Source of the DNA: Glycomyces algeriensis
GTDB taxonomy: Bacteria > Actinomycetota > Actinomycetes > Mycobacteriales > Micromonosporaceae
Direction: 5' to 3'
NCBI RefSeq assembly: GCF_027622855.1
Contig: NZ_JAPZVR010000003.1
Span: 1 to 64,000, forward strand
DNA length: 64,000 nucleotides
The translations under genes were made by a program, and so were the position numbers. Each line of letters begins with the position of its first letter. Positions within the stretch are counted from its first letter, which is position 1. Shown here one piece after another: positions 1 to 64,000 of this stretch. A model generated the notes under the pieces. The model saw nothing but the letters and a program-made list of their open reading frames with translations, was not told the DNA's origin and did no database searches.

Positions 1-70
1 TCCGTTCGACTTGCATGTGTGAAGCACGCCGCCAGCGTTCGTCCTGAGCCAGGATCAAACTCTCCAACAA
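1..70 (-). rRNA. rrs: 16S ribosomal RNA, 5' end only
   Basis: The reverse complement contains the conserved 16S start AGAGTTTGATCCTGGCTCAG followed by GACGAACGCTGGCGGC. Aligned to E. coli numbering (AGAGTTTG at position 8, here at 63), the mature 5' end falls near 70. The gene reads leftward out of the window, so only about 70 nt are present. The rest of the rrn operon must lie to the left. Confidence 0.97.
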
Positions 71-251
71 AAACCTGTTGCGCACCACCCTCTCGCGAGA
101 ATGGCGACTTGGTAGGTGTCGAAGCATGTCCTGACCGATTTTCAACGGGACACCAAGCAAGTGTCCCAAGGAAAAGACAGTCAAAAACAGTACCGATCAA
201 GCAGCGCTGAAACCTTGTCCAGCACACTCAATCAGCCCGCACGCTGACCAT

Positions 252-287
252 CCAAACACCCTGTTGAGTTCTCAAACAACACGCCAA
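252..287 (-). promoter_or_regulatory. rrn leader antitermination-type element
   Basis: On the minus strand this reads TTGTTTGAGAACTCAACAG followed by GGTGTTTGG. This sequence is typical of actinobacterial rrn leaders, where it is discussed as the boxA-like/CL element for antitermination and pre-16S processing. It sits about 180-215 nt upstream of mature 16S and downstream of the promoter at 338-366. Its role is inferred from resemblance. Confidence 0.7.
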
Positions 288-337
288 CCCAGAACGATCC
301 TCATAAGGATTCGGCCTCAGCCGGAGCAACCCGAACA

Positions 338-366
338 ACATTACTAGTCTCAATCCGCACTGTCTA
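338..366 (-). promoter_or_regulatory. rrn promoter (TAGACA-17-TAATGT)
   Basis: On the minus strand a -35 TAGACA (366-361), a 17-nt spacer and a -10 TAATGT (343-338) lie about 270 nt upstream of the 16S 5' end. This is a near-consensus housekeeping-sigma promoter and the best candidate for rRNA transcription into the leader. Confidence 0.65.
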
Positions 367-740
367 ACTGGGGGTCATTGACCCTCGTCACATGCGATTG
401 AGCCTCTATGGAGTCTCAGGTGATCCCCGCGTCTCGATCTCGGACCGCGCCAGCGCTCTTCAGAGCTTGTCGCGTGCCTCCGTGATCTCCGGACCGGCCT
501 CGTTTTCCTCGGCTGTTCCGTTCCCCCGCGGGCAAAGACAAATATACACACCCTCGAAGGGGCCGAAACCAGGGGGGTCACCTCGCGTTCAACGATACGC
601 TTGACCAGCGGAGACATCAAGATCTTCCGGAAAGTCGGCGGCGGCGTGGTGCGCCCGGCCGCCGACGCGGACCGTCTCCTCGGCACCGCTTCTGCTGTTA
701 GCCTGCGAGCGAAGGAACTCCGACTCGTATAGGAGAAGGC

Positions 741-1166
741 ATGTCAGCCACTCGCAATGCAAGCACTCGTTGGACCGGCGACCTCCAGGAAGGCAACGGC
801 GTCACCAGCTTCCTGTCGTCGGGCCTGCCGGACACGCCGGTGACCTGGGCGGCGCGCGCGAACAACCCCGAGGGCAAGACCAGCCCGGAGGAGCTCATCG
901 CGGCGGCGCACACCTCCTGCTTCTCCATGGCGTTCTCAGGCGCCCTGTCGAAGGCCGGGTACACCGCCGACGAGATCAACACCGAAGCCGCCGTCACCTT
1001 TAAGCCGGGCACGGGGATCACGGACATCGTCCTGACCGTCCGCGCCTCGATCCCCGGGATCGACAACGACGAGTTCCAGAAGATCGCGCAGGGCGCCAAG
1101 GAGAACTGCCCGGTGAGCCAGGCACTGAAGGCGGTCCCGATTTCCATTGAGGCGACGCTGGGTTAG
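741..1166 (+). CDS. osmC: OsmC-type peroxiredoxin
   Basis: A 141-aa cytosolic OsmC/Ohr-family thiol peroxidase that reduces organic hydroperoxides and peroxide. The two catalytic cysteines are visible: C60 in the AAAHTSCFSMAF helix and C123 in ENCPVSQAL. The conserved glutamates EE (residues 50-51) precede C60. The short length and N-terminal ATRNASTRWTGDL fit the OsmC branch rather than Ohr. ATG 741 has a good ribosome site (AGGAG, 6 nt away). The gene stands alone between the rrn leader and a radical SAM gene. In an actinomycete the reductant could be mycothiol- or lipoamide-linked, but nothing here shows which. Confidence 0.93.
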   Translation: MSATRNASTRWTGDLQEGNGVTSFLSSGLPDTPVTWAARANNPEGKTSPEELIAAAHTSCFSMAFSGALSKAGYTADEINTEAAVTFKPGTGITDIVLTVRASIPGIDNDEFQKIAQGAKENCPVSQALKAVPISIEATLG

Positions 1167-1369
1167 GGTCGTCACAAACGACTGAAAATTTCATATCCAC
1201 GCACAGTGTGCGCGAAAGCATCGGGTGCACCATCCGTGGTCGAAACGCCACGGAGCCGAACGCGGGCTTCGCCTGCGGAGCGGCACGGTGGTCGTTGGTT
1301 TCGCGCACTTGTTTGTAACCAGGCCCGCCTGCCCAGTTGCAAACCGACATCGCAGAGGAGGGGGTTCTC

Positions 1370-2662
1370 GTGACTGCTCCTGAAAACACCGGTAGGCGGT
1401 TCCACGCCTACACCATCCGCCACCTGGACGAGTTGCTCCAGAGAGCGCCGCTGACCGAGGAGCAGCGGCTCCGGACCCGGGCCGTGGCGTCCGTATTGCC
1501 GTTCCGGACGAACGCCTATGTCGTCGACGAGCTCATCGACTGGGACGACCCGTTCGGGGACCCGATGTTCAGGCTGGTCTTCCCGCAGGAGGACATGCTT
1601 CCCGTCGAGGACGTCGACCACATTGCGGGCCTGCTCCAGAACGACGCCTCCAAGCAGGAGGTGACCGCCGCGGCCAACCAGATCCGGTTCAAGCTCAATC
1701 CGCATCCGGCCGGGCAGCTCGCGCTGAACATCCCGAAGGCCGGCGAGGAGCCGATCCCGGGTCTGCAGCACAAGTACCGCGAGACGGTGCTGTTCTTCCC
1801 GCAGCAGGGCCAGACCTGCCACGCGTACTGCACCTACTGCTTCCGCTGGGCGCAGTTCGTGGGCATCGCCGACCTGAAGATGGCGAACAACGACGTCGAG
1901 CAGTTGACGGGCTACGTGCGGGACCACCCCGAGGTGAGCAGTGTGCTGCTCACGGGCGGGGACCCGATGATCATGGGCGAGCCGGTGCTGCGGCGGTACA
2001 TCGAACCGCTGCTCGAGATGGAGCACGTGGAGTCGGTGCGGATCGGTTCGAAGGCGCTGGCCTACTGGCCGCAGCGGTTCGTGTCGGACCCCGACGCGGA
2101 CGACACGCTGCGGCTGTTCGAGCGGGTGGTGGCTTCGGGCAAGAACCTGGCGTTCATGGCGCACTTCTCGCACCAGAAGGAGCTGGACTCCGAGATCGTG
2201 CGGGAGGCGGTGCGCCGCATCCGCGCCACCGGTGCGGTGATCCGGACGCAGGCGCCGCTGATCAGGACGATCAACGACGACGCGGAGCAGTGGGCGGGGA
2301 TGTGGAGGACCCAGCACAAGCTGGGGATGATCCCGTACTACATGTTCGTCGAGCGCGACACCGGGCCGCAGGACTACTTCTCGGTGCCGCTGGTGCGGGC
2401 GTGGGAGATCTTCCGCGACGCGTTCAGCCAGGTGTCGGGGTTGTGCCGGACCGTGCGGGGTCCGTCGATGTCGGCCACGCCGGGCAAGGTCGCGGTGGAC
2501 GGGGTCGTGGAGATCGGCGGGGAGAAGGTGTTCGCGCTGCGGATGCTCCAGGCCAGGGATCCCGACCTCGTGGGCCGTCCGTTCTATGCGAAGTTCGATG
2601 AGAACGCGGTGTGGGTGGACGACCTGAAGCCGGCGTTCGCCGACAAGTTCCCGTTCGAGTAG
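1370..2662 (+). CDS. KamA-family radical SAM protein, substrate unknown
   Basis: A 430-aa radical SAM protein of the lysine 2,3-aminomutase (KamA) family with the CxxxCxxC cluster motif at C150, C154 and C157 (CHAYCTYC). I chose GTG 1370 because GAGGAGGGGG lies 5 nt upstream; the open frame starts at a TTG 33 nt earlier with no ribosome site. In true lysine aminomutases two C-terminal aspartates hold the lysine side-chain amine. Here the second region reads TVRGPSMSATPGK rather than xxDxPxxxGK, so that aspartate is absent, whereas the second KamA at 38886 keeps both. I therefore do not call it lysine 2,3-aminomutase. It is followed by a strong terminator and has no functional partner beside it. 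Confidence 0.8.
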   Translation: MTAPENTGRRFHAYTIRHLDELLQRAPLTEEQRLRTRAVASVLPFRTNAYVVDELIDWDDPFGDPMFRLVFPQEDMLPVEDVDHIAGLLQNDASKQEVTAAANQIRFKLNPHPAGQLALNIPKAGEEPIPGLQHKYRETVLFFPQQGQTCHAYCTYCFRWAQFVGIADLKMANNDVEQLTGYVRDHPEVSSVLLTGGDPMIMGEPVLRRYIEPLLEMEHVESVRIGSKALAYWPQRFVSDPDADDTLRLFERVVASGKNLAFMAHFSHQKELDSEIVREAVRRIRATGAVIRTQAPLIRTINDDAEQWAGMWRTQHKLGMIPYYMFVERDTGPQDYFSVPLVRAWEIFRDAFSQVSGLCRTVRGPSMSATPGKVAVDGVVEIGGEKVFALRMLQARDPDLVGRPFYAKFDENAVWVDDLKPAFADKFPFE

Positions 2663-2682
2663 TGCGGTAGGAAGCGAAAGTC

Positions 2683-2713
2683 AGGGCCGGAGCGGCGTCG
2701 CCGCTCCGGCCCT
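2683..2713. terminator. bidirectional terminator
   Basis: A perfect 14-bp stem (AGGGCCGGAGCGGC with its complement) and a 3-nt loop lie between the convergent KamA-like and quinone-reductase genes. It is followed by TTTC on the plus strand. Confidence 0.8.
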
Positions 2714-2724
2714 TTCGGGTGCGG

Positions 2725-3471
2725 CTAGCCCGCGATGTGCAGAGCGAAGCCGGTGGTGCCCTCGGCTTCGCGGCCGGGGATGAGGCGCTTGTGCTCGTCG
2801 TAGTCCTCGGACTGCTTGCGGTAGGCGATCGGCTCGGTCTCGGCGACGGCTTCGAGGCGCTCGCGCAGGTGCTTGGTCACGTCGGCGTACTCGGCCTGCC
2901 AGCCGGCGCCGGTGACGACCACGGGCGGGAGGACCTCCATTCCCGTGTAGAAGAGGATGCCGTGCTGGATCGGGAAGAGCAGGTCGTTGATGTCGCCGTT
3001 CACGCCCCGGTCCGAGAGGTGCGACTCGGCGGCGCCGGTGGTCACGACGACCATGGCGCGCTTGCCCTTCAGGACGCCGTCGCCGAAGCGCGGCCAGTCG
3101 CGGGAGGGGCTGTAGCCGAAGCCGTTGGTGAACACCCGGTCGAACCAGCCCTTCATGATCGCCGGAACGGTGTACCACCAGAGGGGGAACTGGAAGAGGA
3201 CGAGGTCGGCTTCCAGGAGCTTCGCCTGCTCGGCCTTGATGTCCGGAGCAATCGTGCCCTTCGCCCAGGCTTCGCCGGCGGCGGCCATGAAGTGCTCGTT
3301 CTCGGTGGGGCCGAAGTCGTCGTAGTCGGCGACGGCCTTCCAGTTCATGGCGTACAGGTCGGAGACGGTGACGGTGTGGCCGAGGCCTTCGAGGGTCTGG
3401 ACGGCCTCGTCGCGGAGCGAGGCGTTGAACGAGCCGTTGTGCGGGTGGGCGTAAACCAGGTGGGTTCTCAT
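2725..3471 (-). CDS. NQO1-like NAD(P)H:quinone reductase (flavodoxin fold)
   Basis: A 248-aa flavodoxin-fold oxidoreductase of the NQO1/MdaB type, expected to bind FAD or FMN and reduce quinones with NAD(P)H in the cytosol. The N-terminal LVYAHPHNGSFN is the phosphate-binding strand-loop of this family, and LFQFPLWWYTVPAIMKGWFD around residues 80-100 is its second signature. ATG 3471 (MRTHLVYAHP) matches family starts best; an in-frame ATG at 3480 adds three residues and neither has a clear ribosome site. It is divergent from an XRE-type regulator across a repeat-rich intergenic region, an arrangement that suggests direct control by that regulator. Confidence 0.88.
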   Translation of the reverse strand: MRTHLVYAHPHNGSFNASLRDEAVQTLEGLGHTVTVSDLYAMNWKAVADYDDFGPTENEHFMAAAGEAWAKGTIAPDIKAEQAKLLEADLVLFQFPLWWYTVPAIMKGWFDRVFTNGFGYSPSRDWPRFGDGVLKGKRAMVVVTTGAAESHLSDRGVNGDINDLLFPIQHGILFYTGMEVLPPVVVTGAGWQAEYADVTKHLRERLEAVAETEPIAYRKQSEDYDEHKRLIPGREAEGTTGFALHIAG

Positions 3472-3506
3472 GCGGACCATGCTGCTGCGGTTTCGCAGGG
3501 GCTGCC

Positions 3507-3557
3507 AGACGTCTGTTCGACCTGGGGTCGTTCGACCCTAGGACTGACAGACCTAGG
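3507..3557. promoter_or_regulatory. repeat-rich operator region between divergent genes
   Basis: The quinone-reductase/XRE intergenic region holds an AGACGTCT palindrome (3507-3514), two GTTCGACC copies (3515-3522, 3530-3537) and two CCTAGG copies (3537-3542, 3552-3557). Both repeat pairs are 15 bp apart. Binding by the adjacent XRE-type protein is inferred from the layout. Confidence 0.45.
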
Positions 3558-3602
3558 CACTCGTCGGAGTTCCCGGCGATACTTGCCGCGGAGGTTTGCG
3601 TG

Positions 3603-4469
3603 ATGACGCCTGATGCGACAGAGACCCGGAAGACCGAGATCCACAAGCTCGAGGACGTGGTCGACCTGGGGAAGTTCCTGCAAGCGCGGCGTGCACGCGT
3701 GAACCCCGGCGACGTGGGGCTGCGGGAGGACGCGCGGCGGCGCGTGCCCGGCCTGCGGCGGGAGGAGCTGGCGCTGCTGGCCGGGGTGAGCGTGGACTAC
3801 TACACGCGCCTGGAGCAGGGCCGGGCGAAGCACCCGTCGGACCAGGTGCTGGACGCCGTGGCGCGGGCGCTGCGCCTGGACGAGACGACGCGGGCGCACC
3901 TGCACCGGCTGGCCGGGAACTCCCGGTTGAGCCCCATGCAGGCCAGCGCGGGGGTGCGGCCGTCGCTGCAGACGATGCTCGCGGCGATCGACGGGTTCCC
4001 GGCGCTGATCATGAACCACCGGCAGGACGTGTTGGCGTCGAATCGCTTGGCGCGCTTGCTGTACGGCGGGTTCGGGTGGGATCTGGAGGCGAATCCGAAC
4101 TTCGTGCGGCTGCTGTTCGACGATGATTCGCGGGAGTTCTTCCCTGATTGGGAGTCGGTGTGCTCGTGGGAGACGGTGGCGCAGTTGCGGAAGATGGCGG
4201 CGCTGTTCCCGGATGACACGGCGATGACGGGGCTGATCGGCGAGTTGTCGGTGCGGCACCGGTTCTTCGCGGAGTTGTGGGCGCGGGCCGAGGTGAAGGA
4301 CTGCAATATCGGGTCGGTGCGGTTCGACCATCCGATGGTGGGGCTGCTCGAGCTGTACAAGGACCAGTTCCGGGTGGCGGACGGTTCGGGGCAGATGCTG
4401 GTGACGTTGACGGCGTCGCCGGGTACTGACGATTACGACAAGTTGGCGCTGCTCGGGGGTGCTGGGTGA
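3603..4469 (+). CDS. XRE-family regulator with MmyB-like ligand domain
   Basis: A 288-aa transcriptional regulator. Residues about 20-90 form a Cro/C1-type helix-turn-helix (GLRREELALLAGVSVDYYTRLEQGR). The remaining two thirds resemble the MmyB-like PAS-type ligand domain (ALIMNHRQDVLASNRLARLLYG). Proteins of this type are commonly divergent from a single oxidoreductase gene that they control, as here. GGAGG at 3590-3594 serves either ATG 3603 (8 nt) or GTG 3600 (5 nt); I report the ATG. The ligand is unknown. A strong terminator follows. Confidence 0.85.
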   Translation: MTPDATETRKTEIHKLEDVVDLGKFLQARRARVNPGDVGLREDARRRVPGLRREELALLAGVSVDYYTRLEQGRAKHPSDQVLDAVARALRLDETTRAHLHRLAGNSRLSPMQASAGVRPSLQTMLAAIDGFPALIMNHRQDVLASNRLARLLYGGFGWDLEANPNFVRLLFDDDSREFFPDWESVCSWETVAQLRKMAALFPDDTAMTGLIGELSVRHRFFAELWARAEVKDCNIGSVRFDHPMVGLLELYKDQFRVADGSGQMLVTLTASPGTDDYDKLALLGGAG

Positions 4470-4493
4470 TCCCGGGATCGCCCAGTACCCCCT

Positions 4494-4522
4494 AGGGGCG
4501 GACCGGTAGCCGGTCCGCCCCT
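4494..4522. terminator. bidirectional terminator
   Basis: A perfect 13-bp stem (AGGGGCGGACCGG) with a TAG loop separates the convergent XRE regulator and the last imine-reductase-like gene. Confidence 0.8.
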
Positions 4523-4530
4523 GGCGGTGC

Positions 4531-5394
4531 TTATTTGATGGTGAGCTGCTCGATGACGCTGATCCAGTCGGCGGTGCTGCGGCCGGTGGCGGTGAGTTCG
4601 TCGAGGCGCCTGGCGAGCGGCTCGAGGGCGTCGGCGCTGACGCCCTGTTCGCGGGCGGCGGTGATGAGCGAGCCGACGGCGGTTCGGGTGAAGTCGACGC
4701 TTTGGCCGGCGCTGTAGTCGCGGTGTTCGATGAGGGCGGCGTAGTGGGCGATGTGCGGGAGGAGCGCGCCGTTGTAGGCGATGACCTCTTGGGCGGTGGC
4801 CTCGGCGGAGACGCCGACGGTGCGCATCATGGCGGCGGCCTGGAAGTAGCCGTTGAACATCGAGTACATGGCGGTCAGCAGCGCCATGTCCTTGAGCGAG
4901 GCGCGGCCGGGGTCCGTGCCTTCGTACTCGGCGGTGCCGAGGGTCTCGAGGGCGGGTCTGGCGATCGCGTAGGCGTTCTCGTCACCGGAGTAGAGCAGTC
5001 TCGCCGCTGGTCCGCCGATCATTTCGGGGATGGCCATGATGGCGCCGTCGAGGTAGGTGATGCCGTGTTCGGCGGCCCAGGTCGCGGTGGTCTTGGCTTC
5101 GTTGGGCGTGGTGGTGGTGAGGTTGACGAGGACTTTGCCTTTGAGGTCCGCGGCGGCGGGTTCGAGGTTCGCGTGAATGCTGGCGTGGTCGAGGAGGACG
5201 GCGACGATGATGTCGCTTGCCTGGACGGCTTCGGTGATGGTGGCGGCGGCGGTGGAGCCGGCTGCGGCGTGCGGTGCGGTCTTGGCGGTGGTGCGGTTCC
5301 AGACGGTGGTGGTGTAGCCGGTGTCGCGGAGGCGGGCGGCGATGGCCGAGCCCATGGCGCCGAGGCCGAGGATGCTGATGGTGCCCTTTGGCAT
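4531..5394 (-). CDS. imine-reductase-like NADPH dehydrogenase A
   Basis: A 287-aa member of the imine reductase/6-phosphogluconate-dehydrogenase superfamily. It has an N-terminal Rossmann domain (GLGAMGSA, residues 10-17; NADPH-type VWNRT), the interdomain YLDGAIMAIP stretch and a helical C-terminal half that forms the dimer active site. D169 (ASLKDMALL) sits where imine reductases carry the Asp or Tyr linked to R or S selectivity; Asp is the R-type residue. ATG 5394 has AAAGGA 7 nt upstream. The in-frame extension to 5985 only reads through the neighbour. Last gene of a three-paralogue operon opposite an HxlR regulator. The natural substrate is unknown; a beta-hydroxyacid dehydrogenase role is less likely. 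Confidence 0.82.
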   Translation of the reverse strand: MPKGTISILGLGAMGSAIAARLRDTGYTTTVWNRTTAKTAPHAAAGSTAAATITEAVQASDIIVAVLLDHASIHANLEPAAADLKGKVLVNLTTTTPNEAKTTATWAAEHGITYLDGAIMAIPEMIGGPAARLLYSGDENAYAIARPALETLGTAEYEGTDPGRASLKDMALLTAMYSMFNGYFQAAAMMRTVGVSAEATAQEVIAYNGALLPHIAHYAALIEHRDYSAGQSVDFTRTAVGSLITAAREQGVSADALEPLARRLDELTATGRSTADWISVIEQLTIK

Positions 5395-5432
5395 GGTGGT
5401 TTCCTTTGTGTGCGTGGGTGTTGCGGTGGCGG

Positions 5433-6296
5433 TCATTGAATGGTGAGGCGTTCGATGATGCGGATCCAGTCGCTGTCGCCGCGGCCGGTGGCGGCGAGCT
5501 CTTCGAGGAGTTTGCGGTGGGGTTCGAGGAGCTGGGCGCTGACGCCCTGTTCGCGGCTGGCGGTGATGAGGGACTGGATGCCGAAGCGGTCGAAGTCGAC
5601 GCTCTGGCCGCCGGTGTCGTAGGTGCCGCCGTCGACGATCGCGGCGAGTTCCCTGCCTTGGGGCAGCATGGCGGCGAGCCAGGCCTCGACTTCGGCGGCG
5701 GTGTCGGCGGCCGGGGTTCCGGTGGTGCGCATCATGGCGATGGCCTGGACGTAGCCGAGGAGCATGAGGTCCATGGCGGCGAGCAGGGCCATGTCCTTGA
5801 GTGAGGCGAGGCCGGGGTCCTCCCCCGCGTACTCGGCGGTGCCGAGGGTTTCGAGGATCGGGCGGACGGTGTCGTAGGCGTGCTCGTCTCCTGAGTAGAG
5901 GAGGCGGGCGTGGTGCTCGCCGATCATGGACGGGACGGCCATGACGGCGCCGTCGACGTAGGCGATGCCGTTGTCGGCGGCCCATGCGGCGGTTTCGCGG
6001 GCCTGGTTCGGTGTGGTGGTGACCAGGTTGACGACGGTCTTGCCGGTGAGTTCGGCGGCGTGCGGGGTGAGCTGCTCTTGGACGCTGGCGTGGTCGAGGA
6101 GGACGACGAGGACGGTGTCGGCGTCGTGGATCGCCTCGCTGATCGTGGCGGCGGTCTTGGAGCCGGCTGCGGCGTGCGGCGCGGTCTTGGCGGCGGTGCG
6201 GTTCCAGACGGTGGTGTCGTGTCCGGTGTCGCGGAGGCGGGCGGTGATGGCCGAGCCCATGGCGCCGAGGCCGAGGATGGTTGTGCGCGAGCCCAT
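5433..6296 (-). CDS. imine-reductase-like NADPH dehydrogenase B
   Basis: A 287-aa close paralogue of the gene that follows it (4531-5394), with the same GLGAMGSA nucleotide-binding loop, VWNRT motif, YVDGAVMAVP interdomain stretch and D168 in ASLKDMALL. The two clearly arose by tandem duplication, since length and motifs are collinear. ATG 6296 has AAAGGAG 7 nt upstream. It lies 38 bp before gene A and 63 bp after gene C on the same strand, so one transcript is likely. The Asp at position 168 predicts the R-type active site known for imine reductases. The physiological imine is unknown. Confidence 0.82.
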   Translation of the reverse strand: MGSRTTILGLGAMGSAITARLRDTGHDTTVWNRTAAKTAPHAAAGSKTAATISEAIHDADTVLVVLLDHASVQEQLTPHAAELTGKTVVNLVTTTPNQARETAAWAADNGIAYVDGAVMAVPSMIGEHHARLLYSGDEHAYDTVRPILETLGTAEYAGEDPGLASLKDMALLAAMDLMLLGYVQAIAMMRTTGTPAADTAAEVEAWLAAMLPQGRELAAIVDGGTYDTGGQSVDFDRFGIQSLITASREQGVSAQLLEPHRKLLEELAATGRGDSDWIRIIERLTIQ

Positions 6297-6359
6297 GTGG
6301 CTACTCCTTTCGGTAGAGCCGGGGTCGGGCTGGTGGACCGACCCCGGCTCGTGCCGTGT

Positions 6360-7238
6360 TCAGGCGGCGTTGCGGAGGATCTGGTAGACGGGGACGGGGT
6401 GCCCGGCCTTTTCGCTGGCGTCCAGGGCGCGCTGGTAGTGGTCCTGGACGGCGCGGGTGAGGGAGGCGTCGACGCCGACTTCCTCGGCGGCGTCGATGAC
6501 GTGCTGGGCGCCGGCGTGCATCATCTTGAGGTTCGCGATGTCGCCCCAGCCGCCCTGCTTGGCGGCGGCACCGAAGAAGAGGGTGAAGTCGCGGTTGCTC
6601 TCGGTGCCGTTGCTGGCGAACTCGATGAACTTGTCGACGTCGCCGCCGCCGGCGTCGATGATCGCGACGGCCTGCTCCAGGGAGGTGAGGAACGCGTGGA
6701 ACTGGGCGAGGCCGGCCTGGTAGTAGAGCTGGGCGAGGCCGTAGTCGTCGCCGAGGTACTCGACGCCGGGGACGAGGGTCTCGAGGAGCTCGCGGTGGGC
6801 CTCGTAGTCGGTCTCGGGGCCGCTGACGTAGAGGCGGGACGAGGCGTGCTTGAGGTCGTCGCTCTGGGTCATGTAGGCGCCGGTGACGAACGCGGCGCCG
6901 CGCTCGGTGACCCATGCGGCGCCCTTGCGGGTCTTCTCCGGGGAGTCGGAGGAGAGGTTGACGATGGTCTTGCCGGCGAGGTCGGCGGGGCCCTGCTCGA
7001 GGACGCCGTACATGGCGTCGTAGTGGATGAGGGAGAGCAGGACGACGTCGTTCGCGGCGATGGCCTCGGCGACGGTGTCGGCGGGTTTCGCGCCGAGCTC
7101 GGCGATCGCGTCGAGTTTGGGGCGGGTGCGGTTCCAGGCGGTGACGTCGTAGCCGGCGTCGAGGAGGACCTTGACGGTGGCCTGGCCCATGGGGCCCAGC
7201 CCGATGACGGTGACGGACTTCTTGTTGTACGCAGTCAT
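6360..7238 (-). CDS. imine-reductase-like NADPH dehydrogenase C
   Basis: A 292-aa imine-reductase-family protein and the promoter-proximal gene of the operon. The Rossmann loop is GLGPMGQA (residues 13-20), followed by WNRTRPK. It is more divergent than A and B. At the catalytic-helix position where those carry Asp it has Tyr173 (LYYQAGLAQF), the residue associated with S-type imine reductases. ATG 7238 has AAGGGG 7 nt upstream. It is divergent from an HxlR-type regulator 139 bp away. The pairing of Asp- and Tyr-type paralogues in one operon is unusual. Substrate and biological role are unknown. Confidence 0.8.
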   Translation of the reverse strand: MTAYNKKSVTVIGLGPMGQATVKVLLDAGYDVTAWNRTRPKLDAIAELGAKPADTVAEAIAANDVVLLSLIHYDAMYGVLEQGPADLAGKTIVNLSSDSPEKTRKGAAWVTERGAAFVTGAYMTQSDDLKHASSRLYVSGPETDYEAHRELLETLVPGVEYLGDDYGLAQLYYQAGLAQFHAFLTSLEQAVAIIDAGGGDVDKFIEFASNGTESNRDFTLFFGAAAKQGGWGDIANLKMMHAGAQHVIDAAEEVGVDASLTRAVQDHYQRALDASEKAGHPVPVYQILRNAA

Positions 7239-7341
7239 GTTGTGCCCCTTGCGAAGTGATGTTCCCTGGGTGTTGCTGACGGGATCTATGTTCGCCGGGC
7301 CGGATAGGCTCTGCAAGACCGCACTTTCGGGTGGGGCTACT

Positions 7342-7360
7342 TACTTCGAGGTTCGAAATA
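7342..7360. promoter_or_regulatory. inverted repeat upstream of the hxlR-type gene, possible operator
   Basis: TACTTCGA-GGT-TCGAAATA is an imperfect inverted repeat (7 of 8 positions) ending 17 nt before the regulator's ATG. HxlR-family repressors such as YodB bind TACT-type inverted repeats, so self-control and control of the divergent operon are plausible. Confidence 0.45.
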
Positions 7361-7377
7361 TGGCCGGGAGGGGTCCG

Positions 7378-7716
7378 ATGGAGACGCAGAGTGACGCAGA
7401 TCAAATCTGCGGGATGTCGCTCGCGATCGACGTGGTCGGCGGCAAGTGGAAGATGCACCTGATGTGGGTGCTGGCCGAAGGGCCCGTGCGGTTCGGGCAG
7501 ATCCGCCGCAAGCTCGACGGCGTGAGCGAGAAGGTGCTGGCCGAGAACCTGCGGCAGCTGGAGGCGAGCGGGATCGTGCACCGGGAGCTGTACGCGGAGG
7601 TGCCGCCGCGCGTGGAGTACTCGCTGACGGCGCTCGGCGAGTCGCTGAACCGGGCGCTGGCGCCGCTGGAGGTCTGGGGCGACCTGAACCGCGAGGAGCT
7701 GGCCGAGCGGTTGTAG
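7378..7716 (+). CDS. HxlR-family transcriptional regulator
   Basis: A 112-aa winged-helix protein of the HxlR family. The N-terminal ICGMSLAIDVVGGKWKMHLM is the family hallmark, and its cysteine is the residue that senses electrophiles or oxidants in YodB/HypR-type members. The wing and dimer helices follow (LDGVSEKVLAENLRQLE). ATG 7378 has GGGAGGGG 4 nt upstream; an in-frame ATG at 7360 is less well placed. It faces the three imine-reductase-like genes and probably controls them. The lone Cys suggests redox or electrophile sensing, which is inference. Confidence 0.88.
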   Translation: METQSDADQICGMSLAIDVVGGKWKMHLMWVLAEGPVRFGQIRRKLDGVSEKVLAENLRQLEASGIVHRELYAEVPPRVEYSLTALGESLNRALAPLEVWGDLNREELAERL

Positions 7717-7729
7717 CCCTGAACGCAGT

Positions 7730-7760
7730 CGTCCCGCCTTCCGGTCCGGAGGGCGGGACG
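7730..7760. terminator. bidirectional terminator
   Basis: A 15-nt arm CGTCCCGCCTTCCGG and its near-perfect complement (one G-U) lie back to back between the convergent hxlR-type and DUF2087 genes. Confidence 0.75.
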
Positions 7761-7779
7761 TCGTCGTTTCGGGGCCGGG

Positions 7780-8304
7780 TCAGATCGGCGGGGCCTCGCG
7801 GCGGCGGTACTCCCTGCCGCCCAGGGTGCGTTCGAGCAGCAGCTCGTCGACCATGTCGCGGCGCAGCTGGAGCGGGTCATGGTACTCGGCGGCGAGCGTC
7901 TCGGTGACCTCGGCTTCGGTGTAGACGCGGTCGAACGCGAAGCGGCGGCCCGCGATATCGCGCAGGAGCGCGACCCGGGTGCGGCGGTTCACCGGCATGA
8001 CGCTGACCCGGCCGTTCGAGTACAACTGGGCCACTTCGGGACTGACGCCGGGCGGGGCGGCGGGGGCCGCGGCGCGGGCGGCCGCGGCGGCGTCCTTGAA
8101 GGCGTCGGGTGCGGCGCGGACCTTGCCGTCCTCGCGGGTGACGAGTCCGGCCTCGAAGAGGCGGACGAGGGCCTTCTCGGCGCGCGGATGGCGCGCTCTC
8201 AGGTCGGTGACGGTCGTGCCGGAGTCGGTGAGGACGATGTCGGCGAACACGCGCAGGCGTTCGGGGTCGGCCAGGGCTTTGACGATCAGGTGGCTTGGCT
8301 CCAT
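7780..8304 (-). CDS. DUF2087 domain protein with ArsR-like winged helix
   Basis: A 174-aa protein. Residues 1-65 resemble an ArsR-type winged helix (MEPSHLIVKALADPERLRVFADI). Residues about 105-170 match DUF2087 (RRTRVALLRDI, then YTEAEVTETLAAEY and LRRDMVDELLLERTLGGREYRR). Such proteins are thought to be transcription regulators but the domain has no established function. An Ala/Pro-rich linker joins the halves. No clear Shine-Dalgarno precedes ATG 8304. It is 46 bp downstream of a HAD phosphatase on the same strand, so the two may be cotranscribed. Confidence 0.78.
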   Translation of the reverse strand: MEPSHLIVKALADPERLRVFADIVLTDSGTTVTDLRARHPRAEKALVRLFEAGLVTREDGKVRAAPDAFKDAAAAARAAAPAAPPGVSPEVAQLYSNGRVSVMPVNRRTRVALLRDIAGRRFAFDRVYTEAEVTETLAAEYHDPLQLRRDMVDELLLERTLGGREYRRREAPPI

Positions 8305-8350
8305 CGGGACAGACTGGTGCGGACCGCCGCGCCCGTCAACGCGTTATCGG

Positions 8351-9016
8351 TTAGCCGAGGCTGCGCAGGTACGCCAGGTCGATGCCGCGGAGTGAGTCGA
8401 GGCGCTTGACGTCGAGGTCGACCGGGAGCTCGACGTCGCCCGGGACGGCCAGGGTGACCGCGCCGGCGGCCAGCGCGGAGCCGACGCCGGAGACGGAGTC
8501 CTCCACGACGACGCAGCGTTCGATGTCGACGCCGAGTGTCGCGGCGGCGCTGAGGTAGGGCCGGGGGTCGGGCTTGGGCTTCTCGACCTCGTCGCCGCAG
8601 ACGGTGAGGTCGAAGTTCTCGGCGCCGACGTGGCCGATGATGATGTCCGCGAGTTCGCGCGGGGTGGAGGTGACCAGGGCGGTCGGGATGCCGGCGGCGC
8701 GGCATTCGAGGAGGAGTTCGCGGGCGCCGGGCTTCCACTCGACGCCTGCGGCGAAGAGCTCTTTCATGCGGGTGCGCAGCCAGGTCTGGCGGTGGGGGGC
8801 TTCGGTGAGGGGGATGCCGAGGCTGTCGAGGAGCATGACGACCGAGGCGTCCTCGTTGGTGCCGACCATGCGGGCGCGGACCTCGGGGTCGAGGGCGCCG
8901 CCGAGGAGGGCGGCGAGTTCTTCGACGCCGGTGTCCCAGATGATCTCGCTGTCGACGAGTGTGCCGTCCATGTCGAAGAGCACGGCTTGCGGGAACGCTT
9001 TCGCTTGGTCGGTCAC
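8351..9016 (-). CDS. HAD-superfamily phosphatase (subclass I)
   Basis: A 221-aa haloacid-dehalogenase hydrolase. Motif I is LFDMDGTLVDSE with nucleophile and acid/base aspartates. Motif II is the TST of LVTSTPRE. Motif III/IV lie in the KPKPDPRPYL and VVVEDSVSG stretches. The alpha-helical cap between motifs I and II fits beta-phosphoglucomutase/sugar-phosphatase-like members, so a small phosphorylated metabolite is the likely substrate. The start is GTG 9016, preceded at 7 nt by TACTGT (9029-9024), which suggests a leaderless mRNA. Next upstream on the same strand is thymidine kinase. Confidence 0.85.
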   Translation of the reverse strand: MTDQAKAFPQAVLFDMDGTLVDSEIIWDTGVEELAALLGGALDPEVRARMVGTNEDASVVMLLDSLGIPLTEAPHRQTWLRTRMKELFAAGVEWKPGARELLLECRAAGIPTALVTSTPRELADIIIGHVGAENFDLTVCGDEVEKPKPDPRPYLSAAATLGVDIERCVVVEDSVSGVGSALAAGAVTLAVPGDVELPVDLDVKRLDSLRGIDLAYLRSLG

Positions 9017-9187
9017 GGTGTCAACAGTACGGGCGGGGCTGGTGGGCCGGTGCGCGTCGAGGCGGGCCCGCGAGGGGGCTCACACTGCGCGGCGGGGCCA
9101 CGGGGGGCCTGCACGGTGCCGCCGGGTCCCGGGCCGGCCCATGCTGTCCGGCCGGGATGGAGGCGGTGCCGGCGGGCCGCGCCTGCG

Positions 9188-9745
9188 TCAGGCGAGGCCG
9201 GCGCGGTGGTGGCGGCGGCACAGGACGGTGTAGGAGTCCATGTCGCCGACTTCGACGAGGTCGCCGGAGAAGACCATGACGCCGTCGCGGAGGCGGGCGT
9301 TGTGGGTGCCGCGCTCGCCGCACCAGCAGTTGACGCGGACGGGGAGCTCTTCGACGCGGTCGGCGAGCTCGATGAGCCGCTGGGTGGCCGGGAAGAGGCG
9401 GCCGAGGAAGTCGGTCTTGAGGCCGAAGGCGTAGACGTCGAGTTCGAGGCCGTCGACGGCGTCGGCGAGGTGGTTGATCTGCTTGGGCGCTTCGAGGAAC
9501 TGGACCTCGTCGACGATGACGTACGGGGGCCGGGTGGCGGCGAGGTCGTCGTAGATGTCGAAGCCGGGCTTGACCTCGCGGGCTTCGTGGCTGAGGCCGA
9601 TGCGGCTGGAGACGACGCCTTCGCCGCCGCGGTCCATGGAGGTGTAGACGACGCCCTTGCCGCCGAGGGAGTGGTGGTATTGGAGCGCGAGGGTGGACTT
9701 GCCTGCGTCCATGACTCCGAGGTAGGCGACGAGTTCGTGCGACAT
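9188..9745 (-). CDS. tdk: thymidine kinase (type II)
   Basis: A 185-aa TK1-type thymidine kinase of the pyrimidine salvage pathway, phosphorylating thymidine with ATP. The P-loop is GVMDAGKSTL (residues 10-19), Walker B-like DEVQFLE near residue 84. The zinc lasso is built from NCWCGERGTHNARLR and the C-terminal CRRHH, with three Cys and a His. ATG 9745 (MSHELVAYLG) is chosen by homology of the strand preceding the P-loop; the frame stays open to 9826 but without a family match. No strong ribosome site is visible. It lies 90 bp after metH and before a HAD phosphatase. Confidence 0.92.
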   Translation of the reverse strand: MSHELVAYLGVMDAGKSTLALQYHHSLGGKGVVYTSMDRGGEGVVSSRIGLSHEAREVKPGFDIYDDLAATRPPYVIVDEVQFLEAPKQINHLADAVDGLELDVYAFGLKTDFLGRLFPATQRLIELADRVEELPVRVNCWCGERGTHNARLRDGVMVFSGDLVEVGDMDSYTVLCRRHHRAGLA

Positions 9746-9835
9746 GGCTCTATGGTGCCGGGCGGGTGGAGCGGGGGTGAACGCGGCCGCGGGTACGGTG
9801 CCCGGCGCCCTAACGGGACCGGGCACCTACCGGGG

Positions 9836-12800
9836 TCATTTGGCGTTGAAGTAGCTCGCCTCGGGGTGGTGCAGGACGATCGCGTCGGTGGACTGCTCCG
9901 GGTGGAGCTGGTCCCCTTCGGACAGTTCGACGCCGATGCGCTCGGCGCCGAGGAGGTCGACGAGGGTCGCTCGGTCGGCGAGCTCGGGGCAGGCCGGGTA
10001 GCCGAACGAGTAGCGGCAGCCGCGGAAGTCGACGTCGAAGTAGCCCTTGAGGTCGCCGGGGTCGGCGTCGGCGACGGTGCCGCCCGAGGGGAGGACCCAT
10101 TCGCGGCGCATGCGCCGGTGCCAGTACTCGGCGAGCGACTCGGTGAGCTGCACGGTGAGGCCGTGCACCTCGAGGTAGTCGCGGTACGCGTTGGCCTGGA
10201 ACAGCTCGTTGGTGTACTCGGAGACCTTGGAGCCCAAGGTGACCAGCTGCATGCCGAGGACGTCGAGCCGGTCGCCGTCCTTGGCGCGGAAGAAGTCCGC
10301 CAGGCACAGCCGCCGGCCCTGCCGCTGGCGGGGGAAGGTGAAGCGGGTGCGCTCGGAGTGGCCGTTCTCGTCGAGGACGACGAGGGTGTTGCCCTCGGAG
10401 TACGCCGGGAAGTAGGCGTACACGACCTTCGCTTCGAGGACGTTGTCCGTGGCGAGCCGGTCGAGCCAGTAGCGCAGGCGCGGGCGGCCCTCGGTCTCGA
10501 CCAGCTCCTCGTAGGAGGGGCCGTCGCCGCGGGCGGGCTTGAGGCCCCACTGGCCGAGGAAGGTGGCGCGCTCGTCGAGCAGCGCGGCGTACTCGGAGGT
10601 CTGGATGCCCTTGACGACGCGCGAGCCGTAGAACGGCGGGACCGGGATCTCGACGTCGGTGGCGACGTTGGAGCGCACCGACGTGTCGTCCAGGTCCGGG
10701 AGGGTGTCGGCGACCATCGTGGCCTGCTTGGCGCGGCGTTCGCGCCGCAGGGCGATCTTCGCCTCCTTCTCGGCGTCGACGATGGGCACGCCGGTGCGGC
10801 GGGCGGTCATGACCTTGTTCATGAGGTCGAGGCCCTCGAACGCGTCGCGCGCGTAGTGGACCTGGCCGCCTTCGAACATCTCGCGGAGGTCGTCCTCGAC
10901 GTACGCGCGGGTGAGCGCGGCGCCGCCGAGGAGGACCGGCCAGCGCGTGTGCATCGAGCGGGCCATCATCTCGGCGAGGTTGTCCTTCATGATGACCGTC
11001 GATTTGACGAGCAGGCCGCTCATGCCGATGACGTCCGCCGAGTGCTCCTCGGCGGCGTCGAGGATGGCGTTGATGGGCTGCTTGATGCCGAGGTTGACGA
11101 CGGTGTAGCCGTTGTTGGACAGGATGATGTCGACGAGGTTCTTGCCGATGTCGTGCACGTCGCCGCGGACGGTGGCGAGCACGATGGTGCCCTTGTCGGC
11201 GGCGTCGGCCTTGTCCATGTGGGGTTCGAGGTGGGCGACGGCGAACTTCATGGCCTCGGCGGACTGGAGGACGAACGGCAGCTGCATCTGGCCGGAGCCG
11301 AAGCGGTCGCCGACGACCTTCATGCCCTCGAGGAGGTGGTCGTTGATGATGTCGAGGGGCCGCTTGCCGTTGGCGAGGGCCTCGTCGAGGTCGGTGTCGA
11401 GGCCGTTCTTGTCGCCGTCGATGATGCGCTGGGCGAGGCGCTCGTCCAGCGGGAGGGCGGCGAGGGCCTCGGCGCGGGCCTCCTTGGTGCCGGCGAGGCT
11501 GACGCCGTCGAAGATCTCGATGAGCTTCTGCAGCGGGTCGTAGTCCTCGGCGCGGCGGTCGTAGACCATGTCGAGGGCGACCTGCTTCTGCTCCTCGGGG
11601 ATCGAGGCCATCGGCAGGATCTTGGAGGAGTGGACGATCGCGCTGGTCATGCCCGCTTCGACGCATTCGTGGAGGAACACGGAGTTGAGGACCTGGCGGG
11701 CGGCCGGGTTGAGGCCGAACGAGATGTTGGAGACGCCGAGCGTGAAGTTGACGCCCGGGTAGAGGCGGGCGATCTCGCGGATGGCCGCGATCGTCTCGAT
11801 GCCGTCCTTGCGGGTCTCCTCCTGGCCGGTGGAGATGGGGAAGGTGAGGGCGTCGACGAAGATGTCCTCGATCTTCATGCCCCACGTGCCGGTGAGGTCG
11901 TCGATGAGGCGGGCGGCGACGCGGACCTTCCAGTCGCGGTCGCGGGCCTGGCCCTCCTCGTCGATGCACAGCGCGACGACGCCGGCGCCGTGCTCGGCGA
12001 CGAGCGGCATCATCCGCTGGTAGCGGGAGGTGGGGCCGTCGCCGTCCTCGAAGTTCACGGAGTTGACGATGCATTTGCCGCCGAGGGCGTCGAGGCCGGC
12101 TTCGACCACGTTCGGCTCGGTGGAGTCGAGCATGATCGGGAGCGTGGAGGCGGTGGCGAAGCGGGCGGCGAGGACGTTCATGTCCACGGCGCCGTCGCGG
12201 CCGACGTAGTCGACGCAGAGGTCGAGGACGTGGGAGCCGCCGCCGGCCTGCTCGCGGGCGATCTCGACGCAGCGGTCGTAGTCGGCGGCGAGCATGGCGT
12301 CGCGGAAGGCCTTGGAGCCGTTGGCGTTCGTGCGCTCGCCGATGTTGAGGATCGAGGCGTCCTGCAGGTACGGGACGTGGTGGTAGGAGGAGGAGACGCC
12401 CGCTTCGATGACCGGGGTGCGCTCCTTCGGCTTGATCAGGTTCTCGGGGGCGCCGCCGAGGCGCGCGCGGACGGCCCTGATGTGGTCGGGGGTGGTGCCG
12501 CAGCAGCCGCCGACGAGGTTGACGCCGAAGTTCTTGACGAACTCCTCGTGGGCGTCGGCGAGCTCCTCGGGGGTGAGCGGGTAGACCGCGCCGTTCGGGC
12601 CGAGGGTGGGGAGGCCGGCGTTGGGCATGACCGAGATCGGGACCGGCGAGTGGCGGGAGAGGTAGCGGATGTGCTCGCTCATCTCCTCCGGGCCGGTGGC
12701 GCAGTTGAGGCCGATGAGGTCGATGCCGAGGGCGGCGAGGCTGGTCAGGGCCGCGCCGATCTCGCCGCCGACGAGCATGGTGCCGGTGGTCTCGACGGTG

Positions 12801-13375
12801 ACCTGGGCGATGATCGGGACCTCGGTGCCGAGGGCGGCGTTGGCGCGCTTGGCGCCGATGACGGCGGCCTTGGCCTGGAGGAGGTCCTGGGCGGTCTCGA
12901 CGAGGATGGCGTCGGCGCCGCCTTCGATGAGGCCGAGGACGCACTCCTCGTAGTGGTCGCGCAGGACCGCGAACGGGGCGTGGCCGAGGGTGGGCAGGCG
13001 GGTGCCGCCGCCCATGGAGCCGAGGACGAAGCGCGGCCACTCGGGGGTCGCGTACTCGTCGGCCTTCTGGCGGGCCAGGCTCGCGGCGGCGTGGGCGATC
13101 TCGCGGGCGCGGTCGACGATGTCGTACTCGACGAGGCCGCCGTAGTTGGCGTTGAAGCTGTTGGTCTCGACGCAGTCGGCGCCGGCGGCCAGGTAGGCGT
13201 CGTGAATGCCGAGGACGATGTCGGGCCGGGTCAGGCACAGGATGTCGGAGAGGCCCTCGTGGCCGTCGTAATCCTCCATCGTGGGGTCGAAGGTCTGCAG
13301 CATGGTGCCCATGCCGCCGTCGGCGATCACGACGCGGCGGCTCAGGACATCAAGGAAAAGACTGTTCGCAGACAC
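9836..13375 (-). CDS. metH: cobalamin-dependent methionine synthase
   Basis: A 1179-aa four-module enzyme that transfers the methyl of 5-methyltetrahydrofolate through cobalamin to homocysteine. The homocysteine domain carries the zinc cysteines in GLNCATGPEE (about residue 224) and VGGCCGTTPDH (about 290). A pterin-binding barrel follows (HVLDLCVDYVG region). The B12 domain has the axial-His motif DVHDIGKNL near residue 740. The SAM-binding reactivation domain ends the protein (CRYSFGYPACPELADR). GTG 13375 (MSANSLFLDVL) is preceded at 7 nt by TACCCT, consistent with a leaderless transcript; upstream extensions are not family-like. No B12 riboswitch is recognisable in the short leader. Length is normal for actinobacterial MetH. 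Confidence 0.95.
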   Translation of the reverse strand: MSANSLFLDVLSRRVVIADGGMGTMLQTFDPTMEDYDGHEGLSDILCLTRPDIVLGIHDAYLAAGADCVETNSFNANYGGLVEYDIVDRAREIAHAAASLARQKADEYATPEWPRFVLGSMGGGTRLPTLGHAPFAVLRDHYEECVLGLIEGGADAILVETAQDLLQAKAAVIGAKRANAALGTEVPIIAQVTVETTGTMLVGGEIGAALTSLAALGIDLIGLNCATGPEEMSEHIRYLSRHSPVPISVMPNAGLPTLGPNGAVYPLTPEELADAHEEFVKNFGVNLVGGCCGTTPDHIRAVRARLGGAPENLIKPKERTPVIEAGVSSSYHHVPYLQDASILNIGERTNANGSKAFRDAMLAADYDRCVEIAREQAGGGSHVLDLCVDYVGRDGAVDMNVLAARFATASTLPIMLDSTEPNVVEAGLDALGGKCIVNSVNFEDGDGPTSRYQRMMPLVAEHGAGVVALCIDEEGQARDRDWKVRVAARLIDDLTGTWGMKIEDIFVDALTFPISTGQEETRKDGIETIAAIREIARLYPGVNFTLGVSNISFGLNPAARQVLNSVFLHECVEAGMTSAIVHSSKILPMASIPEEQKQVALDMVYDRRAEDYDPLQKLIEIFDGVSLAGTKEARAEALAALPLDERLAQRIIDGDKNGLDTDLDEALANGKRPLDIINDHLLEGMKVVGDRFGSGQMQLPFVLQSAEAMKFAVAHLEPHMDKADAADKGTIVLATVRGDVHDIGKNLVDIILSNNGYTVVNLGIKQPINAILDAAEEHSADVIGMSGLLVKSTVIMKDNLAEMMARSMHTRWPVLLGGAALTRAYVEDDLREMFEGGQVHYARDAFEGLDLMNKVMTARRTGVPIVDAEKEAKIALRRERRAKQATMVADTLPDLDDTSVRSNVATDVEIPVPPFYGSRVVKGIQTSEYAALLDERATFLGQWGLKPARGDGPSYEELVETEGRPRLRYWLDRLATDNVLEAKVVYAYFPAYSEGNTLVVLDENGHSERTRFTFPRQRQGRRLCLADFFRAKDGDRLDVLGMQLVTLGSKVSEYTNELFQANAYRDYLEVHGLTVQLTESLAEYWHRRMRREWVLPSGGTVADADPGDLKGYFDVDFRGCRYSFGYPACPELADRATLVDLLGAERIGVELSEGDQLHPEQSTDAIVLHHPEASYFNAK

Positions 13376-13477
13376 GCGGTCAAGGGTACTTGGGAGTGCC
13401 GCTGTGTGGGAACTCGGTTTCACTGGATGGGCACTGGGTCGGTTGAAGATCACAGTCGGACGAATAGGATGCGCGGT

Positions 13478-13609
13478 ATGGAACTCCTCCTCTTCTTCCC
13501 CTTCCTCCTGATCGCCGCCGGCGCCGTGTACTGGGCCGTGCGGCTGGGGGTGCGCGACGGCATCGCCGACGCCGACGAGCGCCGAGATCACGCTGGCCCT
13601 GAGGACTGA
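13478..13609 (+). CDS. small single-pass membrane protein
   Basis: A 43-aa frame with one hydrophobic helix (residues about 2-22, MELLLFFPFLLIAAGAVYWA) and a charged cytosolic tail rich in Asp and Arg. A promoter TTGAAG-16-TAGGAT (13443-13470) ends exactly 7 nt before the ATG, the same spacing as other leaderless genes in the window, which supports this as a real gene. It is divergent from metH. Function unknown. Confidence 0.6.
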   Translation: MELLLFFPFLLIAAGAVYWAVRLGVRDGIADADERRDHAGPED

Positions 13610-13657
13610 GCCAGGCGTAGCATCGGGTCGTAATGGCCCTCCCCCGAAGGGAACCAG

Positions 13658-14296
13658 ATGGACTCGCTCGACAGTCACCTGTGGACCGAAGTGACCGACC
13701 CCGCCAAGCTCCGCGAGATCGTGGGCGAGGTGATGCCCCAGGCGGCCACCAAGGAGCGCGACAGGCTCCACCAGCGCGACCGCGAATGGCTCGCCGCCTC
13801 CCCCTACTGCGTGGTCGCGACCGCCGACGCGGCAGGCAACTGCGACGCCTCCCCCAAGGGCGACCCGGCCGGCAGCCTCGTGCACGTCCTCGACGACTCG
13901 ACGCTCGCGATCCCCGAGCGCCGCGGCAACCACCGCGTCGACGGCTACCACAACGTGCTCGCGAACCCGCACGTCGGCCTGCTCTCGCTCATCCCCGGCC
14001 GGCGCGAGACGCTCCGCATCAACGGGCGCGCCCGGGTCGTCGCGGACGCGCCGTTCTTCGCGGACATGGTCGTCAAGGGCCACCAGCCGGTCCTGGCGCT
14101 CGTCGTCGAGATCGACACCATCTACTTCCACTGCGGCAAGGCCTCCATGCGGTCGGGCATCTGGAAGCCCGAGACCTGGACCTCGGACACGCTGCCCCGC
14201 CACGCGCAGCTGGTCAAGGAGACCCAGGTCGTCGACGCGACCCTGGAGCAGCTCGTGGACAAGTACGGCCCGAAGTACGAAGCGGAGCTGTACTAG
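13658..14296 (+). CDS. FMN-dependent PPOX-type flavoprotein (MSMEG_1061-like)
   Basis: A 212-aa split-barrel flavoprotein of the pyridoxamine-phosphate-oxidase fold. Hallmarks are the first strand SPYCVVATADAAGNCDASPKGD, the FMN-phosphate-binding region IPERRGNHRVDGYHNVLANP and the strand TLRINGRARVV. The C-terminal AQLVKETQVVDATLEQLVDKYG matches the MSMEG_1061 subfamily found across actinomycetes. The natural reaction is not established; relatives reduce F420- or flavin-linked small molecules. ATG 13658 follows AGGGA at 6-7 nt. It is followed by a hairpin at 14307-14335. Confidence 0.85.
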   Translation: MDSLDSHLWTEVTDPAKLREIVGEVMPQAATKERDRLHQRDREWLAASPYCVVATADAAGNCDASPKGDPAGSLVHVLDDSTLAIPERRGNHRVDGYHNVLANPHVGLLSLIPGRRETLRINGRARVVADAPFFADMVVKGHQPVLALVVEIDTIYFHCGKASMRSGIWKPETWTSDTLPRHAQLVKETQVVDATLEQLVDKYGPKYEAELY

Positions 14297-14306
14297 CGGC
14301 CCCTTA

Positions 14307-14335
14307 CCCGCCGATCCGGACACGGCGGGCTCTTT
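14307..14335 (+). terminator. rho-independent terminator
   Basis: A 7-bp stem CCCGCCG/CGGCGGG with a 9-nt loop is followed by CTCTTT, just after the PPOX gene. Confidence 0.65.
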
Positions 14336-14420
14336 CACCGAATCGTGCAAGCCCCGAATTTTGTTCCCTAATCTGAGATCGCGGTAATCGCAGCTCAGAC
14401 CCGGGAAGGCAGGGGCGCGG

Positions 14421-16415
14421 ATGGCGGCGACAGTGAAGTACGCGGCGGCCGCGCTGGCCGCGTTCTGGCTCGTCCTCTCCGGCAGCGCCGCCTTCGCCGT
14501 GCCGCCGATCGATCTGGATTCCGGCGCGGTCACCGACCAGGTCGGCGCGGTCGGCGACCGCGGCCCAGAGGTGGACGCGGCGATCGACCGGCTCCGCGCC
14601 GACGCCGCGATCGGCCTCTACGTGGCCTATGTGGACTCGTTCTCGGGCAATGCGCCGCAGGAGTGGGCGAACGAGACCGCCGTGCGGAGCGGCCTGGGCA
14701 CCAACGACATCCTGCTCGCGATCGCCACCGGCGACCGCCGCTACTCGTGGTCGGTCGAGGCCGGGTTCCCGCTCTCGGACGAGCAGCTGAACGAGGTCGC
14801 CGCATCGGCGATCGAACCCGAACTCGCCGAGGACGACTGGGCCGGCGCGGCGATCGCCGCCGCCGACGGCTACCGGGAGCAGGCCGACGGCGGAGCGGGC
14901 GGCAGCGGCGCGGGCTGGCTCGTGCTCCTCCTGGTCCTCATCGTGATCGCGATCGTCGCCTTCCTCATCTGGCGCAAGCGCCGCGGCAAGCGCGGCACGC
15001 CGACCGGCAAGCAGATCCAGCGCATGTCGACGCAGGACCTCGACCGCGAGGCGAGCCGGCTCCTCGTGGAGGGCGACGACGCGGTCCGCACCAGCGACCA
15101 GGACCTCGGATTCGCCGTCGCCGAGTTCGGGCAGGAGAGCACCGCCCGGTTCTCCGCCGCCCTCGACACCGCCAAGAGCGAACTCGCCGAGGCCTTCCGG
15201 CTGCGCCAGACCCTCGACGACGACGTGCCCGAGACCGAGGAGCAGCGCCGCGCGCTGCTGAGCGAGATCGTCGACCGGCTCACCAAGGCCGACGCGGAGC
15301 TCGACGGGGCCGCCGCCGAGTTCGAGGAGCTGCGCGACCTCGGCCGCCGCGCACCCGAGGCCATCGAGAAGCTCACCGCCGATGCGAAAGCGCTCGCCGG
15401 GCGCACCGGCCCCGCGAGGGAGGCGCTGGCGGCACTCGCGGCGGCCTACCCCGCCTCGGCCTACGACACCGTCGCCGCGAACGCCGACGACGCCGAGGAC
15501 CGGCTGGCGTTCGCCGACCGGAGCCTCACCGAGGCCCGCGACGCGCTCGCGAAGAACGAGAGCGGCCGGGCCGCGGGTGGCGTGCGCGCCGCCGAAGGCG
15601 GTCTCGCCCAGGCGAAGCAACTGCTCGACGCGGTGACCGGACGTCAGGCCGAACTCGCCGGGGCCGCCCAAGGGCTGCCCGGGCTGCTCGCCTCGCTCCA
15701 GCAGGACATCGGCGAGGCCGAGCGCAAGGCCGACGGCTCCCCCGGCGGGGAGCGGCTGCGTCGCGCCGCCGCCGACGCGCGGGCCGTCACCGCCGCCATC
15801 GACGCGGCCAAGGCCGCCGGGCCCCTCGACCCGCTCGAGAGCACCCGCCGCCTCGAGCAGGCCCAGGCCGCCGTCGGCGGGGAGCTGCAGGCCGTGCGCG
15901 ACGAGCAGGAGCAGCGCGAGAGCGCGAAAGCCCAACTGGCGCATACGATCGCGAACGCCTCGGCCACGGCCGCCGCGGTGGAGGACTACATCAACACCAA
16001 CCGCGGCGGCGTCGGCACCGAGGCACGCACCCGTCTGAACGAGGCGAACCAGCAGCTCGACGCCGCCCGCGCGCTCGCCCCCTCCGATCCGGTGCAGGCC
16101 CTGGCGGGGGCGCAGCGGGCCGACCAGCTCGCCGCGGCCGCCTCGCGGCTCGCCCAGCAGGACGTGAGCGCCTACCGAAGCCCGTCGGGGCCGGGCGGCG
16201 GCATGGGCGGCGGCTTGGGCGGTGGCGGGGGCGGCAACGCGGGCGCGATGCTCGGCGGCATCCTCCTCGGCGGGCTCCTGGGCGGCTCCGGAGGCGGCCG
16301 CGGCGGCGGGTTCGGCGGCGGGTTCGGCGCGCCGAGCTCCTCACGGCGCCGCGGGCCCTCGCCGGGATCCTTCGGCGGCGCGGGCACCCGCAGGGGCGGC
16401 GGTGGCCGATTCTGA
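14421..16415 (+). CDS. TPM-domain membrane protein with long coiled coil
   Basis: A 664-aa envelope protein. Residues 1-30 are a signal peptide (AAAALAAFWLVLSGSAAFA). Residues about 35-155 are a TPM domain (seen in photosystem-assembly TLP18.3-type acid-phosphatase-like proteins), expected outside the membrane. A single membrane helix follows at about 165-185 (GWLVLLLVLIVIAIVAFLIW). Residues about 195-560 are Ala/Glu/Arg-rich coiled coil in the cytosol, and the C-terminal 75 residues are Gly-rich. ATG 14421 follows GGAAGGCAGGGG. PspA starts 52 bp downstream on the same strand, a pairing often seen in actinobacteria that suggests a joint role in membrane stress. Confidence 0.85.
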   Translation: MAATVKYAAAALAAFWLVLSGSAAFAVPPIDLDSGAVTDQVGAVGDRGPEVDAAIDRLRADAAIGLYVAYVDSFSGNAPQEWANETAVRSGLGTNDILLAIATGDRRYSWSVEAGFPLSDEQLNEVAASAIEPELAEDDWAGAAIAAADGYREQADGGAGGSGAGWLVLLLVLIVIAIVAFLIWRKRRGKRGTPTGKQIQRMSTQDLDREASRLLVEGDDAVRTSDQDLGFAVAEFGQESTARFSAALDTAKSELAEAFRLRQTLDDDVPETEEQRRALLSEIVDRLTKADAELDGAAAEFEELRDLGRRAPEAIEKLTADAKALAGRTGPAREALAALAAAYPASAYDTVAANADDAEDRLAFADRSLTEARDALAKNESGRAAGGVRAAEGGLAQAKQLLDAVTGRQAELAGAAQGLPGLLASLQQDIGEAERKADGSPGGERLRRAAADARAVTAAIDAAKAAGPLDPLESTRRLEQAQAAVGGELQAVRDEQEQRESAKAQLAHTIANASATAAAVEDYINTNRGGVGTEARTRLNEANQQLDAARALAPSDPVQALAGAQRADQLAAAASRLAQQDVSAYRSPSGPGGGMGGGLGGGGGGNAGAMLGGILLGGLLGGSGGGRGGGFGGGFGAPSSSRRRGPSPGSFGGAGTRRGGGGRF

Positions 16416-16467
16416 CGACCGCGAGCACAGCGACCACTGACAACCGATCCGAAAGGTGTGGGGACCA

Positions 16468-17184
16468 ATGACCAAGAAGCAGTCGATCTTCGGCCGCATC
16501 GGCCAGCTGCTGAAAGCGAACATCAACGACGCCATCGACTCCGCGGAGGACCCGGAGAAGATGCTCGCCCAGATGGAGCGCGACTACAAGAACAGCATCG
16601 CCGACGCCGAGAGCTCCATCGCCGAGACCATCGGCAACCTCCGGATGATGGAGGAGGACGCCGCCGCCGACAAGGAGGCGGCCCAGGAGTGGGAGAACAA
16701 GGCCCGCAACGCCAGCCGCAAGGCCGACGAGCTGCGGGCGGCGGGCAACACCGCCGAGGCCGACAAGTTCGACAACCTCGTCAAGGTGGCCCTGGGCAAG
16801 CAGCTCCAGGCGGAGAAGGAGATCAAGGCCTCCGCGCCGACCATCCAGAGCCAGCAGGAGGTCGTCGACAAGCTCAAGAGCGCGCTCAACCAGATGAAGA
16901 CCAAACTCACCGAGCTGCAGTCCAAGCGCAGCAGCCTGGCCGCGCGCGCGAAGACCGCGCAGGCGCAGAAGCAGGTGAACGAGGCGATCGGCAGCGTCGA
17001 CATCATGGACCCGCTCAGCGAGGTCAACCGCTTCGAGGAGAAGGTGCGCCGCGAGGAGGCCAAGGTCCGGGGCCAGTCCGAGCTCGCGATGTCCTCGCTG
17101 GACCAGCAGTTCGAGAGCCTCGACGGACTCGCCGACGACGCCGAGATCGAGGCGCGCATGGCCGCGCTCAAGAGCGGCGGTTGA
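16468..17184 (+). CDS. pspA: PspA/IM30 (Vipp1) family membrane-stress protein
   Basis: A 238-aa PspA/IM30 protein, an ESCRT-III-like coiled-coil scaffold that assembles on damaged membranes. The N-terminal amphipathic helix (SIFGRIGQLLKANINDAID) and the EDPEKMLAQMERDY stretch are diagnostic; the rest is continuous heptad-rich helix (residues 25-215). The in-frame GTG at 16456 is unlikely; ATG 16468 (MTKKQSIF) follows AAAGGTGTGGGG. It is probably cotranscribed with the TPM-domain gene, whose own coiled coil could contact it. A perfect hairpin terminator follows. Confidence 0.93.
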   Translation: MTKKQSIFGRIGQLLKANINDAIDSAEDPEKMLAQMERDYKNSIADAESSIAETIGNLRMMEEDAAADKEAAQEWENKARNASRKADELRAAGNTAEADKFDNLVKVALGKQLQAEKEIKASAPTIQSQQEVVDKLKSALNQMKTKLTELQSKRSSLAARAKTAQAQKQVNEAIGSVDIMDPLSEVNRFEEKVRREEAKVRGQSELAMSSLDQQFESLDGLADDAEIEARMAALKSGG

Positions 17185-17203
17185 ACCGCGGGACGAGGTG
17201 CGA

Positions 17204-17228
17204 GCGGCCGGGCGGGGCGCCCGGCCGC
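17204..17228. terminator. bidirectional terminator
   Basis: A perfect 11-bp stem GCGGCCGGGCG with a 3-nt GGG loop between convergent pspA and phhA. Confidence 0.78.
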
Positions 17229-17241
17229 TTCGCTGTGCCGG

Positions 17242-18129
17242 CTAGCGGGCGTCCGCCTTCAGGCGCTCGATCGACTCGTCGTCGCAGGTCGTCCAGAACT
17301 CCCCCACCACGTCCTCCAGCTGCTCCATCGAGCCGGCGTCGAAGAGGTGGTCCTGGTACTTCGTGATGTCGTAGTCGATGGTGCCCATCGTGACCAGGTC
17401 GAGCGGCATGATCTCCATGCCCCGGAACTCGTCGATCTCCCCGTACGAGGACAGGATGCCCGCGCCGTAGGCCTTCAGGCCGTCCTTCTCGCTCATGACC
17501 CCGAACTCGAGGGTGAACCAGAAGACGCGGGAGACGAACTCGAGCGCGTCCTCGGAGTGGACGCGGCGGGCCGCCTCGCCCGCGGCCCGGTACAGGGCGG
17601 CGAAGCGCGGCGAGGCGAGGGCGTTGGCGTGGCCGATGACCTCGTGGATGACGTCCGGCTCCGGCGTGTACAGCGGCACCGAGTGGTGGCGGATGTACTG
17701 GGTCGCGTGGAACCTCCCGTCCGAGAGCACCCCGTAGAACTCGCGCAGGGGCACCAGGCCTGCCGCGGGCAGGTAGCTGAAGCCGGTGAGCGGCTCCAGG
17801 GCCTCGGAGACCTCGTGGAGCTGCGGGATGTGGTCGGCGGGGAGTTTGAGGCGCTCGGCGCCCTCCAGGTACTCGTGTGCGGCCAGGGCCTGGTGCTTCA
17901 CGGAGAGTTCGGCGCTGACCAGCCGCCAGATCTCGTGCTCGGTGTCGGAGTAGGAAACGGTCGGCATGGGTAGGCCGGGCTTCCAGTCCAGTGCGAGGGC
18001 CGCGATGGCGTTGCGCCGGTCGCGGTACTCGGGGTCGGCGAAGCCCGGGTGGTTCTCACCCAGTTCCACGACGACCGTGCCGTCGGCGTCGGTGTTGACC
18101 GGCGCGAAGTACTGTCCTTCTTCGAACAT
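17242..18129 (-). CDS. phhA: phenylalanine 4-monooxygenase
   Basis: A 295-aa iron- and pterin-dependent aromatic amino acid hydroxylase, expected to turn phenylalanine into tyrosine in the cytosol. The iron ligands are the two histidines of HEVIGHANAL and the glutamate of FWFTLEFGV. The pterin/substrate region is FSYLPAAGLVPLREFYGVLSDGRF-like (read in two parts) with ATQYIRHHS before the first ligand. Length and motifs match bacterial single-domain enzymes without an ACT domain. No tyrosine-catabolic genes or pterin-recycling partner lie beside it. The next gene upstream on this strand is hoxX, 121 bp away, with a tandem repeat between them. Confidence 0.93.
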   Translation of the reverse strand: MFEEGQYFAPVNTDADGTVVVELGENHPGFADPEYRDRRNAIAALALDWKPGLPMPTVSYSDTEHEIWRLVSAELSVKHQALAAHEYLEGAERLKLPADHIPQLHEVSEALEPLTGFSYLPAAGLVPLREFYGVLSDGRFHATQYIRHHSVPLYTPEPDVIHEVIGHANALASPRFAALYRAAGEAARRVHSEDALEFVSRVFWFTLEFGVMSEKDGLKAYGAGILSSYGEIDEFRGMEIMPLDLVTMGTIDYDITKYQDHLFDAGSMEQLEDVVGEFWTTCDDESIERLKADAR

Positions 18130-18197
18130 GTGAACAGTCCATCAGGTGGGACGGCCCCTGTCAACGCACTGGCGAGACTGGCAAACCCTCTCCGGCC

Positions 18198-18269
18198 CCG
18201 CCTCGCGTGAAGCGGGGCCTCCCTCCTCATTTGAAGCGGAGCTGCTCTCCTCACTTGAAGCGGAGCTTC
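18198..18269 (-). repeat. three 24-bp tandem repeats spanning the hoxX stop codon
   Basis: Three consecutive 24-bp units (18269-18246, 18245-18222, 18221-18198, minus strand) share GCTCCGCTTCAAGTGAGGAG in first form. Units 1 and 2 differ at only a few positions; unit 3 is more diverged. Unit 1 contains the hoxX stop codon, so the last codons and stop have been copied downstream. Confidence 0.8.
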
Positions 18270-19906
18270 TCCGGGGTCTCGGTCGGGGCCGACTTGCCGA
18301 GGAACGCGCGGCGCTTCCCGTGGAAGCCGTGCCGGTCGTCGAACATGTCGCGGGCCATCTCGGCCAGCTCGATCGTCCGGTAGTACGACAGGGGCTTGGA
18401 CTCGGCGCGGCGGCGGCCCTTCGCGGCGAACATGCGCCCGCGCGTGACCGGGTCGTTGTAGCCGATCGCGACGGCGCGCAGCCAGCGCTGGAACTCGTCC
18501 CAGTCGCGCGGGCCGACCGCGCCGATGAGGCCCATCTGCTTGGCCTCGGTGGCGGAGACCGGCAGCTTCTCCCCCAGGAGGCGGGCGGCGGCCTGCTCGC
18601 CGACGCGGTTGGCGACCGACCAGGTGTGCAGCTCGGAGCCGTAGATGCCCATGTCGTAGTACGGGTTCAGGACGGTGCCGTCGCGGGCGACGGTGACGTC
18701 GGCGCAGAGGGCGGCCATGACCCCGCCCGCGCCCGCGTTCGCGGAGAAGGCGGCGACGGTGAGCTGCTCGGCCTCGGCGATCGCGAGGCACAGGTCGTCG
18801 ATGGCGTTGATGTTGTCCCAGGCCTCGGCGGCGGGGTCCGCGGCGGCGTCGATGACGCCGAGGTGGATGCCGTTGGAGAAGGCGTGCTCGGTGCCGGTGA
18901 GGACGAGGATGCGGGTGTCCTCGGTGAGGGCCTTCTCGACCGCTCCGGTGAGGCGGCGGCACTGCTCGGTGTGCATGGCGCCGTTGTAGGAGCGGATGGT
19001 GAGGTAGCCGATGTCGCCTTCGCGGCGGTAGACGGTCTCGGCGATCGCGTCGGGCGCGGGCTTGAAGGGCGCGTGGGCGGCGTCGATGACCATGGCGGCC
19101 GGGAGTTTCGGGCCCCGCTTCTTTTCGAGCAGGGCGGCGTAGCCGACCCAGAGGGTGCCGCGGCCGGTGGCGAAGGCGATGGATTCGCAGTCGCGGCCGA
19201 CGATGGTGCCGGGTTCGGCGCCGGTGTCCTCGCTGACGGCGGCGGCGTCGAAGAGGCAGTAGGTGCGGCCGTCCAGGATTGCGGGCGCGCCGGGTGCGCC
19301 GTCGGCGGCGGCGATGCGGCGGGCGAGCTCGGTCGCGGAGGCGCGCCAGTCGAGTTCGAAGGCGCTGCGGCGCAGCAGCGGGAGCTCGCCGGTGCCCGGA
19401 ACCGGCAGGGGCAGCTCCTCGGCGGGGACCGGGCGGTCGCCGCCCTGGACCTTGCGGATGACGGTGGCGACGCACTCCATGGCGGCGTCGGCCACGCGGC
19501 TGTTGTAGAGCGCCGATTTCGTGATGCCCTCAGGGACGTCGAATGTGGAGCAGGCCCAGACGGGGCCGGCGTCCATCTCCTCCACCGCGGAGAGCGCGGT
19601 GACGCCCCAGCGGGGACCCTGGCCGAGCAGGGTGTGGTCGAGTGAGGAGGGTCCGCGGTCGCCGACCGGTCCGGGGTGGACGATCACGGTCGTCCAGCGG
19701 CGCCAGACCGCTTCGGGCACACGGTGCTTGAGGAACGGGCACAGGATGAGGTCGGGGTCGATGCGCTCGACCGCGCGGACCAGCGTCTCGGGGTCCTTGT
19801 GGGCCGGGGCGAGTTCCACGCCGACCTCGTGCCCCTGCTCGCGCAGGGTGCACCAGACGCGCTGGGTGAGTCCGTTGAATGCGGACACCAGCAGCAGGAT
19901 CTTCAA
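18251..19906 (-). CDS. hoxX: HoxX-like hydrogenase maturation protein (formyl transferase plus crotonase domain)
   Basis: A 551-aa two-domain protein. Residues 1-270 resemble a formyl-tetrahydrofolate-using formyltransferase (DLILCPFLKHRVPEAVW, then the HPGPVGDRGPSSLD signature). Residues about 280-551 are an enoyl-CoA hydratase/crotonase fold (TGTEHAFSNGIHLGVIDAA, SANAGAGGVMAALCADVTVA). HoxX/HypX makes the CO ligand of [NiFe]-hydrogenases from formyl-tetrahydrofolate under aerobic conditions. No hydrogenase or hypA-F gene is in the window, so either these lie elsewhere or this protein has another job. ATG 19906 (MKILLLVSAFNGLT) is family-like. mshC lies 71 bp upstream on the same strand, possibly in one transcript. 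Confidence 0.85.
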   Translation of the reverse strand: MKILLLVSAFNGLTQRVWCTLREQGHEVGVELAPAHKDPETLVRAVERIDPDLILCPFLKHRVPEAVWRRWTTVIVHPGPVGDRGPSSLDHTLLGQGPRWGVTALSAVEEMDAGPVWACSTFDVPEGITKSALYNSRVADAAMECVATVIRKVQGGDRPVPAEELPLPVPGTGELPLLRRSAFELDWRASATELARRIAAADGAPGAPAILDGRTYCLFDAAAVSEDTGAEPGTIVGRDCESIAFATGRGTLWVGYAALLEKKRGPKLPAAMVIDAAHAPFKPAPDAIAETVYRREGDIGYLTIRSYNGAMHTEQCRRLTGAVEKALTEDTRILVLTGTEHAFSNGIHLGVIDAAADPAAEAWDNINAIDDLCLAIAEAEQLTVAAFSANAGAGGVMAALCADVTVARDGTVLNPYYDMGIYGSELHTWSVANRVGEQAAARLLGEKLPVSATEAKQMGLIGAVGPRDWDEFQRWLRAVAIGYNDPVTRGRMFAAKGRRRAESKPLSYYRTIELAEMARDMFDDRHGFHGKRRAFLGKSAPTETPEKLRFK

Positions 19907-19977
19907 TTCGACTCCAGGAGGACGGGGAGTCGGCCACGCTCAACTTCGAGCGTACCGATACTCGGCATTTCGCACAA

Positions 19978-21219
19978 TCAGCGCGTGCAGTCTATTCCGA
20001 GCAGTCCTCGCATCGTGTCGCGGGCGAGCGTCGGGGCCGAGGGGTCTTCGCCCCCATTCGTCAAGGTTTCGTTCGCCCAGGTGTCGACCGCGGCGAGCGC
20101 CCCGGCGGTGTCCAGATCGTCGGCCAGCCGCTCCCGAACGGCCTTCAGCATCGCGCCGGCGGGGACGGCGAGTTCGCGGGCGGCGGCCTCGCGCCAGCGG
20201 CCCAGGCGCAGTTCGGCCTCGGCCAGCGCGGCGGCGCTCCACTGGCGGTCGGCGCGGTAGTGGTCGGCGAGGAGGGCGAGGCGGACGGCGGCGGGGTCGA
20301 CGCCTTCGGCGCGGAGTTTGGAGACGAACACGAGGTTGCCGAGGGATTTCGACATCTTCTGGCCGTCGAGGCCGATCATGCCGGTGTGGACGTAGTTGCG
20401 CGCGAAGGGGCTGGTGCCGGTGAGGGATTCGGCGTGGGCCGCGGAGAACTCGTGGTGGGGGTAGATGAGGTCGTTGCCGCCGCCCTGCACGTCGATGCTC
20501 TCGCCGAGGTGGTCGAGGGCGATGCAGGCGCATTCGATGTGCCAGCCGGGGCGGCCGGGGCCGACGGGCGAGTCCCAGAAGGGTTCACCCGGGCGGGGGG
20601 CGTTCCAGAGGACCGCGTCGAGCGGGTCGCGCTTGCCTTCGCGATCGGGGTCGCCGCCGCGTTCGCGGGAGTAGCGGAGCATGGTCTCGCGGTCGTAGTT
20701 CGACTCGCCGCCGAAGGCGGGGTGGGCGGCTACGGCGTAGTAGACGTCGCCGGATTCGTGGCGGTAGGCGGCGCCGGACTCGAGGAGGCGGGCGATGGCC
20801 TGGCCGACGGAGGGGATGGACTCGACGGCGCCGATGTAGTGGCGGGGCGGGAGGACCTGGAGGGCCTCCATATCCTCGCGGTAGAGGGCGGTCTCGCGCA
20901 GGCCCAGCACCTGCCAGTCGGTGCCGTCGCGCTCGGCGCGTTCGAAGAGCGGTTCGTCGACGTCGGTGACGTTCTGGGCGTAGTGGACGTCGATGCCCTG
21001 GTCGAGCCAGTACCGGTGCACGAGGTCGAAGGTGATCATCGTGGCGGCGTGGCCGAGGTGGGTGGCGTCGTAGGGGGTGATGCCGCAGACGTACATCGAG
21101 GCGCGCTCGGCGCCGGGCTTGACCGTCTCGCGCAGGCCCGCCGACGCGGTGTCGTGCAGGCACAGGGCCGGTCCGTGGCCGGGGAGGGCGGGCAGGTGCG
21201 GGGCGGTCCAGGATTCCAT
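19978..21219 (-). CDS. mshC: mycothiol ligase MshC (cysteine:GlcN-Ins ligase)
   Basis: A 413-aa cysteinyl-tRNA-synthetase-like enzyme that joins cysteine to GlcN-Ins using ATP, the third step of mycothiol synthesis. The class I signatures are ATHLGHAAT (HIGH-like) and GQKMSKSLG (KMSKS), with the zinc-binding region YVCGITPYD and [26 protein letters not shown] matches known MshC N-termini, fixing ATG 21219. TATGAT lies 7 nt upstream, indicating a leaderless mRNA, and a palindromic operator-like sequence overlaps the promoter. The longer frame to 21633 is chance. Presence of mshC marks the organism as an actinomycete. Confidence 0.96.
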
Positions 21220-21226
21220 GCCCGCG

Positions 21227-21253
21227 ATCATATTTCGAATACCGGCCGACCGG
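21227..21253 (-). promoter_or_regulatory. mshC promoter with ACCGG...CCGG operator-like element
   Basis: On the minus strand TATGAT (21232-21227) ends 7 nt before the mshC ATG. Immediately upstream is GAATACCGGCCGACCGG (21237-21253 as read on the plus strand), an inverted repeat resembling TetR-family operators. The identical 17 bp occur upstream of the ABC exporter at 42760-42776. Confidence 0.5.
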
Positions 21254-21349
21254 CCAGTGCCGGGCGTCGGCGTCCGATGCGCACTCGTTGTCCTTCTAAG
21301 CGCACCTGAGGCTTTCATGCGAAGGTTGCTCGATGTAACTTGTGTGGTC

Positions 21350-22324
21350 ATGGAACGCCGACCACTTGGACGCAGCGGCATCGAAGTCTCCTCGCTCGGC
21401 CTGGGGACGATGACGTGGACCACCGACGAGGCCGGCCTCGAGGACGCCGCGGCGCAGCTGCAGACGTTCGTGGAGGCCGGCGGCACGCTCGTGGACACCG
21501 CCGACGTGTTCGGGCAGGGCGCGTCCGAAGCGGTGATCGGGCAGCTCATCGGCAAGATCGCGGCCCGGTCGCAGCTGCACATCGCGACCAAGGCCGGGGT
21601 GCGCACGGACGGGGCGCCGCGCAAGCGCGACACGTCGCGCGGGTGGCTGATGCGGTCGCTCGAGGGCTCGCTGCGGCGGCTCGGGACCGATTACATCGAC
21701 CTGTGGATCCTGCACGTGTACGACCCGGACACACCGCTGGAGGAGACCATGTCGGTGCTCGACGCGGCCGTGTCGAGCGGCAAGGTCCGCTACGTGGGAC
21801 TCTCGAACCACACCGGCTGGCAGACCGCGCGGGCGTTCGCGTGGCAGTCGGCGTGGCCGGGGCGGACCCCGATCGTGGCGAACCAGGTCGAGTACTCGCT
21901 GCTGCAGCGCGGGGTCGAGCGGGAGGTCCTGCCGGCCTGCCTCGCCTTGGAGATGGGCGTGCTCGCGTGGTCGCCGCTGGGGCGCGGCGTGCTGACAGGC
22001 AAGTACCGGTTCGGGCGGCCCGCCGATTCGCGGGCGGTCTCGGCGCAGTGGTCGCGGTTCGCCGGGGTGTACCTGGACGAGCGCTCGGCGGGGATCGTCG
22101 AGGCGTGCGCGACCGCGGCCGAAGGGCTCGGGGTGAGCCCGCTGGAGGTGGCGCTGGCGTGGGTGCGCGACCAGCCGGGGGTGGCCTCGGCGATCGTGGG
22201 CGCCCGGAACGCGACGCAGCTGCGGGCGTCGCTCGCGGCCGAGCAGCTGTTCCTGCCGCCGGAGATCCGCCTGGCGCTGGACGACGTCTCCGCACCGACC
22301 GTGGGGTACCCGGAGAGCTACTGA
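21350..22324 (+). CDS. aldo/keto reductase
   Basis: A 324-aa TIM-barrel NADPH-dependent aldo/keto reductase. The N-terminal GLGTMTW, the catalytic Asp of [11 protein letters not shown] (Tyr is replaced by Phe at the usual DTAxxY position) and the [11 protein letters not shown]-type strand ([10 protein letters not shown]) are visible. The cofactor region [17 protein letters not shown] ends the barrel. The Phe in place of the usual catalytic Tyr may lower or change activity. ATG 21350 is preceded at 8 nt by TAACTT (21336-21341), implying a leaderless mRNA. It is divergent from mshC. The substrate cannot be told. A hairpin follows the stop directly. Confidence 0.88.
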
Positions 22325-22350
22325 AGGGCGGGCCCGGCGGGCCCGCCCCT
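22325..22350. terminator. bidirectional terminator
   Basis: A GGGCGGGCCC/GGGCCCGCCC stem with a GGC loop starts right after the aldo/keto reductase stop and ends in CCCTT. Confidence 0.72.
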
Positions 22351-22402
22351 TGGTTTCCTTGCCGCTATTTGCCGTCGCCCAGCAGCGCCCATTGCAGGCT
22401 CA

Positions 22403-22879
22403 CTAGTTCGCCATGCCTGCGATCCATTCGTCGACGCGGCGCTCGCCCTCTTCGCGCGAGACGTCCTCGACGCGGGTCATGATCGACCAGCGGCGGCCGA
22501 ACGGGTCGGCGATGGACGCGTACCGGTCGCCGGTGAGGAACACCGCGGGCTCCTCGCGCACGGTGGCGCCGGCCTCGACGGCCTTGGCGTACACCGCATC
22601 GCAGTCCTCGACGTAGAGGACGAGGCTCGCGGTGATCTGTTCCGGGTCGGGCGAGGCCATGCCCCAGGCCGGGTTCGCGTCGCCGAGCTGCAGGATCGAA
22701 TTCCCGATCCTGATCTCGCAGTGCGCGATGGTGCCGTCGGGCATGTCGTTGCGGGTCAGGACTTCCGCGCCGAAGACCTCTTTGTAGAACTCGACGGCCT
22801 TGGCGCCGTCGTTGACGACGATGAACGGCGTGATGCTGTGGTAGCCGTCCGGGATCGGGTTCACCTTGTTCTCACTCAT
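22403..22879 (-). CDS. VOC-family (PhnB/glyoxalase-like) protein
   Basis: A 158-aa vicinal-oxygen-chelate fold protein with the two beta-alpha-beta3 repeats of PhnB/YdhA-like members: SITPFIVVNDGAKAVEFYKEVFGAE, MPDGTIAHCEIRIGNSILQLGDA, then VEDCDAVYAKAVEAGA and IADPFGRRWSIMTRVED. Metal-binding roles are only partly conserved, so it may bind rather than transform a ligand. ATG 22879 (MSENKVNPIPDGY) fits the family. It faces away from an AraC-type regulator 73 bp off and may be its target. The extension to 23383 is antisense to that regulator. Confidence 0.85.
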   Translation of the reverse strand: MSENKVNPIPDGYHSITPFIVVNDGAKAVEFYKEVFGAEVLTRNDMPDGTIAHCEIRIGNSILQLGDANPAWGMASPDPEQITASLVLYVEDCDAVYAKAVEAGATVREEPAVFLTGDRYASIADPFGRRWSIMTRVEDVSREEGERRVDEWIAGMAN

Positions 22880-22952
22880 GGCCCCAGTCTCGCCCGGTGC
22901 GGCCGGGCTCGCTTGTAAAAAAACGACGTACCCCCGGGGTAGTTTTCGGGAC

Positions 22953-23789
22953 GTGAACGGAGCTACGGCGAGCGACAAGGGCCTGCTGCGACCGCAGGAG
23001 GCCGTGCACTTCATCGACCTGCGGCGATACCGCGAGACGGGCCTGCTCGGGCAGTACGTCGAGCGGTACTGGTCGGTCCACTGGGACCTGCCGGAGGGCG
23101 CTTCGTACGAGTCGGTGGTGATCCCGCACCCGTGCGTGAACCTGAGCTTCATGCCGGTGATCGGCGCCGAGCTGCACGGGCCCGGCATCGCGGTCTCGCG
23201 GCACCCGCTCACCGGCCGCGGCCGCGTGTTCGGCGTGAAGTTCCGGCCGGGCGGGTTCACGGCGTTCAGCGGCGTGGCGGGTGCGGCGCTGGCGGACTGG
23301 TCGGCGGGCGCGGCCACCGTGTTCGGCCCCGAGGCCGACGAGTTGAACGCGATCGTGATGAGCGGCGGGGACATCGACGCCATCCAGGTGGTGTCCCGGT
23401 TCCTCGCCGAGCGCGTCCCGGAGCGGCCCGACCCCCGCTACGGGCGGGTGCTCGCGGTGGTGCGAGCGATGCTCGAGGACCGCTCGATCACGCGCGTTGA
23501 CGAGGTGGCAGCCCGCTTCGCCATGTCCCCCAAGACACTCCAGCGGCTCTTCCAGGACTTCCTGGGGCTCGGCCCGAAGACCTTGATCCAGCGGTACCGC
23601 CTCCACGACGCGGCCGACCGCCTCGCCGAGGACCCGCAGGCGGACCTGGCCCGCCTCGCGGCCGAGCTCGGCTGGTCCGACCACGCCCACTTCACCCACG
23701 ACTTCAAGAACCTCATCGGCTACCCGCCCTCCGAGTACGCCGCGCAGTGCGCGACGGCCGGGAGGGAGCTGGTCATGGCGCACCGGTGA
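22953..23789 (+). CDS. AraC-family transcriptional regulator
   Basis: A 278-aa regulator. The N-terminal half (residues 15-150) is the DUF6597-like sensor common in actinobacterial AraC proteins (YVERYWSVHWDLPEG, GVKFRPGGF). The C-terminal 100 residues form two helix-turn-helix units (VDEVAARFAMSPKTLQRLFQ and LARLAAELGWSDHAHFTHDFK). GTG 22953 is preceded at 7 nt by TAGTTT (22940-22945), consistent with a leaderless mRNA. It is divergent from the VOC-family gene. The ligand is unknown. Confidence 0.88.
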   Translation: MNGATASDKGLLRPQEAVHFIDLRRYRETGLLGQYVERYWSVHWDLPEGASYESVVIPHPCVNLSFMPVIGAELHGPGIAVSRHPLTGRGRVFGVKFRPGGFTAFSGVAGAALADWSAGAATVFGPEADELNAIVMSGGDIDAIQVVSRFLAERVPERPDPRYGRVLAVVRAMLEDRSITRVDEVAARFAMSPKTLQRLFQDFLGLGPKTLIQRYRLHDAADRLAEDPQADLARLAAELGWSDHAHFTHDFKNLIGYPPSEYAAQCATAGRELVMAHR

Positions 23790-23800
23790 CCGCTAGACGG

Positions 23801-24175
<375 letters not shown>

Positions 24176-24287
24176 TGTCGTGCCTCCTCGGATCGCGAGG
24201 GCCTGCCTCCATCATCGCCCCGGCAGCCGGTCTGAGGCCGCGAACGCCCGATCGGACCGGTGCGCCGACCGGCCGGGTCTGGCCCGA

Positions 24288-24317
24288 GGGCCGGATCGCG
24301 GTGCGGCGATCCGGCCC
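24288..24317 (-). terminator. terminator of the ABC-F gene
   Basis: A perfect 12-bp stem GGGCCGGATCGC with a 6-nt loop begins 2 nt beyond the ABC-F stop codon. Confidence 0.75.
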
Positions 24318-24318
24318 C

Positions 24319-25959
24319 TCAGGCGAGGATCGTGCCGGCGTCCATCTCCAGGTGGCGGCCTTGGAAGGACTCGCGGAGGCGGCGGTCGTGGCTGACCAGG
24401 ACCACCGTTCCCGCATAGCCCCGCAGCGCCTCCTGCAACTGCTCGGCCAGCAGCGGCGACAGGTGGTTGGTCGGCTCGTCCAAGAGCAGGACGTCGACCG
24501 GCCGCGACACGAGCCTGGCGAGTTCGAGGCGGCGGCGCTGGCCGACCGAGAGCGCCGACACCTGGGTGCCGAACTGGTCGTGGCCGAACAGGCCCAGCCG
24601 GTCGAGCGCCTCGGCGTGCTCTTCGAGCGTGCCGACGCGGCCTGCGGCGAAGGCCCGCAGGACCGACTGGCGGCCCGAGCCCGGGCCGGCGAGCTGGCGC
24701 AGGTGGCCGATCGCACCAGTGCGTTCGACCTCGCCTTGGTCGGGCTCGAGTTCACCGGCGAGGACCCGCATCAACGTGGTCTTGCCCGCGCCGTTCGGAC
24801 CGGTGATGAGGATCCGCTCGCCCCGGGCGATCGTCAGCTCGTCCACCTTGAGCCGGTCGGCCACGCGGATGTCCTTCAGCGCCAAGGCGGTGGCCTTGGT
24901 GTCCGCGCCGGTGGTCTCCAGGCCCGACTCGAACCGCATCGGCTCGGGCGGCCTCGGGACCGGGTGCTCCCGGAGCCGTTCGAGCATCTGCTTCGCGACC
25001 CTGATGCGGCTGCCCGCGCCGTGGTCGCGGTTGCGGGCCCGGAACGCGCCGGTGGACATGTTGGCCATCGGGAGCTTGCGCGGGATCGCGGCCATGCGGC
25101 CCGCGTTGTGGTCCACGATGCCTTCCTGGCGTTCGACTTCGGCGGTCCAGCGTTCGTAGGCCTCCTGCGCCTGCTGGCGTTCGGTCTCCTTTGCGACGAG
25201 GTACCCGGCGTACCCGTTGCCGTAGCGCCGGGCGCTGCGGTCGGCCACTTCGAGCATGGTGGTGGTGATGGCCTCCAGGAACGCCCGGTCGTGGGTCACG
25301 GCGACCACGGTGCCGGGCCAGTCGCGCAGTTGCGCTTCCAGCCAGGTCACGGCGTTGTCGTCGAGGTCGTTCGACGGTTCGTCGAGCAGCAGGAGCGCGG
25401 GCCTGGCCGCGAGGGTCGCGGCCAGCATGAGCCGCGACCGCTCGCCGCCCGAGAGCGTCCCCAAGGGACGGCCCCGGTCGAGGCCTGGCAGTCCGAGGAC
25501 CTCCAGTGCCCGATCGACGCGGAGGTCGGCGTCCCAGCCTTCGCGGGCTTCGAAGTGCGCCAGGAGATCGGCGTACCGCTCGCCCGCGGCTTCGTTGTCG
25601 TCGGCGAGCTCCCGTTCGGTCTCGCGCATCTGCCGCTCGATCTCGCGGAGGTCCGCGAGGGCGAGGTCGATGGCGTCGGCGACCGTGTCGTGCTCGGGCA
25701 GGTCGAGCTGCTGCGGCAGGTAGCCGATGCCTCCAGGGGAGGCGATCGTCAGTTCGCCGTTGTCGGGCGCCTCGCCCGCGCTGTCAGGCCTTGCGGCCGC
25801 GGCGATGAGCCTGAGCAGGGTGGACTTGCCGGAGCCGTTGTCGCCGATGATCCCGAGCTTCTCCCCCGGCTTGACGGTGAAGCTGACGCGGTCGAGGACG
25901 AGGTGGTCGGCGTAGCGCTTGGTGATGTCTACAAGGGTCAGTTGGGCATGGCGGAACAT
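24319..25959 (-). CDS. antibiotic-resistance-type ABC-F protein
   Basis: A 546-aa soluble ABC-F protein with two ATPase domains and no membrane segment. NBD1: Walker A GDNGSGKST, signature LSGGERSR, Walker B LLLLDEPSNDLD. The roughly 85-residue charged linker (KETERQQAQEAYERW to LERLREHP) is the arm that reaches the ribosome's peptidyl-transferase centre in resistance ABC-Fs. NBD2: GPNGAGKTT, LSVGQRRR, LLLDEPTNHLS. The long linker and the actinomycete context resemble macrolide/lincosamide self-resistance proteins such as TlrC, CarA and OleB. ATG 25959 has CTGGAGG 6 nt upstream; the apparent extension to 26007 lacks support. The leader encodes a five-residue peptide and an RNA stem that hides this ribosome site, pointing to drug-inducible translation. 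Drug range cannot be told. Confidence 0.9.
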   Translation of the reverse strand: MFRHAQLTLVDITKRYADHLVLDRVSFTVKPGEKLGIIGDNGSGKSTLLRLIAAAARPDSAGEAPDNGELTIASPGGIGYLPQQLDLPEHDTVADAIDLALADLREIERQMRETERELADDNEAAGERYADLLAHFEAREGWDADLRVDRALEVLGLPGLDRGRPLGTLSGGERSRLMLAATLAARPALLLLDEPSNDLDDNAVTWLEAQLRDWPGTVVAVTHDRAFLEAITTTMLEVADRSARRYGNGYAGYLVAKETERQQAQEAYERWTAEVERQEGIVDHNAGRMAAIPRKLPMANMSTGAFRARNRDHGAGSRIRVAKQMLERLREHPVPRPPEPMRFESGLETTGADTKATALALKDIRVADRLKVDELTIARGERILITGPNGAGKTTLMRVLAGELEPDQGEVERTGAIGHLRQLAGPGSGRQSVLRAFAAGRVGTLEEHAEALDRLGLFGHDQFGTQVSALSVGQRRRLELARLVSRPVDVLLLDEPTNHLSPLLAEQLQEALRGYAGTVVLVSHDRRLRESFQGRHLEMDAGTILA

Positions 25960-25964
25960 GCGCG

Positions 25965-26102
25965 CCTCCAGAAAGCAGTCGTTCGCGAGGGAGATGGTCG
26001 ACGGCACGCGGGAAGCGTTCAGGGCTTCGTGGAATGCGATGCGTGCCTCGGCGGCCGCCGCGGAGCACTGCTCTACGCGAAGGCCTGGCTGCTTTCTAAA
26101 GG
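25965..26102 (-). promoter_or_regulatory. translational attenuator: Shine-Dalgarno-sequestering stem of the ABC-F gene
   Basis: On the minus-strand transcript, CCUUUAGAAAGCAG (26102-26089) can pair with CUGCUUUCUGGAGG (25978-25965): 9 perfect pairs, two G-U, then U-A and two C-G. The 3' arm ends in the GGAGG that serves the ABC-F start. The 5' arm is the end of the leader ORF, including its last sense codon and stop. A ribosome stalled there would free the ribosome site. The pairing is seen; the switch is inferred from the erm/msr paradigm. Confidence 0.75.
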
Positions 26103-26113
26103 AAAATCAACAT
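26096..26113 (-). CDS. leader peptide MLIFL of the ABC-F gene
   Basis: ATG TTG ATT TTC CTT TAG encodes Met-Leu-Ile-Phe-Leu. It begins 8 nt after a consensus TATAAT, so the transcript is leaderless or nearly so and the ribosome would engage this codon first. Its final codons form the 5' arm of the stem that hides the downstream Shine-Dalgarno. The composition, a bulky second residue and Ile/Leu then hydrophobics, resembles short macrolide-responsive pentapeptides. Translation is not proven. Confidence 0.72.
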   Translation of the reverse strand: MLIFL

Positions 26114-26121
26114 CGTGCTCG

Positions 26122-26151
26122 ATTATAGCGGTGAATCGGAGTGCGTGTCCA
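26122..26151 (-). promoter_or_regulatory. promoter of the ABC-F leader and gene
   Basis: TGGACA (26151-26146), an 18-nt spacer and a perfect TATAAT (26127-26122) lie just after the M20-peptidase terminator. This is the closest match to the housekeeping consensus in the window. The predicted transcription start lies within 0-3 nt of the leader ATG. Confidence 0.82.
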
Positions 26152-26158
26152 GAATCTG

Positions 26159-26202
26159 ACGGGCCCTGGCGCGGTGAGGGTGCTCACCGCGCTAGGGCCC
26201 GT
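26159..26202. terminator. strong hairpin terminator
   Basis: A 20-bp stem with one mismatch-type position and a GGTG loop (arms ACGGGCCCTGGCGCGG... and its complement) separates the M20 peptidase gene from the ABC-F promoter. Confidence 0.8.
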
Positions 26203-26215
26203 TGGGTTCTCGCGA

Positions 26216-27538
26216 CTAGGACTGGGAGATGAAGCGGTCCATGACGTCGACGCCGAACTTGAGGCCGTCGAGCGGGACGCGCTCGTCGATGCCGTGGAAG
26301 AGGGCGGTGAAGTCGAGGTCGGCGGGGAGCTTGAGCGGCGCGAAGCCGAAGCAGCGGATGCCGAGGGTGGCGAAGGCCTTGGCGTCGGTGCCGCCCGAGA
26401 GCATGTACGGGACGGTGCGGGCGCCGGGGTCGGCCTGGCGGATCGCCTCGGCCATCGCGTCGACCAGCACGCCGTCGAAGGAGGTCTCGTAGCCGGGCTG
26501 GCGGATCTCGTACTCGAAGTCGATGCCCGGGCCGGCGAGCTCGCGCAGGATCGCCTCGAGCTCGTCGTTGCGGCCCGGCAGCGAGCGGCAGTCGATGACG
26601 GCGTCGGCGGTCGAGGGGATGACGTTGGTCTTGTAGCCGGCGTTGAGGCGGGTGGGGTTGGCCGTGTTGCGCAGGGTCGCGCCGATGAGGCGGGCGACCG
26701 GGCCGAGCTTGGCCACGGTCTCATCGGGGTTGTTCGGGTCGAACGCGATGCCGGTGAGCTCGGAGACCGATTCGAGGAACTGGCGCACCGTGGGGGTCAT
26801 CTCGACCGGGAACTCGTGCTGGCCGATGTTCGCGACGGCGCGCGTGAGGCGGGTGACGGCGTTGTCGTCGTGGAGCATCGAGCCGTGGCCGGGGCGGCCG
26901 GTGGCGCGCAGGCGGAGCCAGTCGAGGCCCTTCTCGGCGGTCTGGACCACGTAGACGCGCAGGTCGTTGGGGAGGGTCATGGAGAACCCGCCGACCTCGC
27001 CGACCGCTTCGGTGACGCCCTCGAAGACCTCGGGGTGCTCCTCGACCATGAAGCGGGCGCCGTAGTCGGAGCCGGCCTCTTCATCGGCGGTGAAGAGGAG
27101 GACGAGGTCGCGCGGGGGGACCTTGCCGCGGCGCTTCCAGTCGCGCACGAGCGCGATGAGCATGGCGTCGAAGTCCTTCATGTCGACCGCGCCGCGGCCG
27201 AAGAGGTACCCGTCCTTGATCTCGCCGGAGAAGGGGTGGACGGTCCACTCGTCGGGTTCGGCGGGGACGACGTCGAGGTGGCCGTGGAGGAGGAGGGCCC
27301 CGCGGGAGGAGTCGGCGCCGGGGTAGCGGCAGGCGACCGAGGCGCGGCCGGGCGCGGACTCGTAGATCTTCGGTTCGAGGCCGACCTCGGCGAGCATCGT
27401 GGCGACGTACTCGGCGGCGGCGCGCTCGCCCTTCGCGGTCGCGTTGTCGCCGGTGTTCGTGGTGTCGATGCGGATCAGATCGCGGGCGATGTCGACGACC
27501 TCGTCCTGCGGGCGGGGCTCTTTCGCGGTTTCAGCCAT
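26216..27538 (-). CDS. M20-family metallopeptidase (ArgE/DapE-like)
   Basis: A 440-aa two-zinc hydrolase of the M20 family, cytosolic. The metal and catalytic motifs are HGHLDVVP (His and Asp, about residue 88), GRGAVDMKD (bridging Asp), TADEEAGSDYGA (catalytic Glu pair) and the late HGIDER-type His (ALFHGIDERV). The dimerisation domain lies at about residues 195-330. Actinobacterial proteins of this type are often annotated as dipeptidases or acyl-amino-acid deacylases; substrate unknown. ATG 27538 (MAETAKEPRPQDEVVDIARDL) is family-like. It is followed by a long hairpin and preceded by the antiporter genes on the same strand, 102 bp away. Confidence 0.9.
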   Translation of the reverse strand: MAETAKEPRPQDEVVDIARDLIRIDTTNTGDNATAKGERAAAEYVATMLAEVGLEPKIYESAPGRASVACRYPGADSSRGALLLHGHLDVVPAEPDEWTVHPFSGEIKDGYLFGRGAVDMKDFDAMLIALVRDWKRRGKVPPRDLVLLFTADEEAGSDYGARFMVEEHPEVFEGVTEAVGEVGGFSMTLPNDLRVYVVQTAEKGLDWLRLRATGRPGHGSMLHDDNAVTRLTRAVANIGQHEFPVEMTPTVRQFLESVSELTGIAFDPNNPDETVAKLGPVARLIGATLRNTANPTRLNAGYKTNVIPSTADAVIDCRSLPGRNDELEAILRELAGPGIDFEYEIRQPGYETSFDGVLVDAMAEAIRQADPGARTVPYMLSGGTDAKAFATLGIRCFGFAPLKLPADLDFTALFHGIDERVPLDGLKFGVDVMDRFISQS

Positions 27539-27639
27539 CCCTGAGTTCTATCAAGCCGGGATGACCGTTCGGCGTGTGCGGTGGCGGGAGTGAAGGATGC
27601 GACTCAGCCGCTGGAACCGGCACCCCCGCCACCGTGCGG

Positions 27640-28830
27640 CTACGAGGCCGCCTGCGCGAGCCGCCTCGCGCGGTTCTTCTTGCGGCGCTTGGCGACGATC
27701 GGGCCCGCGAGGCGCGGTGCGAGCGGGCCGACGGCGGCCAGGATCAGCACGTACGCCGCGGCGACCGAGCCGAGCGCGGGGTCGAGGCCCGCCGTGACGC
27801 CGAGCCCGGCGATGACGATCGAGAACTCGCCGCGCGGCAGGAGCACGAGTCCGGCGCGGAGCTTGCCGGTGAAGGCGGAGCCGGAGCGGCCGGCCGCCCA
27901 CCAGCCGGTGGCGAACTTCGTCGCGATCGTGCAGACCGCCAGCGCGATGGCGACCGGGAGCACCGGTGGCAGCGCGGTCGGGTCGGTCTCGAGCCCGAAG
28001 TTGACGAAGAAGACCGCCGCGAACAGGTTCTTGAGCGGTTCCAGGGTCTCCTCGGCTTGGCGCGAGACCTCGCCGGAGAGGGCCATGCCGACGATGAACG
28101 CGCCGACGGCGGCCGAGACGTGCACCTTCTCCGCGAGTCCGGCGACGACGAGGACGATGCCCATGACCTTGAGCATGAGGATCTCGTCGTTCGGCGAGGC
28201 GAGGAACCTGGAGAGCAGCCCGCCGAAGCGGGAGGCGATCAGGAAGGCGGCGGCGACGGCCAGGAGGGCGACGCCGAGGCCGACGGCGGCCTGCGCGAAC
28301 GCGAGCCCGGCGAGGATGGTGGTGAGGATCGGCAGGTAGAGCGCCATGACCAGGTCTTCGGCGACGAGCAGCGCGAGGATCGTGGGGGTTTCGCGGTTGC
28401 CGAGCCAGCCGAGGTCGGAGAGGACCTTCGCGATGATGCCAGAGGAGGACACGTAGGTGACGCCGCCGAAGACGACGGCGGCGACGGGCCCCCAGCCGAG
28501 CAGGAGCGCGCAGACCACCCCGGGGGTGGCGTTGAGGACGAGGTCGACGACGGCGCCGAGCCAGGAGGTCTTCATGGTGCCGAGCAGTTCGCGCGGCGTG
28601 TACTCCAGGCCGAGGGTGAACAGGAGGAGGACGACGCCCACTTCGGCGCCGACGTCGAGGAAACCGGTGATCGCGTGCATCTCGTAGATGCCGCCGTGGC
28701 CGAAGGCGAGGCCGGCGAGAAGGTAGAGCGGGATGGCGGAGATGCCGAACTTGCCGGCGAATGCTCCGAGCAGACCGAGGGCTCCGATGAGGAGGCCGAG
28801 TTCAAGGAGGAGCTCGACGGTCCCGTGCAT
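27640..28830 (-). CDS. khtU: K+/H+ antiporter, KhtU-like membrane subunit
   Basis: A 396-aa CPA2-family cation:proton antiporter with about 12 membrane helices and no C-terminal RCK/TrkA domain of its own. Family signatures include FTLGLEYTPRELL near residue 75, VTYVSSSGIIAKVL in the third quarter of the N-terminal half and ALLVAEDLVMALYLPI. The missing cytosolic gate is supplied by the gene immediately upstream, whose stop overlaps this ATG by one base. This mirrors the KhtTU pair of Bacillus, which exports potassium or ammonium in response to alkaline pH or c-di-AMP. The ion is inferred from that family. Confidence 0.85.
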   Translation of the reverse strand: MHGTVELLLELGLLIGALGLLGAFAGKFGISAIPLYLLAGLAFGHGGIYEMHAITGFLDVGAEVGVVLLLFTLGLEYTPRELLGTMKTSWLGAVVDLVLNATPGVVCALLLGWGPVAAVVFGGVTYVSSSGIIAKVLSDLGWLGNRETPTILALLVAEDLVMALYLPILTTILAGLAFAQAAVGLGVALLAVAAAFLIASRFGGLLSRFLASPNDEILMLKVMGIVLVVAGLAEKVHVSAAVGAFIVGMALSGEVSRQAEETLEPLKNLFAAVFFVNFGLETDPTALPPVLPVAIALAVCTIATKFATGWWAAGRSGSAFTGKLRAGLVLLPRGEFSIVIAGLGVTAGLDPALGSVAAAYVLILAAVGPLAPRLAGPIVAKRRKKNRARRLAQAAS

Positions 28831-29315
28831 TATTCGAGACCGCGCAGGATCCGGTCGACGGCGTCGACGGCCTCTTGCGTCCCGATGGTCACGAGGCGGT
28901 CGCCTACGTGCAGGATCGCTGAGGGGGGCGGGCCGGTCTCGACGCCGTCCGCGCGGACGATGGCGACGATGGAGGCGCCGGTGCGGGTGCGGGCGCGGGT
29001 GTCGCCGAGGGGCCGCTCGGCGTAGGGGCTGGTGGCGTCGACCTTCAACTGGCGGGAGACGAGGTTGTCGATCTCGTGGTGGAGCCGGTTGAGCTTCTCG
29101 ACGATGCGGGCGCCGCCGAGGAGTTCGCCGATCGCGGCGGACTCGTCGGCGGAGAACACGATGCAGTCGAGCATCGAGTCCGGGTCGTCGGGGTCGTAGA
29201 TGATGAAGTCGCGGCGGCCTTCGCGGTGGGCGACGATGCCTAGGCGCACATGGCGTTTGGTCTCGAATTCGAACCGCACGCCGATTCCGGGCAGCTCGGT
29301 GCGCTCCACGTCCAC
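28830..29315 (-). CDS. khtT: antiporter regulatory subunit, KhtT-like (RCK_C/TrkA-C)
   Basis: A 161-aa soluble regulator. The N-terminal part (VERTELPGIGVRFEFETKRHVRLGIV) is the KhtT N-domain. The C-terminal 85 residues are a TrkA-C/RCK_C domain (TGASIVAIVRADGVETGPPPSAILHVGDRLVTIGT, read in two parts), which in KhtT binds c-di-AMP. GTG 29315 has AAGGAG 7 nt upstream. The stop TAA shares its last A with the antiporter ATG, so the two are translated together and presumably form a complex at the membrane. Upstream is a transglutaminase-like gene, 52 bp away. Confidence 0.84.
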   Translation of the reverse strand: MDVERTELPGIGVRFEFETKRHVRLGIVAHREGRRDFIIYDPDDPDSMLDCIVFSADESAAIGELLGGARIVEKLNRLHHEIDNLVSRQLKVDATSPYAERPLGDTRARTRTGASIVAIVRADGVETGPPPSAILHVGDRLVTIGTQEAVDAVDRILRGLE

Positions 29316-29367
29316 TGGTTCACTCCTTATGTGTGGGATACGCACCGAACCGTACAGCACCGGTGGG

Positions 29368-30261
29368 TCAGGAGGCCGCGATGACCGGTTCGGCCGCCTG
29401 GCGGAGCGCGTTGCGCACCTGGTCGGGGACGCGGAGCCGCGCGTCGCTCGCGTAGCGTGCGCGGACCTCGGCGGCGGTCGCGGGGTCGGCGGTGGCGGCC
29501 GCGAGTTCGTCGAAGAGGGCGGTGAGGTCGGGTCCGATCTCGTCCTCGGGTTCGGGGATCGCACCCCACAGGTCCCAGGGCAGCAGTTCCATGTTGGACA
29601 GGGCGGCGACGTCGCGGATGAGGTTGGCGGCGATCCACCAGGGGCCGGACTCGCCGGGGATGCCGGGGAGCCCGCACTTCTCGGCGTCGAGTTCGCCGGC
29701 GCGGTAGGCGGTCCAGGCCTGGCCGGCGACGACGAACTTGTCGCGCGGGACGTCGGCGGGGTCGAAGTCGAGTCCGAACTCCTTCACCTGGACCGGGTCC
29801 ATCTGGGCGTCGGTGAGGATCCAGCGTTCGCCGTCCCAGCGCTCGGCGACCCAGTGGTCGATGTGCCAGTCGGCGACCGGGAAGTAGTTGCCGAAGCCGC
29901 AGCGGGCGCGGGCGGGGACGCCGTGGGCACGCAGGGCGGCAACGGTGACGAGGGTGAAGGTGCGGCAGGTGCAGGCGAAGCGGTGTTCGGGTTCGCGCGC
30001 TTCGGTCAGGGGCCGTCGGTCGTCGCCGAGGATGCGGTCGAGGATGCCGGTGGTGGGGCGGACGTGGGCGGTGTCCTTGCGGTCTTCGGGGAGTTCGAAG
30101 CCGTAGAGGCCGGTCAGCGCCTGGTGCACGAGGTTGCCTTGGACGGCGGCGAGGATGCCGGGGACGTCGGCGGGGAGATCGAGCAGGGCGTCGCGGTGGG
30201 CGCCGGCGTCGGTGAGCGGGCCGGCCTGGGTGTAGTAGTCGAGGACTGCTTTGGCGCTCAT
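29368..30261 (-). CDS. transglutaminase-like protein
   Basis: A 297-aa protein with a papain-like transglutaminase core. The probable catalytic Cys lies in FACTCRTFTLVTVAALRAHGVPAR (read as FACTCRTFTL), the His in DWHIDHWVAERW and the Asp in RWILTDAQMDP, in the order Cys-His-Asp. No signal peptide or membrane helix is seen, so it is cytosolic; bacterial members are usually peptidases or amidases rather than crosslinkers. ATG 30261 has AAAGGAA 6 nt upstream. No operon partner suggests a substrate. Confidence 0.82.
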   Translation of the reverse strand: MSAKAVLDYYTQAGPLTDAGAHRDALLDLPADVPGILAAVQGNLVHQALTGLYGFELPEDRKDTAHVRPTTGILDRILGDDRRPLTEAREPEHRFACTCRTFTLVTVAALRAHGVPARARCGFGNYFPVADWHIDHWVAERWDGERWILTDAQMDPVQVKEFGLDFDPADVPRDKFVVAGQAWTAYRAGELDAEKCGLPGIPGESGPWWIAANLIRDVAALSNMELLPWDLWGAIPEPEDEIGPDLTALFDELAAATADPATAAEVRARYASDARLRVPDQVRNALRQAAEPVIAAS

Positions 30262-30362
30262 GGGGTTCCTTTCGTGGGAGGTGCCATGAAGCGTATGGAG
30301 GTTAAGGGCCCTTTGACCAAATTCAATCGTACAAATGTACGGGCTTTGAATTGTAGGGATTT

Positions 30363-30392
30363 GGCCCGGCCGGCCGCAGGGCCGGCCGGGCC
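30363..30392 (-). terminator. terminator of the PAP2 gene
   Basis: A perfect 13-bp stem GGCCCGGCCGGCC with a 4-nt loop begins 9 nt after the PAP2-phosphatase stop. Confidence 0.72.
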
Positions 30393-30400
30393 CTACAGGA

Positions 30401-32353
30401 TCAGGCCGCGTCGATGCGGACCTTGACGCGCTTCTTCTCGTACACGGCGGTGGCGGTGTAGCCGGGGAGGTCGAGCACGATCTCGGCGAACTCGCCCTTG
30501 ACCTCTTGGGCCTTGATGACAGGGAGGTCGACGCCCGGGGTCGGCGGGCGCTGCGGGTCGAGGGTGATCCGCAGGACCGCGCCCGCGTCGAGGGTGCACT
30601 GCTTCGCGACGTCCAGGGCGGGTTCGTCGCCGTCGTTCAGCACCACCTGCAGGGTCGCGTCGGACAGGGCGAGGGCGCGCACTTCGAGCTGCCCGGTGTC
30701 GACTGCGAGCGTGCCGCCGGTGACGGTGACGCCGCCTTTGCCGAGGGCGCTCTCGGAGGCGGCGCGGAGGGTGCCGGCCTGCAGGGCCGTGCCGCCGGAG
30801 TAGGCGTTGTCGCCGGTGAGGGCCAGGGATCCGGTGCCGGCCTTGGTGAGCTTGCCGGTGCCGCCGATGTCGCCGCGCCAGGTGTCGGCGGCGTGGAAGC
30901 CGCCCTTCGCGGCGTCCATGGTGACCGTGAGGTCGACGTCGAAGCGGCCGTAGCCGTCCGCGGCGGCGAAGTAGTCGAGGCGTCCCCACTGCTCGGGGCC
31001 GTTGAGGATCGGGTAGCCGGCCTTGAGGGCGGTGGTGCGCAGGACTTCGCGGCGCTGCGCGGCGTCCAGGTAGGGCAGGCGCGTTTCCAGGAGGACCTCG
31101 GCGCCCTTGGGGACGGTCATGGCCGTGTCGGAGCGGTCGCGCTCGAGGATGTAGGTCAGGCGCGGCAGGTAGGCGGCGCGGTTGGCCTCGCGGTCGGCGT
31201 ACCGGTCGGTGTCGGTGCCTTCGCGGTGGGCGAAGGCGGGCAGCTCGTCGGCCGAGACGCCCGTGACCGCCGTGAAGTACGCGAGCGCCTGCTCGCGGGC
31301 GGCGGCTTTGAGCTCGGCGTTGATCGGGTTGCCGAGGGTCGCGGCCGCCAGCGCGGTGCCGAGGACGCGGCCGCCGATGACGTCGAGCGGGGAGTGCATG
31401 CCGGCGACGATGCGGGAGTCGCCGATCTCGGCGGCGCGGGTGAGGAGTTCCTGGAAGCGCTCGGGGACCGCGTAGGCGTAGGCGAAGGCGGCCATCCAGG
31501 CGGCGTTGGTGTGGCCGGAGGGGAAGCCGCCGTCTTCGGCGGGCTTGTCGGAGCGCTGGCGCAGGAGTTGCGGGGCGGCTCGGACTTCGGAGTCGTAGGC
31601 GGGGACGCCGAGGACGGGGATGCCGCCGGTCGCTTCGACTTCGCTGTCGCGGTTCATGCGCCAGGGCCGGGGGTAGAGGTAGGCGAACTTGCTGGGGTTG
31701 GAGGAGGTGAACTCGCCGCGGACGGCGTTGACGAGCTGGGCGACCTTGCCGAGGTCGGAGTCGGTGGCGCCGGAGCCGACGGCCGATCCGGCGGGGGCTC
31801 CGGCGGGGACCTTGTCGTCGATCTTGGCGGCGGGGATGCCGTCGGGGGCGCTGGTGATGGCGGTGACGGCCTTGGCGCCGGTCTTGTACGCGGTCTCGAG
31901 GGGGCCGAGGCCGCCGATGGCGCTGTAGCTCTGGTGCTGGCGGTCGAAGATGAACGACTGCTTGGCTTCGGCGTCGGTGCGGCCGGCGGTGGTCTCGGCG
32001 CAGTGGTCCATGTTGGCGCGGAGGGTGTCCTCGTCGAGGACGGTGCCGTTGTCCCAGGCGGGGCCGGTCTGCCAGAGGTCCTGCATGCCACTGAGGAGGC
32101 GGACGGCGGCGTTGGTCTCGGGGGTGGTGTTCGCGTTGATGTTGGTGGCGTAGGTGTCGACGAAGGCGGGGCCGTCGTACTGGGCCCACTGCGCGCCCGT
32201 TGATTCTACTGTGGACTGGAGCGCTCTAGTGGTCTCGGCTGCGGCGGCGGGTTCAGCTGCGGCTGCGGCTTCGGACACGACCGTGGCGGCGACGATGCCG
32301 GCGGAGCCGGCGAGGAGGGTGCGGCGGCCGATCGTGTGCTGTAGTCCTGGCAT
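30401..32353 (-). CDS. Tat-exported PAP2-type phosphatase with a PATR beta-strand repeat
   Basis: A 650-aa secreted protein. The N-terminus has a twin-arginine signal (IGRRTLLAGSAGIV, then an Ala-rich cleavage region near residue 35). Residues about 215-330 hold the acid-phosphatase/haloperoxidase motifs: KFAYLYPRPWRM (KxxxxxxRP), GGFPSGHTNAAW (PSGH) and SRIVAGMHSPLDVIGG (SRxxxGxHxxxD). The C-terminal third contains one passenger-associated transport repeat (GTGKLTKAGTGSLALTGDN) and further beta-strand sequence as in autotransporter passengers. It probably hydrolyses phosphomonoesters at the cell surface. Haloperoxidase activity is possible but less likely. ATG 32353 has only a weak ribosome site. 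Confidence 0.84.
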   Translation of the reverse strand: MPGLQHTIGRRTLLAGSAGIVAATVVSEAAAAAEPAAAAETTRALQSTVESTGAQWAQYDGPAFVDTYATNINANTTPETNAAVRLLSGMQDLWQTGPAWDNGTVLDEDTLRANMDHCAETTAGRTDAEAKQSFIFDRQHQSYSAIGGLGPLETAYKTGAKAVTAITSAPDGIPAAKIDDKVPAGAPAGSAVGSGATDSDLGKVAQLVNAVRGEFTSSNPSKFAYLYPRPWRMNRDSEVEATGGIPVLGVPAYDSEVRAAPQLLRQRSDKPAEDGGFPSGHTNAAWMAAFAYAYAVPERFQELLTRAAEIGDSRIVAGMHSPLDVIGGRVLGTALAAATLGNPINAELKAAAREQALAYFTAVTGVSADELPAFAHREGTDTDRYADREANRAAYLPRLTYILERDRSDTAMTVPKGAEVLLETRLPYLDAAQRREVLRTTALKAGYPILNGPEQWGRLDYFAAADGYGRFDVDLTVTMDAAKGGFHAADTWRGDIGGTGKLTKAGTGSLALTGDNAYSGGTALQAGTLRAASESALGKGGVTVTGGTLAVDTGQLEVRALALSDATLQVVLNDGDEPALDVAKQCTLDAGAVLRITLDPQRPPTPGVDLPVIKAQEVKGEFAEIVLDLPGYTATAVYEKKRVKVRIDAA

Positions 32354-32507
32354 GTTGTGCTCGTTTCGGTGCGGTGGGCCAAGCCTCGCGGACTCGGGGG
32401 GCGCCGCGGGAGCTGATTGCGAGCATCACTCTCGCCCCGCGCGGTGAACGGATCGTAGCGGGCCGGTGAGCACGGGTTGCACGATGGCTAACGGTTGCTC
32501 GAGACGG

Positions 32508-32540
32508 CGAAGTCCCGGCCGCACCGCGGCCGGGACTTCG
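32508..32540 (-). terminator. terminator of the serine hydrolase gene
   Basis: A perfect 15-bp stem CGAAGTCCCGGCCGC with an ACC loop, 9 nt beyond the stop codon. Confidence 0.82.
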
Positions 32541-32549
32541 CACTCGCTG

Positions 32550-33557
32550 CTACTGGGTCAGGCCGCCGTTGAGGGCTTCCTGCTCCACTTCGAGCGTGAC
32601 CGCGTCGGTGGCGGCCAGGCCCGCGGCGTTCACGATGTCGAACATCTTGCGGCCCATGACGGCGTGGGCCTGCACGGCCGGGTGGGTCGCGCCGTAGTTG
32701 CCCCAGTGGTTGGTGTACTGGGCCATGAACGAGTAGACGAGCGCCGGGGCGCCCGAGGCGCTGTAGACCACGCCCGACTCGCTGCGGGTGGCGTCGTCCG
32801 CGCCGTACTTCATGGCGATGCGGGCGCGCTCGACCGAGGACATGTTGCGGCGGAACCCGTCGTGGTAGCCGCTGAGCCCCTTCAGGACGTTCAGGAAGAA
32901 GCTCGTGCTCCCCGCCGAGAGCAGCTCGCCCTTGGCGAGGCGCGTGAGCAGGTCGTTGGTCTCGTAGGTGGTGGTGTCGCCGAGCCACATGCGGGCCGGG
33001 TTGGCCGGGTTGGGCTCGACGCGGGTGGCGGTGAAGCCCTTCGCCGCCAGCGTCTCGTTGATCTCGGCGGGCGGGCAGACCAGGCCGCACAGCCGCACCG
33101 AGGTGTTGTCCGAGGTCAGGAGCATCGCGACCAGGACGTTCGCGACGGTGATCTCGTCGCCGTACGCGGTCTGGTGGAAGTAGAAGCCCGAGCCGGTGAG
33201 GATGATGTCCGGCGTGAGCGTGATCCGGTCGTCCAGCGCGAGTTCGCCGCGGTCGATCTTGTCGAGCACGCCGAGCGCGATGCCGAGCTTGTTGATGCTC
33301 GCGGCGGTCTGGACGCTCCTCGAGCTGTGGTCGACGGCCACGACCGGTGCGGCCGTGCCGTTCAGCAGGGTCACATAGCCCTGCCAGGTGCCCCCGGCCT
33401 TGGTGGTCTCGGTGGTGTAGACCGACCGGATCTGGGAGGCGATCGTTGAGGCGGCCTGCGCCGTCGCCTGCTCCGCGTGCGCGCTCGAGGAGGCGCCGAG
33501 GACGGCCCCGCCTGCGGTCACTGCGGCACCGAGCTTGATTACATCGCGTCGTTCCAT
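32550..33557 (-). CDS. Tat-exported class-A-beta-lactamase-fold serine hydrolase
   Basis: A 335-aa secreted penicillin-recognising serine hydrolase. Residues 1-28 form a twin-arginine signal (MERRDVIKLGAAVTAGG, cleavage after AHA). The nucleophile motif SxxK is S87-I-N-K90, and the SDN loop is S149-D150-N151. The third motif, normally KTG, appears as KYG (AMKYGADDATRSESG), and no canonical Glu166 loop is evident. It may be a D-alanyl-D-alanine peptidase or esterase rather than a true beta-lactamase. ATG 33557 has GAAAGG 7 nt upstream. It stands alone, with a strong terminator; the PAP2 gene downstream shares the export route. Confidence 0.83.
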   Translation of the reverse strand: MERRDVIKLGAAVTAGGAVLGASSSAHAEQATAQAASTIASQIRSVYTTETTKAGGTWQGYVTLLNGTAAPVVAVDHSSRSVQTAASINKLGIALGVLDKIDRGELALDDRITLTPDIILTGSGFYFHQTAYGDEITVANVLVAMLLTSDNTSVRLCGLVCPPAEINETLAAKGFTATRVEPNPANPARMWLGDTTTYETNDLLTRLAKGELLSAGSTSFFLNVLKGLSGYHDGFRRNMSSVERARIAMKYGADDATRSESGVVYSASGAPALVYSFMAQYTNHWGNYGATHPAVQAHAVMGRKMFDIVNAAGLAATDAVTLEVEQEALNGGLTQ

Positions 33558-33639
33558 GGTCGCCTTTCGTTGTCTTGCAAGGGTGTTGAGGGATGTCCAC
33601 CATTGGTACGCGCGAAGGGGCCCGAGGGGTTGTCTCCGA

Positions 33640-34968
33640 TCAGAACGAAGTGGACTCGAGGAGTCCGATCGCGGCGGCCCGGTGGCCGTTCGCGCTGAGG
33701 AGCCCGGCCGGGGCGAGCCGGTAGTCCGCGTCGATCGCGTAGCGCGCGTCCTTGGGCGGCCTCACGCCGCCGGAGGTGTCGGCGCCGACCGCTTCGCGCA
33801 GCCAGTCGGCGGCGCCCGGATCGCGGCGCAGGATCCCCCCGGAGCCGACCACGAGGCTCACGGCCGCGAGGTCCTTGCCGCCGCGCAGCGGTTCGTGGGG
33901 GCCGCCGATCCGCTCGCCGCGGGCGTGCCGCCGCACCGCGATGCGGGCGGCGAGCGCGCTCAGCTCGGCGTCGTCTGCCGGGTCGGAGGCCCGGAACGCC
34001 GGGTTCGCGGCGCGCAGCCGCGCGGCCTCCGGGAGGCCCCAGCTCGTCGCGAGGTCCTCGTCGTCGGCGGCTTCGGTGATGCCCACGGCGGTGTGGCGGA
34101 CGCCGAGGTCGCCTTCGACGGTCCTTGAGCGCCAAGCGGTCCCGGCCACGTCGGCGCGCGGGCCCTCCCGTTCGGCGTCGGGGGTGAGCACCGAGTACAC
34201 GTCGGTGGTAGCACCGCCCACGTCGACCACGAGGAGGTCAGCGCCCGTGGTCTCGGCGAGGAGCTCCACCCCGGTGAGCACGGCGTCGGGGGTGGCGGCC
34301 TTGACCATCCGGGTGAATTCCGCGCTGGCGGAGAGGTGCTTCCCGCTGATCACATGCCGCAGGAACACCTCGCGGAGCGCGGTGCGGGCGGGCACGGGGT
34401 TGAGGACGCCGATGCGCGGCAGGACGTTCGCGACGCCAGTGGTGTCGATGCCGGCACCGGTGAGGAGCCGGGCGAGGTCGGCGGCGGCGTCCGCGTTGCC
34501 CGCCAGGACGACCGGTGTGCGCAGTCCGGACTCGGCCAGCGCCTCCGCGTGGGCGCGCAGGGCGGTGTCGTCGCCGCCGTCGGTGCCTCCGGCCAGGAGG
34601 ATCACGTCCGGCCGGGAGGCGGCGAGCTCGACGAAGTCGCCCGCCGCGAGGTCCCCCGCGCGCACGTCCACGACCCGGGCCCCGGCGCTGAGCCCGGCCC
34701 GGTAGGCGGCGCGCGCGGTCACGAGCGGCTCGTTGCCGATCACGGCGAGACGCAGGCCCCCGCCTGCTGAGGAGCAGACGAGGGTGTCGACGACCTTGGC
34801 GCCCTTGGGCGTCGCCTCCGCGGCGGCGGCGCGGAGGCCGTCCATCACATCGGTCCCGATCGTGGTCGGGCGCGAGGCCGTGCCGAGGAGGTCGCCGGAG
34901 TCCGCGTCGACGGCGGCGGCCTTGGTGTAGGTCGATCCGACGTCGACGCAGACGACGGCTGTGCTCAC
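33640..34968 (-). CDS. mutL: MutL/GlmL-family ATPase, likely aminomutase reactivase
   Basis: A 442-aa actin/Hsp70-fold protein of the glutamate-mutase MutL family. The N-terminal phosphate-binding strand CVDVGSTYTKAAAVD, the VDTLVCSSAGGGLRLAVIG stretch and the second phosphate loop LVVDVGGATTDVYSV are diagnostic. Genes of this type sit beside B12-dependent aminomutases and are thought to act as chaperones that restore inactivated cofactor. GTG 34968 overlaps the kal stop by 4 nt, placing it last in the kdd-kamD-kamE-kal operon, where it would serve KamDE. This is not the DNA-repair MutL. The reactivase function is inferred. Confidence 0.85.
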   Translation of the reverse strand: MSTAVVCVDVGSTYTKAAAVDADSGDLLGTASRPTTIGTDVMDGLRAAAAEATPKGAKVVDTLVCSSAGGGLRLAVIGNEPLVTARAAYRAGLSAGARVVDVRAGDLAAGDFVELAASRPDVILLAGGTDGGDDTALRAHAEALAESGLRTPVVLAGNADAAADLARLLTGAGIDTTGVANVLPRIGVLNPVPARTALREVFLRHVISGKHLSASAEFTRMVKAATPDAVLTGVELLAETTGADLLVVDVGGATTDVYSVLTPDAEREGPRADVAGTAWRSRTVEGDLGVRHTAVGITEAADDEDLATSWGLPEAARLRAANPAFRASDPADDAELSALAARIAVRRHARGERIGGPHEPLRGGKDLAAVSLVVGSGGILRRDPGAADWLREAVGADTSGGVRPPKDARYAIDADYRLAPAGLLSANGHRAAAIGLLESTSF

Positions 34969-35345
34969 GGCACGACCACGGTGCCCGTGGCGGTGGTGGC
35001 GATGATCGGCTCGTCGAGCACGGCCGCCGCCGAGTCGCCCCGTGCGGGGTCGGCGCGGCAGACGACGCTGAGCGTGAACTCGACGGTGCGGCTGCGACGG
35101 CCCGTGCGCACCACCGTGGCGGTGGCCTCGACGACGTCGCCGGCCTTCACCGGCGCCTTGAACTGGACGTCCGCATAGGAGGCGAACAGGCCCTCGTCGC
35201 CGTCGGTGATGATGCACAGCTCGGTGGCCACGTCGCCGAACATGCCGAGGCTGTAGGCGCCGTCGACGAGGTTCCCGCCGTAGTGGGCGTGGCTGTACGG
35301 GATGTACCGGCGGTGGGTGACAGTGGTGCCGTCGTGGTCGGTCAT
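34965..35345 (-). CDS. kal: 3-aminobutyryl-CoA ammonia lyase
   Basis: A 126-aa hotdog-fold enzyme that removes ammonia from L-3-aminobutyryl-CoA to give crotonyl-CoA, the last step of the lysine pathway encoded here. The N-terminus RRYIPYSHAHYGGNLVDGAY and GMFGDVATELCI are characteristic of Kal, and GLFASYADVQFKAPVKAGD forms the central strand-helix of the hotdog. ATG 35345 overlaps the kamE stop by 4 nt (ATGA) and its own stop overlaps mutL. The full gene set around it makes this assignment much firmer than sequence alone would. Confidence 0.9.
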   Translation of the reverse strand: MTDHDGTTVTHRRYIPYSHAHYGGNLVDGAYSLGMFGDVATELCIITDGDEGLFASYADVQFKAPVKAGDVVEATATVVRTGRRSRTVEFTLSVVCRADPARGDSAAAVLDEPIIATTATGTVVVP

Positions 35346-36088
35346 GCTGCGGTCTCCCTGCTGGTGACGAGGCGGTGGACGAGGTAGGAGGCCACGTCGG
35401 AGGGCGTGGTGCCGCGGGTGAAGATCCGGTCGACGCCGAGGTCGTTCGCGGCGCCCTCGTCGAAGCGCGGCCCGCCGACGACGAGCAGCGGGCGCCGGCC
35501 GGGCGGCAGGGCCTCGCGGAAGGCCGCGGCCATCTCGCGGGTGTTGTGCAGGTGCGCGTCCTTCTGGGTCACGACCTGGCTCACCAGCACCGCGTCGGCC
35601 TCCTCGTCGACCGCGCGGTTGACGAGGTCGGGCACGGCGACCTGGGCGCCGAGGTTCACGACCCGCAGCTCCCGGTAGTACTCCAGGCCCTTCTCCCCCG
35701 CGACGCCCTTGATGTTGAGGATCGCGTCGATGCCCACGGTGTGCGCGTCCGTGCCGATGCAGGCGCCCACGACGCAGAGCTTGCGGCCGAGCCGCTCGCG
35801 GATGGCGTCGTTGACCTCCTTGGGGCTCAGGTGCGGGTAGTCCTTCTCGACCACTTTGACCTCGTCGAGGTTGACGAGGTGCGTGGACGCCCCGTAGACG
35901 ACGAAGAACGTGTAGCCGTCGCCGATGGGCTTGGCGTGCACCAGCATCGCGCCGTCGAGGCCCATCTTGGCGGCGAGCTGGAGGGCCGCGCCCTCGGCGC
36001 GCTTGTCGTGCGGGACGGGCAGGGTGAAGGAGAGCTGCACCATGCCGTCGCCGGTGGTGTCCCCGTAGGGCCTGACGATGCGGCTCAT
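35342..36088 (-). CDS. kamE: lysine 5,6-aminomutase beta subunit (B12-binding)
   Basis: A 248-aa subunit that carries the cobalamin of lysine 5,6-aminomutase and shifts the terminal amine of beta-lysine. The B12 motif is D114-A-H116-T-V-G119, with the Rossmann-like domain continuing through LVVGGPRFDEGAA. K127 lies 11 residues after the axial His, the same spacing as between His133 and the PLP-binding Lys144 in the characterised clostridial enzyme. The N-terminal MSRIVRPYGDTTGDGMVQLSF matches the family. ATG 36088 overlaps the kamD stop by 4 nt and has GGAGG upstream. It assembles with KamD; MutL probably maintains it. Confidence 0.94.
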   Translation of the reverse strand: MSRIVRPYGDTTGDGMVQLSFTLPVPHDKRAEGAALQLAAKMGLDGAMLVHAKPIGDGYTFFVVYGASTHLVNLDEVKVVEKDYPHLSPKEVNDAIRERLGRKLCVVGACIGTDAHTVGIDAILNIKGVAGEKGLEYYRELRVVNLGAQVAVPDLVNRAVDEEADAVLVSQVVTQKDAHLHNTREMAAAFREALPPGRRPLLVVGGPRFDEGAANDLGVDRIFTRGTTPSDVASYLVHRLVTSRETAA

Positions 36089-37674
36089 CGGGCGGCCTCC
36101 TTCGGCGCGGCGTCCTGGTCGGGGCTGGTCCTGTCCAACTCCTCCGCCGCCGGGTTCCAATAGTCTGGGGCGCGCTGGGCGACGCCGTCGAGGCCGCGGC
36201 CGCCGTCGGCGGGGCGCTTCATGATGCCGAAGGTGCCGTCGGCGATGGCGTTGAGCAGGCCGTCGTCCACGATCTTCCCGAGCAGCTCGACGGCTTCGCC
36301 GAGCACCTGGTTCGCGCGGTTGGCGATGAAGCCGTCCTTGGGCGGGTGGAAGTCCTCGGCGAGGCCGGCGCAGGCGCTGAGCACGTAGCGGACGTTCTGG
36401 AGCGCGATGTCGCGGTCGGAGAGCCAGGGGGTGACGACCGCTTCGGTCATCATGCCCACCAAGAGGATCGACTGCCCCGTCATGACCCCGGCGAGATTGA
36501 AGAACCCGTCGAGGAGGTTGCCGCGGAACACGTCGCCGGTCATGTGCTTCGTGGGCGGCATCCACTTCAGCGGCGCGTCCGGGAACAGCTGCCGGGCCAG
36601 GAGCGCGTGGGCGAGCTCGAGCCGGAACGACTCGGGCACTTCGGGGTTGATCTCGAAGGCGTGCCCGAGGCCCAGCAGCGGGTCCGGGAGCCCGGCCTCG
36701 TGTGCGAACCGCTCGTTGAGCAGCTGCGAGACGGTCACGGTGTGGGCGGCCTCGACCGCGTCCGCCGTGGTCAGGTAGTTGTCCTCGCCGGTGTTGATGA
36801 TGATCCCGGCGCGGGCGTGCACCTGCCGCGAGAACCGCTGGTCCACGAAGGTGCGGATCGGGTTGATGTCGCGGAACAGGATGCCGTACATCGAGTCGTT
36901 GAGCATCATGTCGAGCCGGTGCATCCCCGCCAGCGCCGCGATCTCGGGCATGCAGAGCCCGGACGCGTAGTTGGTGAGGCGGATGTAGCGGCCGACCTCG
37001 CGGGAGGTCTCGTCGAGGGCGGCGCGCATGAGCCGGAAGTTCTCGCCGGTGGCGTAGGTGCCGGCGAAGCCCTCGCGGGTGGCGCCTTCGGGGACGTAGT
37101 CCAGGAGGGACTGCCCGGTGGAGCGGATGACGGCGATGACGTCCGCTCCGGCTTTGGCGGCGGCCTGGGCCTGCGGGATGTCCTCGTAGATGTCGCCGGT
37201 GGCGACGATGAGGTAGATCCAGGGGCGCTGGGACGGGTCGCCGATCTCGGCGACGAGTTGGTCTCGGCGGCCGCGGGATCGGTCGATGCGGTCGAAGCCC
37301 TGCTGGACGGCGGCTTGGGCGCGTTCGCGGGCTGCTCGGGCGTCGTTCCCGGTGGGGAGGGCGAAGCGGACGCCGTCCGCGGCGGCGGCGTGGGCGAGTC
37401 GGTCGAGGTCGGGGAAGTCCTTGAGCGCGTGGAAGACCGGGAGGGCGATGCCGTGTTCGATGCCGACCTGCGCTTGGACGGCGTCGGCGAGGCGGTTGAC
37501 CCACGGGATGCCGTCGGGGTCGGCGCCGGTGAGTCCGGCGAGGCGCAGGGTGGCGCGTTCGACGGAGACGGTGGTGTGGCTGCGGGCCAGGTCGACGACG
37601 GGCTGCGCGGCTTTCGCGGCGAGGCGGCGGGCCTGGGCGACGACGGCGGGGTCGAGCGGGAGTTCGGCGGGCAT
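36085..37674 (-). CDS. kamD: lysine 5,6-aminomutase alpha subunit
   Basis: A 529-aa TIM-barrel subunit of the PLP- and adenosylcobalamin-dependent lysine 5,6-aminomutase. It converts L-beta-lysine to 3,5-diaminohexanoate. Conserved stretches include NRLADAVQAQVGIEHGIALP (residues 60-80), YVPEGATREGFAGTYATGENF and LMHRLDMMLNDSMYGILFRDIN-type sequence (MHRLDMMLNDSMYGI). The C-terminal tail after DYWNP is low-complexity. Its ATG directly follows the kdd stop (TAG-ATG) and its stop overlaps kamE, so translation is tightly coupled. The size matches clostridial KamD. Confidence 0.94.
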   Translation of the reverse strand: MPAELPLDPAVVAQARRLAAKAAQPVVDLARSHTTVSVERATLRLAGLTGADPDGIPWVNRLADAVQAQVGIEHGIALPVFHALKDFPDLDRLAHAAAADGVRFALPTGNDARAARERAQAAVQQGFDRIDRSRGRRDQLVAEIGDPSQRPWIYLIVATGDIYEDIPQAQAAAKAGADVIAVIRSTGQSLLDYVPEGATREGFAGTYATGENFRLMRAALDETSREVGRYIRLTNYASGLCMPEIAALAGMHRLDMMLNDSMYGILFRDINPIRTFVDQRFSRQVHARAGIIINTGEDNYLTTADAVEAAHTVTVSQLLNERFAHEAGLPDPLLGLGHAFEINPEVPESFRLELAHALLARQLFPDAPLKWMPPTKHMTGDVFRGNLLDGFFNLAGVMTGQSILLVGMMTEAVVTPWLSDRDIALQNVRYVLSACAGLAEDFHPPKDGFIANRANQVLGEAVELLGKIVDDGLLNAIADGTFGIMKRPADGGRGLDGVAQRAPDYWNPAAEELDRTSPDQDAAPKEAAR

Positions 37675-38733
37675 CTACGCCTCGCCTTCGGGAGTGCCGA
37701 CGCGGCCGATGAAGAGGTCCTTGAGGTGCGGGTTCGCCCTGATGAGGTGGACGGCGTAGTCGGCGTGGCCGGGGACGTAGCCGTTGCCGATGAGCATCTC
37801 GACGTCGGCGGCGAGGCCTTCGGCGCCGAGCGCGGCGGCCGGGAAGGAGGTGGCCATGGAGAAGAAGACGACGGTGCCGCCGGTGGCGGTGGCGAGGATG
37901 GCGCCGTGCTCGCAGCCGGGGACGTCGACGCAGACGACGGTGACGTCCGCGCCGCGGCCGTCGAGGGCGTCGTGGACCTTCTTGGCGAGGCGGAGCGGGT
38001 CGGTGGCGTCGGCGATGACGATCTCGTCGGCGAGGGCGGAGCCGCGCAGCTGGGCGTCCTCGATCTCGTCGCGGACGACGGCGACGACCTTCGCGGCGTG
38101 GGCGTCGCGGGCGGCGGCGAGCGAGAGCGAGCCGGACTTCCCGGCGGCGCCGAGGACGGCGACGGTGGTGGTCGCGTGGGGCCGGCGGGCCACGATGCGG
38201 CGCACGAGCGCGGGGGCGCCGCACACGTCGAGGACGGCGAGCGCGAGGTGCTCGGGGAGGTCCTCGGGGAGGACGGCGGCGATGGAGCGGGCGAAGAGGA
38301 TCGCGTGGCCGCTGGTCGGAACCTGCTCGGACAGGCCGTCCCAGAGCATCAATCGGTCATCGATGCGCAGCGGGGTGAGGGTCAGCGAGACGAGAGTGGC
38401 GACCTTTTGTCCTGGTTTGAGGCCCAGCGGGGAGCGGGGGCCGACGGCGTCGACGGTGCCGATGAGCATGCCGCCGGAGCCGGTGACGGGGTTGTGCATC
38501 TTGCCGCGCCGCTCGATGATGGCGCGCACGTCGTCGCGGATGGCCTCGCCGTCGCCGCCGTGGGCGGTGTGGAGCTGCCGGTAGGAGGCCGCGTCGAGGT
38601 TGAGGCGCTGGACGCTGATGCGGACCTCGTCGTCGGCGATCTCGGGGTCGGGGTCGAGCCGGTCGGCCGCTTGTGGCAGCGCTCCGGCGGGGCTGACGAC
38701 CCGGTGCGATCCGACCGGTGAGCCTTTCGACAT
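37675..38733 (-). CDS. kdd: L-erythro-3,5-diaminohexanoate dehydrogenase
   Basis: A 352-aa NAD(P)-dependent dehydrogenase that oxidises 3,5-diaminohexanoate to 3-oxo-5-aminohexanoate, the third step of the lysine pathway. It has a GroES-like N-terminal half (GKMHNPVTGSGGMLIGTVDAVG) and a Rossmann half with AVLGAAGKSGSLSLAAARDA near residue 190. The family lacks typical zinc-alcohol-dehydrogenase ligands. ATG 38733 (MSKGSPVGSHRVV) is preceded by AAGAAGGGCGG; the frame to 38775 is not family-like. It is the first gene of the minus-strand kam operon, divergent from kamA. Confidence 0.92.
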   Translation of the reverse strand: MSKGSPVGSHRVVSPAGALPQAADRLDPDPEIADDEVRISVQRLNLDAASYRQLHTAHGGDGEAIRDDVRAIIERRGKMHNPVTGSGGMLIGTVDAVGPRSPLGLKPGQKVATLVSLTLTPLRIDDRLMLWDGLSEQVPTSGHAILFARSIAAVLPEDLPEHLALAVLDVCGAPALVRRIVARRPHATTTVAVLGAAGKSGSLSLAAARDAHAAKVVAVVRDEIEDAQLRGSALADEIVIADATDPLRLAKKVHDALDGRGADVTVVCVDVPGCEHGAILATATGGTVVFFSMATSFPAAALGAEGLAADVEMLIGNGYVPGHADYAVHLIRANPHLKDLFIGRVGTPEGEA

Positions 38734-38885
38734 CGTTGCCGCCCTTCTTGTAGCAGGGAGTTTATGGAGTCTCAATATGCGGGACCTAGCGCACTACAGT
38801 AACGGAAGGTTATCCTCGTCACAAGGACGGTCATCCCCGTCTGCGAGGTTTCCCGGGCCAACAGCCCGGACATGGAGGTGAGAAG
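38734..38885. promoter_or_regulatory. divergent promoter region of the two lysine-pathway operons
   Basis: This 152-bp region must drive kdd-kamDE-kal-mutL leftward and kamA-kce rightward. For the leftward operon TTACTG-17-CATATT (about 38803 to 38775) is a candidate promoter. A CCCGGGCCAACAGCCCGG hairpin-like repeat (38850-38873 area) precedes the kamA ribosome site. No recognised regulator gene lies in the locus. Confidence 0.4.
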
Positions 38886-40388
38886 GTGTCGGATCGACCT
38901 GCGGGAGACACTGTGCCCGTTTACGGCTCGCAAGCGTCGCCGAGTGCGCCCGTGATCGAGCAGCCGTACCAGTACCGGCGTCGCGAGCTGGAGGAGCCGG
39001 ACTGGACGCGGTTCCCCGGCTGGGCGGACGTGACCGAGGCCGACTGGGCCTCGGCGCAGTGGCAGCGCGTGCACTGCGTCAAGAACGTCAAGCAGCTTCG
39101 CGACCTCATCGGCGACCGGCTCCACGAGTCGTTCTACGAGGACCTCGCCGCGGACATGGAGCGCTCGGCGACCATGTCGATGCTGCTGCCGCCGCAGATG
39201 CTCAACACGATGGCGCCGCAGGTCGAGGAGACCGGTCCGGGTTCGTGGACCGATGCGTTCTACGCCGACCCGGTGCGCCGCTACATGCTCCCGGTCGCCT
39301 CGGACCGGCACCCCGACTGGCCGTCGCACCCGTTCGCAGCCCGCGACTCGCTGCACGAGCACGACATGTGGGCCGTCGAAGGCCTCACCCACCGGTACCC
39401 GACGAAGGTGCTCGCCGAGCTGCTCTCGACCTGCCCGCAGTACTGCGGGCACTGCACCCGCATGGACCTCGTCGGCAACTCCACGCCCACAGTGGACAAG
39501 CGGCGGTTGGCGCTCAAGCCGGTCGACCGGCAGACGGCGATCCTCGACTACCTCACGGCGCACCCGGGCGTGCGGGACGTGGTCGTCTCGGGCGGCGACG
39601 TGGCGAACCTGCCGTGGAAGCAGCTGGAGCGGTTCCTCGACCGGCTCCTCGACGTGGAGACGATCCGCGACATCCGCCTGGCCACGAAGGCGCTCATGGG
39701 CCTGCCGCAGCACTGGCTGCAGGACGAGATCGTCGAGGGCATGGCCCGCGTCGCCAAGCGCGCGGCCGGGCAGGGCGTCAACCTCGCGATCCACACGCAC
39801 ATCAACCACGTCAACTCGGTGACCCCGGCGGTGGCGAAGGCGGCGGCGGCGATGCTCGACGCGGGCGTGCGGGACGTGCGCAACCAGGGCGTGCTCATGC
39901 GCGGTGTCAACGACACCCAGGCGGACCTGCTCGACCTGTGCTTCGCGCTGCAGGGCGAGGCGAACATCCTCCCGTACTACTTCTACATGTGCGACATGAT
40001 CCCCAACGCCGAGCACTGGCGCACCTCGGTCGCGCAGGCGCAGGAGCTGCAGACGGCGATCATGGGCTACCTGCCCGGGTACGCGACGCCGCGGATCATC
40101 TGCGACGTGCCGATGGTCGGCAAGCGCTGGGTCCACCAGCTCTCCGAGTACGACCGGGAGCTGGGCATCTCCTACTGGACGAAGAACTACCGGACCTCGA
40201 TCGAGGCCGACGACCCGGACGCGCTCACCCGCCGGTACCCGTTCTACGACCCGATCGACACGCTGCCCAAGGCGGGCCAGCAGTGGTGGGCCAACATGCA
40301 CGCACCGGTGCGCGCGAAGGAGGACGGCGACGCGGCCGCGGCGCGGTCGCGGCGGGCCGCGGCCCGCCAGGACGCGGAGGTCGCATGA
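38886..40388 (+). CDS. kamA: lysine 2,3-aminomutase
   Basis: A 500-aa SAM- and PLP-dependent radical enzyme that turns L-lysine into L-beta-lysine, the entry step of the pathway. The iron-sulfur motif is C183-PQY-C187-GH-C190. The lysine-binding aspartates appear conserved in YFYMCDMIP and RIICDVPMVGKRW, unlike the KamA-like protein at 1370. The N-terminal extension (residues 1-45) and an Ala/Arg-rich C-terminal tail make it longer than the 416-aa clostridial enzyme. GTG 38886 has GGAGGTG upstream. Its stop overlaps kce (ATGA). The other pathway enzymes lie in the divergent operon. Confidence 0.94.
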   Translation: MSDRPAGDTVPVYGSQASPSAPVIEQPYQYRRRELEEPDWTRFPGWADVTEADWASAQWQRVHCVKNVKQLRDLIGDRLHESFYEDLAADMERSATMSMLLPPQMLNTMAPQVEETGPGSWTDAFYADPVRRYMLPVASDRHPDWPSHPFAARDSLHEHDMWAVEGLTHRYPTKVLAELLSTCPQYCGHCTRMDLVGNSTPTVDKRRLALKPVDRQTAILDYLTAHPGVRDVVVSGGDVANLPWKQLERFLDRLLDVETIRDIRLATKALMGLPQHWLQDEIVEGMARVAKRAAGQGVNLAIHTHINHVNSVTPAVAKAAAAMLDAGVRDVRNQGVLMRGVNDTQADLLDLCFALQGEANILPYYFYMCDMIPNAEHWRTSVAQAQELQTAIMGYLPGYATPRIICDVPMVGKRWVHQLSEYDRELGISYWTKNYRTSIEADDPDALTRRYPFYDPIDTLPKAGQQWWANMHAPVRAKEDGDAAAARSRRAAARQDAEVA

Positions 40389-41224
40389 CCGGCACCCTCA
40401 TCACGGTGGCGCCCACCGGGGCCGAGGTCGACAAGGCCGAGGTCCCCGCGCTGCCGGTGACGCTGGACGAGCTGGTCGACACCGCGAAGCGGTGCGAGCA
40501 GGCCGGGGCCTCGATCATCCACGTGCACCTGCGCGACGACGACGCCCGGCCGACCCTCGACCCGGTGCGGCTGCGCGATGCCGTTGCGGCCCTTCGGGAC
40601 ACGACCGACCTGATCGTGCAGCTCTCCACGGGCGGCTCGGTGCGCGACGGCGAGGCGGCCCGCCTCGCGGTGCTGGACGCCGAACCGGACATGGCCTCCT
40701 GCACGATGGGGACGGTGAACTTCGGCGACGACGTCTTCATGAACCGGTGGGCGTTCATCGCCGAACTGCACCGGCGCATGCAGGAGAAGGCGGTCGTACC
40801 CGAGTACGAGCTGTTCGACCTGGGGCACCTGCCTGCGCTCGAGCGGCTGCTGGACAAGGAGGGGCTGCCGTTCGGCGGGCACGTGCACGTGGACTTCGTA
40901 CTGGGCGTGCCCGGCGGCGCGGCCGGCGACGCCGCCACGGTGACCGCGTTCGCCGAGGGGGTGCGCCGCTACCTCCCCGAGGGAACCACGTTCTCGGCCA
41001 CGGGCATCGGCCGGACGACGCTGCCGGTCATGTTCGCCTCGCTGGCCCACGGCGGGCACCTGCGGGTGGGCATGGAGGACACGGTCTCGTTCGCGAGGCG
41101 GCAGGCGGTCACCGGCAACGACCAGCTGGTCGAGCGGGCGGCCGCAGCAGCGGCGCTGGCCCAGCGGCCGGCGATCTCGACGGTCGAGGCCAGAAAGCTC
41201 CTGCGGACGCGCGACGCCGACTGA
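40385..41224 (+). CDS. kce: 3-keto-5-aminohexanoate cleavage enzyme
   Basis: A 279-aa zinc-dependent BKACE-family TIM barrel that exchanges acetyl-CoA with 3-keto-5-aminohexanoate, giving acetoacetate and 3-aminobutyryl-CoA. The zinc histidines lie in ASIIHVHLRDDD (HxH) and a further conserved segment is GGHVHVDFVLGVPGG. LSTGGSVRDG and CTMGTVNFGDDVF are family strands. ATG 40385 overlaps the kamA stop by 4 nt. Because BKACE enzymes vary in substrate, the assignment rests on the surrounding kam, kdd and kal genes, which together are decisive. Confidence 0.93.
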   Translation: MTGTLITVAPTGAEVDKAEVPALPVTLDELVDTAKRCEQAGASIIHVHLRDDDARPTLDPVRLRDAVAALRDTTDLIVQLSTGGSVRDGEAARLAVLDAEPDMASCTMGTVNFGDDVFMNRWAFIAELHRRMQEKAVVPEYELFDLGHLPALERLLDKEGLPFGGHVHVDFVLGVPGGAAGDAATVTAFAEGVRRYLPEGTTFSATGIGRTTLPVMFASLAHGGHLRVGMEDTVSFARRQAVTGNDQLVERAAAAAALAQRPAISTVEARKLLRTRDAD

Positions 41225-41237
41225 TTAGTGTGGACGC

Positions 41238-41757
41238 ATGACTGTCCTTGACCCCCAACGCACTGCGGTCGTCCTCGTGGACCATGCCGAGGCTCCTCGA
41301 ACTGGACCTCGAACCGCGCCCGGGAGCCGCCGTGCTCGAAGCCTCGCTCGCCTTGGCCGAGGGCGCCCGCAAAGCGGGCGCCCCGGTCGTGGCGATCCGG
41401 GTGGAGCGCCCGAACGTCGACGAGCAGCCGCCGGGAAGCGGACTTGCAGGAGCGGTCGCGAAGACCGCCGATGCGGTCGTGGTGAAGCGCAGCATCGGCG
41501 GCTTCTACGGCACCGACCTCGACGCGGTGCTGAAGCGGCACGGGGCCGAGACGCTGGTGATGGCCGGGATCATGTCGAACCTCGGGGTGGAGTCGACCGC
41601 GAGGGCGGCCGCCGACCACGGCTACGAGCTGGTCTTCGTCGAGGACGCGATGAGCGCGCTGAGCGGTGCCGAGCATGAGGCCGCGACCGGCCTCAACCTG
41701 CCCCGCTTCGGCGAGGTCGTGCGCCTGTCCGACCTGGGCTGGCGGACCGCGGACTGA
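41238..41757 (+). pseudogene. isochorismatase-family hydrolase, frameshifted near residue 15
   Basis: Frame 1 starts at ATG 41238 and reads MTVLDPQRTAVVLVD, the normal isochorismatase-fold N-terminus ending in the catalytic Asp. The family then expects a hydrophobic-Met-Pro stretch, but the frame goes wrong at 41280-41284. The rest of the protein continues in another frame as MPRLLELDLEPRPGAAVLEA to LSDLGWRTAD, ending at 41757. Restoring two bases (GACC..ATGCCG) rejoins both parts. The remainder includes the Lys region VVKRSIGGFYGTD and AGIMSNLGVEST, with Gly where many relatives have the nucleophilic Cys. It follows kce by 13 bp. Sequencing error cannot be excluded. Confidence 0.75.
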
Positions 41758-41768
41758 TGAGCACGGCG

Positions 41769-41797
41769 AAAGGCCCGGCCGCGACGGCCGGGCCTTT
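41769..41797. terminator. terminator after the kamA-kce operon
   Basis: A perfect 13-bp stem AAAGGCCCGGCCG with a CGA loop, ending in TTTT on the plus strand, between convergent genes. Confidence 0.88.
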
Positions 41798-41816
41798 TCG
41801 TGGCCTGCGGACGCTG

Positions 41817-42116
41817 CTAGCGGCTGCTCTCGATCTTCCTGAGACCCGCCATCAGGTCGTCGAGGTTCATGACGGGCGAGAAGTCCACCTGCGCGTTGAG
41901 GCCCTCGAACAGGGGTTCGGTGATCGGCGGGATCATCGACGTCTCCTTCAGGTCGAAGAACAGCATCATGGTCCGCATGCCGTCCTGCGGAAAGAAATAG
42001 GCCGCCTCGGGGTTCAGCTGGTCCATGAGCGTCTTCAGCTTCGGCTGCATGTCCCCGTCCGTGATCGCCTTGTTTCCCGCTTCGACCGGGATCTGTACTT
42101 TCAGGCAGACTCTCAT
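41817..42116 (-). CDS. conserved small alpha/beta protein, function unknown
   Basis: A 99-aa soluble protein with the layout of a ferredoxin-like fold: strand RVCLKVQIPVEAGNKAI, helix PKLKTLMDQLNPEAAYFF, strand RTMMLFFDLKE, then PPITEPLFEGLNAQVDFSPVMNLDDLMAGL. Similar proteins of about 95 aa are widespread in actinobacteria and I know of no assigned function; the fold resembles dimeric alpha/beta barrel proteins. ATG 42116 has AGGAGG 9 nt upstream, while the ATG directly abutting that site (42125) is too close to use. Confidence 0.78.
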   Translation of the reverse strand: MRVCLKVQIPVEAGNKAITDGDMQPKLKTLMDQLNPEAAYFFPQDGMRTMMLFFDLKETSMIPPITEPLFEGLNAQVDFSPVMNLDDLMAGLRKIESSR

Positions 42117-42264
42117 GGCACTCATCCTCCTGGCGGCCGCACCGGTGGACCGCGCGTTGGGCGGCCCCCGCACCGGGCGACGCCCTCATCACACCGCGCT
42201 CGAGAGTCCCTGTCCGGTTTTCAGAAATACCCTCATGTGCCCGCCGATCGCTGGTCGACGTGCT

Positions 42265-42295
42265 AGGGCCCGGCCGCGGGAAGCGGTCGGGCCCT
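42265..42295 (-). terminator. terminator of the small membrane protein gene
   Basis: A 13-bp stem AGGGCCCGGCCGC paired with GCGGTCGGGCCCT (one G-U), loop GGGAA, 36 nt beyond the stop at 42331. Confidence 0.7.
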
Positions 42296-42330
42296 GCAGT
42301 CGGCGAACCAGTGGATCGGAGGGGCTGCGG

Positions 42331-42639
42331 TCAGTCGCGGCGCCAGCGGCTACGACCGACCCCGGAGAGGATCCCGCCGATCGCGATGTAGACCAGGGCT
42401 GCGATGCCGTAGTTGACGACGGCTCGCACCTTCGGATCCTCGATCTGGGTGAACATGTCCTTGAACAGCCAGGCGAACCAGTTGGCGAGGTCGCCGACGA
42501 AGTCCACCAGCGGGTTGTGGGGGTTGGCCTCCAGGAGGATGAAGGCGAGGTGCAGCACGATGATCAGGGCAATGAAATAGAAGACCGCCGAGATGATGTG
42601 CACGACTACTGGGTTGTGGCGTGTGGCGACGTAAGGCAT
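42331..42639 (-). CDS. small two-helix membrane protein
   Basis: A 102-aa membrane protein with two hydrophobic helices, residues about 11-35 (VVVHIISAVFYFIALIIVLH) and 75-93 (VVNYGIAALVYIAIGGIL), joined by an extracytoplasmic-looking loop with the NPHNPLVDFVGDLANWFAWLF stretch (given here at the 20-residue limit) and ending in RSRWRRD. Similar two-helix proteins are common in actinomycetes without known function. ATG 42639 follows a weak GGAA. It is divergent from the ABC exporter genes. Confidence 0.72.
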   Translation of the reverse strand: MPYVATRHNPVVVHIISAVFYFIALIIVLHLAFILLEANPHNPLVDFVGDLANWFAWLFKDMFTQIEDPKVRAVVNYGIAALVYIAIGGILSGVGRSRWRRD

Positions 42640-42759
42640 GGCGATTCCATTCGGGTCGATGATCTGTCGCTCTTGGACTGAGGGGTATCCCGCTGAGGTG
42701 CAGCGCAAACGGGAAAGACGAGTTCCGCGAGGTCGGGGTGCCCGTTTATGCGCTTTTCG

Positions 42760-42782
42760 GAATACCGGCCGACCGGTAAGCT
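42760..42782 (+). promoter_or_regulatory. promoter and operator-like repeat of the ABC exporter
   Basis: GAATACCGGCCGACCGG (42760-42776), part of the perfect inverted repeat TACCGG-CCGA-CCGGTA, abuts TAAGCT (42777-42782). That hexamer ends 8 nt before the ABC ATG, so the mRNA is probably leaderless and a repressor at the repeat would block the promoter. The same 17 bp precede mshC. Confidence 0.55.
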
Positions 42783-42790
42783 TGGGTCCC

Positions 42791-44482
42791 ATGCCTTCCA
42801 GACCTCGCTCCGGGACAGGGGCCCCGCCCCTGGAACGGCCGCTCACCCCGCTGCGCCTCCTCACCGGCCTCGCCCGGCCCCATTCCGGCCGAATCGCATT
42901 GGGCGCGTTGTATTTCCTCCTCGCGGGCGGCGCCTCGATGTCGCAGCTGTGGATGCTCGGCCGGGTGGTCGACGACGGCCTCATCGCCCGCGACGGCGGC
43001 GACTTCGCATTCTGGTTGGCGCTCATGGCGATCGCCGTCACGGCGCAGCCGACGTTCTGGGTCCTGGGGTACCGGCAGTTCAACAGCGCGGACGCCGCGA
43101 ACCAGCGGGTCATCGTCGAGCGCCTCACCGACCACCTGAACACCGCCGGAACCGGTGTGCGCGGGCGGGTCTCGGCGGGCGAGCTGGTCAACCTGCCCAG
43201 CGAGGACATGCGGAAGGCGGCCCACTCGGTCACCGAGATCGGGTTCCTCACCAACAACCTCGCCATGTTCACCATCGGCTCCGCGCTGGTGTGGTCGATC
43301 CACCCCCTGCTGGGCGGCATCGTGATCGCCGGCAGCGTCGTCACCGCCCTCGTCGCCGGGCCGCTCCTCAAGCGCCTCCAGCGCCGCCAGGCCGACTACC
43401 GCGACATGATCGGCGGCCTCACCGCGCAGGCGGCCGACATCGTCGGCGGCCTCCGGGTGCTCCGCGGCATCGGCGGCGACCTGATGTTCACCGCCCGGTA
43501 CCGGGAGCGGTCGACCGCGCTGCGCGACCGCGGCTACGACGTCGCGAACTCCAGCTCGTGGATCCACGCCCTGCGCAGCTCGATGCCCATCGTGTTCGTC
43601 GCGGTCATCACCTGGGCCGGCGCGCTCCTGGCCGTCGGCGGCGCGCTCACCATCGGCGGCCTCGCCTCGGCGTTCAGCTTCGCCACGATCTTCATCGCCG
43701 TCTCCGGCAACTTCATCATCTCCGCGAACTACCTGGTGGCGAGCTGGGTCGCCGCGGGCCGCCTCACCCGCTTCCTCGCCATTTCGACCGATGTGGACGA
43801 TCAAGGATCGCTGCGCGGCGAAGGCGGCGAGCTGCGCGACCCCGATTCGGGCCTCACCGTCCCGGACACCGGGCTCACCGTGCTCGTCACCGCCGAGACC
43901 GCCCCGGCGATGGAAGCCTGCGAGCGGCTGGCCCGCTACCGCGACTCCGAAGCGATGTGGGGCGCGCATCCGTTGGAGGCGTATGCACTCGCGGACGTGC
44001 GCGAGCAGATCATGCTGCTCACCGATGAGGACTACCTCTTCGAGGCGACACTCGCCGAGACCCTGCGGGTCGGCCCCGACGCGGCGTCGGACGCGATCGC
44101 GACCGCCTGCGCGGGCGACGTGTTCACCGCCCTCGGCGGGTCCTTCGACGGCCGCATCGCCGAAGGAGGACGGAACCTCTCGGGCGGCCAGCGCCAGCGG
44201 CTGCGACTCGCCCGCGCGCTCGCGGCCGGGCCGCGGGCCCTGCTGGCGGTCGAGCCGACCTCGGCGGTGGACTCGCACACCGAGTCGCTCATCGCCGCCC
44301 GCGTCACCGCCGCCCGCGCGGCGCAGGCAACGCTCGTGGTGACGGCCTCGCCGCTGTGGCTCGCCCACGCCGACCGGGTGGTGTGGATGGTCGAGGGCAA
44401 GGTCCGCGCCACCGGCCCGCACGCCGGGCTGCTGGCCGACCCCGAGTACCGCCGTCTCACATCACACGAGGAGCCCGCATGA
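42791..44482 (+). CDS. ABC exporter half-transporter with degenerate ATP site (no Walker A)
   Basis: A 563-aa type IV ABC exporter: a six-helix membrane domain (residues about 30-320) and a shortened nucleotide-binding domain. The Walker A loop is missing; the equivalent strand reads LTVLVTAETAPAMEACERL (residues 362-380). Walker B is LLAVEPTSAVD, with the Asp replaced, and the H-loop His appears as Ser (VVTASPLW). The signature LSGGQRQRLRLARAL (463-477) is perfect. It can therefore hardly hydrolyse ATP by itself but can complete the partner's site. ATG 42791 is preceded at 8 nt by TAAGCT. It overlaps the partner gene by 4 nt. Substrate unknown. Confidence 0.88.
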   Translation: MPSRPRSGTGAPPLERPLTPLRLLTGLARPHSGRIALGALYFLLAGGASMSQLWMLGRVVDDGLIARDGGDFAFWLALMAIAVTAQPTFWVLGYRQFNSADAANQRVIVERLTDHLNTAGTGVRGRVSAGELVNLPSEDMRKAAHSVTEIGFLTNNLAMFTIGSALVWSIHPLLGGIVIAGSVVTALVAGPLLKRLQRRQADYRDMIGGLTAQAADIVGGLRVLRGIGGDLMFTARYRERSTALRDRGYDVANSSSWIHALRSSMPIVFVAVITWAGALLAVGGALTIGGLASAFSFATIFIAVSGNFIISANYLVASWVAAGRLTRFLAISTDVDDQGSLRGEGGELRDPDSGLTVPDTGLTVLVTAETAPAMEACERLARYRDSEAMWGAHPLEAYALADVREQIMLLTDEDYLFEATLAETLRVGPDAASDAIATACAGDVFTALGGSFDGRIAEGGRNLSGGQRQRLRLARALAAGPRALLAVEPTSAVDSHTESLIAARVTAARAAQATLVVTASPLWLAHADRVVWMVEGKVRATGPHAGLLADPEYRRLTSHEEPA

Positions 44483-46218
44483 GCGCCAACGACACACGAG
44501 CGCGCCTGCCGATCGCGAGCCCGGCGCAGGTGCGACGGGCGTTCCTGGATCTCCTCGCCGCCGACAAGGGGCCGGCAGTGCAGGTCCTGGTCATGTACAC
44601 GCTCGCGGCCGCGTTCAGCGTCGCCGTGCCGGTCCTGCTCGGCCGGGTCGTCGACGGCATCGGCGCGGGCTGGGGCGCGGGCGACGTCAACCTGTGGTGC
44701 GGGGTCATCCTCGCGTGCGTGGCCGTCCAGTTCGTGTTCAGCCGCCTGGGCCGGCGCGCGGGCTACCGGTTCGGCGAGCGGGCGGCCGCGCGGCTGCGCG
44801 AGGACGTCGTGGCCCGGGTGCTCGGGCTGCCGCTCGACCGGGTCGAGCAGGCCGGTCGCGGCGACCTCGGCACCCGCACGGCGTCCGACGTCAACACGGT
44901 CGCGGACCTGCTGCGCGACAACGGGCCCACGATCGTGACCTCGCTGATCGAGGTGCTCGTGCTGTACCTGGCGCTGTTCGTGGTCGACCCGCTGCTGGGC
45001 CTGGTCTCGCTGCTGACGCTGCCGCCCCTGGTGCTCGCGGCGCGCCGGTACCTGCGCCAGGCGAACGTGGTGTTCACCGCGCAGCGCGCGGCCATGAGCG
45101 AGGCGGCCGAGACCCTGTCCGCGTCGGGCAGCGGGGCCCGGACGGTGGCGGCGCTGGCGATGCAGGAGGAGCGGCGCGCGCTCGGGTACGAGCGGGGCGC
45201 GACCCTGCTCGAGCGGTTCCTGCGGCTCATCCGGCTGCAGGTCGAGTTCTTCTTCCTGCTGCTGTGGCTCAACCGGATGCAGCTCCTGATCACGGTCGTC
45301 GCCGCGGGGCTCTGGTTCCTCGAGGGCGGCTTGAGCCTCGGCACGGCGATCGCGGCGATCACCGTCGTCGTGCGGATCGCCAACCCCACCAATGGGGTCA
45401 TGATCCACCTCAGCGAGTTCCAGCAGGGCTCGGCCGCGCTCGCGCGGATCGCGGGCGTCGGGCTCATCGAGGCGGCACCGCGCGAGGCGGAGCCGGACGG
45501 GAACGACCTGGTCCTCGACACCGTGACGTTCGGGTACGGCGACGGCCCCGACGTGCTGCACGGTCTCAGCCTCCATCCGCGGCAGGGCGAGCGGCTCGTC
45601 GTCGTCGGCCCTTCGGGAGCCGGGAAGTCGACCATCGCGCGGCTCCTCGCCGGGATCGACCGGCCCCGGACCGGGACCGCGCTGCTCGGCGGCGTCCCGG
45701 TGTGCGACATCGCGGTCGAGGAGCTGCGCCGCCGGGTCGTGCTCGTGACCCAGGAGCACTACGTGTTCACCGCGACCCTGCGGGAGAACCTGATACTGGC
45801 CGCGCCTGATGCGGACGATGCGCGGCTGGTCGCGGCGCTGCGGCGGGTCGACGCCGGGTGGGCCGTAGCGGCCGGGCTCGACACGGTGCTCGGCCCCGAG
45901 CACCGCGCGCTGACCACGGCCGAGGCGCAGCAGATCGCGCTCGCGCGCGTCGTCATCGCCGACCCGCCGATCGTGATCCTCGACGAGGCCACGGCCGGGA
46001 TCGACCCCGCCAGCGCGGGCAATGTGGAGGTCGCGCTGGCGGCGGCGCTCGCGGGCCGCACGGTCATCGCGATCGCGCACCAGTTGCAGGCGGCGGCCTC
46101 GGCCGACCGGATCGCGGTGGTCGAGGACGGCCGGATCGCCGAGGAGGGTACGCACAGCGCGCTCCTCGCGGCGGGCGGGGTGTACGCCGGGCTCTGGCAC
46201 GCGTGGCAGGGCGACTGA
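44479..46218 (+). CDS. ABC exporter half-transporter with catalytic Walker motifs
   Basis: A 579-aa type IV ABC exporter with a six-helix membrane domain (residues about 30-325) and a nucleotide-binding domain. Walker A VVGPSGAGKSTIARLL, Walker B IVILDEATAGID and the H-loop AIAHQLQ are intact. The signature motif is degenerate (LTTAEAQQIALARVV instead of LSGGQ). The changes are complementary to those of the upstream protein, so the heterodimer keeps one complete ATP site. ATG 44479 overlaps the upstream stop (ATGA) and has GAGGAG 6 nt before it. Such pairs in actinomycetes export drugs, peptides or siderophores; nothing here decides which. Confidence 0.9.
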   Translation: MSANDTRARLPIASPAQVRRAFLDLLAADKGPAVQVLVMYTLAAAFSVAVPVLLGRVVDGIGAGWGAGDVNLWCGVILACVAVQFVFSRLGRRAGYRFGERAAARLREDVVARVLGLPLDRVEQAGRGDLGTRTASDVNTVADLLRDNGPTIVTSLIEVLVLYLALFVVDPLLGLVSLLTLPPLVLAARRYLRQANVVFTAQRAAMSEAAETLSASGSGARTVAALAMQEERRALGYERGATLLERFLRLIRLQVEFFFLLLWLNRMQLLITVVAAGLWFLEGGLSLGTAIAAITVVVRIANPTNGVMIHLSEFQQGSAALARIAGVGLIEAAPREAEPDGNDLVLDTVTFGYGDGPDVLHGLSLHPRQGERLVVVGPSGAGKSTIARLLAGIDRPRTGTALLGGVPVCDIAVEELRRRVVLVTQEHYVFTATLRENLILAAPDADDARLVAALRRVDAGWAVAAGLDTVLGPEHRALTTAEAQQIALARVVIADPPIVILDEATAGIDPASAGNVEVALAAALAGRTVIAIAHQLQAAASADRIAVVEDGRIAEEGTHSALLAAGGVYAGLWHAWQGD

Positions 46219-46259
46219 TCCGGGTTGCCCGGGGCGGTGCCGGCAGTTAGGGTCCGAGG

Positions 46260-46895
46260 ATGTCGAGAACTCGTGTGTCCGGTGCCGATGTCGAACGGGC
46301 CGTTGCCCTCACCGCCGAGGCGCTGCGCCCCGCGCCCGCCGGGGCCTGGGACGCCCAGGCCGGGCCGATGGACTGCTCCTGCTGGGAGGCCATGGACCAC
46401 TTGAACAACGGTGTGTTCTCGTACGCGACGCGGCTCGTGCCGCCGGTCCCGTCCGTGCAGGCGCGGCCCACGATCTTCTGGAAGCGTCCGGGCACGCCGT
46501 CACTGCCGCTCGTCACCGACCGCGAGGCCGGGCCGGAGGCGGCCATCGAGGCGCTGCTCATGGTCGGCGGCCTGGTCGCGGCCGTGGTGGACACCCGCCC
46601 GGCGACGGCGCGGGCGTGGCACATCTGGGGCACCGCCGACCCCGAGGGCTACGCGGCGATGGGCGTGGTCGAGACGCTCGCGCACGCCTTCGACCTCACG
46701 CAGGGCCTCGGCCTGGGCTTCGAGGCGCCGGCGGACCTGGTGGCGCCGGCGCTGGCGCGCCTGTTCCCCGAGGCGCCTGCGGACACCGATCCGTGGCCGA
46801 CGCTGCTGTGGGCCACGGGGCGAGGGGAACTCGAGGGCCGCGCATCGCGTGGACCTGATTGGACCTGGCATTCCGCGCCGCTGGACGGGGACTAG
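46260..46895 (+). CDS. DinB/maleylpyruvate-isomerase-like protein
   Basis: A 211-aa protein of the DinB-like four-helix fold used by mycothiol-dependent enzymes. The N-terminal part (residues 8-60) holds WDAQAGPMDCSCWEAMDHLN, with a first metal-type His, and a later VVETLAHAFDLTQGLGL supplies the other usual His region. The family includes mycothiol maleylpyruvate isomerase and bacillithiol S-transferases, and mshC in this window shows that mycothiol is made. The activity is unknown. A TAGGGT hexamer ends 6 nt before ATG 46260. It lies 41 bp after the ABC exporter genes and could be on their transcript. Confidence 0.75.
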   Translation: MSRTRVSGADVERAVALTAEALRPAPAGAWDAQAGPMDCSCWEAMDHLNNGVFSYATRLVPPVPSVQARPTIFWKRPGTPSLPLVTDREAGPEAAIEALLMVGGLVAAVVDTRPATARAWHIWGTADPEGYAAMGVVETLAHAFDLTQGLGLGFEAPADLVAPALARLFPEAPADTDPWPTLLWATGRGELEGRASRGPDWTWHSAPLDGD

Positions 46896-46896
46896 C

Positions 46897-46926
46897 GCTC
46901 TCGGCGCTGCTGCGAGCGCCGAGAGC
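46897..46926. terminator. bidirectional terminator
   Basis: A perfect 12-bp stem GCTCTCGGCGCT with a 6-nt loop between the DinB-like and pectate lyase genes, which converge. Confidence 0.78.
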
Positions 46927-46947
46927 GTGTGCTGTTGTGCCGTTTGC

Positions 46948-47967
46948 CTACAGGTTTCCGGCGCCCGCTCCGGCGGGAACCGTCGTCGGCAGGGTCGCCG
47001 GGTCGTCGAGCGTGTAGTCGTAGTAGTCGCCGGGTTCTTCGACCGTTCCGGCCGTCTCGCACGAGCCGGAGGCGGTGAAGATGTTGCCGCGCTGGACGAG
47101 CCGCCCCGGGTCGCTGTCGGCGTAGCCGCTGGCGGAGAAGCACGGGAAGGGCACGTTCTGGAAGTAGTTGCCCTCCACGAGTACGCCGGCGTTCATGGTG
47201 GAGGCGGCGGCATAGAGCTGGTTGGCGCGGAAGTAGTTGTTGTAGACGTGGACCGGCTCGCCGAACCGCACGCGCGGGTGCCGCTGGGTCGAGCCGTCGA
47301 AGTAGTTGTGGTGGATGCTCGTCTTGAGGTGCCCGGCGTCGCCGGACGCGCCGTCGGAGTGGCCGAGGAGCATGCTCTTGTCGGTGCCGTCGAAGTGGTT
47401 CCAGGAGACGGTGATGTAGTCCGCCTGGCGCGCGATGTCGATCGAGCCGTCGGCCGGGTTCACGAAGGTGTTGTGGTCGACCCAGATGTGGTGCGACTGC
47501 TGGCCGATGCCGACGGCGTCGTCCTCGGCGTTCGTGAAGGTGAGGTTCTGGATGATGACGTTGTAGGACCGGTAGAACTCGAAGCCGCCGCCGTTGATCA
47601 CGGCGTCGTCGCCGAGGCCGAGGATCGTCTTGTTCGGACGGACGCCCTGCTTGCTGGTGATGTCGATGGTGCCGTCGACCAGGATGGTCATGGCGCCCAC
47701 GGTGTCGATGGCCTCGAGCAGCTCGTCGGTGGTGTCGACGGTGACGGTGGTGCCGCCGGCGCCGCCGGTGGTGCCGTTCTGGCCGAGCGCGTTGACCGAG
47801 GCGAACCCGGTCGGCGTTCCGGTCTGCAGGAGCGCTTGGTCGATGGCGTTCCGGGTGCCATCGGTTTCGGCGGCCTGCGCGGTCGGCAGCGCGCTCATCG
47901 TCGCTACCGCTGCGATCGCGGCCATGCCGGTGACGATGGCTGCGCGGGTACGGGGTCGTCTTCGCAT
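46948..47967 (-). CDS. secreted pectate lyase (PL1 family)
   Basis: A 339-aa secreted parallel beta-helix lyase that cleaves polygalacturonate in the presence of calcium. Residues 1-32 are a signal peptide (RTRAAIVTGMAAIAAVATM, cleavage near AQA-AE). Family signatures are SHHIWVDHNTFVNPADGSID (calcium-side Asp residues) and STQRHPRVRFGEPVHVYNNY, which holds the catalytic Arg. No carbohydrate-binding module is present. ATG 47967 has GAGAGG 8 nt upstream. The promoter is overlapped by a perfect LacI-type palindrome, so it is probably induced by pectin breakdown products. No other pectin genes are in the window. Confidence 0.93.
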   Translation of the reverse strand: MRRRPRTRAAIVTGMAAIAAVATMSALPTAQAAETDGTRNAIDQALLQTGTPTGFASVNALGQNGTTGGAGGTTVTVDTTDELLEAIDTVGAMTILVDGTIDITSKQGVRPNKTILGLGDDAVINGGGFEFYRSYNVIIQNLTFTNAEDDAVGIGQQSHHIWVDHNTFVNPADGSIDIARQADYITVSWNHFDGTDKSMLLGHSDGASGDAGHLKTSIHHNYFDGSTQRHPRVRFGEPVHVYNNYFRANQLYAAASTMNAGVLVEGNYFQNVPFPCFSASGYADSDPGRLVQRGNIFTASGSCETAGTVEEPGDYYDYTLDDPATLPTTVPAGAGAGNL

Positions 47968-48004
47968 GGGATGACCTCTCGTGAGGATATTGGTAGGTAT
48001 CGAT

Positions 48005-48042
48005 ATGCTATCGGTGTCGACCTCCACATGCAACCGGTTGCA
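48005..48042 (-). promoter_or_regulatory. pectate lyase promoter with LacI-type operator
   Basis: On the minus strand -35 TTGCAT (48033-48028), 17-nt spacer and -10 TAGCAT (48010-48005). The perfect 14-bp palindrome TGCAACCGGTTGCA (48029-48042) covers the -35. Its centre ACCGGT flanked by GCA/TGC is typical of LacI-family operators. No LacI gene is in the window. Confidence 0.75.
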
Positions 48043-48077
48043 CAATTGATTTCGCAGCGCCCACACCGCCTTCCGGG

Positions 48078-49274
48078 CTAGGCGCGCTCGGGCTCCTCGA
48101 CCCAGCCCGCGATGAGGATCAGGCCGGACGGCCGGTGCCTGGCCAGGTAGGCGAAGGGACGGTCGAAGCTGATCGAGGCGCGGACGTGGCGGTGCTTCGG
48201 TTTCACGAAACCGGCGGCGCGGGTCATGGCGATCGCGGTCACCGCGGCGGCCTCGAAACCGGTGGCACTGAATATCGAGGTGGCGGTCTGCTTGGCCTGG
48301 GTGACGTAGACCGGTTCGGCCGCAAGGCGGTCGAACTGCGCACGGTCCTCGTCGGAAGCGGTGACGAGGCCGAGCGCGGCCGCGTCCTCGCTGAGGTCGA
48401 GGTCGGCGTCGAGTTTGAAGCGGACGGTCTGGACCTCGACCTCCGGGCCGGTCTGCGGCCGCACGGCCTGGTACTCGGTCACTTCGACGCCGACGGCCCA
48501 CTCCCCCACCGCGAGCCCCGTCGACGAGCGGCCCCAGGCGAGATCGGTGGCCGCGTCGATGAGGGCGTTCATGACCGCCTGCGGAGCGAGGCCGTCACGA
48601 CCGAGGCCCAGGAGCACGTCGATGTCGCCGTCGCCGGGGACGGTGAGCACCGAGGCGTCGGCGGCGACGCGCAGCAGGTCGTCGCGGAGGGTCGCGGTGA
48701 GGGCTCGGCAGCGCCCGAGTCCGGCCCACGGGCCCTGCTTGAAGGCGCGGGCGGCATCGGCGAACGGGGTGGTCCAGGTCGTGCGTACTGAGAGGGCGCT
48801 GGCGAGGACGAGGTCGATCGGCTGACCGAAATCGAGCGGCATCCGCTCGATGAGCCCACCGGTGTTGCGGGAGGCCCACTCGTCGAGGGCGGCCTTGTCC
48901 GCGGCGGCGTCGCCGGTGAGCGAGCCGACCGCGTCCACGGGCAGGTTCGCGGTCCATTCTGGATCGAGCGTGACCCGGGACCCGGCCCAGACCGCGAGGG
49001 CGAGCCTGATCGCCGGGGTCGAGCGGGCCGCTTCGAGGAGCGCGGCGGGCAGTTTGGCGGATTGTTCAGCGTCGATGCCCGCGGCGGTCAGGAGCTCGTC
49101 GCGGGTCGCTCCGACCGCACCGGTCGCCAGCGCCGCGAGCAGCGGCCAAATGCCGAGGCCGGACGAGACGGCCGGGAGCGTCGCCCGCGAGGTGAGCCAC
49201 CGCCGTGTGAGTTCGTTGGCGGCTTTGGTCTCGCCCTTGGTCAGTGCGTCCTGGATCGTCGTCTCGGTGCCCAT
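48078..49274 (-). CDS. serpin-like protease inhibitor A
   Basis: A 398-aa serpin-fold protein. Recognisable elements are DEWASRNTGGLIERMP (helix F region), VLASALSVRTTWTTPF (strand 3A/4A), and the reactive-centre hinge FSATGFEAAAVTAIAM (about residues 335-350), whose run of small residues is typical of inhibitory serpins. ISFDRPFAYLARHRPSGLILIAG gives the C-terminal strands (FDRPFAYLARHRPSG). The predicted scissile region is near M-T-R-A, so a trypsin- or elastase-like target is possible. No signal peptide is seen. ATG 49274 is preceded at 7 nt by TAGCAT (leaderless). A paralogue lies at 50399. Confidence 0.82.
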   Translation of the reverse strand: MGTETTIQDALTKGETKAANELTRRWLTSRATLPAVSSGLGIWPLLAALATGAVGATRDELLTAAGIDAEQSAKLPAALLEAARSTPAIRLALAVWAGSRVTLDPEWTANLPVDAVGSLTGDAAADKAALDEWASRNTGGLIERMPLDFGQPIDLVLASALSVRTTWTTPFADAARAFKQGPWAGLGRCRALTATLRDDLLRVAADASVLTVPGDGDIDVLLGLGRDGLAPQAVMNALIDAATDLAWGRSSTGLAVGEWAVGVEVTEYQAVRPQTGPEVEVQTVRFKLDADLDLSEDAAALGLVTASDEDRAQFDRLAAEPVYVTQAKQTATSIFSATGFEAAAVTAIAMTRAAGFVKPKHRHVRASISFDRPFAYLARHRPSGLILIAGWVEEPERA

Positions 49275-49982
49275 GCTTTGGATGCTAGTGCCTCGGGGCT
49301 TGGAGCGGTTTGGGCTGACTGTTCATCGTTCGGCGGTGGGGTTCAGGGTCAAACCTGGCAGCGACGAGGCGGTCGGCGGGCGGGGTCGGCTTTCGGGTGG
49401 CGGGCATGATTCGGGTTGGGGCGCAGGCGATCCGGCCGCGTCGGGGCGGGCGAATGCGAGTGTTTTCGCATCCCGTGGGTGATGCGGAGGAGCCTCGGAG
49501 TCGGATAATTGAACTTACGTACAAGGATGCGAAATCCGAGTCGGTGGACGAAAGTCTGGTGAAAGCAGACTAAGACAGCCTCTGGCCAGATACTCCGACC
49601 ACTCCGTAGAAGCCCTAGTCGACCGCGCTGCAGAAGCGCGGAGCAGCGACCGCTTCCTCCCTTGTGCCATTGCCTGAGTCGAGGTCCCGATGGTGGATGA
49701 GCCGGCCAGGTGAGACGACCGGACCGGGTGCGGTGCCGGTCGTGCGAGCGCTGGCTCCGATCGAAGCCGGTGAGACCAGGACTGCATTGAGGAGGTCAGC
49801 CGCTCTATTCCTGCCCATTTCCCGCCGGAGTTCCGCCTTGTGCGGGTCCGGTTCCCGGCAGGAGACTGATCGCAGCCGCGCCTGATCGATCCGCACTGGA
49901 CGGTCGGCCGAGCTTCGAACACAGACTCACCCTTGCGTCGGCATTCGGCGCGACCCAGTGCAGCGAAAGGAACACGATATCC
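49275..49982. other. non-coding region between serpin A and the small secreted protein
   Basis: About 700 bp without a supportable gene. The first 15 bp hold the serpin A -10 (TAGCAT, 49287-49282). Bases 49490-49620 are less GC-rich than the surroundings and contain a weak 5-bp hairpin (AGTCT/AGACT near 49551-49570). Frames such as 49615-49896 minus and 49664-49885 plus lack ribosome sites and resemble nothing known. The region may contain the promoter of the secreted-protein gene and decayed sequence. Confidence 0.5.
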
Positions 49983-50306
49983 ATGAACAGTGCCCTCAAG
50001 AAGCACATGCGAAGGGCCTCGGCGATGCTCGCCGGACTCGCGATGGCGGCGACCCTTGCCGGAGTCACCGTCGCCGGCACTGCTGCGGCGGCACCGGCCG
50101 TCGCCCAGGCCGAGGCGGCTTCCACCGTCACCGGCGAATACGCGGCGACCCGGGGCAAGCTTTACGGCACCTGGCGTTCCTCCACTCGGTGCGTGGAGGT
50201 GGCCCAATGGCTTCGAAAGTTCGAGAGCATCACCGACGCCTGGTGTCTGCAAGGGAACGCCATGGGCACCGTCTGGCACGTGTACTACGAGGGCACCCTC
50301 GTCTAG
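49983..50306 (+). CDS. small secreted protein, function unknown
   Basis: A 107-aa protein with a signal peptide (residues 1-37; SAMLAGLAMAATLAGVTVAG, cleavage around AAAAP). The mature part is about 65 residues, rich in aromatic residues (YGTWRSSTRC, EVAQWLRKFESITDAW, GTVWHVYYEG) and has two cysteines (in STRCVEV and AWCLQG) that could form a disulphide. AAAGGAA lies about 10-11 nt before ATG 49983, a somewhat long spacing. It sits between two serpin genes on the opposite strand. I recognise no family. Confidence 0.7.
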   Translation: MNSALKKHMRRASAMLAGLAMAATLAGVTVAGTAAAAPAVAQAEAASTVTGEYAATRGKLYGTWRSSTRCVEVAQWLRKFESITDAWCLQGNAMGTVWHVYYEGTLV

Positions 50307-50398
50307 CCGACCTCCCGCGTCTTCGCCGGGCCGGGCCCCGAGGCAGCGGCCCCGGGGGTCTCTCACCTCGTCTTGGGGCCTTTGATTAGGCCGGTCGG

Positions 50399-51577
50399 TT
50401 ACTCCACCGGGTCGTTGACCCATCCTGCGATGAGGATGAGGCCCGAGGGGCGGTGGCGGGCGAGGTAGGCGAAGGGGCGGTTGAAGGTGACCTCTGCGCA
50501 GCGGTGCTTGTGGATCAGCTGCGGCGGTGCGGCACCCAGGAAGGCCATGCCGAAGGCGGTGACGGCCGCGGCTTCGAAGCCGGTGGCGCTGAACACGGCT
50601 GTGCAGGCCTGCTTCGCCTGGCTGATGTAGAGGCGTTGGGCCGCAAGGCGGTCGAACTGGGCGAACTCGTCGTCGGAGGCGAGTTCGAGGCCGAGTACGG
50701 CCGCGTCTTCGAGGAGGTCGAGATCGGTGTCGAGTCTGAAGGCGGGGACCACGGCGTTGGTCTCGGGTGCGGTCTGCGGGGTACTGGCCTGGTATTCGTG
50801 GAAGGTGACGCCGAGCGATGGCGCGGGGGCGCTCGCCGGGCTGCCCCACCGGGCGTCGGCGGCGGCGTCGATGAGGGCGGACATGACCTCCTGGGGCGCG
50901 GCGTCTTCGCGGCCGGTGGCGAGCAGGACGTCGATGTCGTCGTCGCCGGGCACGGTGAGGACGGCCGCGTCCGGGCCGACCCGCAGGACCTCTTCGCGGT
51001 ACGAGGCGCGCAGGACCTTGCCGCGGCCTTTCCAAGGGCCGCTTTGGAAGGGCCCGTAGTCCTCCTGGAACGGCGTGCGCCACTTGGTGCGCACGGAGAG
51101 GGCGCTGGCGAGGAGCAGTTCGATCGGCGCGTTGAGGTCGACCGGCATCCTGTCGATCAGGCCGCCGGTGTTGCGGGAGGCCCACTCGTCGAGCACGGGC
51201 TTGTCGATGGACGGGTCGCCGGTGAGGGCGCCGACGGCGTCGCCGGGCAGGCCCGCGATCCAATCCGGGTCGAGGGTGACCTCGGGCCCGGCCCAGGCCG
51301 CCAGCGCGAGGCTGAGGGCGGGGGCCGATCGGACGGCGTCCAGGAGCGCGGCCGGGACGGCGGCGGCCTGGCCGATGTCGATGCCGGCCGCTTCCAGCAG
51401 CTCCTCGAGTGTGGCTTCGACGGCGCCGGTGGCGAGGACGGCCAGCAGGGGCCAGATGCCGAGTCCGGAGGCGACCGCGGGGACCTCGGCGCGGGCGGTG
51501 AGCCAGCGGCGGGTGAGTTCGTTGGCGGCCGTGATCTCGTCGGCGCTGAGCGCGTCTTCCAGGGTGGTCTGCTCCAT
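50399..51577 (-). CDS. serpin-like protease inhibitor B
   Basis: A 392-aa paralogue of the serpin at 48078-49274, with the same DEWASRNTGGLIDRMPVDL region, LLASALSVRTKWRTPF strand and VTFNRPFAYLARHRPSG C-terminus. The hinge FSATGFEAAAVTAFGMAFLG is conserved, but the loop after it differs (AFLGAAPPQLIHKHRC), with Phe/Leu near the predicted cleavage point where paralogue A has Thr/Arg. The two likely act on different proteases. ATG 51577 is preceded at 8 nt by TAGCAT (51591-51586), like paralogue A. No signal peptide is visible. Divergent from the ribosomal protection gene. Confidence 0.82.
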   Translation of the reverse strand: MEQTTLEDALSADEITAANELTRRWLTARAEVPAVASGLGIWPLLAVLATGAVEATLEELLEAAGIDIGQAAAVPAALLDAVRSAPALSLALAAWAGPEVTLDPDWIAGLPGDAVGALTGDPSIDKPVLDEWASRNTGGLIDRMPVDLNAPIELLLASALSVRTKWRTPFQEDYGPFQSGPWKGRGKVLRASYREEVLRVGPDAAVLTVPGDDDIDVLLATGREDAAPQEVMSALIDAAADARWGSPASAPAPSLGVTFHEYQASTPQTAPETNAVVPAFRLDTDLDLLEDAAVLGLELASDDEFAQFDRLAAQRLYISQAKQACTAVFSATGFEAAAVTAFGMAFLGAAPPQLIHKHRCAEVTFNRPFAYLARHRPSGLILIAGWVNDPVE

Positions 51578-51694
51578 GCCCCGGAATGCTAGCCGCCCGC
51601 TGCGCTAATTCGCTTGCGCGGCCTCCGCAGGGGTTCTACCCTCGGCAGATCGTCGGTCCTGACGTGTCGGTCCTCGCCATAGAGGGAGATCGCA

Positions 51695-51817
51695 ATGCGC
51701 CAAAACTCGGAGTGCTCCATCAGCTTCCAGTCGATCCCACTCTCGAGGACTTGCATTGTCGTATCTCAGCCCGAGCTTTCTGAACCTGGGGATTCTCGCC
51801 CACGTCGACGCCGGTAA
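51695..51817 (+). CDS. possible upstream ORF overlapping the ribosomal protection gene
   Basis: ATG 51695 has GAGGGAG 6 nt upstream and opens a 40-codon frame, MRQNSECSISFQSIPLSRTC and onward, ending at TAA 51817. It overlaps the first 20 codons of the resistance gene in another frame. Leader ORFs are known upstream of tet(M). Here the peptide is unlike any I know, and the frame could be chance. Confidence 0.4.
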   Translation: MRQNSECSISFQSIPLSRTCIVVSQPELSEPGDSRPRRRR

Positions 51818-53675
51818 GACCAGCCTGACCGAGCGGCTGCTGTTCAACGCGGGCATCATCGACCGCGTCGGCAGCGTCGACTCCGGCAGTACCCAGACCG
51901 ACTCCATGGACTTGGAGCGCCGCCGCGGGATCACCATCCAGTCGGCGGTCGTGGCGTTCCGCTTGGACGACCTCACCGTCAACCTCATCGACACTCCCGG
52001 CCACACCGACTTCATCGCCGAGGTGGAGCGGGCGCTTCGCGTGCTCGACGGCGCGGTGCTCGTGGTGTCGGCTGTCGAAGGCGTGCAGGCGCAGACGCGC
52101 GTCCTGTTCCGCACCTTGGAGCGGCTCGGGGTGCCGACGCTCCTGTTCGTCAACAAGGTCGACCGCCGCGGTGCGCGCGAGGCGGACCTGCTGGACGACC
52201 TGGCCGCGATGCTCAGTCCGCGGCTGCTGCCGATGGGCACGGTGCGCGAGATCGGCACCGGTGCGGCTTCGGTGGCGCCGTTCGCGTTCGGCGATCCGGC
52301 GTTCACCGATCGGGCGGTGGAGATGCTGACCGCGGGCTCGGACGAGTTCCTGGCCGCGTACCTCGACGACCCCGATGCCCTCGACTGCGAGGCGGAGCTG
52401 GCCGCGCAGGTGCGGTCGGGGAAGGCGCACCCGGTGTACTTCGGGTCGGCCGTCACGGGTGCGGGGGTGGCCGCTTTGACCGAGGGGGTGCGGCGGTTCC
52501 TGCCGGTGCCGAGTCGCGACCCGGAGGGGGCGCCGGTCGGGACGGTGTTCAAGGTCGAGCACGGCGCGGCGGGCCAGAAGGTCGCGTACATCCGGTTGCA
52601 CCGCGGGCGGATCGCGCCGCGCGAGCAGCTCACGACCTACCGCAGGGTCGACGGAGCCATTGAGTCGTTCGAGGGCAAGGTGACCGGCGTCGAGGTGTTC
52701 GCCACGGGCACTGCGACCGTGATGGCCGTGGCCGAGCCGGGGAGCATCGCGAAGGTCAAGGGGCTCACGGAGGTCCGTATCGGCGATGCGATCGGTTCGG
52801 AGGAGGCGCTGGGCAGCGGCGGGTTCTTCACGCCGCCGACGCTGGAGACGGTGGTGCGGCCGGTCGATCCCAAGGACCGCATTCCGCTGAACCGGGCGCT
52901 GCTGAGCCTGGCCGAGCGCGACCCGCTCGTGGACCCGCACTTGGACGAGCTGTCCGAGGAGATGGCGGTGCGCCTCTACGGCGAGGTGCAGAAGGAGGTC
53001 GTGGCCTCGCTGCTCGACGAGGAGTTCGGCATCGCCGTCGAGTTCGAGGAGACGCGGGCGATCCACATCGAGCGCCCGGTGCGCACCGTGGAGGCGCTGC
53101 ACGAGATGGGCCCGTGGCAGCAGACGCCGCACATCGCGACGGTGGGCCTGCGGCTCGAGCCGGGCGAGCCGGGTTCGGGCCTGCACTACGGTCTCGAGGT
53201 CGAGCGGGGCTCGCTGACGCGGGCGCTGCGCAACGCGGTCGAGGAGACCGTCCACAAGATCTTGAAGCGGGGCCTGTACGGCTGGGCGGTCACCGACTGC
53301 CGGGTGCTGCTGACGGCCACCGGGTACATCGGCAGGGCGAGCACGGCGAACGACTTCCGGGAGGTGACGGCGTTCCTCCTCGACGTGATGCTCAAGGAGG
53401 CGGGCACCGAGGTCTGCGAGCCCGTCAACAGCTTCCATGTGGAGTTCCCGGCCGGTACCGGGAACGCGGTCCTGAAGGTCCTCGGCGAGGCGCGGTCGAA
53501 CATCAAGGGCCAGTTCTCGACCGAGACCACGGGGTACGTCTCGGGGTTCATGCCGACCGAGGCCGTCCACGGCGTCGAGCGGCGCCTGCCGGGCATCACC
53601 GAGGGCCTGGCCCTGTTCACCACCGAGTTCGCCGAGTACCGCCCGGTGTACGGCACCCCGCCCAGGAGAGGTTGA
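51756..53675 (+). CDS. TetM/OtrA-like ribosomal protection GTPase
   Basis: A 639-aa translational GTPase of the tetracycline ribosomal-protection type, which resembles EF-G and dislodges drug from the ribosome. The G domain has AHVDAGKTSLTE, RRGITIQSA, DTPGHTDF and NKVD. DGAVLVVSAVEGVQAQTRVL is close to OtrA. Domain IV/V follow (YGWAVTDCRVLLTATGY, VSGFMPTEAVHG). The start is TTG 51756 (MSYLSPSFLNLG) with GAGGA 6 nt upstream. Length equals TetM. Many actinomycetes carry such genes natively, so tetracycline resistance is likely but not certain. The stop overlaps a downstream acetyltransferase gene. Confidence 0.88.
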   Translation: MSYLSPSFLNLGILAHVDAGKTSLTERLLFNAGIIDRVGSVDSGSTQTDSMDLERRRGITIQSAVVAFRLDDLTVNLIDTPGHTDFIAEVERALRVLDGAVLVVSAVEGVQAQTRVLFRTLERLGVPTLLFVNKVDRRGAREADLLDDLAAMLSPRLLPMGTVREIGTGAASVAPFAFGDPAFTDRAVEMLTAGSDEFLAAYLDDPDALDCEAELAAQVRSGKAHPVYFGSAVTGAGVAALTEGVRRFLPVPSRDPEGAPVGTVFKVEHGAAGQKVAYIRLHRGRIAPREQLTTYRRVDGAIESFEGKVTGVEVFATGTATVMAVAEPGSIAKVKGLTEVRIGDAIGSEEALGSGGFFTPPTLETVVRPVDPKDRIPLNRALLSLAERDPLVDPHLDELSEEMAVRLYGEVQKEVVASLLDEEFGIAVEFEETRAIHIERPVRTVEALHEMGPWQQTPHIATVGLRLEPGEPGSGLHYGLEVERGSLTRALRNAVEETVHKILKRGLYGWAVTDCRVLLTATGYIGRASTANDFREVTAFLLDVMLKEAGTEVCEPVNSFHVEFPAGTGNAVLKVLGEARSNIKGQFSTETTGYVSGFMPTEAVHGVERRLPGITEGLALFTTEFAEYRPVYGTPPRRG

Positions 53676-54427
53676 AAAAACCCTTGGAGATCAAGCAGAT
53701 CGAGGACCGCTGGGAGGCCCGCGACAGCACGGGCCTGGTCGGGACGGCGCACGTGTGGGACCGCCCGGACGGCAAGCGGTTCGCCTGGTTCGATCCCGTC
53801 GACGCGGAACTGATCGCCGCGCTGTGCGCTCGGATCAGTGCACATCGGCCGGTACACACGCTGGCCGACGTCCACGAGACCGGTCTGCAGCGGCGGCTCG
53901 CGGCGGCTGGATTCGTGGGCGAGCGGTACGAGCACGATTGGACCCTGCCGGTGGCGACGGCGGCAGGCTGGGACGAGGCCGCGCTGGCCGGGTTCGTGGT
54001 CGGTCCGCCGGAGCGGTTCGGCATGGACGTGGTGCGGCGCTTCGACGATGCGGTGCGCGCCGACATTCCGGGCCTGCGGGGCTGGCGCTCGAGCGCCGAG
54101 TTCTGGGCGGATGAGCATGCGGCCGTGTACGATCCGGCGGTCTATCCGGTGGCGTGGGACCCTGTGGCAGGGCGCTTCGCGGGAATGGTGCGGGTCTGGA
54201 TGGTGGAGTCCGGGCCGCGCCTCGGACTGGTCTGCGCGGCGCGGCCGTACCGGGGGCGCGGGGTGGCGGCGGCGCTGCTGGGCGTGGCGTTCCGGGTGCT
54301 GCGCGAGCGCGGGCACACGAAGGTCGTCACCGAATGCGACTCGGCGAACATGGGATCGAAAGCGCTGCTGGAGAAGGCGGGCGGCACGATCATCGGCGGT
54401 ACGGTCGAGCTCGTCCGGCATCCGTGA
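53672..54427 (+). CDS. GNAT-family acetyltransferase
   Basis: A 251-aa protein with a C-terminal GNAT domain. The acetyl-CoA loop is AARPYRGRGVAAALL (R-x-x-G-x-G-V/A type) near residue 185, followed by HTKVVTECDSANMGSKALLEK. The N-terminal 120 residues are a more diverged GNAT-like half. The start is TTG 53672, sharing TTGA with the stop of the ribosomal protection gene and lying just after AGGAGAGG, so translation is coupled. The pairing suggests a small resistance operon, but whether it modifies a drug, a protein or a metabolite cannot be told. Confidence 0.82.
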   Translation: MKKPLEIKQIEDRWEARDSTGLVGTAHVWDRPDGKRFAWFDPVDAELIAALCARISAHRPVHTLADVHETGLQRRLAAAGFVGERYEHDWTLPVATAAGWDEAALAGFVVGPPERFGMDVVRRFDDAVRADIPGLRGWRSSAEFWADEHAAVYDPAVYPVAWDPVAGRFAGMVRVWMVESGPRLGLVCAARPYRGRGVAAALLGVAFRVLRERGHTKVVTECDSANMGSKALLEKAGGTIIGGTVELVRHP

Positions 54428-54481
54428 GTGGCGGCGTTCGGACCGGATTGCGGATGGACGAGTGGGGGCACTGCGGGACGC

Positions 54482-55426
54482 TCAGGCGGCCGCGCGGAAC
54501 GCGGCCCGGTAGGCGGTCGGCGTCAGTCCGATGTGGCGGGAGAGGTGCTGGCGCAGGGACTCGGCGGTGCCGAAGCCGCTGCGGCGGGCGACCTGGTCGA
54601 CGCTGAAGTCGGTCGACTCGAGCAGTTCACGGGCCCGGTGGACCCGCTGCTGGAGCAGCCACTGGAACGGGGTCATTCCCGTCTCGGCGGTGAAGCGGCG
54701 GGCGAGCGTCCGCACGCTCACCTTCGCCTCGCGCGCCAGGTCCTCAAGGGAGATCGCCTGGTCGAGGCGGCCGAGCGCCCACACGCGCGTCTCGGCCAGC
54801 GGCGAACCGGACTCCGGCGGCAGCGGGGTCGCCACGAACTGCGCCTGGCCGCCCTGGCGGACCGGCGTGACGACCGCCGCGCGGGCGGCCTCGTTCGCCA
54901 CGGCCGCACCGTAGTCGGAGCGGATCAGGTGCAGGCACAGGTCGATCCCGGCGGCCGAGCCCGCGCCGGTGAGCACGGGGCCGTCGTCGACGAACAGCAC
55001 GTTCGGATCGACCGACACCGCCGGATGCGCCCGCCGCAGCTCTTCCGCGAGCGCCCAATGGGTGGTCGCGGGGCGGCCGTCGAGGAGGCCTGCCTGGGCG
55101 AGGACGAATGCGCCGGTGCAGATCGACGCGACGCGCTTGCCCGCGGCGGCGGCCCGGCGCAGCGCGTCCAAGGTGGCCTCGTCGGCGTCGTGGCGGCGAC
55201 CGGTGGAGGGCACGATCACCGTGTCCGCCGCGTCCAGCGCCTCTAGGCCGTTCGCGATCACCAGGTCGAACCCGCTCGAGGAGGCGACGACGCCCGGCTC
55301 GGCGGTGCAGACGGCGACCCGGTAACCGGGCTTGCCCTCCACCCGCACGTCCTCCAGCAGCGTGGACGGCATCGACAGGTCGAAGGGCTTGACCGGCGGC
55401 ACGGCCAGGACGGCGATTTCACGCAT
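54482..55426 (-). CDS. GlxA-type regulator (DJ-1/PfpI plus AraC domains)
   Basis: A 314-aa transcriptional regulator. Residues 1-190 are a DJ-1/PfpI-like domain with the nucleophile-elbow Cys in VASICTGAFVLAQAG. Residues 205-314 carry two AraC helix-turn-helix units (LEDLAREAKVSVRTLARRF, VDQVARRSGFGTAESLRQH). ATG 55426 (MREIAVLAVPPVKPFDL) has AAAGGA 8 nt upstream and is preferred to ATG 55447. It is divergent from a Rossmann-fold reductase gene that it may control. Ligand unknown. Confidence 0.9.
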   Translation of the reverse strand: MREIAVLAVPPVKPFDLSMPSTLLEDVRVEGKPGYRVAVCTAEPGVVASSSGFDLVIANGLEALDAADTVIVPSTGRRHDADEATLDALRRAAAAGKRVASICTGAFVLAQAGLLDGRPATTHWALAEELRRAHPAVSVDPNVLFVDDGPVLTGAGSAAGIDLCLHLIRSDYGAAVANEAARAAVVTPVRQGGQAQFVATPLPPESGSPLAETRVWALGRLDQAISLEDLAREAKVSVRTLARRFTAETGMTPFQWLLQQRVHRARELLESTDFSVDQVARRSGFGTAESLRQHLSRHIGLTPTAYRAAFRAAA

Positions 55427-55555
55427 GGCGGGATCCTTTGGAAGCATGGCGTTCAGGCCACTAGGCTACGCCCCCGATCGCGCGCAGGATTGGTCCCGCG
55501 GCCCCGCCGCAGCACGGAGCACCAACTGAGGCAAGCACATCGAAGGAGCACAGCC

Positions 55556-56455
55556 ATGGCCGAACGCATCGTGATCGGAGCCGGCGCCACGGGAGCCGCG
55601 GCAGCGCGGCGGTTCGCCGCGAACGGCGACCGGGTCCGCGTGATCACCCGCAGCGGCAGCGGCCCCGAGGCGGCCGGGATCGAGCGGATCGCGCTCGACG
55701 CGACTAGGACCGACGAGCTCGCAGCGGCGATGGCGGGCGCGGCGACCGTGGTCAACGCGTCCATGACGGCCTACGACACCTGGCCCGAGACCATGCCGCC
55801 CCTGTACGACTCGATCCTCGCCGCGACCGAACGGGTCGGCGCGGACTACGTGATGCTCGGCAACCTCTACGCCTACCAGGAGACGAGCGGCGCGGTCAGC
55901 GAGCGCACGCCGCTGGAGCCGCACACCCGCAAAGGGAAGGTGCGCGCCGAACTCTGGCGGCAGGCCCTGGCCGCGCACGAGGCCGGGCGGCTGCGGGTTA
56001 CCGAGATCCGGGCGGGCCAGTACCTCGGCCGCGGCGCGGTCTCGGCCTTCAGCCTCCTGGTGCCCGCGCACGTGGCGGCCGGTGAGCTGGCGCTGGTCCT
56101 CGGCAACCCCGATGCGGCGCACTCGTTCACGTTCACCGAGGACGCGGCGGCCGCACTCGTGGCCGCCGCCGGGAGCGGGACGGCCTGGGGCCGGGCCTGG
56201 AACGCCCCGGTCCTCACGGTCACGCTGCGGCAGGCCGCCGACCGCCTCGCCGAGCTCAAGGGGGCGCCGCGGCCGAGGCTGGAGGCGCTGACCGAGCGGG
56301 ACCTGACGCTGCTCGGGTTCTCCGCGCCGATCTGGAACGAGTTCCGCGAGATGGCCTACATGGGCGACAGGCCGTTCGTCGTGGACGACGGCGATTTCCG
56401 GGAGGCGTTCGGGCTCAAGGCGTCTTCGCTCGACGAAGCGCTCGCAGGCATGTGA
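55556..56455 (+). CDS. NAD(P)-binding epimerase/reductase-like protein
   Basis: A 299-aa extended-SDR-like protein. The nucleotide loop is VIGAGATGAAAARRF (GxGxxG, residues 6-14). The typical YxxxK is not clear; VMLGNLYAYQET followed by TRKGKVRAELWR gives a plausible Tyr/Lys pair, as in NAD-dependent epimerase/dehydratase members. No membrane segment. ATG 55556 has GAAGGAG 7 nt upstream. It is divergent from a GlxA-type regulator, which suggests regulated expression. The substrate is unknown. Confidence 0.8.
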   Translation: MAERIVIGAGATGAAAARRFAANGDRVRVITRSGSGPEAAGIERIALDATRTDELAAAMAGAATVVNASMTAYDTWPETMPPLYDSILAATERVGADYVMLGNLYAYQETSGAVSERTPLEPHTRKGKVRAELWRQALAAHEAGRLRVTEIRAGQYLGRGAVSAFSLLVPAHVAAGELALVLGNPDAAHSFTFTEDAAAALVAAAGSGTAWGRAWNAPVLTVTLRQAADRLAELKGAPRPRLEALTERDLTLLGFSAPIWNEFREMAYMGDRPFVVDDGDFREAFGLKASSLDEALAGM

Positions 56456-56463
56456 GCGGATCA

Positions 56464-56487
56464 GGGCGGGCCCGGTCGGGCCCGTCC
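56464..56487. terminator. bidirectional terminator
   Basis: GGGCGGGCCC paired with GGGCCCGTCC (one G-U) around a 4-nt loop, between convergent genes. Confidence 0.62.
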
Positions 56488-56511
56488 CATCGCCATCGCT
56501 CGGCCGCGGGG

Positions 56512-56970
56512 TCAGGAGGGGATGCCGCGGTCGCTGCGGCGCGGCTTTCGCGGGCGGTGCGGAAGGCCGGTCGTGGCGAGGGCGATCACGGAGTTGCCTG
56601 CGAGACAGACGAGCAGGCCGAACCACGGGGCGTCCGGGTGGGACTGGAGCTGCCACAGGACGAGGACCGCCAGCGGCACCGGCAGAGCGTAGAGACCGAA
56701 CATGGGCATGCGCATACGCACGGCCGTAGCCAGACCGACGATGGCCGCCATGATCAGGGCGGCGACGGCGCCGTAGATCAGGTACTCAGAACCGGACCGG
56801 TCGTCGAGGCCCTCGGAGGCGATGTTCAGGGCCGGAATCCAGGACAGCGCGAACACGGCGGTCGCCGCCACCATCTGCGACACGGTCATGACGAGGGCCA
56901 GTCCCAGCCGCGAAGGCCACACCGGGCCGGAACCGGGCTCAGGGTGCGGGGGCGGTCCGTTCACGAGCAT
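56512..56970 (-). CDS. four-helix membrane protein, function unknown
   Basis: A 152-aa integral membrane protein with about four hydrophobic helices (residues roughly 20-42, 58-80, 85-103, 112-132) between a Pro-rich N-terminus and a basic C-terminus (LPHRPRKPRRSDRG). ATG 56970 (MLVNGPPPHPEPG) is preceded at 7 nt by TATCGT (56983-56978), matching the leaderless pattern; an in-frame ATG at 57000 is possible. The GNAT gene upstream ends 36 bp away. I recognise no family. Confidence 0.7.
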   Translation of the reverse strand: MLVNGPPPHPEPGSGPVWPSRLGLALVMTVSQMVAATAVFALSWIPALNIASEGLDDRSGSEYLIYGAVAALIMAAIVGLATAVRMRMPMFGLYALPVPLAVLVLWQLQSHPDAPWFGLLVCLAGNSVIALATTGLPHRPRKPRRSDRGIPS

Positions 56971-57006
56971 GGTCGCAACGATATCGCCGCTGAGCCGCAA
57001 AGGCGC

Positions 57007-57636
57007 TCACGCGTCTTCCTCGCCGAGGCGGGCGACCCGCTTCTCCAGGGCCGCTTCGACTTCGGGCCATTCCGTGCGGGTGATGGAGAAGATCGCGGAG
57101 TCGCGCAGGAGGCCGTCCTCGCCGGGCGCCCAGGAGCGGGACCAGTTGCGCAGCACCCCTTCGAACCGCGCGCCCGCGGCTTCGATGGCGGCGCGGGAGC
57201 GGGCGTTGCGGGCGTCGGTCTTCAGGTCGACGCGCTCGACGCCGAACACGGTGAAGGCGTGCCGGAAGAGCAGGAGCTTAGCCTCGGCGTTGAGGCCGGT
57301 GCCCTGAGCGGAGGCGGCGAGCCAGGTGAAGCCGACCTCGACCGCGTAGAGGCCGCGGCCGGGGAGCGAGCGCGGGTCCCAGAAGGCGGTCGCGCCGACC
57401 GCGCGGCCGGTGCCGAGGTCGATCTGGGCGTACGGGGCGAGCGTCCCCTGGGCGCTGCGTTCGAGGTGCTGGTCGATGTACCCGCCGACCTCGTGGGCGC
57501 GCGGGACCCAGGTGAACCCGTACCGGTCGCGGCCCTCCTCGGCGGCCTCGGCGAGGTCCGCAGCGTGGTGGTGGGCGAGGGGTTCGAGCCGCACGCGCTC
57601 GCCTTGCAGCACGGGGCCTTCGAGCAGGGGTTCCAT
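57007..57636 (-). CDS. GNAT acetyltransferase (RimJ/RimL-like)
   Basis: A 209-aa single-domain N-acetyltransferase of the RimJ/RimL type. VLQGERVRLEPLAHHHAADL is the family N-terminus. VEVGFTWLAASAQGTGLNAEAKLLL holds the acetyl-CoA loop (QGTGLN), and RVDLKTDARNARSRAAIEAAGARFEG is the classic motif B (read as TDARNARSRAAIEAAG). The substrate could be a protein N-terminus or a small amine. ATG 57636 has CTGGAG close upstream. A small membrane-protein gene follows on the same strand. Confidence 0.88.
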   Translation of the reverse strand: MEPLLEGPVLQGERVRLEPLAHHHAADLAEAAEEGRDRYGFTWVPRAHEVGGYIDQHLERSAQGTLAPYAQIDLGTGRAVGATAFWDPRSLPGRGLYAVEVGFTWLAASAQGTGLNAEAKLLLFRHAFTVFGVERVDLKTDARNARSRAAIEAAGARFEGVLRNWSRSWAPGEDGLLRDSAIFSITRTEWPEVEAALEKRVARLGEEDA

Positions 57637-57799
57637 GGGCTCCAGTCCTTCGTCGTCGCTGCCCGAAAGGGTAGGGGGAACGCGCGCGGGAGGCCGCCGG
57701 GTTTCCACGATGCGGGAGGTCCGCGCCGGTCCTTGGACCACCGTGTAGGCAGGGTAAGACGCGGGCATACTCTCTGATCGTGCGAGTTCTGAGGGGCGG

Positions 57800-58990
57800 G
57801 TGAGTCGGATCGAGACCGCTGACGTTGTCGTGATCGGGGCCGGAATCATCGGTGCCGCGTGCGCCGAGGCGCTCAGTGCCTCGGGCCTGCGGGTCCTCGT
57901 GGTCGACCGTGGCGCCCCCGCCGGGGGCACTACGGCCGGGGGCGAGGGCAATGTGCTGCTGTCCGACAAGGCCCCCGGGCCGGAACTGGACCTGGCCGTC
58001 CTGTCGCGGCGCCTGTGGCCCGAACTGATCGAGGCGCTGCGCGCCGAGCTCGGGGACGAGGCCGCGCGGGTCGAATGGGAGCCCAAGGGCGGGTTGGTGG
58101 TCGCCACCGACCAGGACGCCGTGGGGCCGCTCGCGATCCTCGCCGAAGCCCAGCGCGAAGTCGGCGTCGAGGCGGTCGAGCTGACCCCCGACGAGGCCCG
58201 CGCGATGGAGCCGCACCTGACCGAGCAGGTCGCCGGTGCCGTGCACTACCCCGGGGACGCGCAGCTGCAGCCCGTGCTCGCCGCGACCGCGATGCTCGCG
58301 GCCGTGCGCGCGCGCGGCGGCGAGGTGCGCGGCGGGGCCGAGGCGCACGGCCTGGTCTTCGACGCCTGGGGCAAGGTCGCCGGCGTGCACGTGGGCCGGG
58401 AGACGATCGCGTGCGACGCGGTCGTGAACGCCTGCGGGCCGTGGGCGGGGCATTTCAGCGTCGCCGTGGGCGCGCCGATCGAAGTGCTGCCGCGCCGGGG
58501 CATGGTCCTGGTGACCGGCCCGCTCCCCCATGTCGTGGGCCGCAAGGTCTACGCCGCCGACTATGTCGCGGCCGTGGCGAGTTCGAACGTGGACCTGCAG
58601 GTCTCCGCAGTCGTCGAGTCGACCGCGACGGGCACCGTGCTCATCGGTTCGAGCCGCCAGCGCGTCGGTTTCGACGAGGCCCTGCAGGTGGAGGTGCTGC
58701 GGCGGTTGGCGCGCAGTGCCGTGAAGCTGTTCCCGGTCCTGGCGGGCGTTCCGGTGATGCGCACGTACGGCGGGTTCCGGCCGTACACCCCCGACCACCT
58801 GCCGGTGATCGGCGAGGACCCGCGGTTCCCGGGCCTGTGGCACGCGTCCGGGCACGAGGGCGCGGGGATCGGGCTTGCCCCGGCGACCGGGCGGCTGCTC
58901 GCGGACCTGATGTGCGGGCGCGAATCGGAAGTGGACCCACTGCGGTTCAAAGTGGACAGACCAGCGGTGATCGCGGAGGTGCGGACGTGA
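57800..58990 (+). CDS. FAD-dependent amino-acid dehydrogenase, HcnC-like subunit
   Basis: A 396-aa flavoprotein of the glycine-oxidase/D-amino-acid-dehydrogenase (DAO) superfamily. The FAD loop is VVVIGAGIIGAACAEAL (residues 8-24), the second FAD contact is RGGSTAGGEGN-like (GGTTAGGEGNVLLSD), and FRPYTPDHLPVIGED with HEGAGIGLAPATG near the C-terminus is typical. With the next two genes it forms the three-subunit arrangement of HcnABC and of opine/hydroxyproline dehydrogenases, in which this subunit oxidises the substrate. GTG 57800 follows GAGGGGCGG. It overlaps the ferredoxin-like gene by 4 nt. The substrate is probably an amino or imino acid. Confidence 0.87.
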   Translation: MSRIETADVVVIGAGIIGAACAEALSASGLRVLVVDRGAPAGGTTAGGEGNVLLSDKAPGPELDLAVLSRRLWPELIEALRAELGDEAARVEWEPKGGLVVATDQDAVGPLAILAEAQREVGVEAVELTPDEARAMEPHLTEQVAGAVHYPGDAQLQPVLAATAMLAAVRARGGEVRGGAEAHGLVFDAWGKVAGVHVGRETIACDAVVNACGPWAGHFSVAVGAPIEVLPRRGMVLVTGPLPHVVGRKVYAADYVAAVASSNVDLQVSAVVESTATGTVLIGSSRQRVGFDEALQVEVLRRLARSAVKLFPVLAGVPVMRTYGGFRPYTPDHLPVIGEDPRFPGLWHASGHEGAGIGLAPATGRLLADLMCGRESEVDPLRFKVDRPAVIAEVRT

Positions 58991-59244
58991 GAGTGCGGTT
59001 CGACGGCGAAGAGGTCGAGGTCCAGGAGGGCCAGACCGTCGCGGGGGTCCTGCTGGCGAAGGGCGTCCGCTCGTGGCGGACCACTCGGGGCGCAGGCCGG
59101 CCGCGTGGACTGTTCTGCGGCATCGGGGTGTGCTTCGACTGCCTGGTGAAGGTGAACGGGGTGCCCGATGTGCGGGCGTGCCAGCGGGTGGTCGCCGACG
59201 GCGACGACATCCGCACCCAGGCCGGGGCGGAGCTGCCGTCATGA
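58987..59244 (+). CDS. [2Fe-2S] subunit, HcnA-like
   Basis: An 85-aa plant-ferredoxin-type [2Fe-2S] protein that passes electrons between the flavoprotein subunits encoded on either side. The cluster cysteines are in FCGIGVCFDC (C-x4-C-x2-C) and RACQR, the spacing of HcnA and of sarcosine-oxidase alpha N-terminal domains. GTG 58987 overlaps the upstream stop (GTGA) and the stop overlaps the downstream ATG (ATGA), so the three are translated as a unit. It is too short for any other domain. Confidence 0.9.
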   Translation: MRVRFDGEEVEVQEGQTVAGVLLAKGVRSWRTTRGAGRPRGLFCGIGVCFDCLVKVNGVPDVRACQRVVADGDDIRTQAGAELPS

Positions 59245-60647
59245 GGCGCATCGTGGTGATCGGCGCGGGCCCGGCGGGCATGGCGGCGGCGAGTGCCGCT
59301 GCGCTGCACGGGGTCGACGTGGTCCTGATCGACGCGGGCGCGAAACTCGGCGGGCAGTACCACCGGCAGGACGCGCTGGCGCCCGGCGACCGGTTCGCCC
59401 CCTCGGTGAAACTTGCGAGCCGCAGATACGAACTGCCGCCGAACGTGGAGCATGTCGCGAACGCGGCGGTGTGGGCGATCGAGCCGGTCGACGGCGGGCA
59501 CCGCGCGCACCTGCGGGTGGGTCCGGCCGACGGCCTGGACCGGCGCGGCCGGGCCGTGGAGGCGCGGGCGCTCGTGCTCGCCACCGGCGCGTACGACCGG
59601 GCGCTGCCGTTCCCGGGCTGGGACCTGCCGGGGGTGTTCACCGCCGGTGCGGCGCAGGCGCTCGCGAAGGGCCAGGGCGTGGCGGTCGGCGACCGGGTCG
59701 TGGTCGGCGGGACCGGGCCGTTCCTGCTGCCGGTGGCGGCCTCGCTGATCGGCGCGGGCGCGCGGGTCGTGGAGGTCGCGGAGGCGAACGCCGCGGTGAC
59801 CGGGTGGCTGTCGAAGCCCGCGGGGGCGCTCGCGGGATGGTCGAAATCGGGTGAGCTGGCGCGGTACGCGGGGATGCTGGCGCGGCACCGGGTGCCGTAC
59901 CGGTCGCGGACCGCGGTGGTCGAGGCGCACGGCAGCGAGTGCGTGGAGTCGGTGACCGTGGCGCGGCTCGACGCCCTGTGGAATCCGGTGCCGGGTTCGG
60001 AGCGGCGGGTCGAGGCGGACGCGGTGGCGGTCGGGTTCGGGTTCACGCCGCAGTTGGAGCTCGCGCTGGCGGCGCGGTGCCGGGTCGAGGACGGGTTCGT
60101 CGTCGTGGACGCGGCGCAAGGGACTTCGGCTCCGGGCGTGTTCGCGGCCGGGGAGCTGACGGGCATCGGCGGGGCGGATCTGGCGGCGTCCGAGGGCGCG
60201 GTCGCGGGTGCGGCGGCGGCGAAGTTCGTGGGCGCGGCGGTCGAGCCGCCGCTGCGGGCGATGGCGCGGGTGCGGTCGGGCCGGCGGTTCGCCGAGGCGT
60301 TGAACGCGGCGTACCCGGTGCGGCCGGGCTGGCAGGGCTGGCTGCGCGACGACACGATCGTGTGCCGGTGCGAAGAGGTCACGAGGGCGGCGCTCTACCG
60401 CGCCGTCGACGAGCGGGACGTGGGCGCGGCGCGCTCGCTCAAGCTCGTGAGCGGGGCCGGGCTGGGCCTGTGCCAGGGCCGGGTGTGCGGCCGGAACGTG
60501 GCCGAGCTGGCGGATGTCGACGGGACCGGGTTCGCGAAGCGGCCGATCGCGTCGCCGATCAGGTTGTCGGAGCTGGCCGAAGAGGAGCCGGTGGAGTCGC
60601 CGATCGATGCCGAGGAGTCGGGCCGGGCGTTGGGCGTCGAGTACTAG
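59241..60647 (+). CDS. FAD/NAD-binding oxidoreductase with BFD-type [2Fe-2S], HcnB-like subunit
   Basis: A 468-aa two-dinucleotide-binding flavoprotein with a C-terminal bacterioferredoxin-associated-ferredoxin-type cluster. FAD loop VVIGAGPAGMAAASAAA (residues 4-20), second nucleotide loop VVVGGTGPFLLPVAASL near residue 155, and the late FAD contact PGVFAAGELTGIGG. The cluster ligands are CRCEE and LCQGRVC (C-x-C and C-x4-C) near residues 375-412. The architecture matches HcnB and the beta subunits of dye-linked proline/hydroxyproline dehydrogenases. It would hand electrons to the respiratory chain or to NAD. The C-terminal 45 residues are acidic and unmatched. Confidence 0.88.
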   Translation: MRRIVVIGAGPAGMAAASAAALHGVDVVLIDAGAKLGGQYHRQDALAPGDRFAPSVKLASRRYELPPNVEHVANAAVWAIEPVDGGHRAHLRVGPADGLDRRGRAVEARALVLATGAYDRALPFPGWDLPGVFTAGAAQALAKGQGVAVGDRVVVGGTGPFLLPVAASLIGAGARVVEVAEANAAVTGWLSKPAGALAGWSKSGELARYAGMLARHRVPYRSRTAVVEAHGSECVESVTVARLDALWNPVPGSERRVEADAVAVGFGFTPQLELALAARCRVEDGFVVVDAAQGTSAPGVFAAGELTGIGGADLAASEGAVAGAAAAKFVGAAVEPPLRAMARVRSGRRFAEALNAAYPVRPGWQGWLRDDTIVCRCEEVTRAALYRAVDERDVGAARSLKLVSGAGLGLCQGRVCGRNVAELADVDGTGFAKRPIASPIRLSELAEEEPVESPIDAEESGRALGVEY

Positions 60648-60816
60648 GAGCACTGGCCGCAGGAGCCGTCCGCGTTCGCGGGCGGCTCTTCGCGTTCCCT
60701 GAGCTGCGCGCGGCGCTTCGCAGTGCCCGCACTGCGAGCGACTGTTCGCATTGCCGCACTGTCGCGCTCCTCGCATTGGCGCGCTGCGCGCTGAATCCCC
60801 GCGGGCGGAATAGGGC

Positions 60817-60865
60817 TTGACATACGGTCCCGAGGCTGCGTACGGTACGACTGACTACGTAGTCA
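60817..60865 (+). promoter_or_regulatory. beta-galactosidase promoter with 14-bp palindromic operator
   Basis: TTGACA (60817-60822), 18-nt spacer, TACGGT (60841-60846). The perfect palindrome TGACTACGTAGTCA (60852-60865) lies over the expected transcription start and ends just before the Shine-Dalgarno AAGGAG. Such placement would give tight repression. The cognate regulator is not in the window. Confidence 0.72.
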
Positions 60866-60877
60866 TAAGGAGCCGAG

Positions 60878-62992
60878 ATGAGCAACTGGCCGAACCCGAT
60901 CCTCTTCGGGGCCGCTTACTACTTCGAGTACCAGCCCGACGCCGCCGAAGGGTTCGAGACCGAGGCCGCCCGCGCGCGGCTCATCCACGACCTCGACCTC
61001 ATGGCCGAAGCCGGGTTCTCCGTGATCCGCGTCGGCGAATCCGTATGGAGCACGTGGGAGCCCGAGAACGGGCGGTTCGAGCTCGACTGGCTCCAGCCGG
61101 TGCTCGACGGCGCTCACGAGCGCGGCATCGCCGTCATCCTCGGCACCCCCACGTACGCCGTCCCGCCGTGGCTCGTGCGCCTCTACCCCGAGATCGCCGG
61201 TGAGCACCGCACGGGCCAGCGCATCGGATGGGGCGAGCGCCAGGAGGTCGACTACACCCACGCCGCGTTCAAGTTCCACGCCGAGCGGGTCAGCCGCAAG
61301 ATCCTCGCCCGCTACGCCGACCACCCGGCCGTCATCGGCTACCAGGTCGACAACGAGCCCGGCCTCCGGATCTTCCACAACGAGGGCGTCTTCCAGCAGT
61401 TCGTCGACCGCCTGCGCCACCAGTACGGCGACGTGGAGACCCTCAACCGCGAATGGGGCCTGGTCTACTGGTCCCACCGCCTCACCACCTGGGCCGACCT
61501 GTGGCGCCCGGACGGGAACGCCCAGCCGCAGTACAAGCTCGCGTGGCGCAGGTTCCAGGCCGACCTCACCACCGAGTTCATCGGGTGGCAGGCGGACATC
61601 GCCCGCGAGTACGCGCGCGAGGACCAGTTCGTCACCACGTGCATCTCCTACTCGCGCCCGGGCATCGACGACACCTCGCTCACCGAGGGCCTCGACGTCA
61701 CCGCCGGCAACCCGTACTACGCGATGCAGGACGGCCTCGAGATGCCCGCCAAGGGCGGCAGCAGCGCCATCGACTGGAACACCAAGGGCGCCTGGGCGCT
61801 CTACCACTCCGCCGACCGCATGTACGCCTCGAAGCAGGCGCCGTACCTGGTCACCGAGACCAACGCGCAGGCCATCGGCATGCCGTGGTGGAACGAGCCG
61901 GCCTACGACGGGCAGTGGCGCCAGGCCGCCTGGGCGCTGGTCGCGCGCGGCGCGGCCATGATCGAGTACTGGCAGTGGCAGACCCTCCACTTCGGAGCAG
62001 AGACGTACTGGGGCGGGGTCCTCCCCCACAGCGGCAGGCCCGGGCGGACCTACCGCGAGCTGGCGCGGCTCGGCAAGGAGCTGCGCAAGACCGGCGGGGC
62101 CCTGCAGGGCATGGTGCCGGGCGCCGACGTGGCGGTCCTGTACTCCAAGCGCAGCGAATGGGCGCTGGCGGCCGAGCCGCAGATCCAGAACGACGAGGGC
62201 GGCCCCGAGCACCGCTCGTTCGAGGTCATCCACGGCCCGTTCTACCGGGGCGCGTTCGATGCCGGGCTCCAGGCGCGGATCGTCCACACGAGTCAGCTGG
62301 GCTCGCCCGAGGAGGCGGTGGCCGAGTACCCGGTCCTGGTGGCCGCGGGCCTGTACGCCGAGGACGACGACATGCTCGACTGGCTCACCGCCTACGCGGC
62401 GGCGGGCGGCCACCTCCTGGTGGGCCCGCGCACGGGCTACGCCGACGAGGAGGCGCGGGCGCGCCAGGAGGTGCAGCCCGCGAGGCTCCGCGACGCCGCC
62501 GGAGTCTGGTACGAGGAGTTCGCGAACCTCACCGGCGAAGTGGCCGTGCAGGCCCCGAAGGGTTCGCCCTTGGAGCTGGAAGCCGGTGCGGCGGCGGTGA
62601 AGTGGGCCGATGGCCTCTACGTGGAAGGCGCCGAGACCCTCGCCGAGTACGTGCACCCGCACTACGGCCGGTTCGCCGCGGCGGCGACGAGGGCGCATGG
62701 CGAAGGCCGGGTCACTTACGTGGGCGCGATCCCCAACGCCGCCTTCGGGAAGTCGCTGTTCCAGTGGATCGTCCCCGCGGGCGCGTGGCGGCCCGAGCAC
62801 CCGAGCCTGACCGTGACCAGCGGCGTCACCGGTGACGGCCGCACCGTGCGGTTCGTGCACAACTGGTCGTGGGACGAGGTCGGCTTCCCGCTCCCCGCGG
62901 CGGCGACCGACGCGATCGACGACACCGCGTACGAGGCGGGCGCGTCGCTGCCCCTCGGGCCGTGGGACGTGAAGGTCCTCATCGAGCAGTAG
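60878..62992 (+). CDS. GH42 beta-galactosidase
   Basis: A 704-aa glycoside hydrolase family 42 enzyme that releases beta-galactosyl residues. The TIM-barrel N-terminal domain (residues 1-390) carries the acid/base E160 in QVDNEPGLR and the nucleophile E327 in YLVTETNAQ. The trimerisation domain (about 395-610) and a C-terminal beta domain follow. YYFEYQPDAAEGF and VGESVWSTWEPENGRF are family sequences. No signal peptide, so it acts on imported oligosaccharides. ATG 60878 has AAGGAG 6 nt upstream. The operator upstream indicates sugar control. No transporter genes are adjacent in the window. Confidence 0.94.
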   Translation: MSNWPNPILFGAAYYFEYQPDAAEGFETEAARARLIHDLDLMAEAGFSVIRVGESVWSTWEPENGRFELDWLQPVLDGAHERGIAVILGTPTYAVPPWLVRLYPEIAGEHRTGQRIGWGERQEVDYTHAAFKFHAERVSRKILARYADHPAVIGYQVDNEPGLRIFHNEGVFQQFVDRLRHQYGDVETLNREWGLVYWSHRLTTWADLWRPDGNAQPQYKLAWRRFQADLTTEFIGWQADIAREYAREDQFVTTCISYSRPGIDDTSLTEGLDVTAGNPYYAMQDGLEMPAKGGSSAIDWNTKGAWALYHSADRMYASKQAPYLVTETNAQAIGMPWWNEPAYDGQWRQAAWALVARGAAMIEYWQWQTLHFGAETYWGGVLPHSGRPGRTYRELARLGKELRKTGGALQGMVPGADVAVLYSKRSEWALAAEPQIQNDEGGPEHRSFEVIHGPFYRGAFDAGLQARIVHTSQLGSPEEAVAEYPVLVAAGLYAEDDDMLDWLTAYAAAGGHLLVGPRTGYADEEARARQEVQPARLRDAAGVWYEEFANLTGEVAVQAPKGSPLELEAGAAAVKWADGLYVEGAETLAEYVHPHYGRFAAAATRAHGEGRVTYVGAIPNAAFGKSLFQWIVPAGAWRPEHPSLTVTSGVTGDGRTVRFVHNWSWDEVGFPLPAAATDAIDDTAYEAGASLPLGPWDVKVLIEQ

Positions 62993-63012
62993 TAAAAGGA
63001 CGGCAGCAGGAG

Positions 63013-63047
63013 GCCGGTGGTCGAGCTCTTTGAGCGGGGCCACCGGC
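63013..63047 (+). terminator. terminator after the beta-galactosidase gene
   Basis: An 8-bp stem GCCGGTGG/CCACCGGC encloses a 19-nt loop, starting 20 nt beyond the stop and followed by TTCC. Confidence 0.55.
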
Positions 63048-63208
63048 TTCCGCTCGTCCGCAGGCCGCCTGGATGGTCGTACCGCTCGGCGATCGTTGTA
63101 TCAGGGGACCGCTTCCCGGGCGCCTTCGGCTTTAGCCTTGCCCGCCGAACTCCGTCGGGCCTCGAATGCAACGGCCGCAATCGGTCCGAGGCTTCGTGCC
63201 GATCGCCG

Positions 63209-64000
63209 TCAGTCCTCGAACGCCGCCAGTTCGAGGGCCGCGATCGTGTCGGGGGCGTTCATGATCTCGATGCTCACCACTCGGCCGTCGACCACGGCGA
63301 ACGACAGGACCGACCGGGGCGCGCCGCCCGGAGCCCACATCGCCCCGGCGAGGCCGTCGACCAGGACGGTGACCGCGTCCTTCGCCTGGCCGTTGAAGAT
63401 CGCGGCCACCGCGGACGCGCCGATGACCTCGCGCCCGGCGAAACCGGTCGCGACGGCCTCCGCGTCCGCGACCACCAGGATGTTCGGGTCGAGCACGGCG
63501 AGCAGGTCCTCGAAGCGGCCCTCATGGGCGGCGGCCAGGAACGCCTCGACCACCGACTTCCGCTGCCGCGCATCGCGATCGGCCTCGGCGCGCGCCCGAC
63601 CCTCCCGAACGCGCCGGCGGGCGCGGCTCGCGAGCTGGCGCGTCGCCTCCGTGGTGCGGTCGAGCACCGGGGCGATGCGGTCGAAGGGCACGCCGAACAG
63701 GTCGTGCAGCACGAACGCCACGCGCTCGGCCGGGCCGAGCGCATCGAGGACCACCTGGAGTGCGAGGCCGACCGAGTCGGCCATGACCGCGTCCAGTTCG
63801 GGGTCGCCGCCCGCGCCCGGTCCCGCGGCCAGCGGGAGGTCGCCGTCCAAGGCGTCCTCCTGGCGGTGGCGCCGCGAGCGCAGCAGGTTCAGGCAGATCC
63901 GCGAGACCACCGTGGTGAGCCAGCCGCGCAGGTTCTCGACGTCGGCGGTGTCGGTGCGGGCGAAGCGCATCCACGCCTCCTGCACCGCATCGTCGGCCTC
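63209..64000 (-). CDS. ECF41-type sigma factor (SigJ-like), N-terminus beyond the window
   Basis: The C-terminal 263 residues of an extracytoplasmic-function sigma factor; the frame is open to the window end. The visible part begins in region 2 (EADDAVQEAWMRFAR, W-L-type sequence RGWLTTVVSRICLNLLRS). Sigma region 4 follows (LGPAERVAFVLHDLFGVPFDRIAPVLDRTT). The last 120 residues form a SnoaL-like domain (VVEAFLAAAHEGRFEDLLAVLDPN), the hallmark of ECF41/SigJ proteins, where it replaces an anti-sigma factor and tunes activity. Usual partners are small oxidoreductase-like genes, which would lie outside the window. Confidence 0.9.
   Translation of the reverse strand, partial: EADDAVQEAWMRFARTDTADVENLRGWLTTVVSRICLNLLRSRRHRQEDALDGDLPLAAGPGAGGDPELDAVMADSVGLALQVVLDALGPAERVAFVLHDLFGVPFDRIAPVLDRTTEATRQLASRARRRVREGRARAEADRDARQRKSVVEAFLAAAHEGRFEDLLAVLDPNILVVADAEAVATGFAGREVIGASAVAAIFNGQAKDAVTVLVDGLAGAMWAPGGAPRSVLSFAVVDGRVVSIEIMNAPDTIAALELAAFED

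Follow-up and report, generated by a model that had tools for sequence, protein, structure and literature searches.

A predicted leaderless micro-uORF and a Shine-Dalgarno-sequestering helix as a likely attenuator of an ARE4-type ABC-F gene in Glycomyces algeriensis

In the window (the whole stretch of 64,000 nucleotides of the Glycomyces algeriensis contig NZ_JAPZVR010000003.1 that was analyzed), an ABC-F gene on the minus strand is preceded by a promoter, a mini-ORF encoding the peptide MLIFL, and an RNA helix that includes the Shine-Dalgarno (SD) sequence of the gene. This feature is real, it is conserved, and it stands ahead of the right kind of gene. The leader is likely an attenuator. 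On the basis of the sequence, we consider it probable that a leaderless uORF attenuates this ARE4-type ABC-F gene and senses stalled ribosomes, probably those stalled by macrolides at or near the stop codon. Macrolides and termination arrest may well be the signal.

The ABC-F gene (24,319..25,959, minus strand) encodes 546 amino acids and is closest to the TlrC/CarA/OleB/SrmB (ARE4) family. The general model of ribosomal-protection ABC-F proteins, NF000355, gave 402.7 bits for its product, above the cut-off of 380, and the earlier identification of the target as an ABC-F gene was thus confirmed. The best model was NF000171 (TlrC/CarA/OleB/SrmB) with 740.6 bits, under its cut-off of 800. Among the five leader-bearing relatives that were scored with NF000171, L041 (Actinomadura oligospora; 885.0) and L126 (936.8) passed this cut-off, and L149, L145, and L150 were under it. 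In addition, PMC10201436 describes TlrC and other ARE4 proteins as factors for macrolides/streptogramin B. For these reasons, we call the window gene ARE4-type.

The promoter consists of a -35 box, TGGACA (26,146..26,151, minus strand), and a -10 box, TATAAT (26,122..26,127, minus strand), with an 18-nt spacer. The boxes match 11 of the 12 consensus bases, and in the promoter scan they were the sole promoter-like site within 25,850-26,350, where 0.0 were expected. TGGAC was found at the equivalent site in 17 of the 19 same-genus leaders, and the -10 box lies 7-8 nt from the ATG in all 19. In the window, the gap between the -10 box and the mini-ORF (ATG TTG ATT TTC CTT TAG; 26,096..26,113, minus strand) is 8 nt. 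Given the usual spacing from a -10 box to the transcription start, the start is therefore predicted at about 26,116-26,113, i.e., about 0-3 nt 5′ of the mini-ORF ATG. The spacing in the window and in the same-genus leaders fits the leaderless uORF that the preliminary description had proposed, with the start being a predicted one. Directly upstream of the -35 box, there is a dyad (26,160-26,207) with the core GGTGAGCACCCTCACC (26,173-26,188). By visual inspection, most of the genus orthologues have a core resembling it, and the outer stem varies. This dyad is probably an operator or the terminator of the upstream gene (26,216-27,538, minus strand), whose 440-amino-acid product we take to resemble an M20-type peptidase.

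A close orthologue of the ABC-F gene is present in 20 of the 22 genus genomes, and the mini-ORF is kept by 19 of these 20 (the window included in both counts). The orthologue L020 (genome G019) has no promoter, uORF, or hairpin, and the end of the upstream gene and a dyad run directly into its SD. The genus pentapeptides are MLIFL (eight times) and MMIFL, and the hexapeptides are MLIFFL, MLIFFF, MLIFFS, MLIYFL (twice), MLIYFS, MLLYFL, MWLYLR, MWLYFI, and MWLYFR. The variable sites at codon positions 1, 2, and 3 numbered 1, 0, and 3 in the nine pentapeptide forms and 3, 3, and 3 in the ten hexapeptide forms. Thus, there is a synonymous signal in the pentapeptide group only. A hydrophobic/aromatic pattern is retained in the unpaired codons 2-4 of the genus mini-ORFs. 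Furthermore, a combined promoter-uORF pattern derived from the MLI forms occurred once per genome in 14 of the 22 genus genomes, each time at the ABC-F gene by coordinates, and the reversed pattern, used as a control, had 0 matches in the 22 genomes.

The end of the mini-ORF is also one arm of a helix, P1. The 5′ arm, CCUUUAGAAAGCAG (26,089..26,102, minus strand), overlaps the third position of codon 4 together with all of codon 5 and the stop codon. The 3′ arm, CUGCUUUCUGGAGG (25,965..25,978, minus strand), ends in the SD sequence GGAGG (25,969-25,965), 5 nt ahead of the ABC-F ATG (25,959). Separated by 110 nt, the two arms form an uninterrupted run of 14 pairs that includes two U-G pairs. 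RNAfold predicts this helix in the window (MFE -66.5 kcal/mol, z -2.59; 2 of 200 shuffles folded equally well), and none of 300 shuffled versions of the window 5′ arm matched the native pairing with the 3′ arm. Among the 20 leaders, shuffled 5′ arms paired equally well in 110 (L027), 28 (L024), 13 (L028), and 5 (L025) of 300 cases, and in at most 2 of 300 in the other 16 leaders. In 18 of 20 MFE folds, the uORF-end region pairs with at least four of the five SD bases, and within the genus, 17 of the 19 folds pair the SD with the end of the uORF; the MFE folds of L023 and L027 do not have the SD in P1. Meanwhile, RNAalifold on 19 leaders gave a three-way junction made of P1 closing on the SD arm, a P2 domain (26,053..26,085, minus strand) with outer GGCC/GGCC pairs surrounding a hairpin, and a P3 stem, GGCACGC/GCGUGCC (26,003..26,047, minus strand), which RNAfold predicts as well. 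For 7 of the 26 pairs in this alignment, one or more sequences had both partners changed.

The covariation of the arms was further examined by swapping them between leaders. In the 20 leaders (L028 included), the mean pairing energy was -20.2 kcal/mol for own arms and -18.0 kcal/mol for swapped arms, and 7 of 20,000 permutations reached the observed sum, a number inflated by relatedness. When near-duplicates were removed (13 rows, 4 from the genus), 22 of 50,000 permutations reached it. The test used 15 of 17 leaders, L041 and L149 being excluded by its SD rule; the genus alone (5 rows) gave 1272 of 50,000, and the leaders outside the genus alone (10 rows) gave 5393 of 50,000, a non-significant result that probably reflects how widely these leaders share the core CCUGU/ACAGG. 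Sequence and covariation together demonstrate the P1 helix. Thus, the SD-sequestering helix of the preliminary description held up, the covariation that it had asked for was found, and the orthologues, as a rule, keep both the mini-ORF and the pairing, whose loss it had named as contrary evidence.

To see how far the design extends, we used the upstream regions of 91 ABC-F genes, ranging from the orthologues of the window gene to genes with about 42% identity; these rows are not independent of one another. By our rule, a uORF of 3-11 codons had to lie at leaderless spacing, 6-9 nt behind a -10-like TANNNT hexamer. Such uORFs were found in 51 of the 91 upstreams (19 of 21 in the genus and 32 of 70 in others) vs 71 of 3640 shuffles (about 2%); the remaining 38 of the 70 upstreams outside the genus had no such uORF. 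When at least 60% hydrophobic residues were also required, 37 of the 91 (19 of 21 and 18 of 70) vs 4 of 3640 shuffles were left. As a control, other ABC-F genes were taken from a contig scan with 80 mostly unrelated ABC-F loci, of which only L041-L043 had >50% identity; of the remaining 77 loci, two had too little upstream sequence. Among these 75 genes, 9 followed the rule and 2 its hydrophobic version (0 of 25 among those with >60% GC). For the tiles of the window, the counts were 2 and 0 of 354. A chance origin was rejected by the shuffle, promoter-scan, and real-sequence controls.

Among the 32 distinct peptides of at least 5 residues found by the rule (MGTLV included in this tally), 24 have F and 5 have Y in the next-to-last position (29/32), and this position is F or Y in 33 of 38 once six hand-picked peptides are added. 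The shorter peptides MGSL, MGTL, MRLI, MIF, MLP, MES, and MSH mostly break this pattern, and several relatives carry MGSL, MGTL, or other 3-4-residue peptides only. On a tree of 62 proteins, the label of having both hairpin and uORF changed 8 times vs 20.9 times in shuffles; therefore, the two are clustered with the descent of the gene. The earlier claim of a five-residue leader is true of MLIFL in the window, but the design extends past five residues and past the genus.

The hairpin in P2, CGCGUAGAGC-AGU-GCUCCGCG (26,059..26,079, minus strand), is conserved in the genus and in relatives, and its consensus, GCGUNGAGC-loop-GCUCCGC, is nearly invariant within the genus. It is present in 31 of the 91 ABC-F upstreams. 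A strict pattern matched 29 of the 91 on the sense strand, 0 on the opposite strand, and 1 of 1820 shuffles; it misses the variant hairpins of L025, L135, and L152. A relaxed pattern gave 32 matches, of which L038 was judged spurious and excluded. In the 31 aligned leaders, 2 of the 8 hairpin pairs show changes on both sides. A second match to the hairpin pattern in the genome (L122) was rejected as chance, for it sits in a frame that by eye is phosphate-transport-ATPase-like. Rfam had 0 gathering-level matches in seven leader loci, and within 25,000-27,000 of the window it had nothing but sub-threshold miRNA matches, which lie upstream of the leader.

A covariance model was then built from the 31 leaders. 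In the genus, it found 19 of the 22 genomes at 40 bits or more, and the next match had 30. The model was also searched in 394 genomes of the class, with at most three candidates scored per genome, so the counts of this survey are lower bounds. The 14 best matches listed all precede ARE4-type genes, and two of them (L184 and L188) are outside the training set. L197 (32.4 bits), likewise outside this set, precedes an ARE4-type gene, and L192, L194, and L195 (32.1-36.6 bits) have no ABC-F frame downstream. Among at least 19 class-wide matches of 32 bits or more, 16 precede ARE4-type genes; a wider regulon was not seen at this sensitivity. Matches at E ≤ 0.05 in at least 253 of the 394 genomes were mostly weak; eight loci were inspected, and these matches were left unused. 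The best model for the genes of L184, L188, and L197 is NF000171, only over its first ~345-370 positions (565, 603, and 645 bits, respectively). L184 (genome G357) has a leader with MGSL and the hairpin, and then an ABC-F frame that ends at 394 amino acids; thus, at least this copy looks interrupted. The hairpin is conserved in sequence beyond what pairing needs, and it might therefore bind a protein or another ligand, with the mini-ORF merely marking the 5′ end of the RNA. We consider this very unlikely, since similar uORFs precede ABC-F genes that have no hairpin. For the same reason, the uORF has the wider distribution of the two.

The reading that we prefer can be described in steps. Judging from the spacing, transcription would begin on the ATG or no more than about 3 nt from it, and a ribosome would start MLIFL at the 5′ end without SD. 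When there is no drug, the ribosome would terminate and depart, the end of the mini-ORF would pair with the ribosome site of the ABC-F gene, and this OFF state would yield little ABC-F protein. In the presence of a drug that targets the ribosome (a macrolide or a streptogramin B being the likeliest), the ribosome would be held on or close to the stop codon and would cover the entire 5′ arm, and the ABC-F site would become available. Conservation and the published MsrDL structure suggest that the peptide may sense the drug via an MsrDL-like block of termination through its penultimate aromatic residue. The last codon joins the anti-SD pairing, and thus the last residue is partly an RNA constraint.

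The release of the SD was modeled at equilibrium by folding the GC-rich RNA with the ribosome footprint masked, on the assumption that the footprint extends to +15 from the codon in the P site. The mean unpaired SD over the 20 leaders was 0.06 in the free RNA, 0.31 with the P site on the AUG, and 0.16 with the P site at the stop codon (0.00, 0.05, and 0.01 in the window leader). Opening the region from the SD through the start codon cost 11.4, 8.7, and 10.0 kcal/mol in the free, AUG, and stop states, respectively, and a control block of equal size placed directly downstream left the cost at 11.2 kcal/mol; with P2/P3 kept folded, the mean opening cost was 10.0. The best mean stall position was codon 1 for the nine pentapeptide leaders and codon 2 for the ten hexapeptide leaders. 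Thus, the SD opens best in this model when the ribosome stalls early and not when it stalls at the stop codon. SD release by a stop-codon stall is weakly supported by the three static folding models, which favor an early over a stop stall, contrary to the peptide evidence.

These results bear on an alternative with the same architecture, in which the sensor is an early stall at the start codon or codon 2, of the kind caused by pleuromutilins, lincosamides, and streptogramin A. In that case, only the outer P1 would be covered, the inner P1 would hold the 3′ arm, and the SD would be exposed. The low opening cost with an early P site agrees with this alternative, and start-codon stalling is the published mode of the are5sc and tiaA uORFs (PMC12421871). 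However, it does not account for the conservation of aromatic/hydrophobic residues or for the F/Y in the next-to-last position, ARE4 proteins are described as factors for macrolides/streptogramin B (PMC10201436), and the fold model disregards the co-transcriptional order. We therefore regard an early stall as unlikely, though the least unlikely of the alternatives. Less likely again is transcription attenuation, intrinsic without a U-tract or Rho-dependent, in which the ribosome on the uORF would control termination in the leader and not SD access. This is the mode of msrD and of the actinomycete lmrC (PMC10314930, PMC8546547), but the SD itself is within the conserved helix, and there were 0 terminator-like sites in 25,850-26,350 by a scan that requires a T-run and would miss other kinds.

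Beyond the window, we are nearly evenly divided, leaning slightly against, on whether many actinomycete ARE4-type ABC-F genes are under leaderless micro-uORFs that encode a hydrophobic chain with a penultimate aromatic residue and undergo macrolide-dependent termination arrest, by a code independent of MsrDL, many of them with a new structured leader RNA whose anti-SD arm is directly occupied by the arrested ribosome. If true, this would explain how macrolide-making actinomycetes sense macrolides ahead of their own ribosome-protection genes.

Some other ABC-F upstreams have features of their own. Before ABC-F genes at 42-44% identity, L033, L035, and L037 have ATGTGA start-stop mini-ORFs, and L034 and L036 have the mini-ORFs MLS and MES. 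In L033-L037, a GACACC-like stretch can pair with GGTGTC directly before the main start, so these leaders are apparently analogous to, yet different from, that of the window. In L042 and L137 (Nocardiopsis endophytica and a relative), a variant uORF, MLIRGR, lies behind an SD-like AAGGAG, and its start region can pair with bases ahead of the main start. No leader was seen for L038, the second ABC-F gene of genome G015; its start codon is 7 nt behind a TATCCT box, and the gene itself may be leaderless. Meanwhile, AGACG-CGTCT-type palindromes were seen at the promoters of the ABC-F paralogues L129, L130, L123, L141, L142, L146, and others, some together with a uORF; they may reflect a TetR-type repressor as a second control.

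The preliminary description had likened MLIFL to pentapeptides related to macrolides, but the closest peptide that we found is instead MsrDL (MYLIFM), the leader of streptococcal msrD. With erythromycin, MsrDL is arrested at its stop codon, UAA. This arrest depends critically on L3 and I4 and requires cladinose macrolides, and F5 together with U2584/U2585 excludes RF1/RF2 (PMC10314930). Both leaders have a tiny uORF before a macrolide-protection ABC-F gene and the ending LIF-x-stop (PMC10314930), which is found in MLIFL of the window, MGSLIFL (Actinomadura), and MGTLIFQ, while other relatives vary. However, Msr is in ARE1 (PMC10201436), and the window gene is ARE4-type. In the published MsrDL construct, a ribosome binding site precedes the uORF, and the switch is an intrinsic terminator (PMC10314930). 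The window uORF is predicted to be leaderless, no such terminator was found in the scan of its leader, and this leader would act by SD sequestration. Thus, the window leader is not classed as an MsrDL-type attenuator and is only said to work like one. In addition, the genus peptides have 5-6 residues, and MLIFL is one residue shorter than MsrDL, whose Met1 occupies a crevice; this counts against an MsrDL-like arrest. We infer that the likeness is convergence, because the ABC-F subfamilies and the phyla differ.

Other ABC-F leaders share different parts of the design. The cplR uORF of Clostridioides, MR[I/M], also serves translational attenuation of an ABC-F gene, but it has three residues, its stall is thought to be little context-dependent, and it belongs to another subfamily and phylum (PMC10201436). 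The are5sc (MLV) and tiaA leaders of Streptomyces likewise have short uORFs before actinomycete ABC-F genes, and theirs were toeprinted with drugs; they differ in being ARE5, in stalling at the start codon with LSAP drugs but not with erythromycin, and in having a ribosome binding site and other peptides (PMC12421871). The preliminary description had seen the window leader as an unusually compact form, but even shorter ABC-F uORFs of three residues, MLV (PMC12421871) and MR[I/M] (PMC10201436), were already published. The attenuator of lmrC in Streptomyces lincolnensis is also an actinomycete ABC-F leader and is drug-responsive, but it uses a transcription terminator, and disruption of its key uORF gives constitutive expression (PMC8546547). 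In the available parts of the open-licence literature, there were leaders for ARE1, ARE2, ARE3, and ARE5 genes and none for ARE4, the subfamily closest to the window gene. No leaderless drug-sensing uORF was found in this literature (including PMC10219788, PMC4128351, and PMC13410324).

A leaderless sensor, if true, raises the question of drug sensing when initiation needs no SD pairing, and dozens of natural peptides of 4-10 residues would be a ready library on drug-bound stop-codon stalling. In translational attenuators of the ermC type, the SD is hidden until a ribosome stalls on the leader peptide, and the same would hold here. The ermC-type leaders differ in that they are longer, carry an SD of their own, and use a relay of alternating stems, whereas in the window leader the anti-SD arm itself would be occupied by the stalled ribosome.
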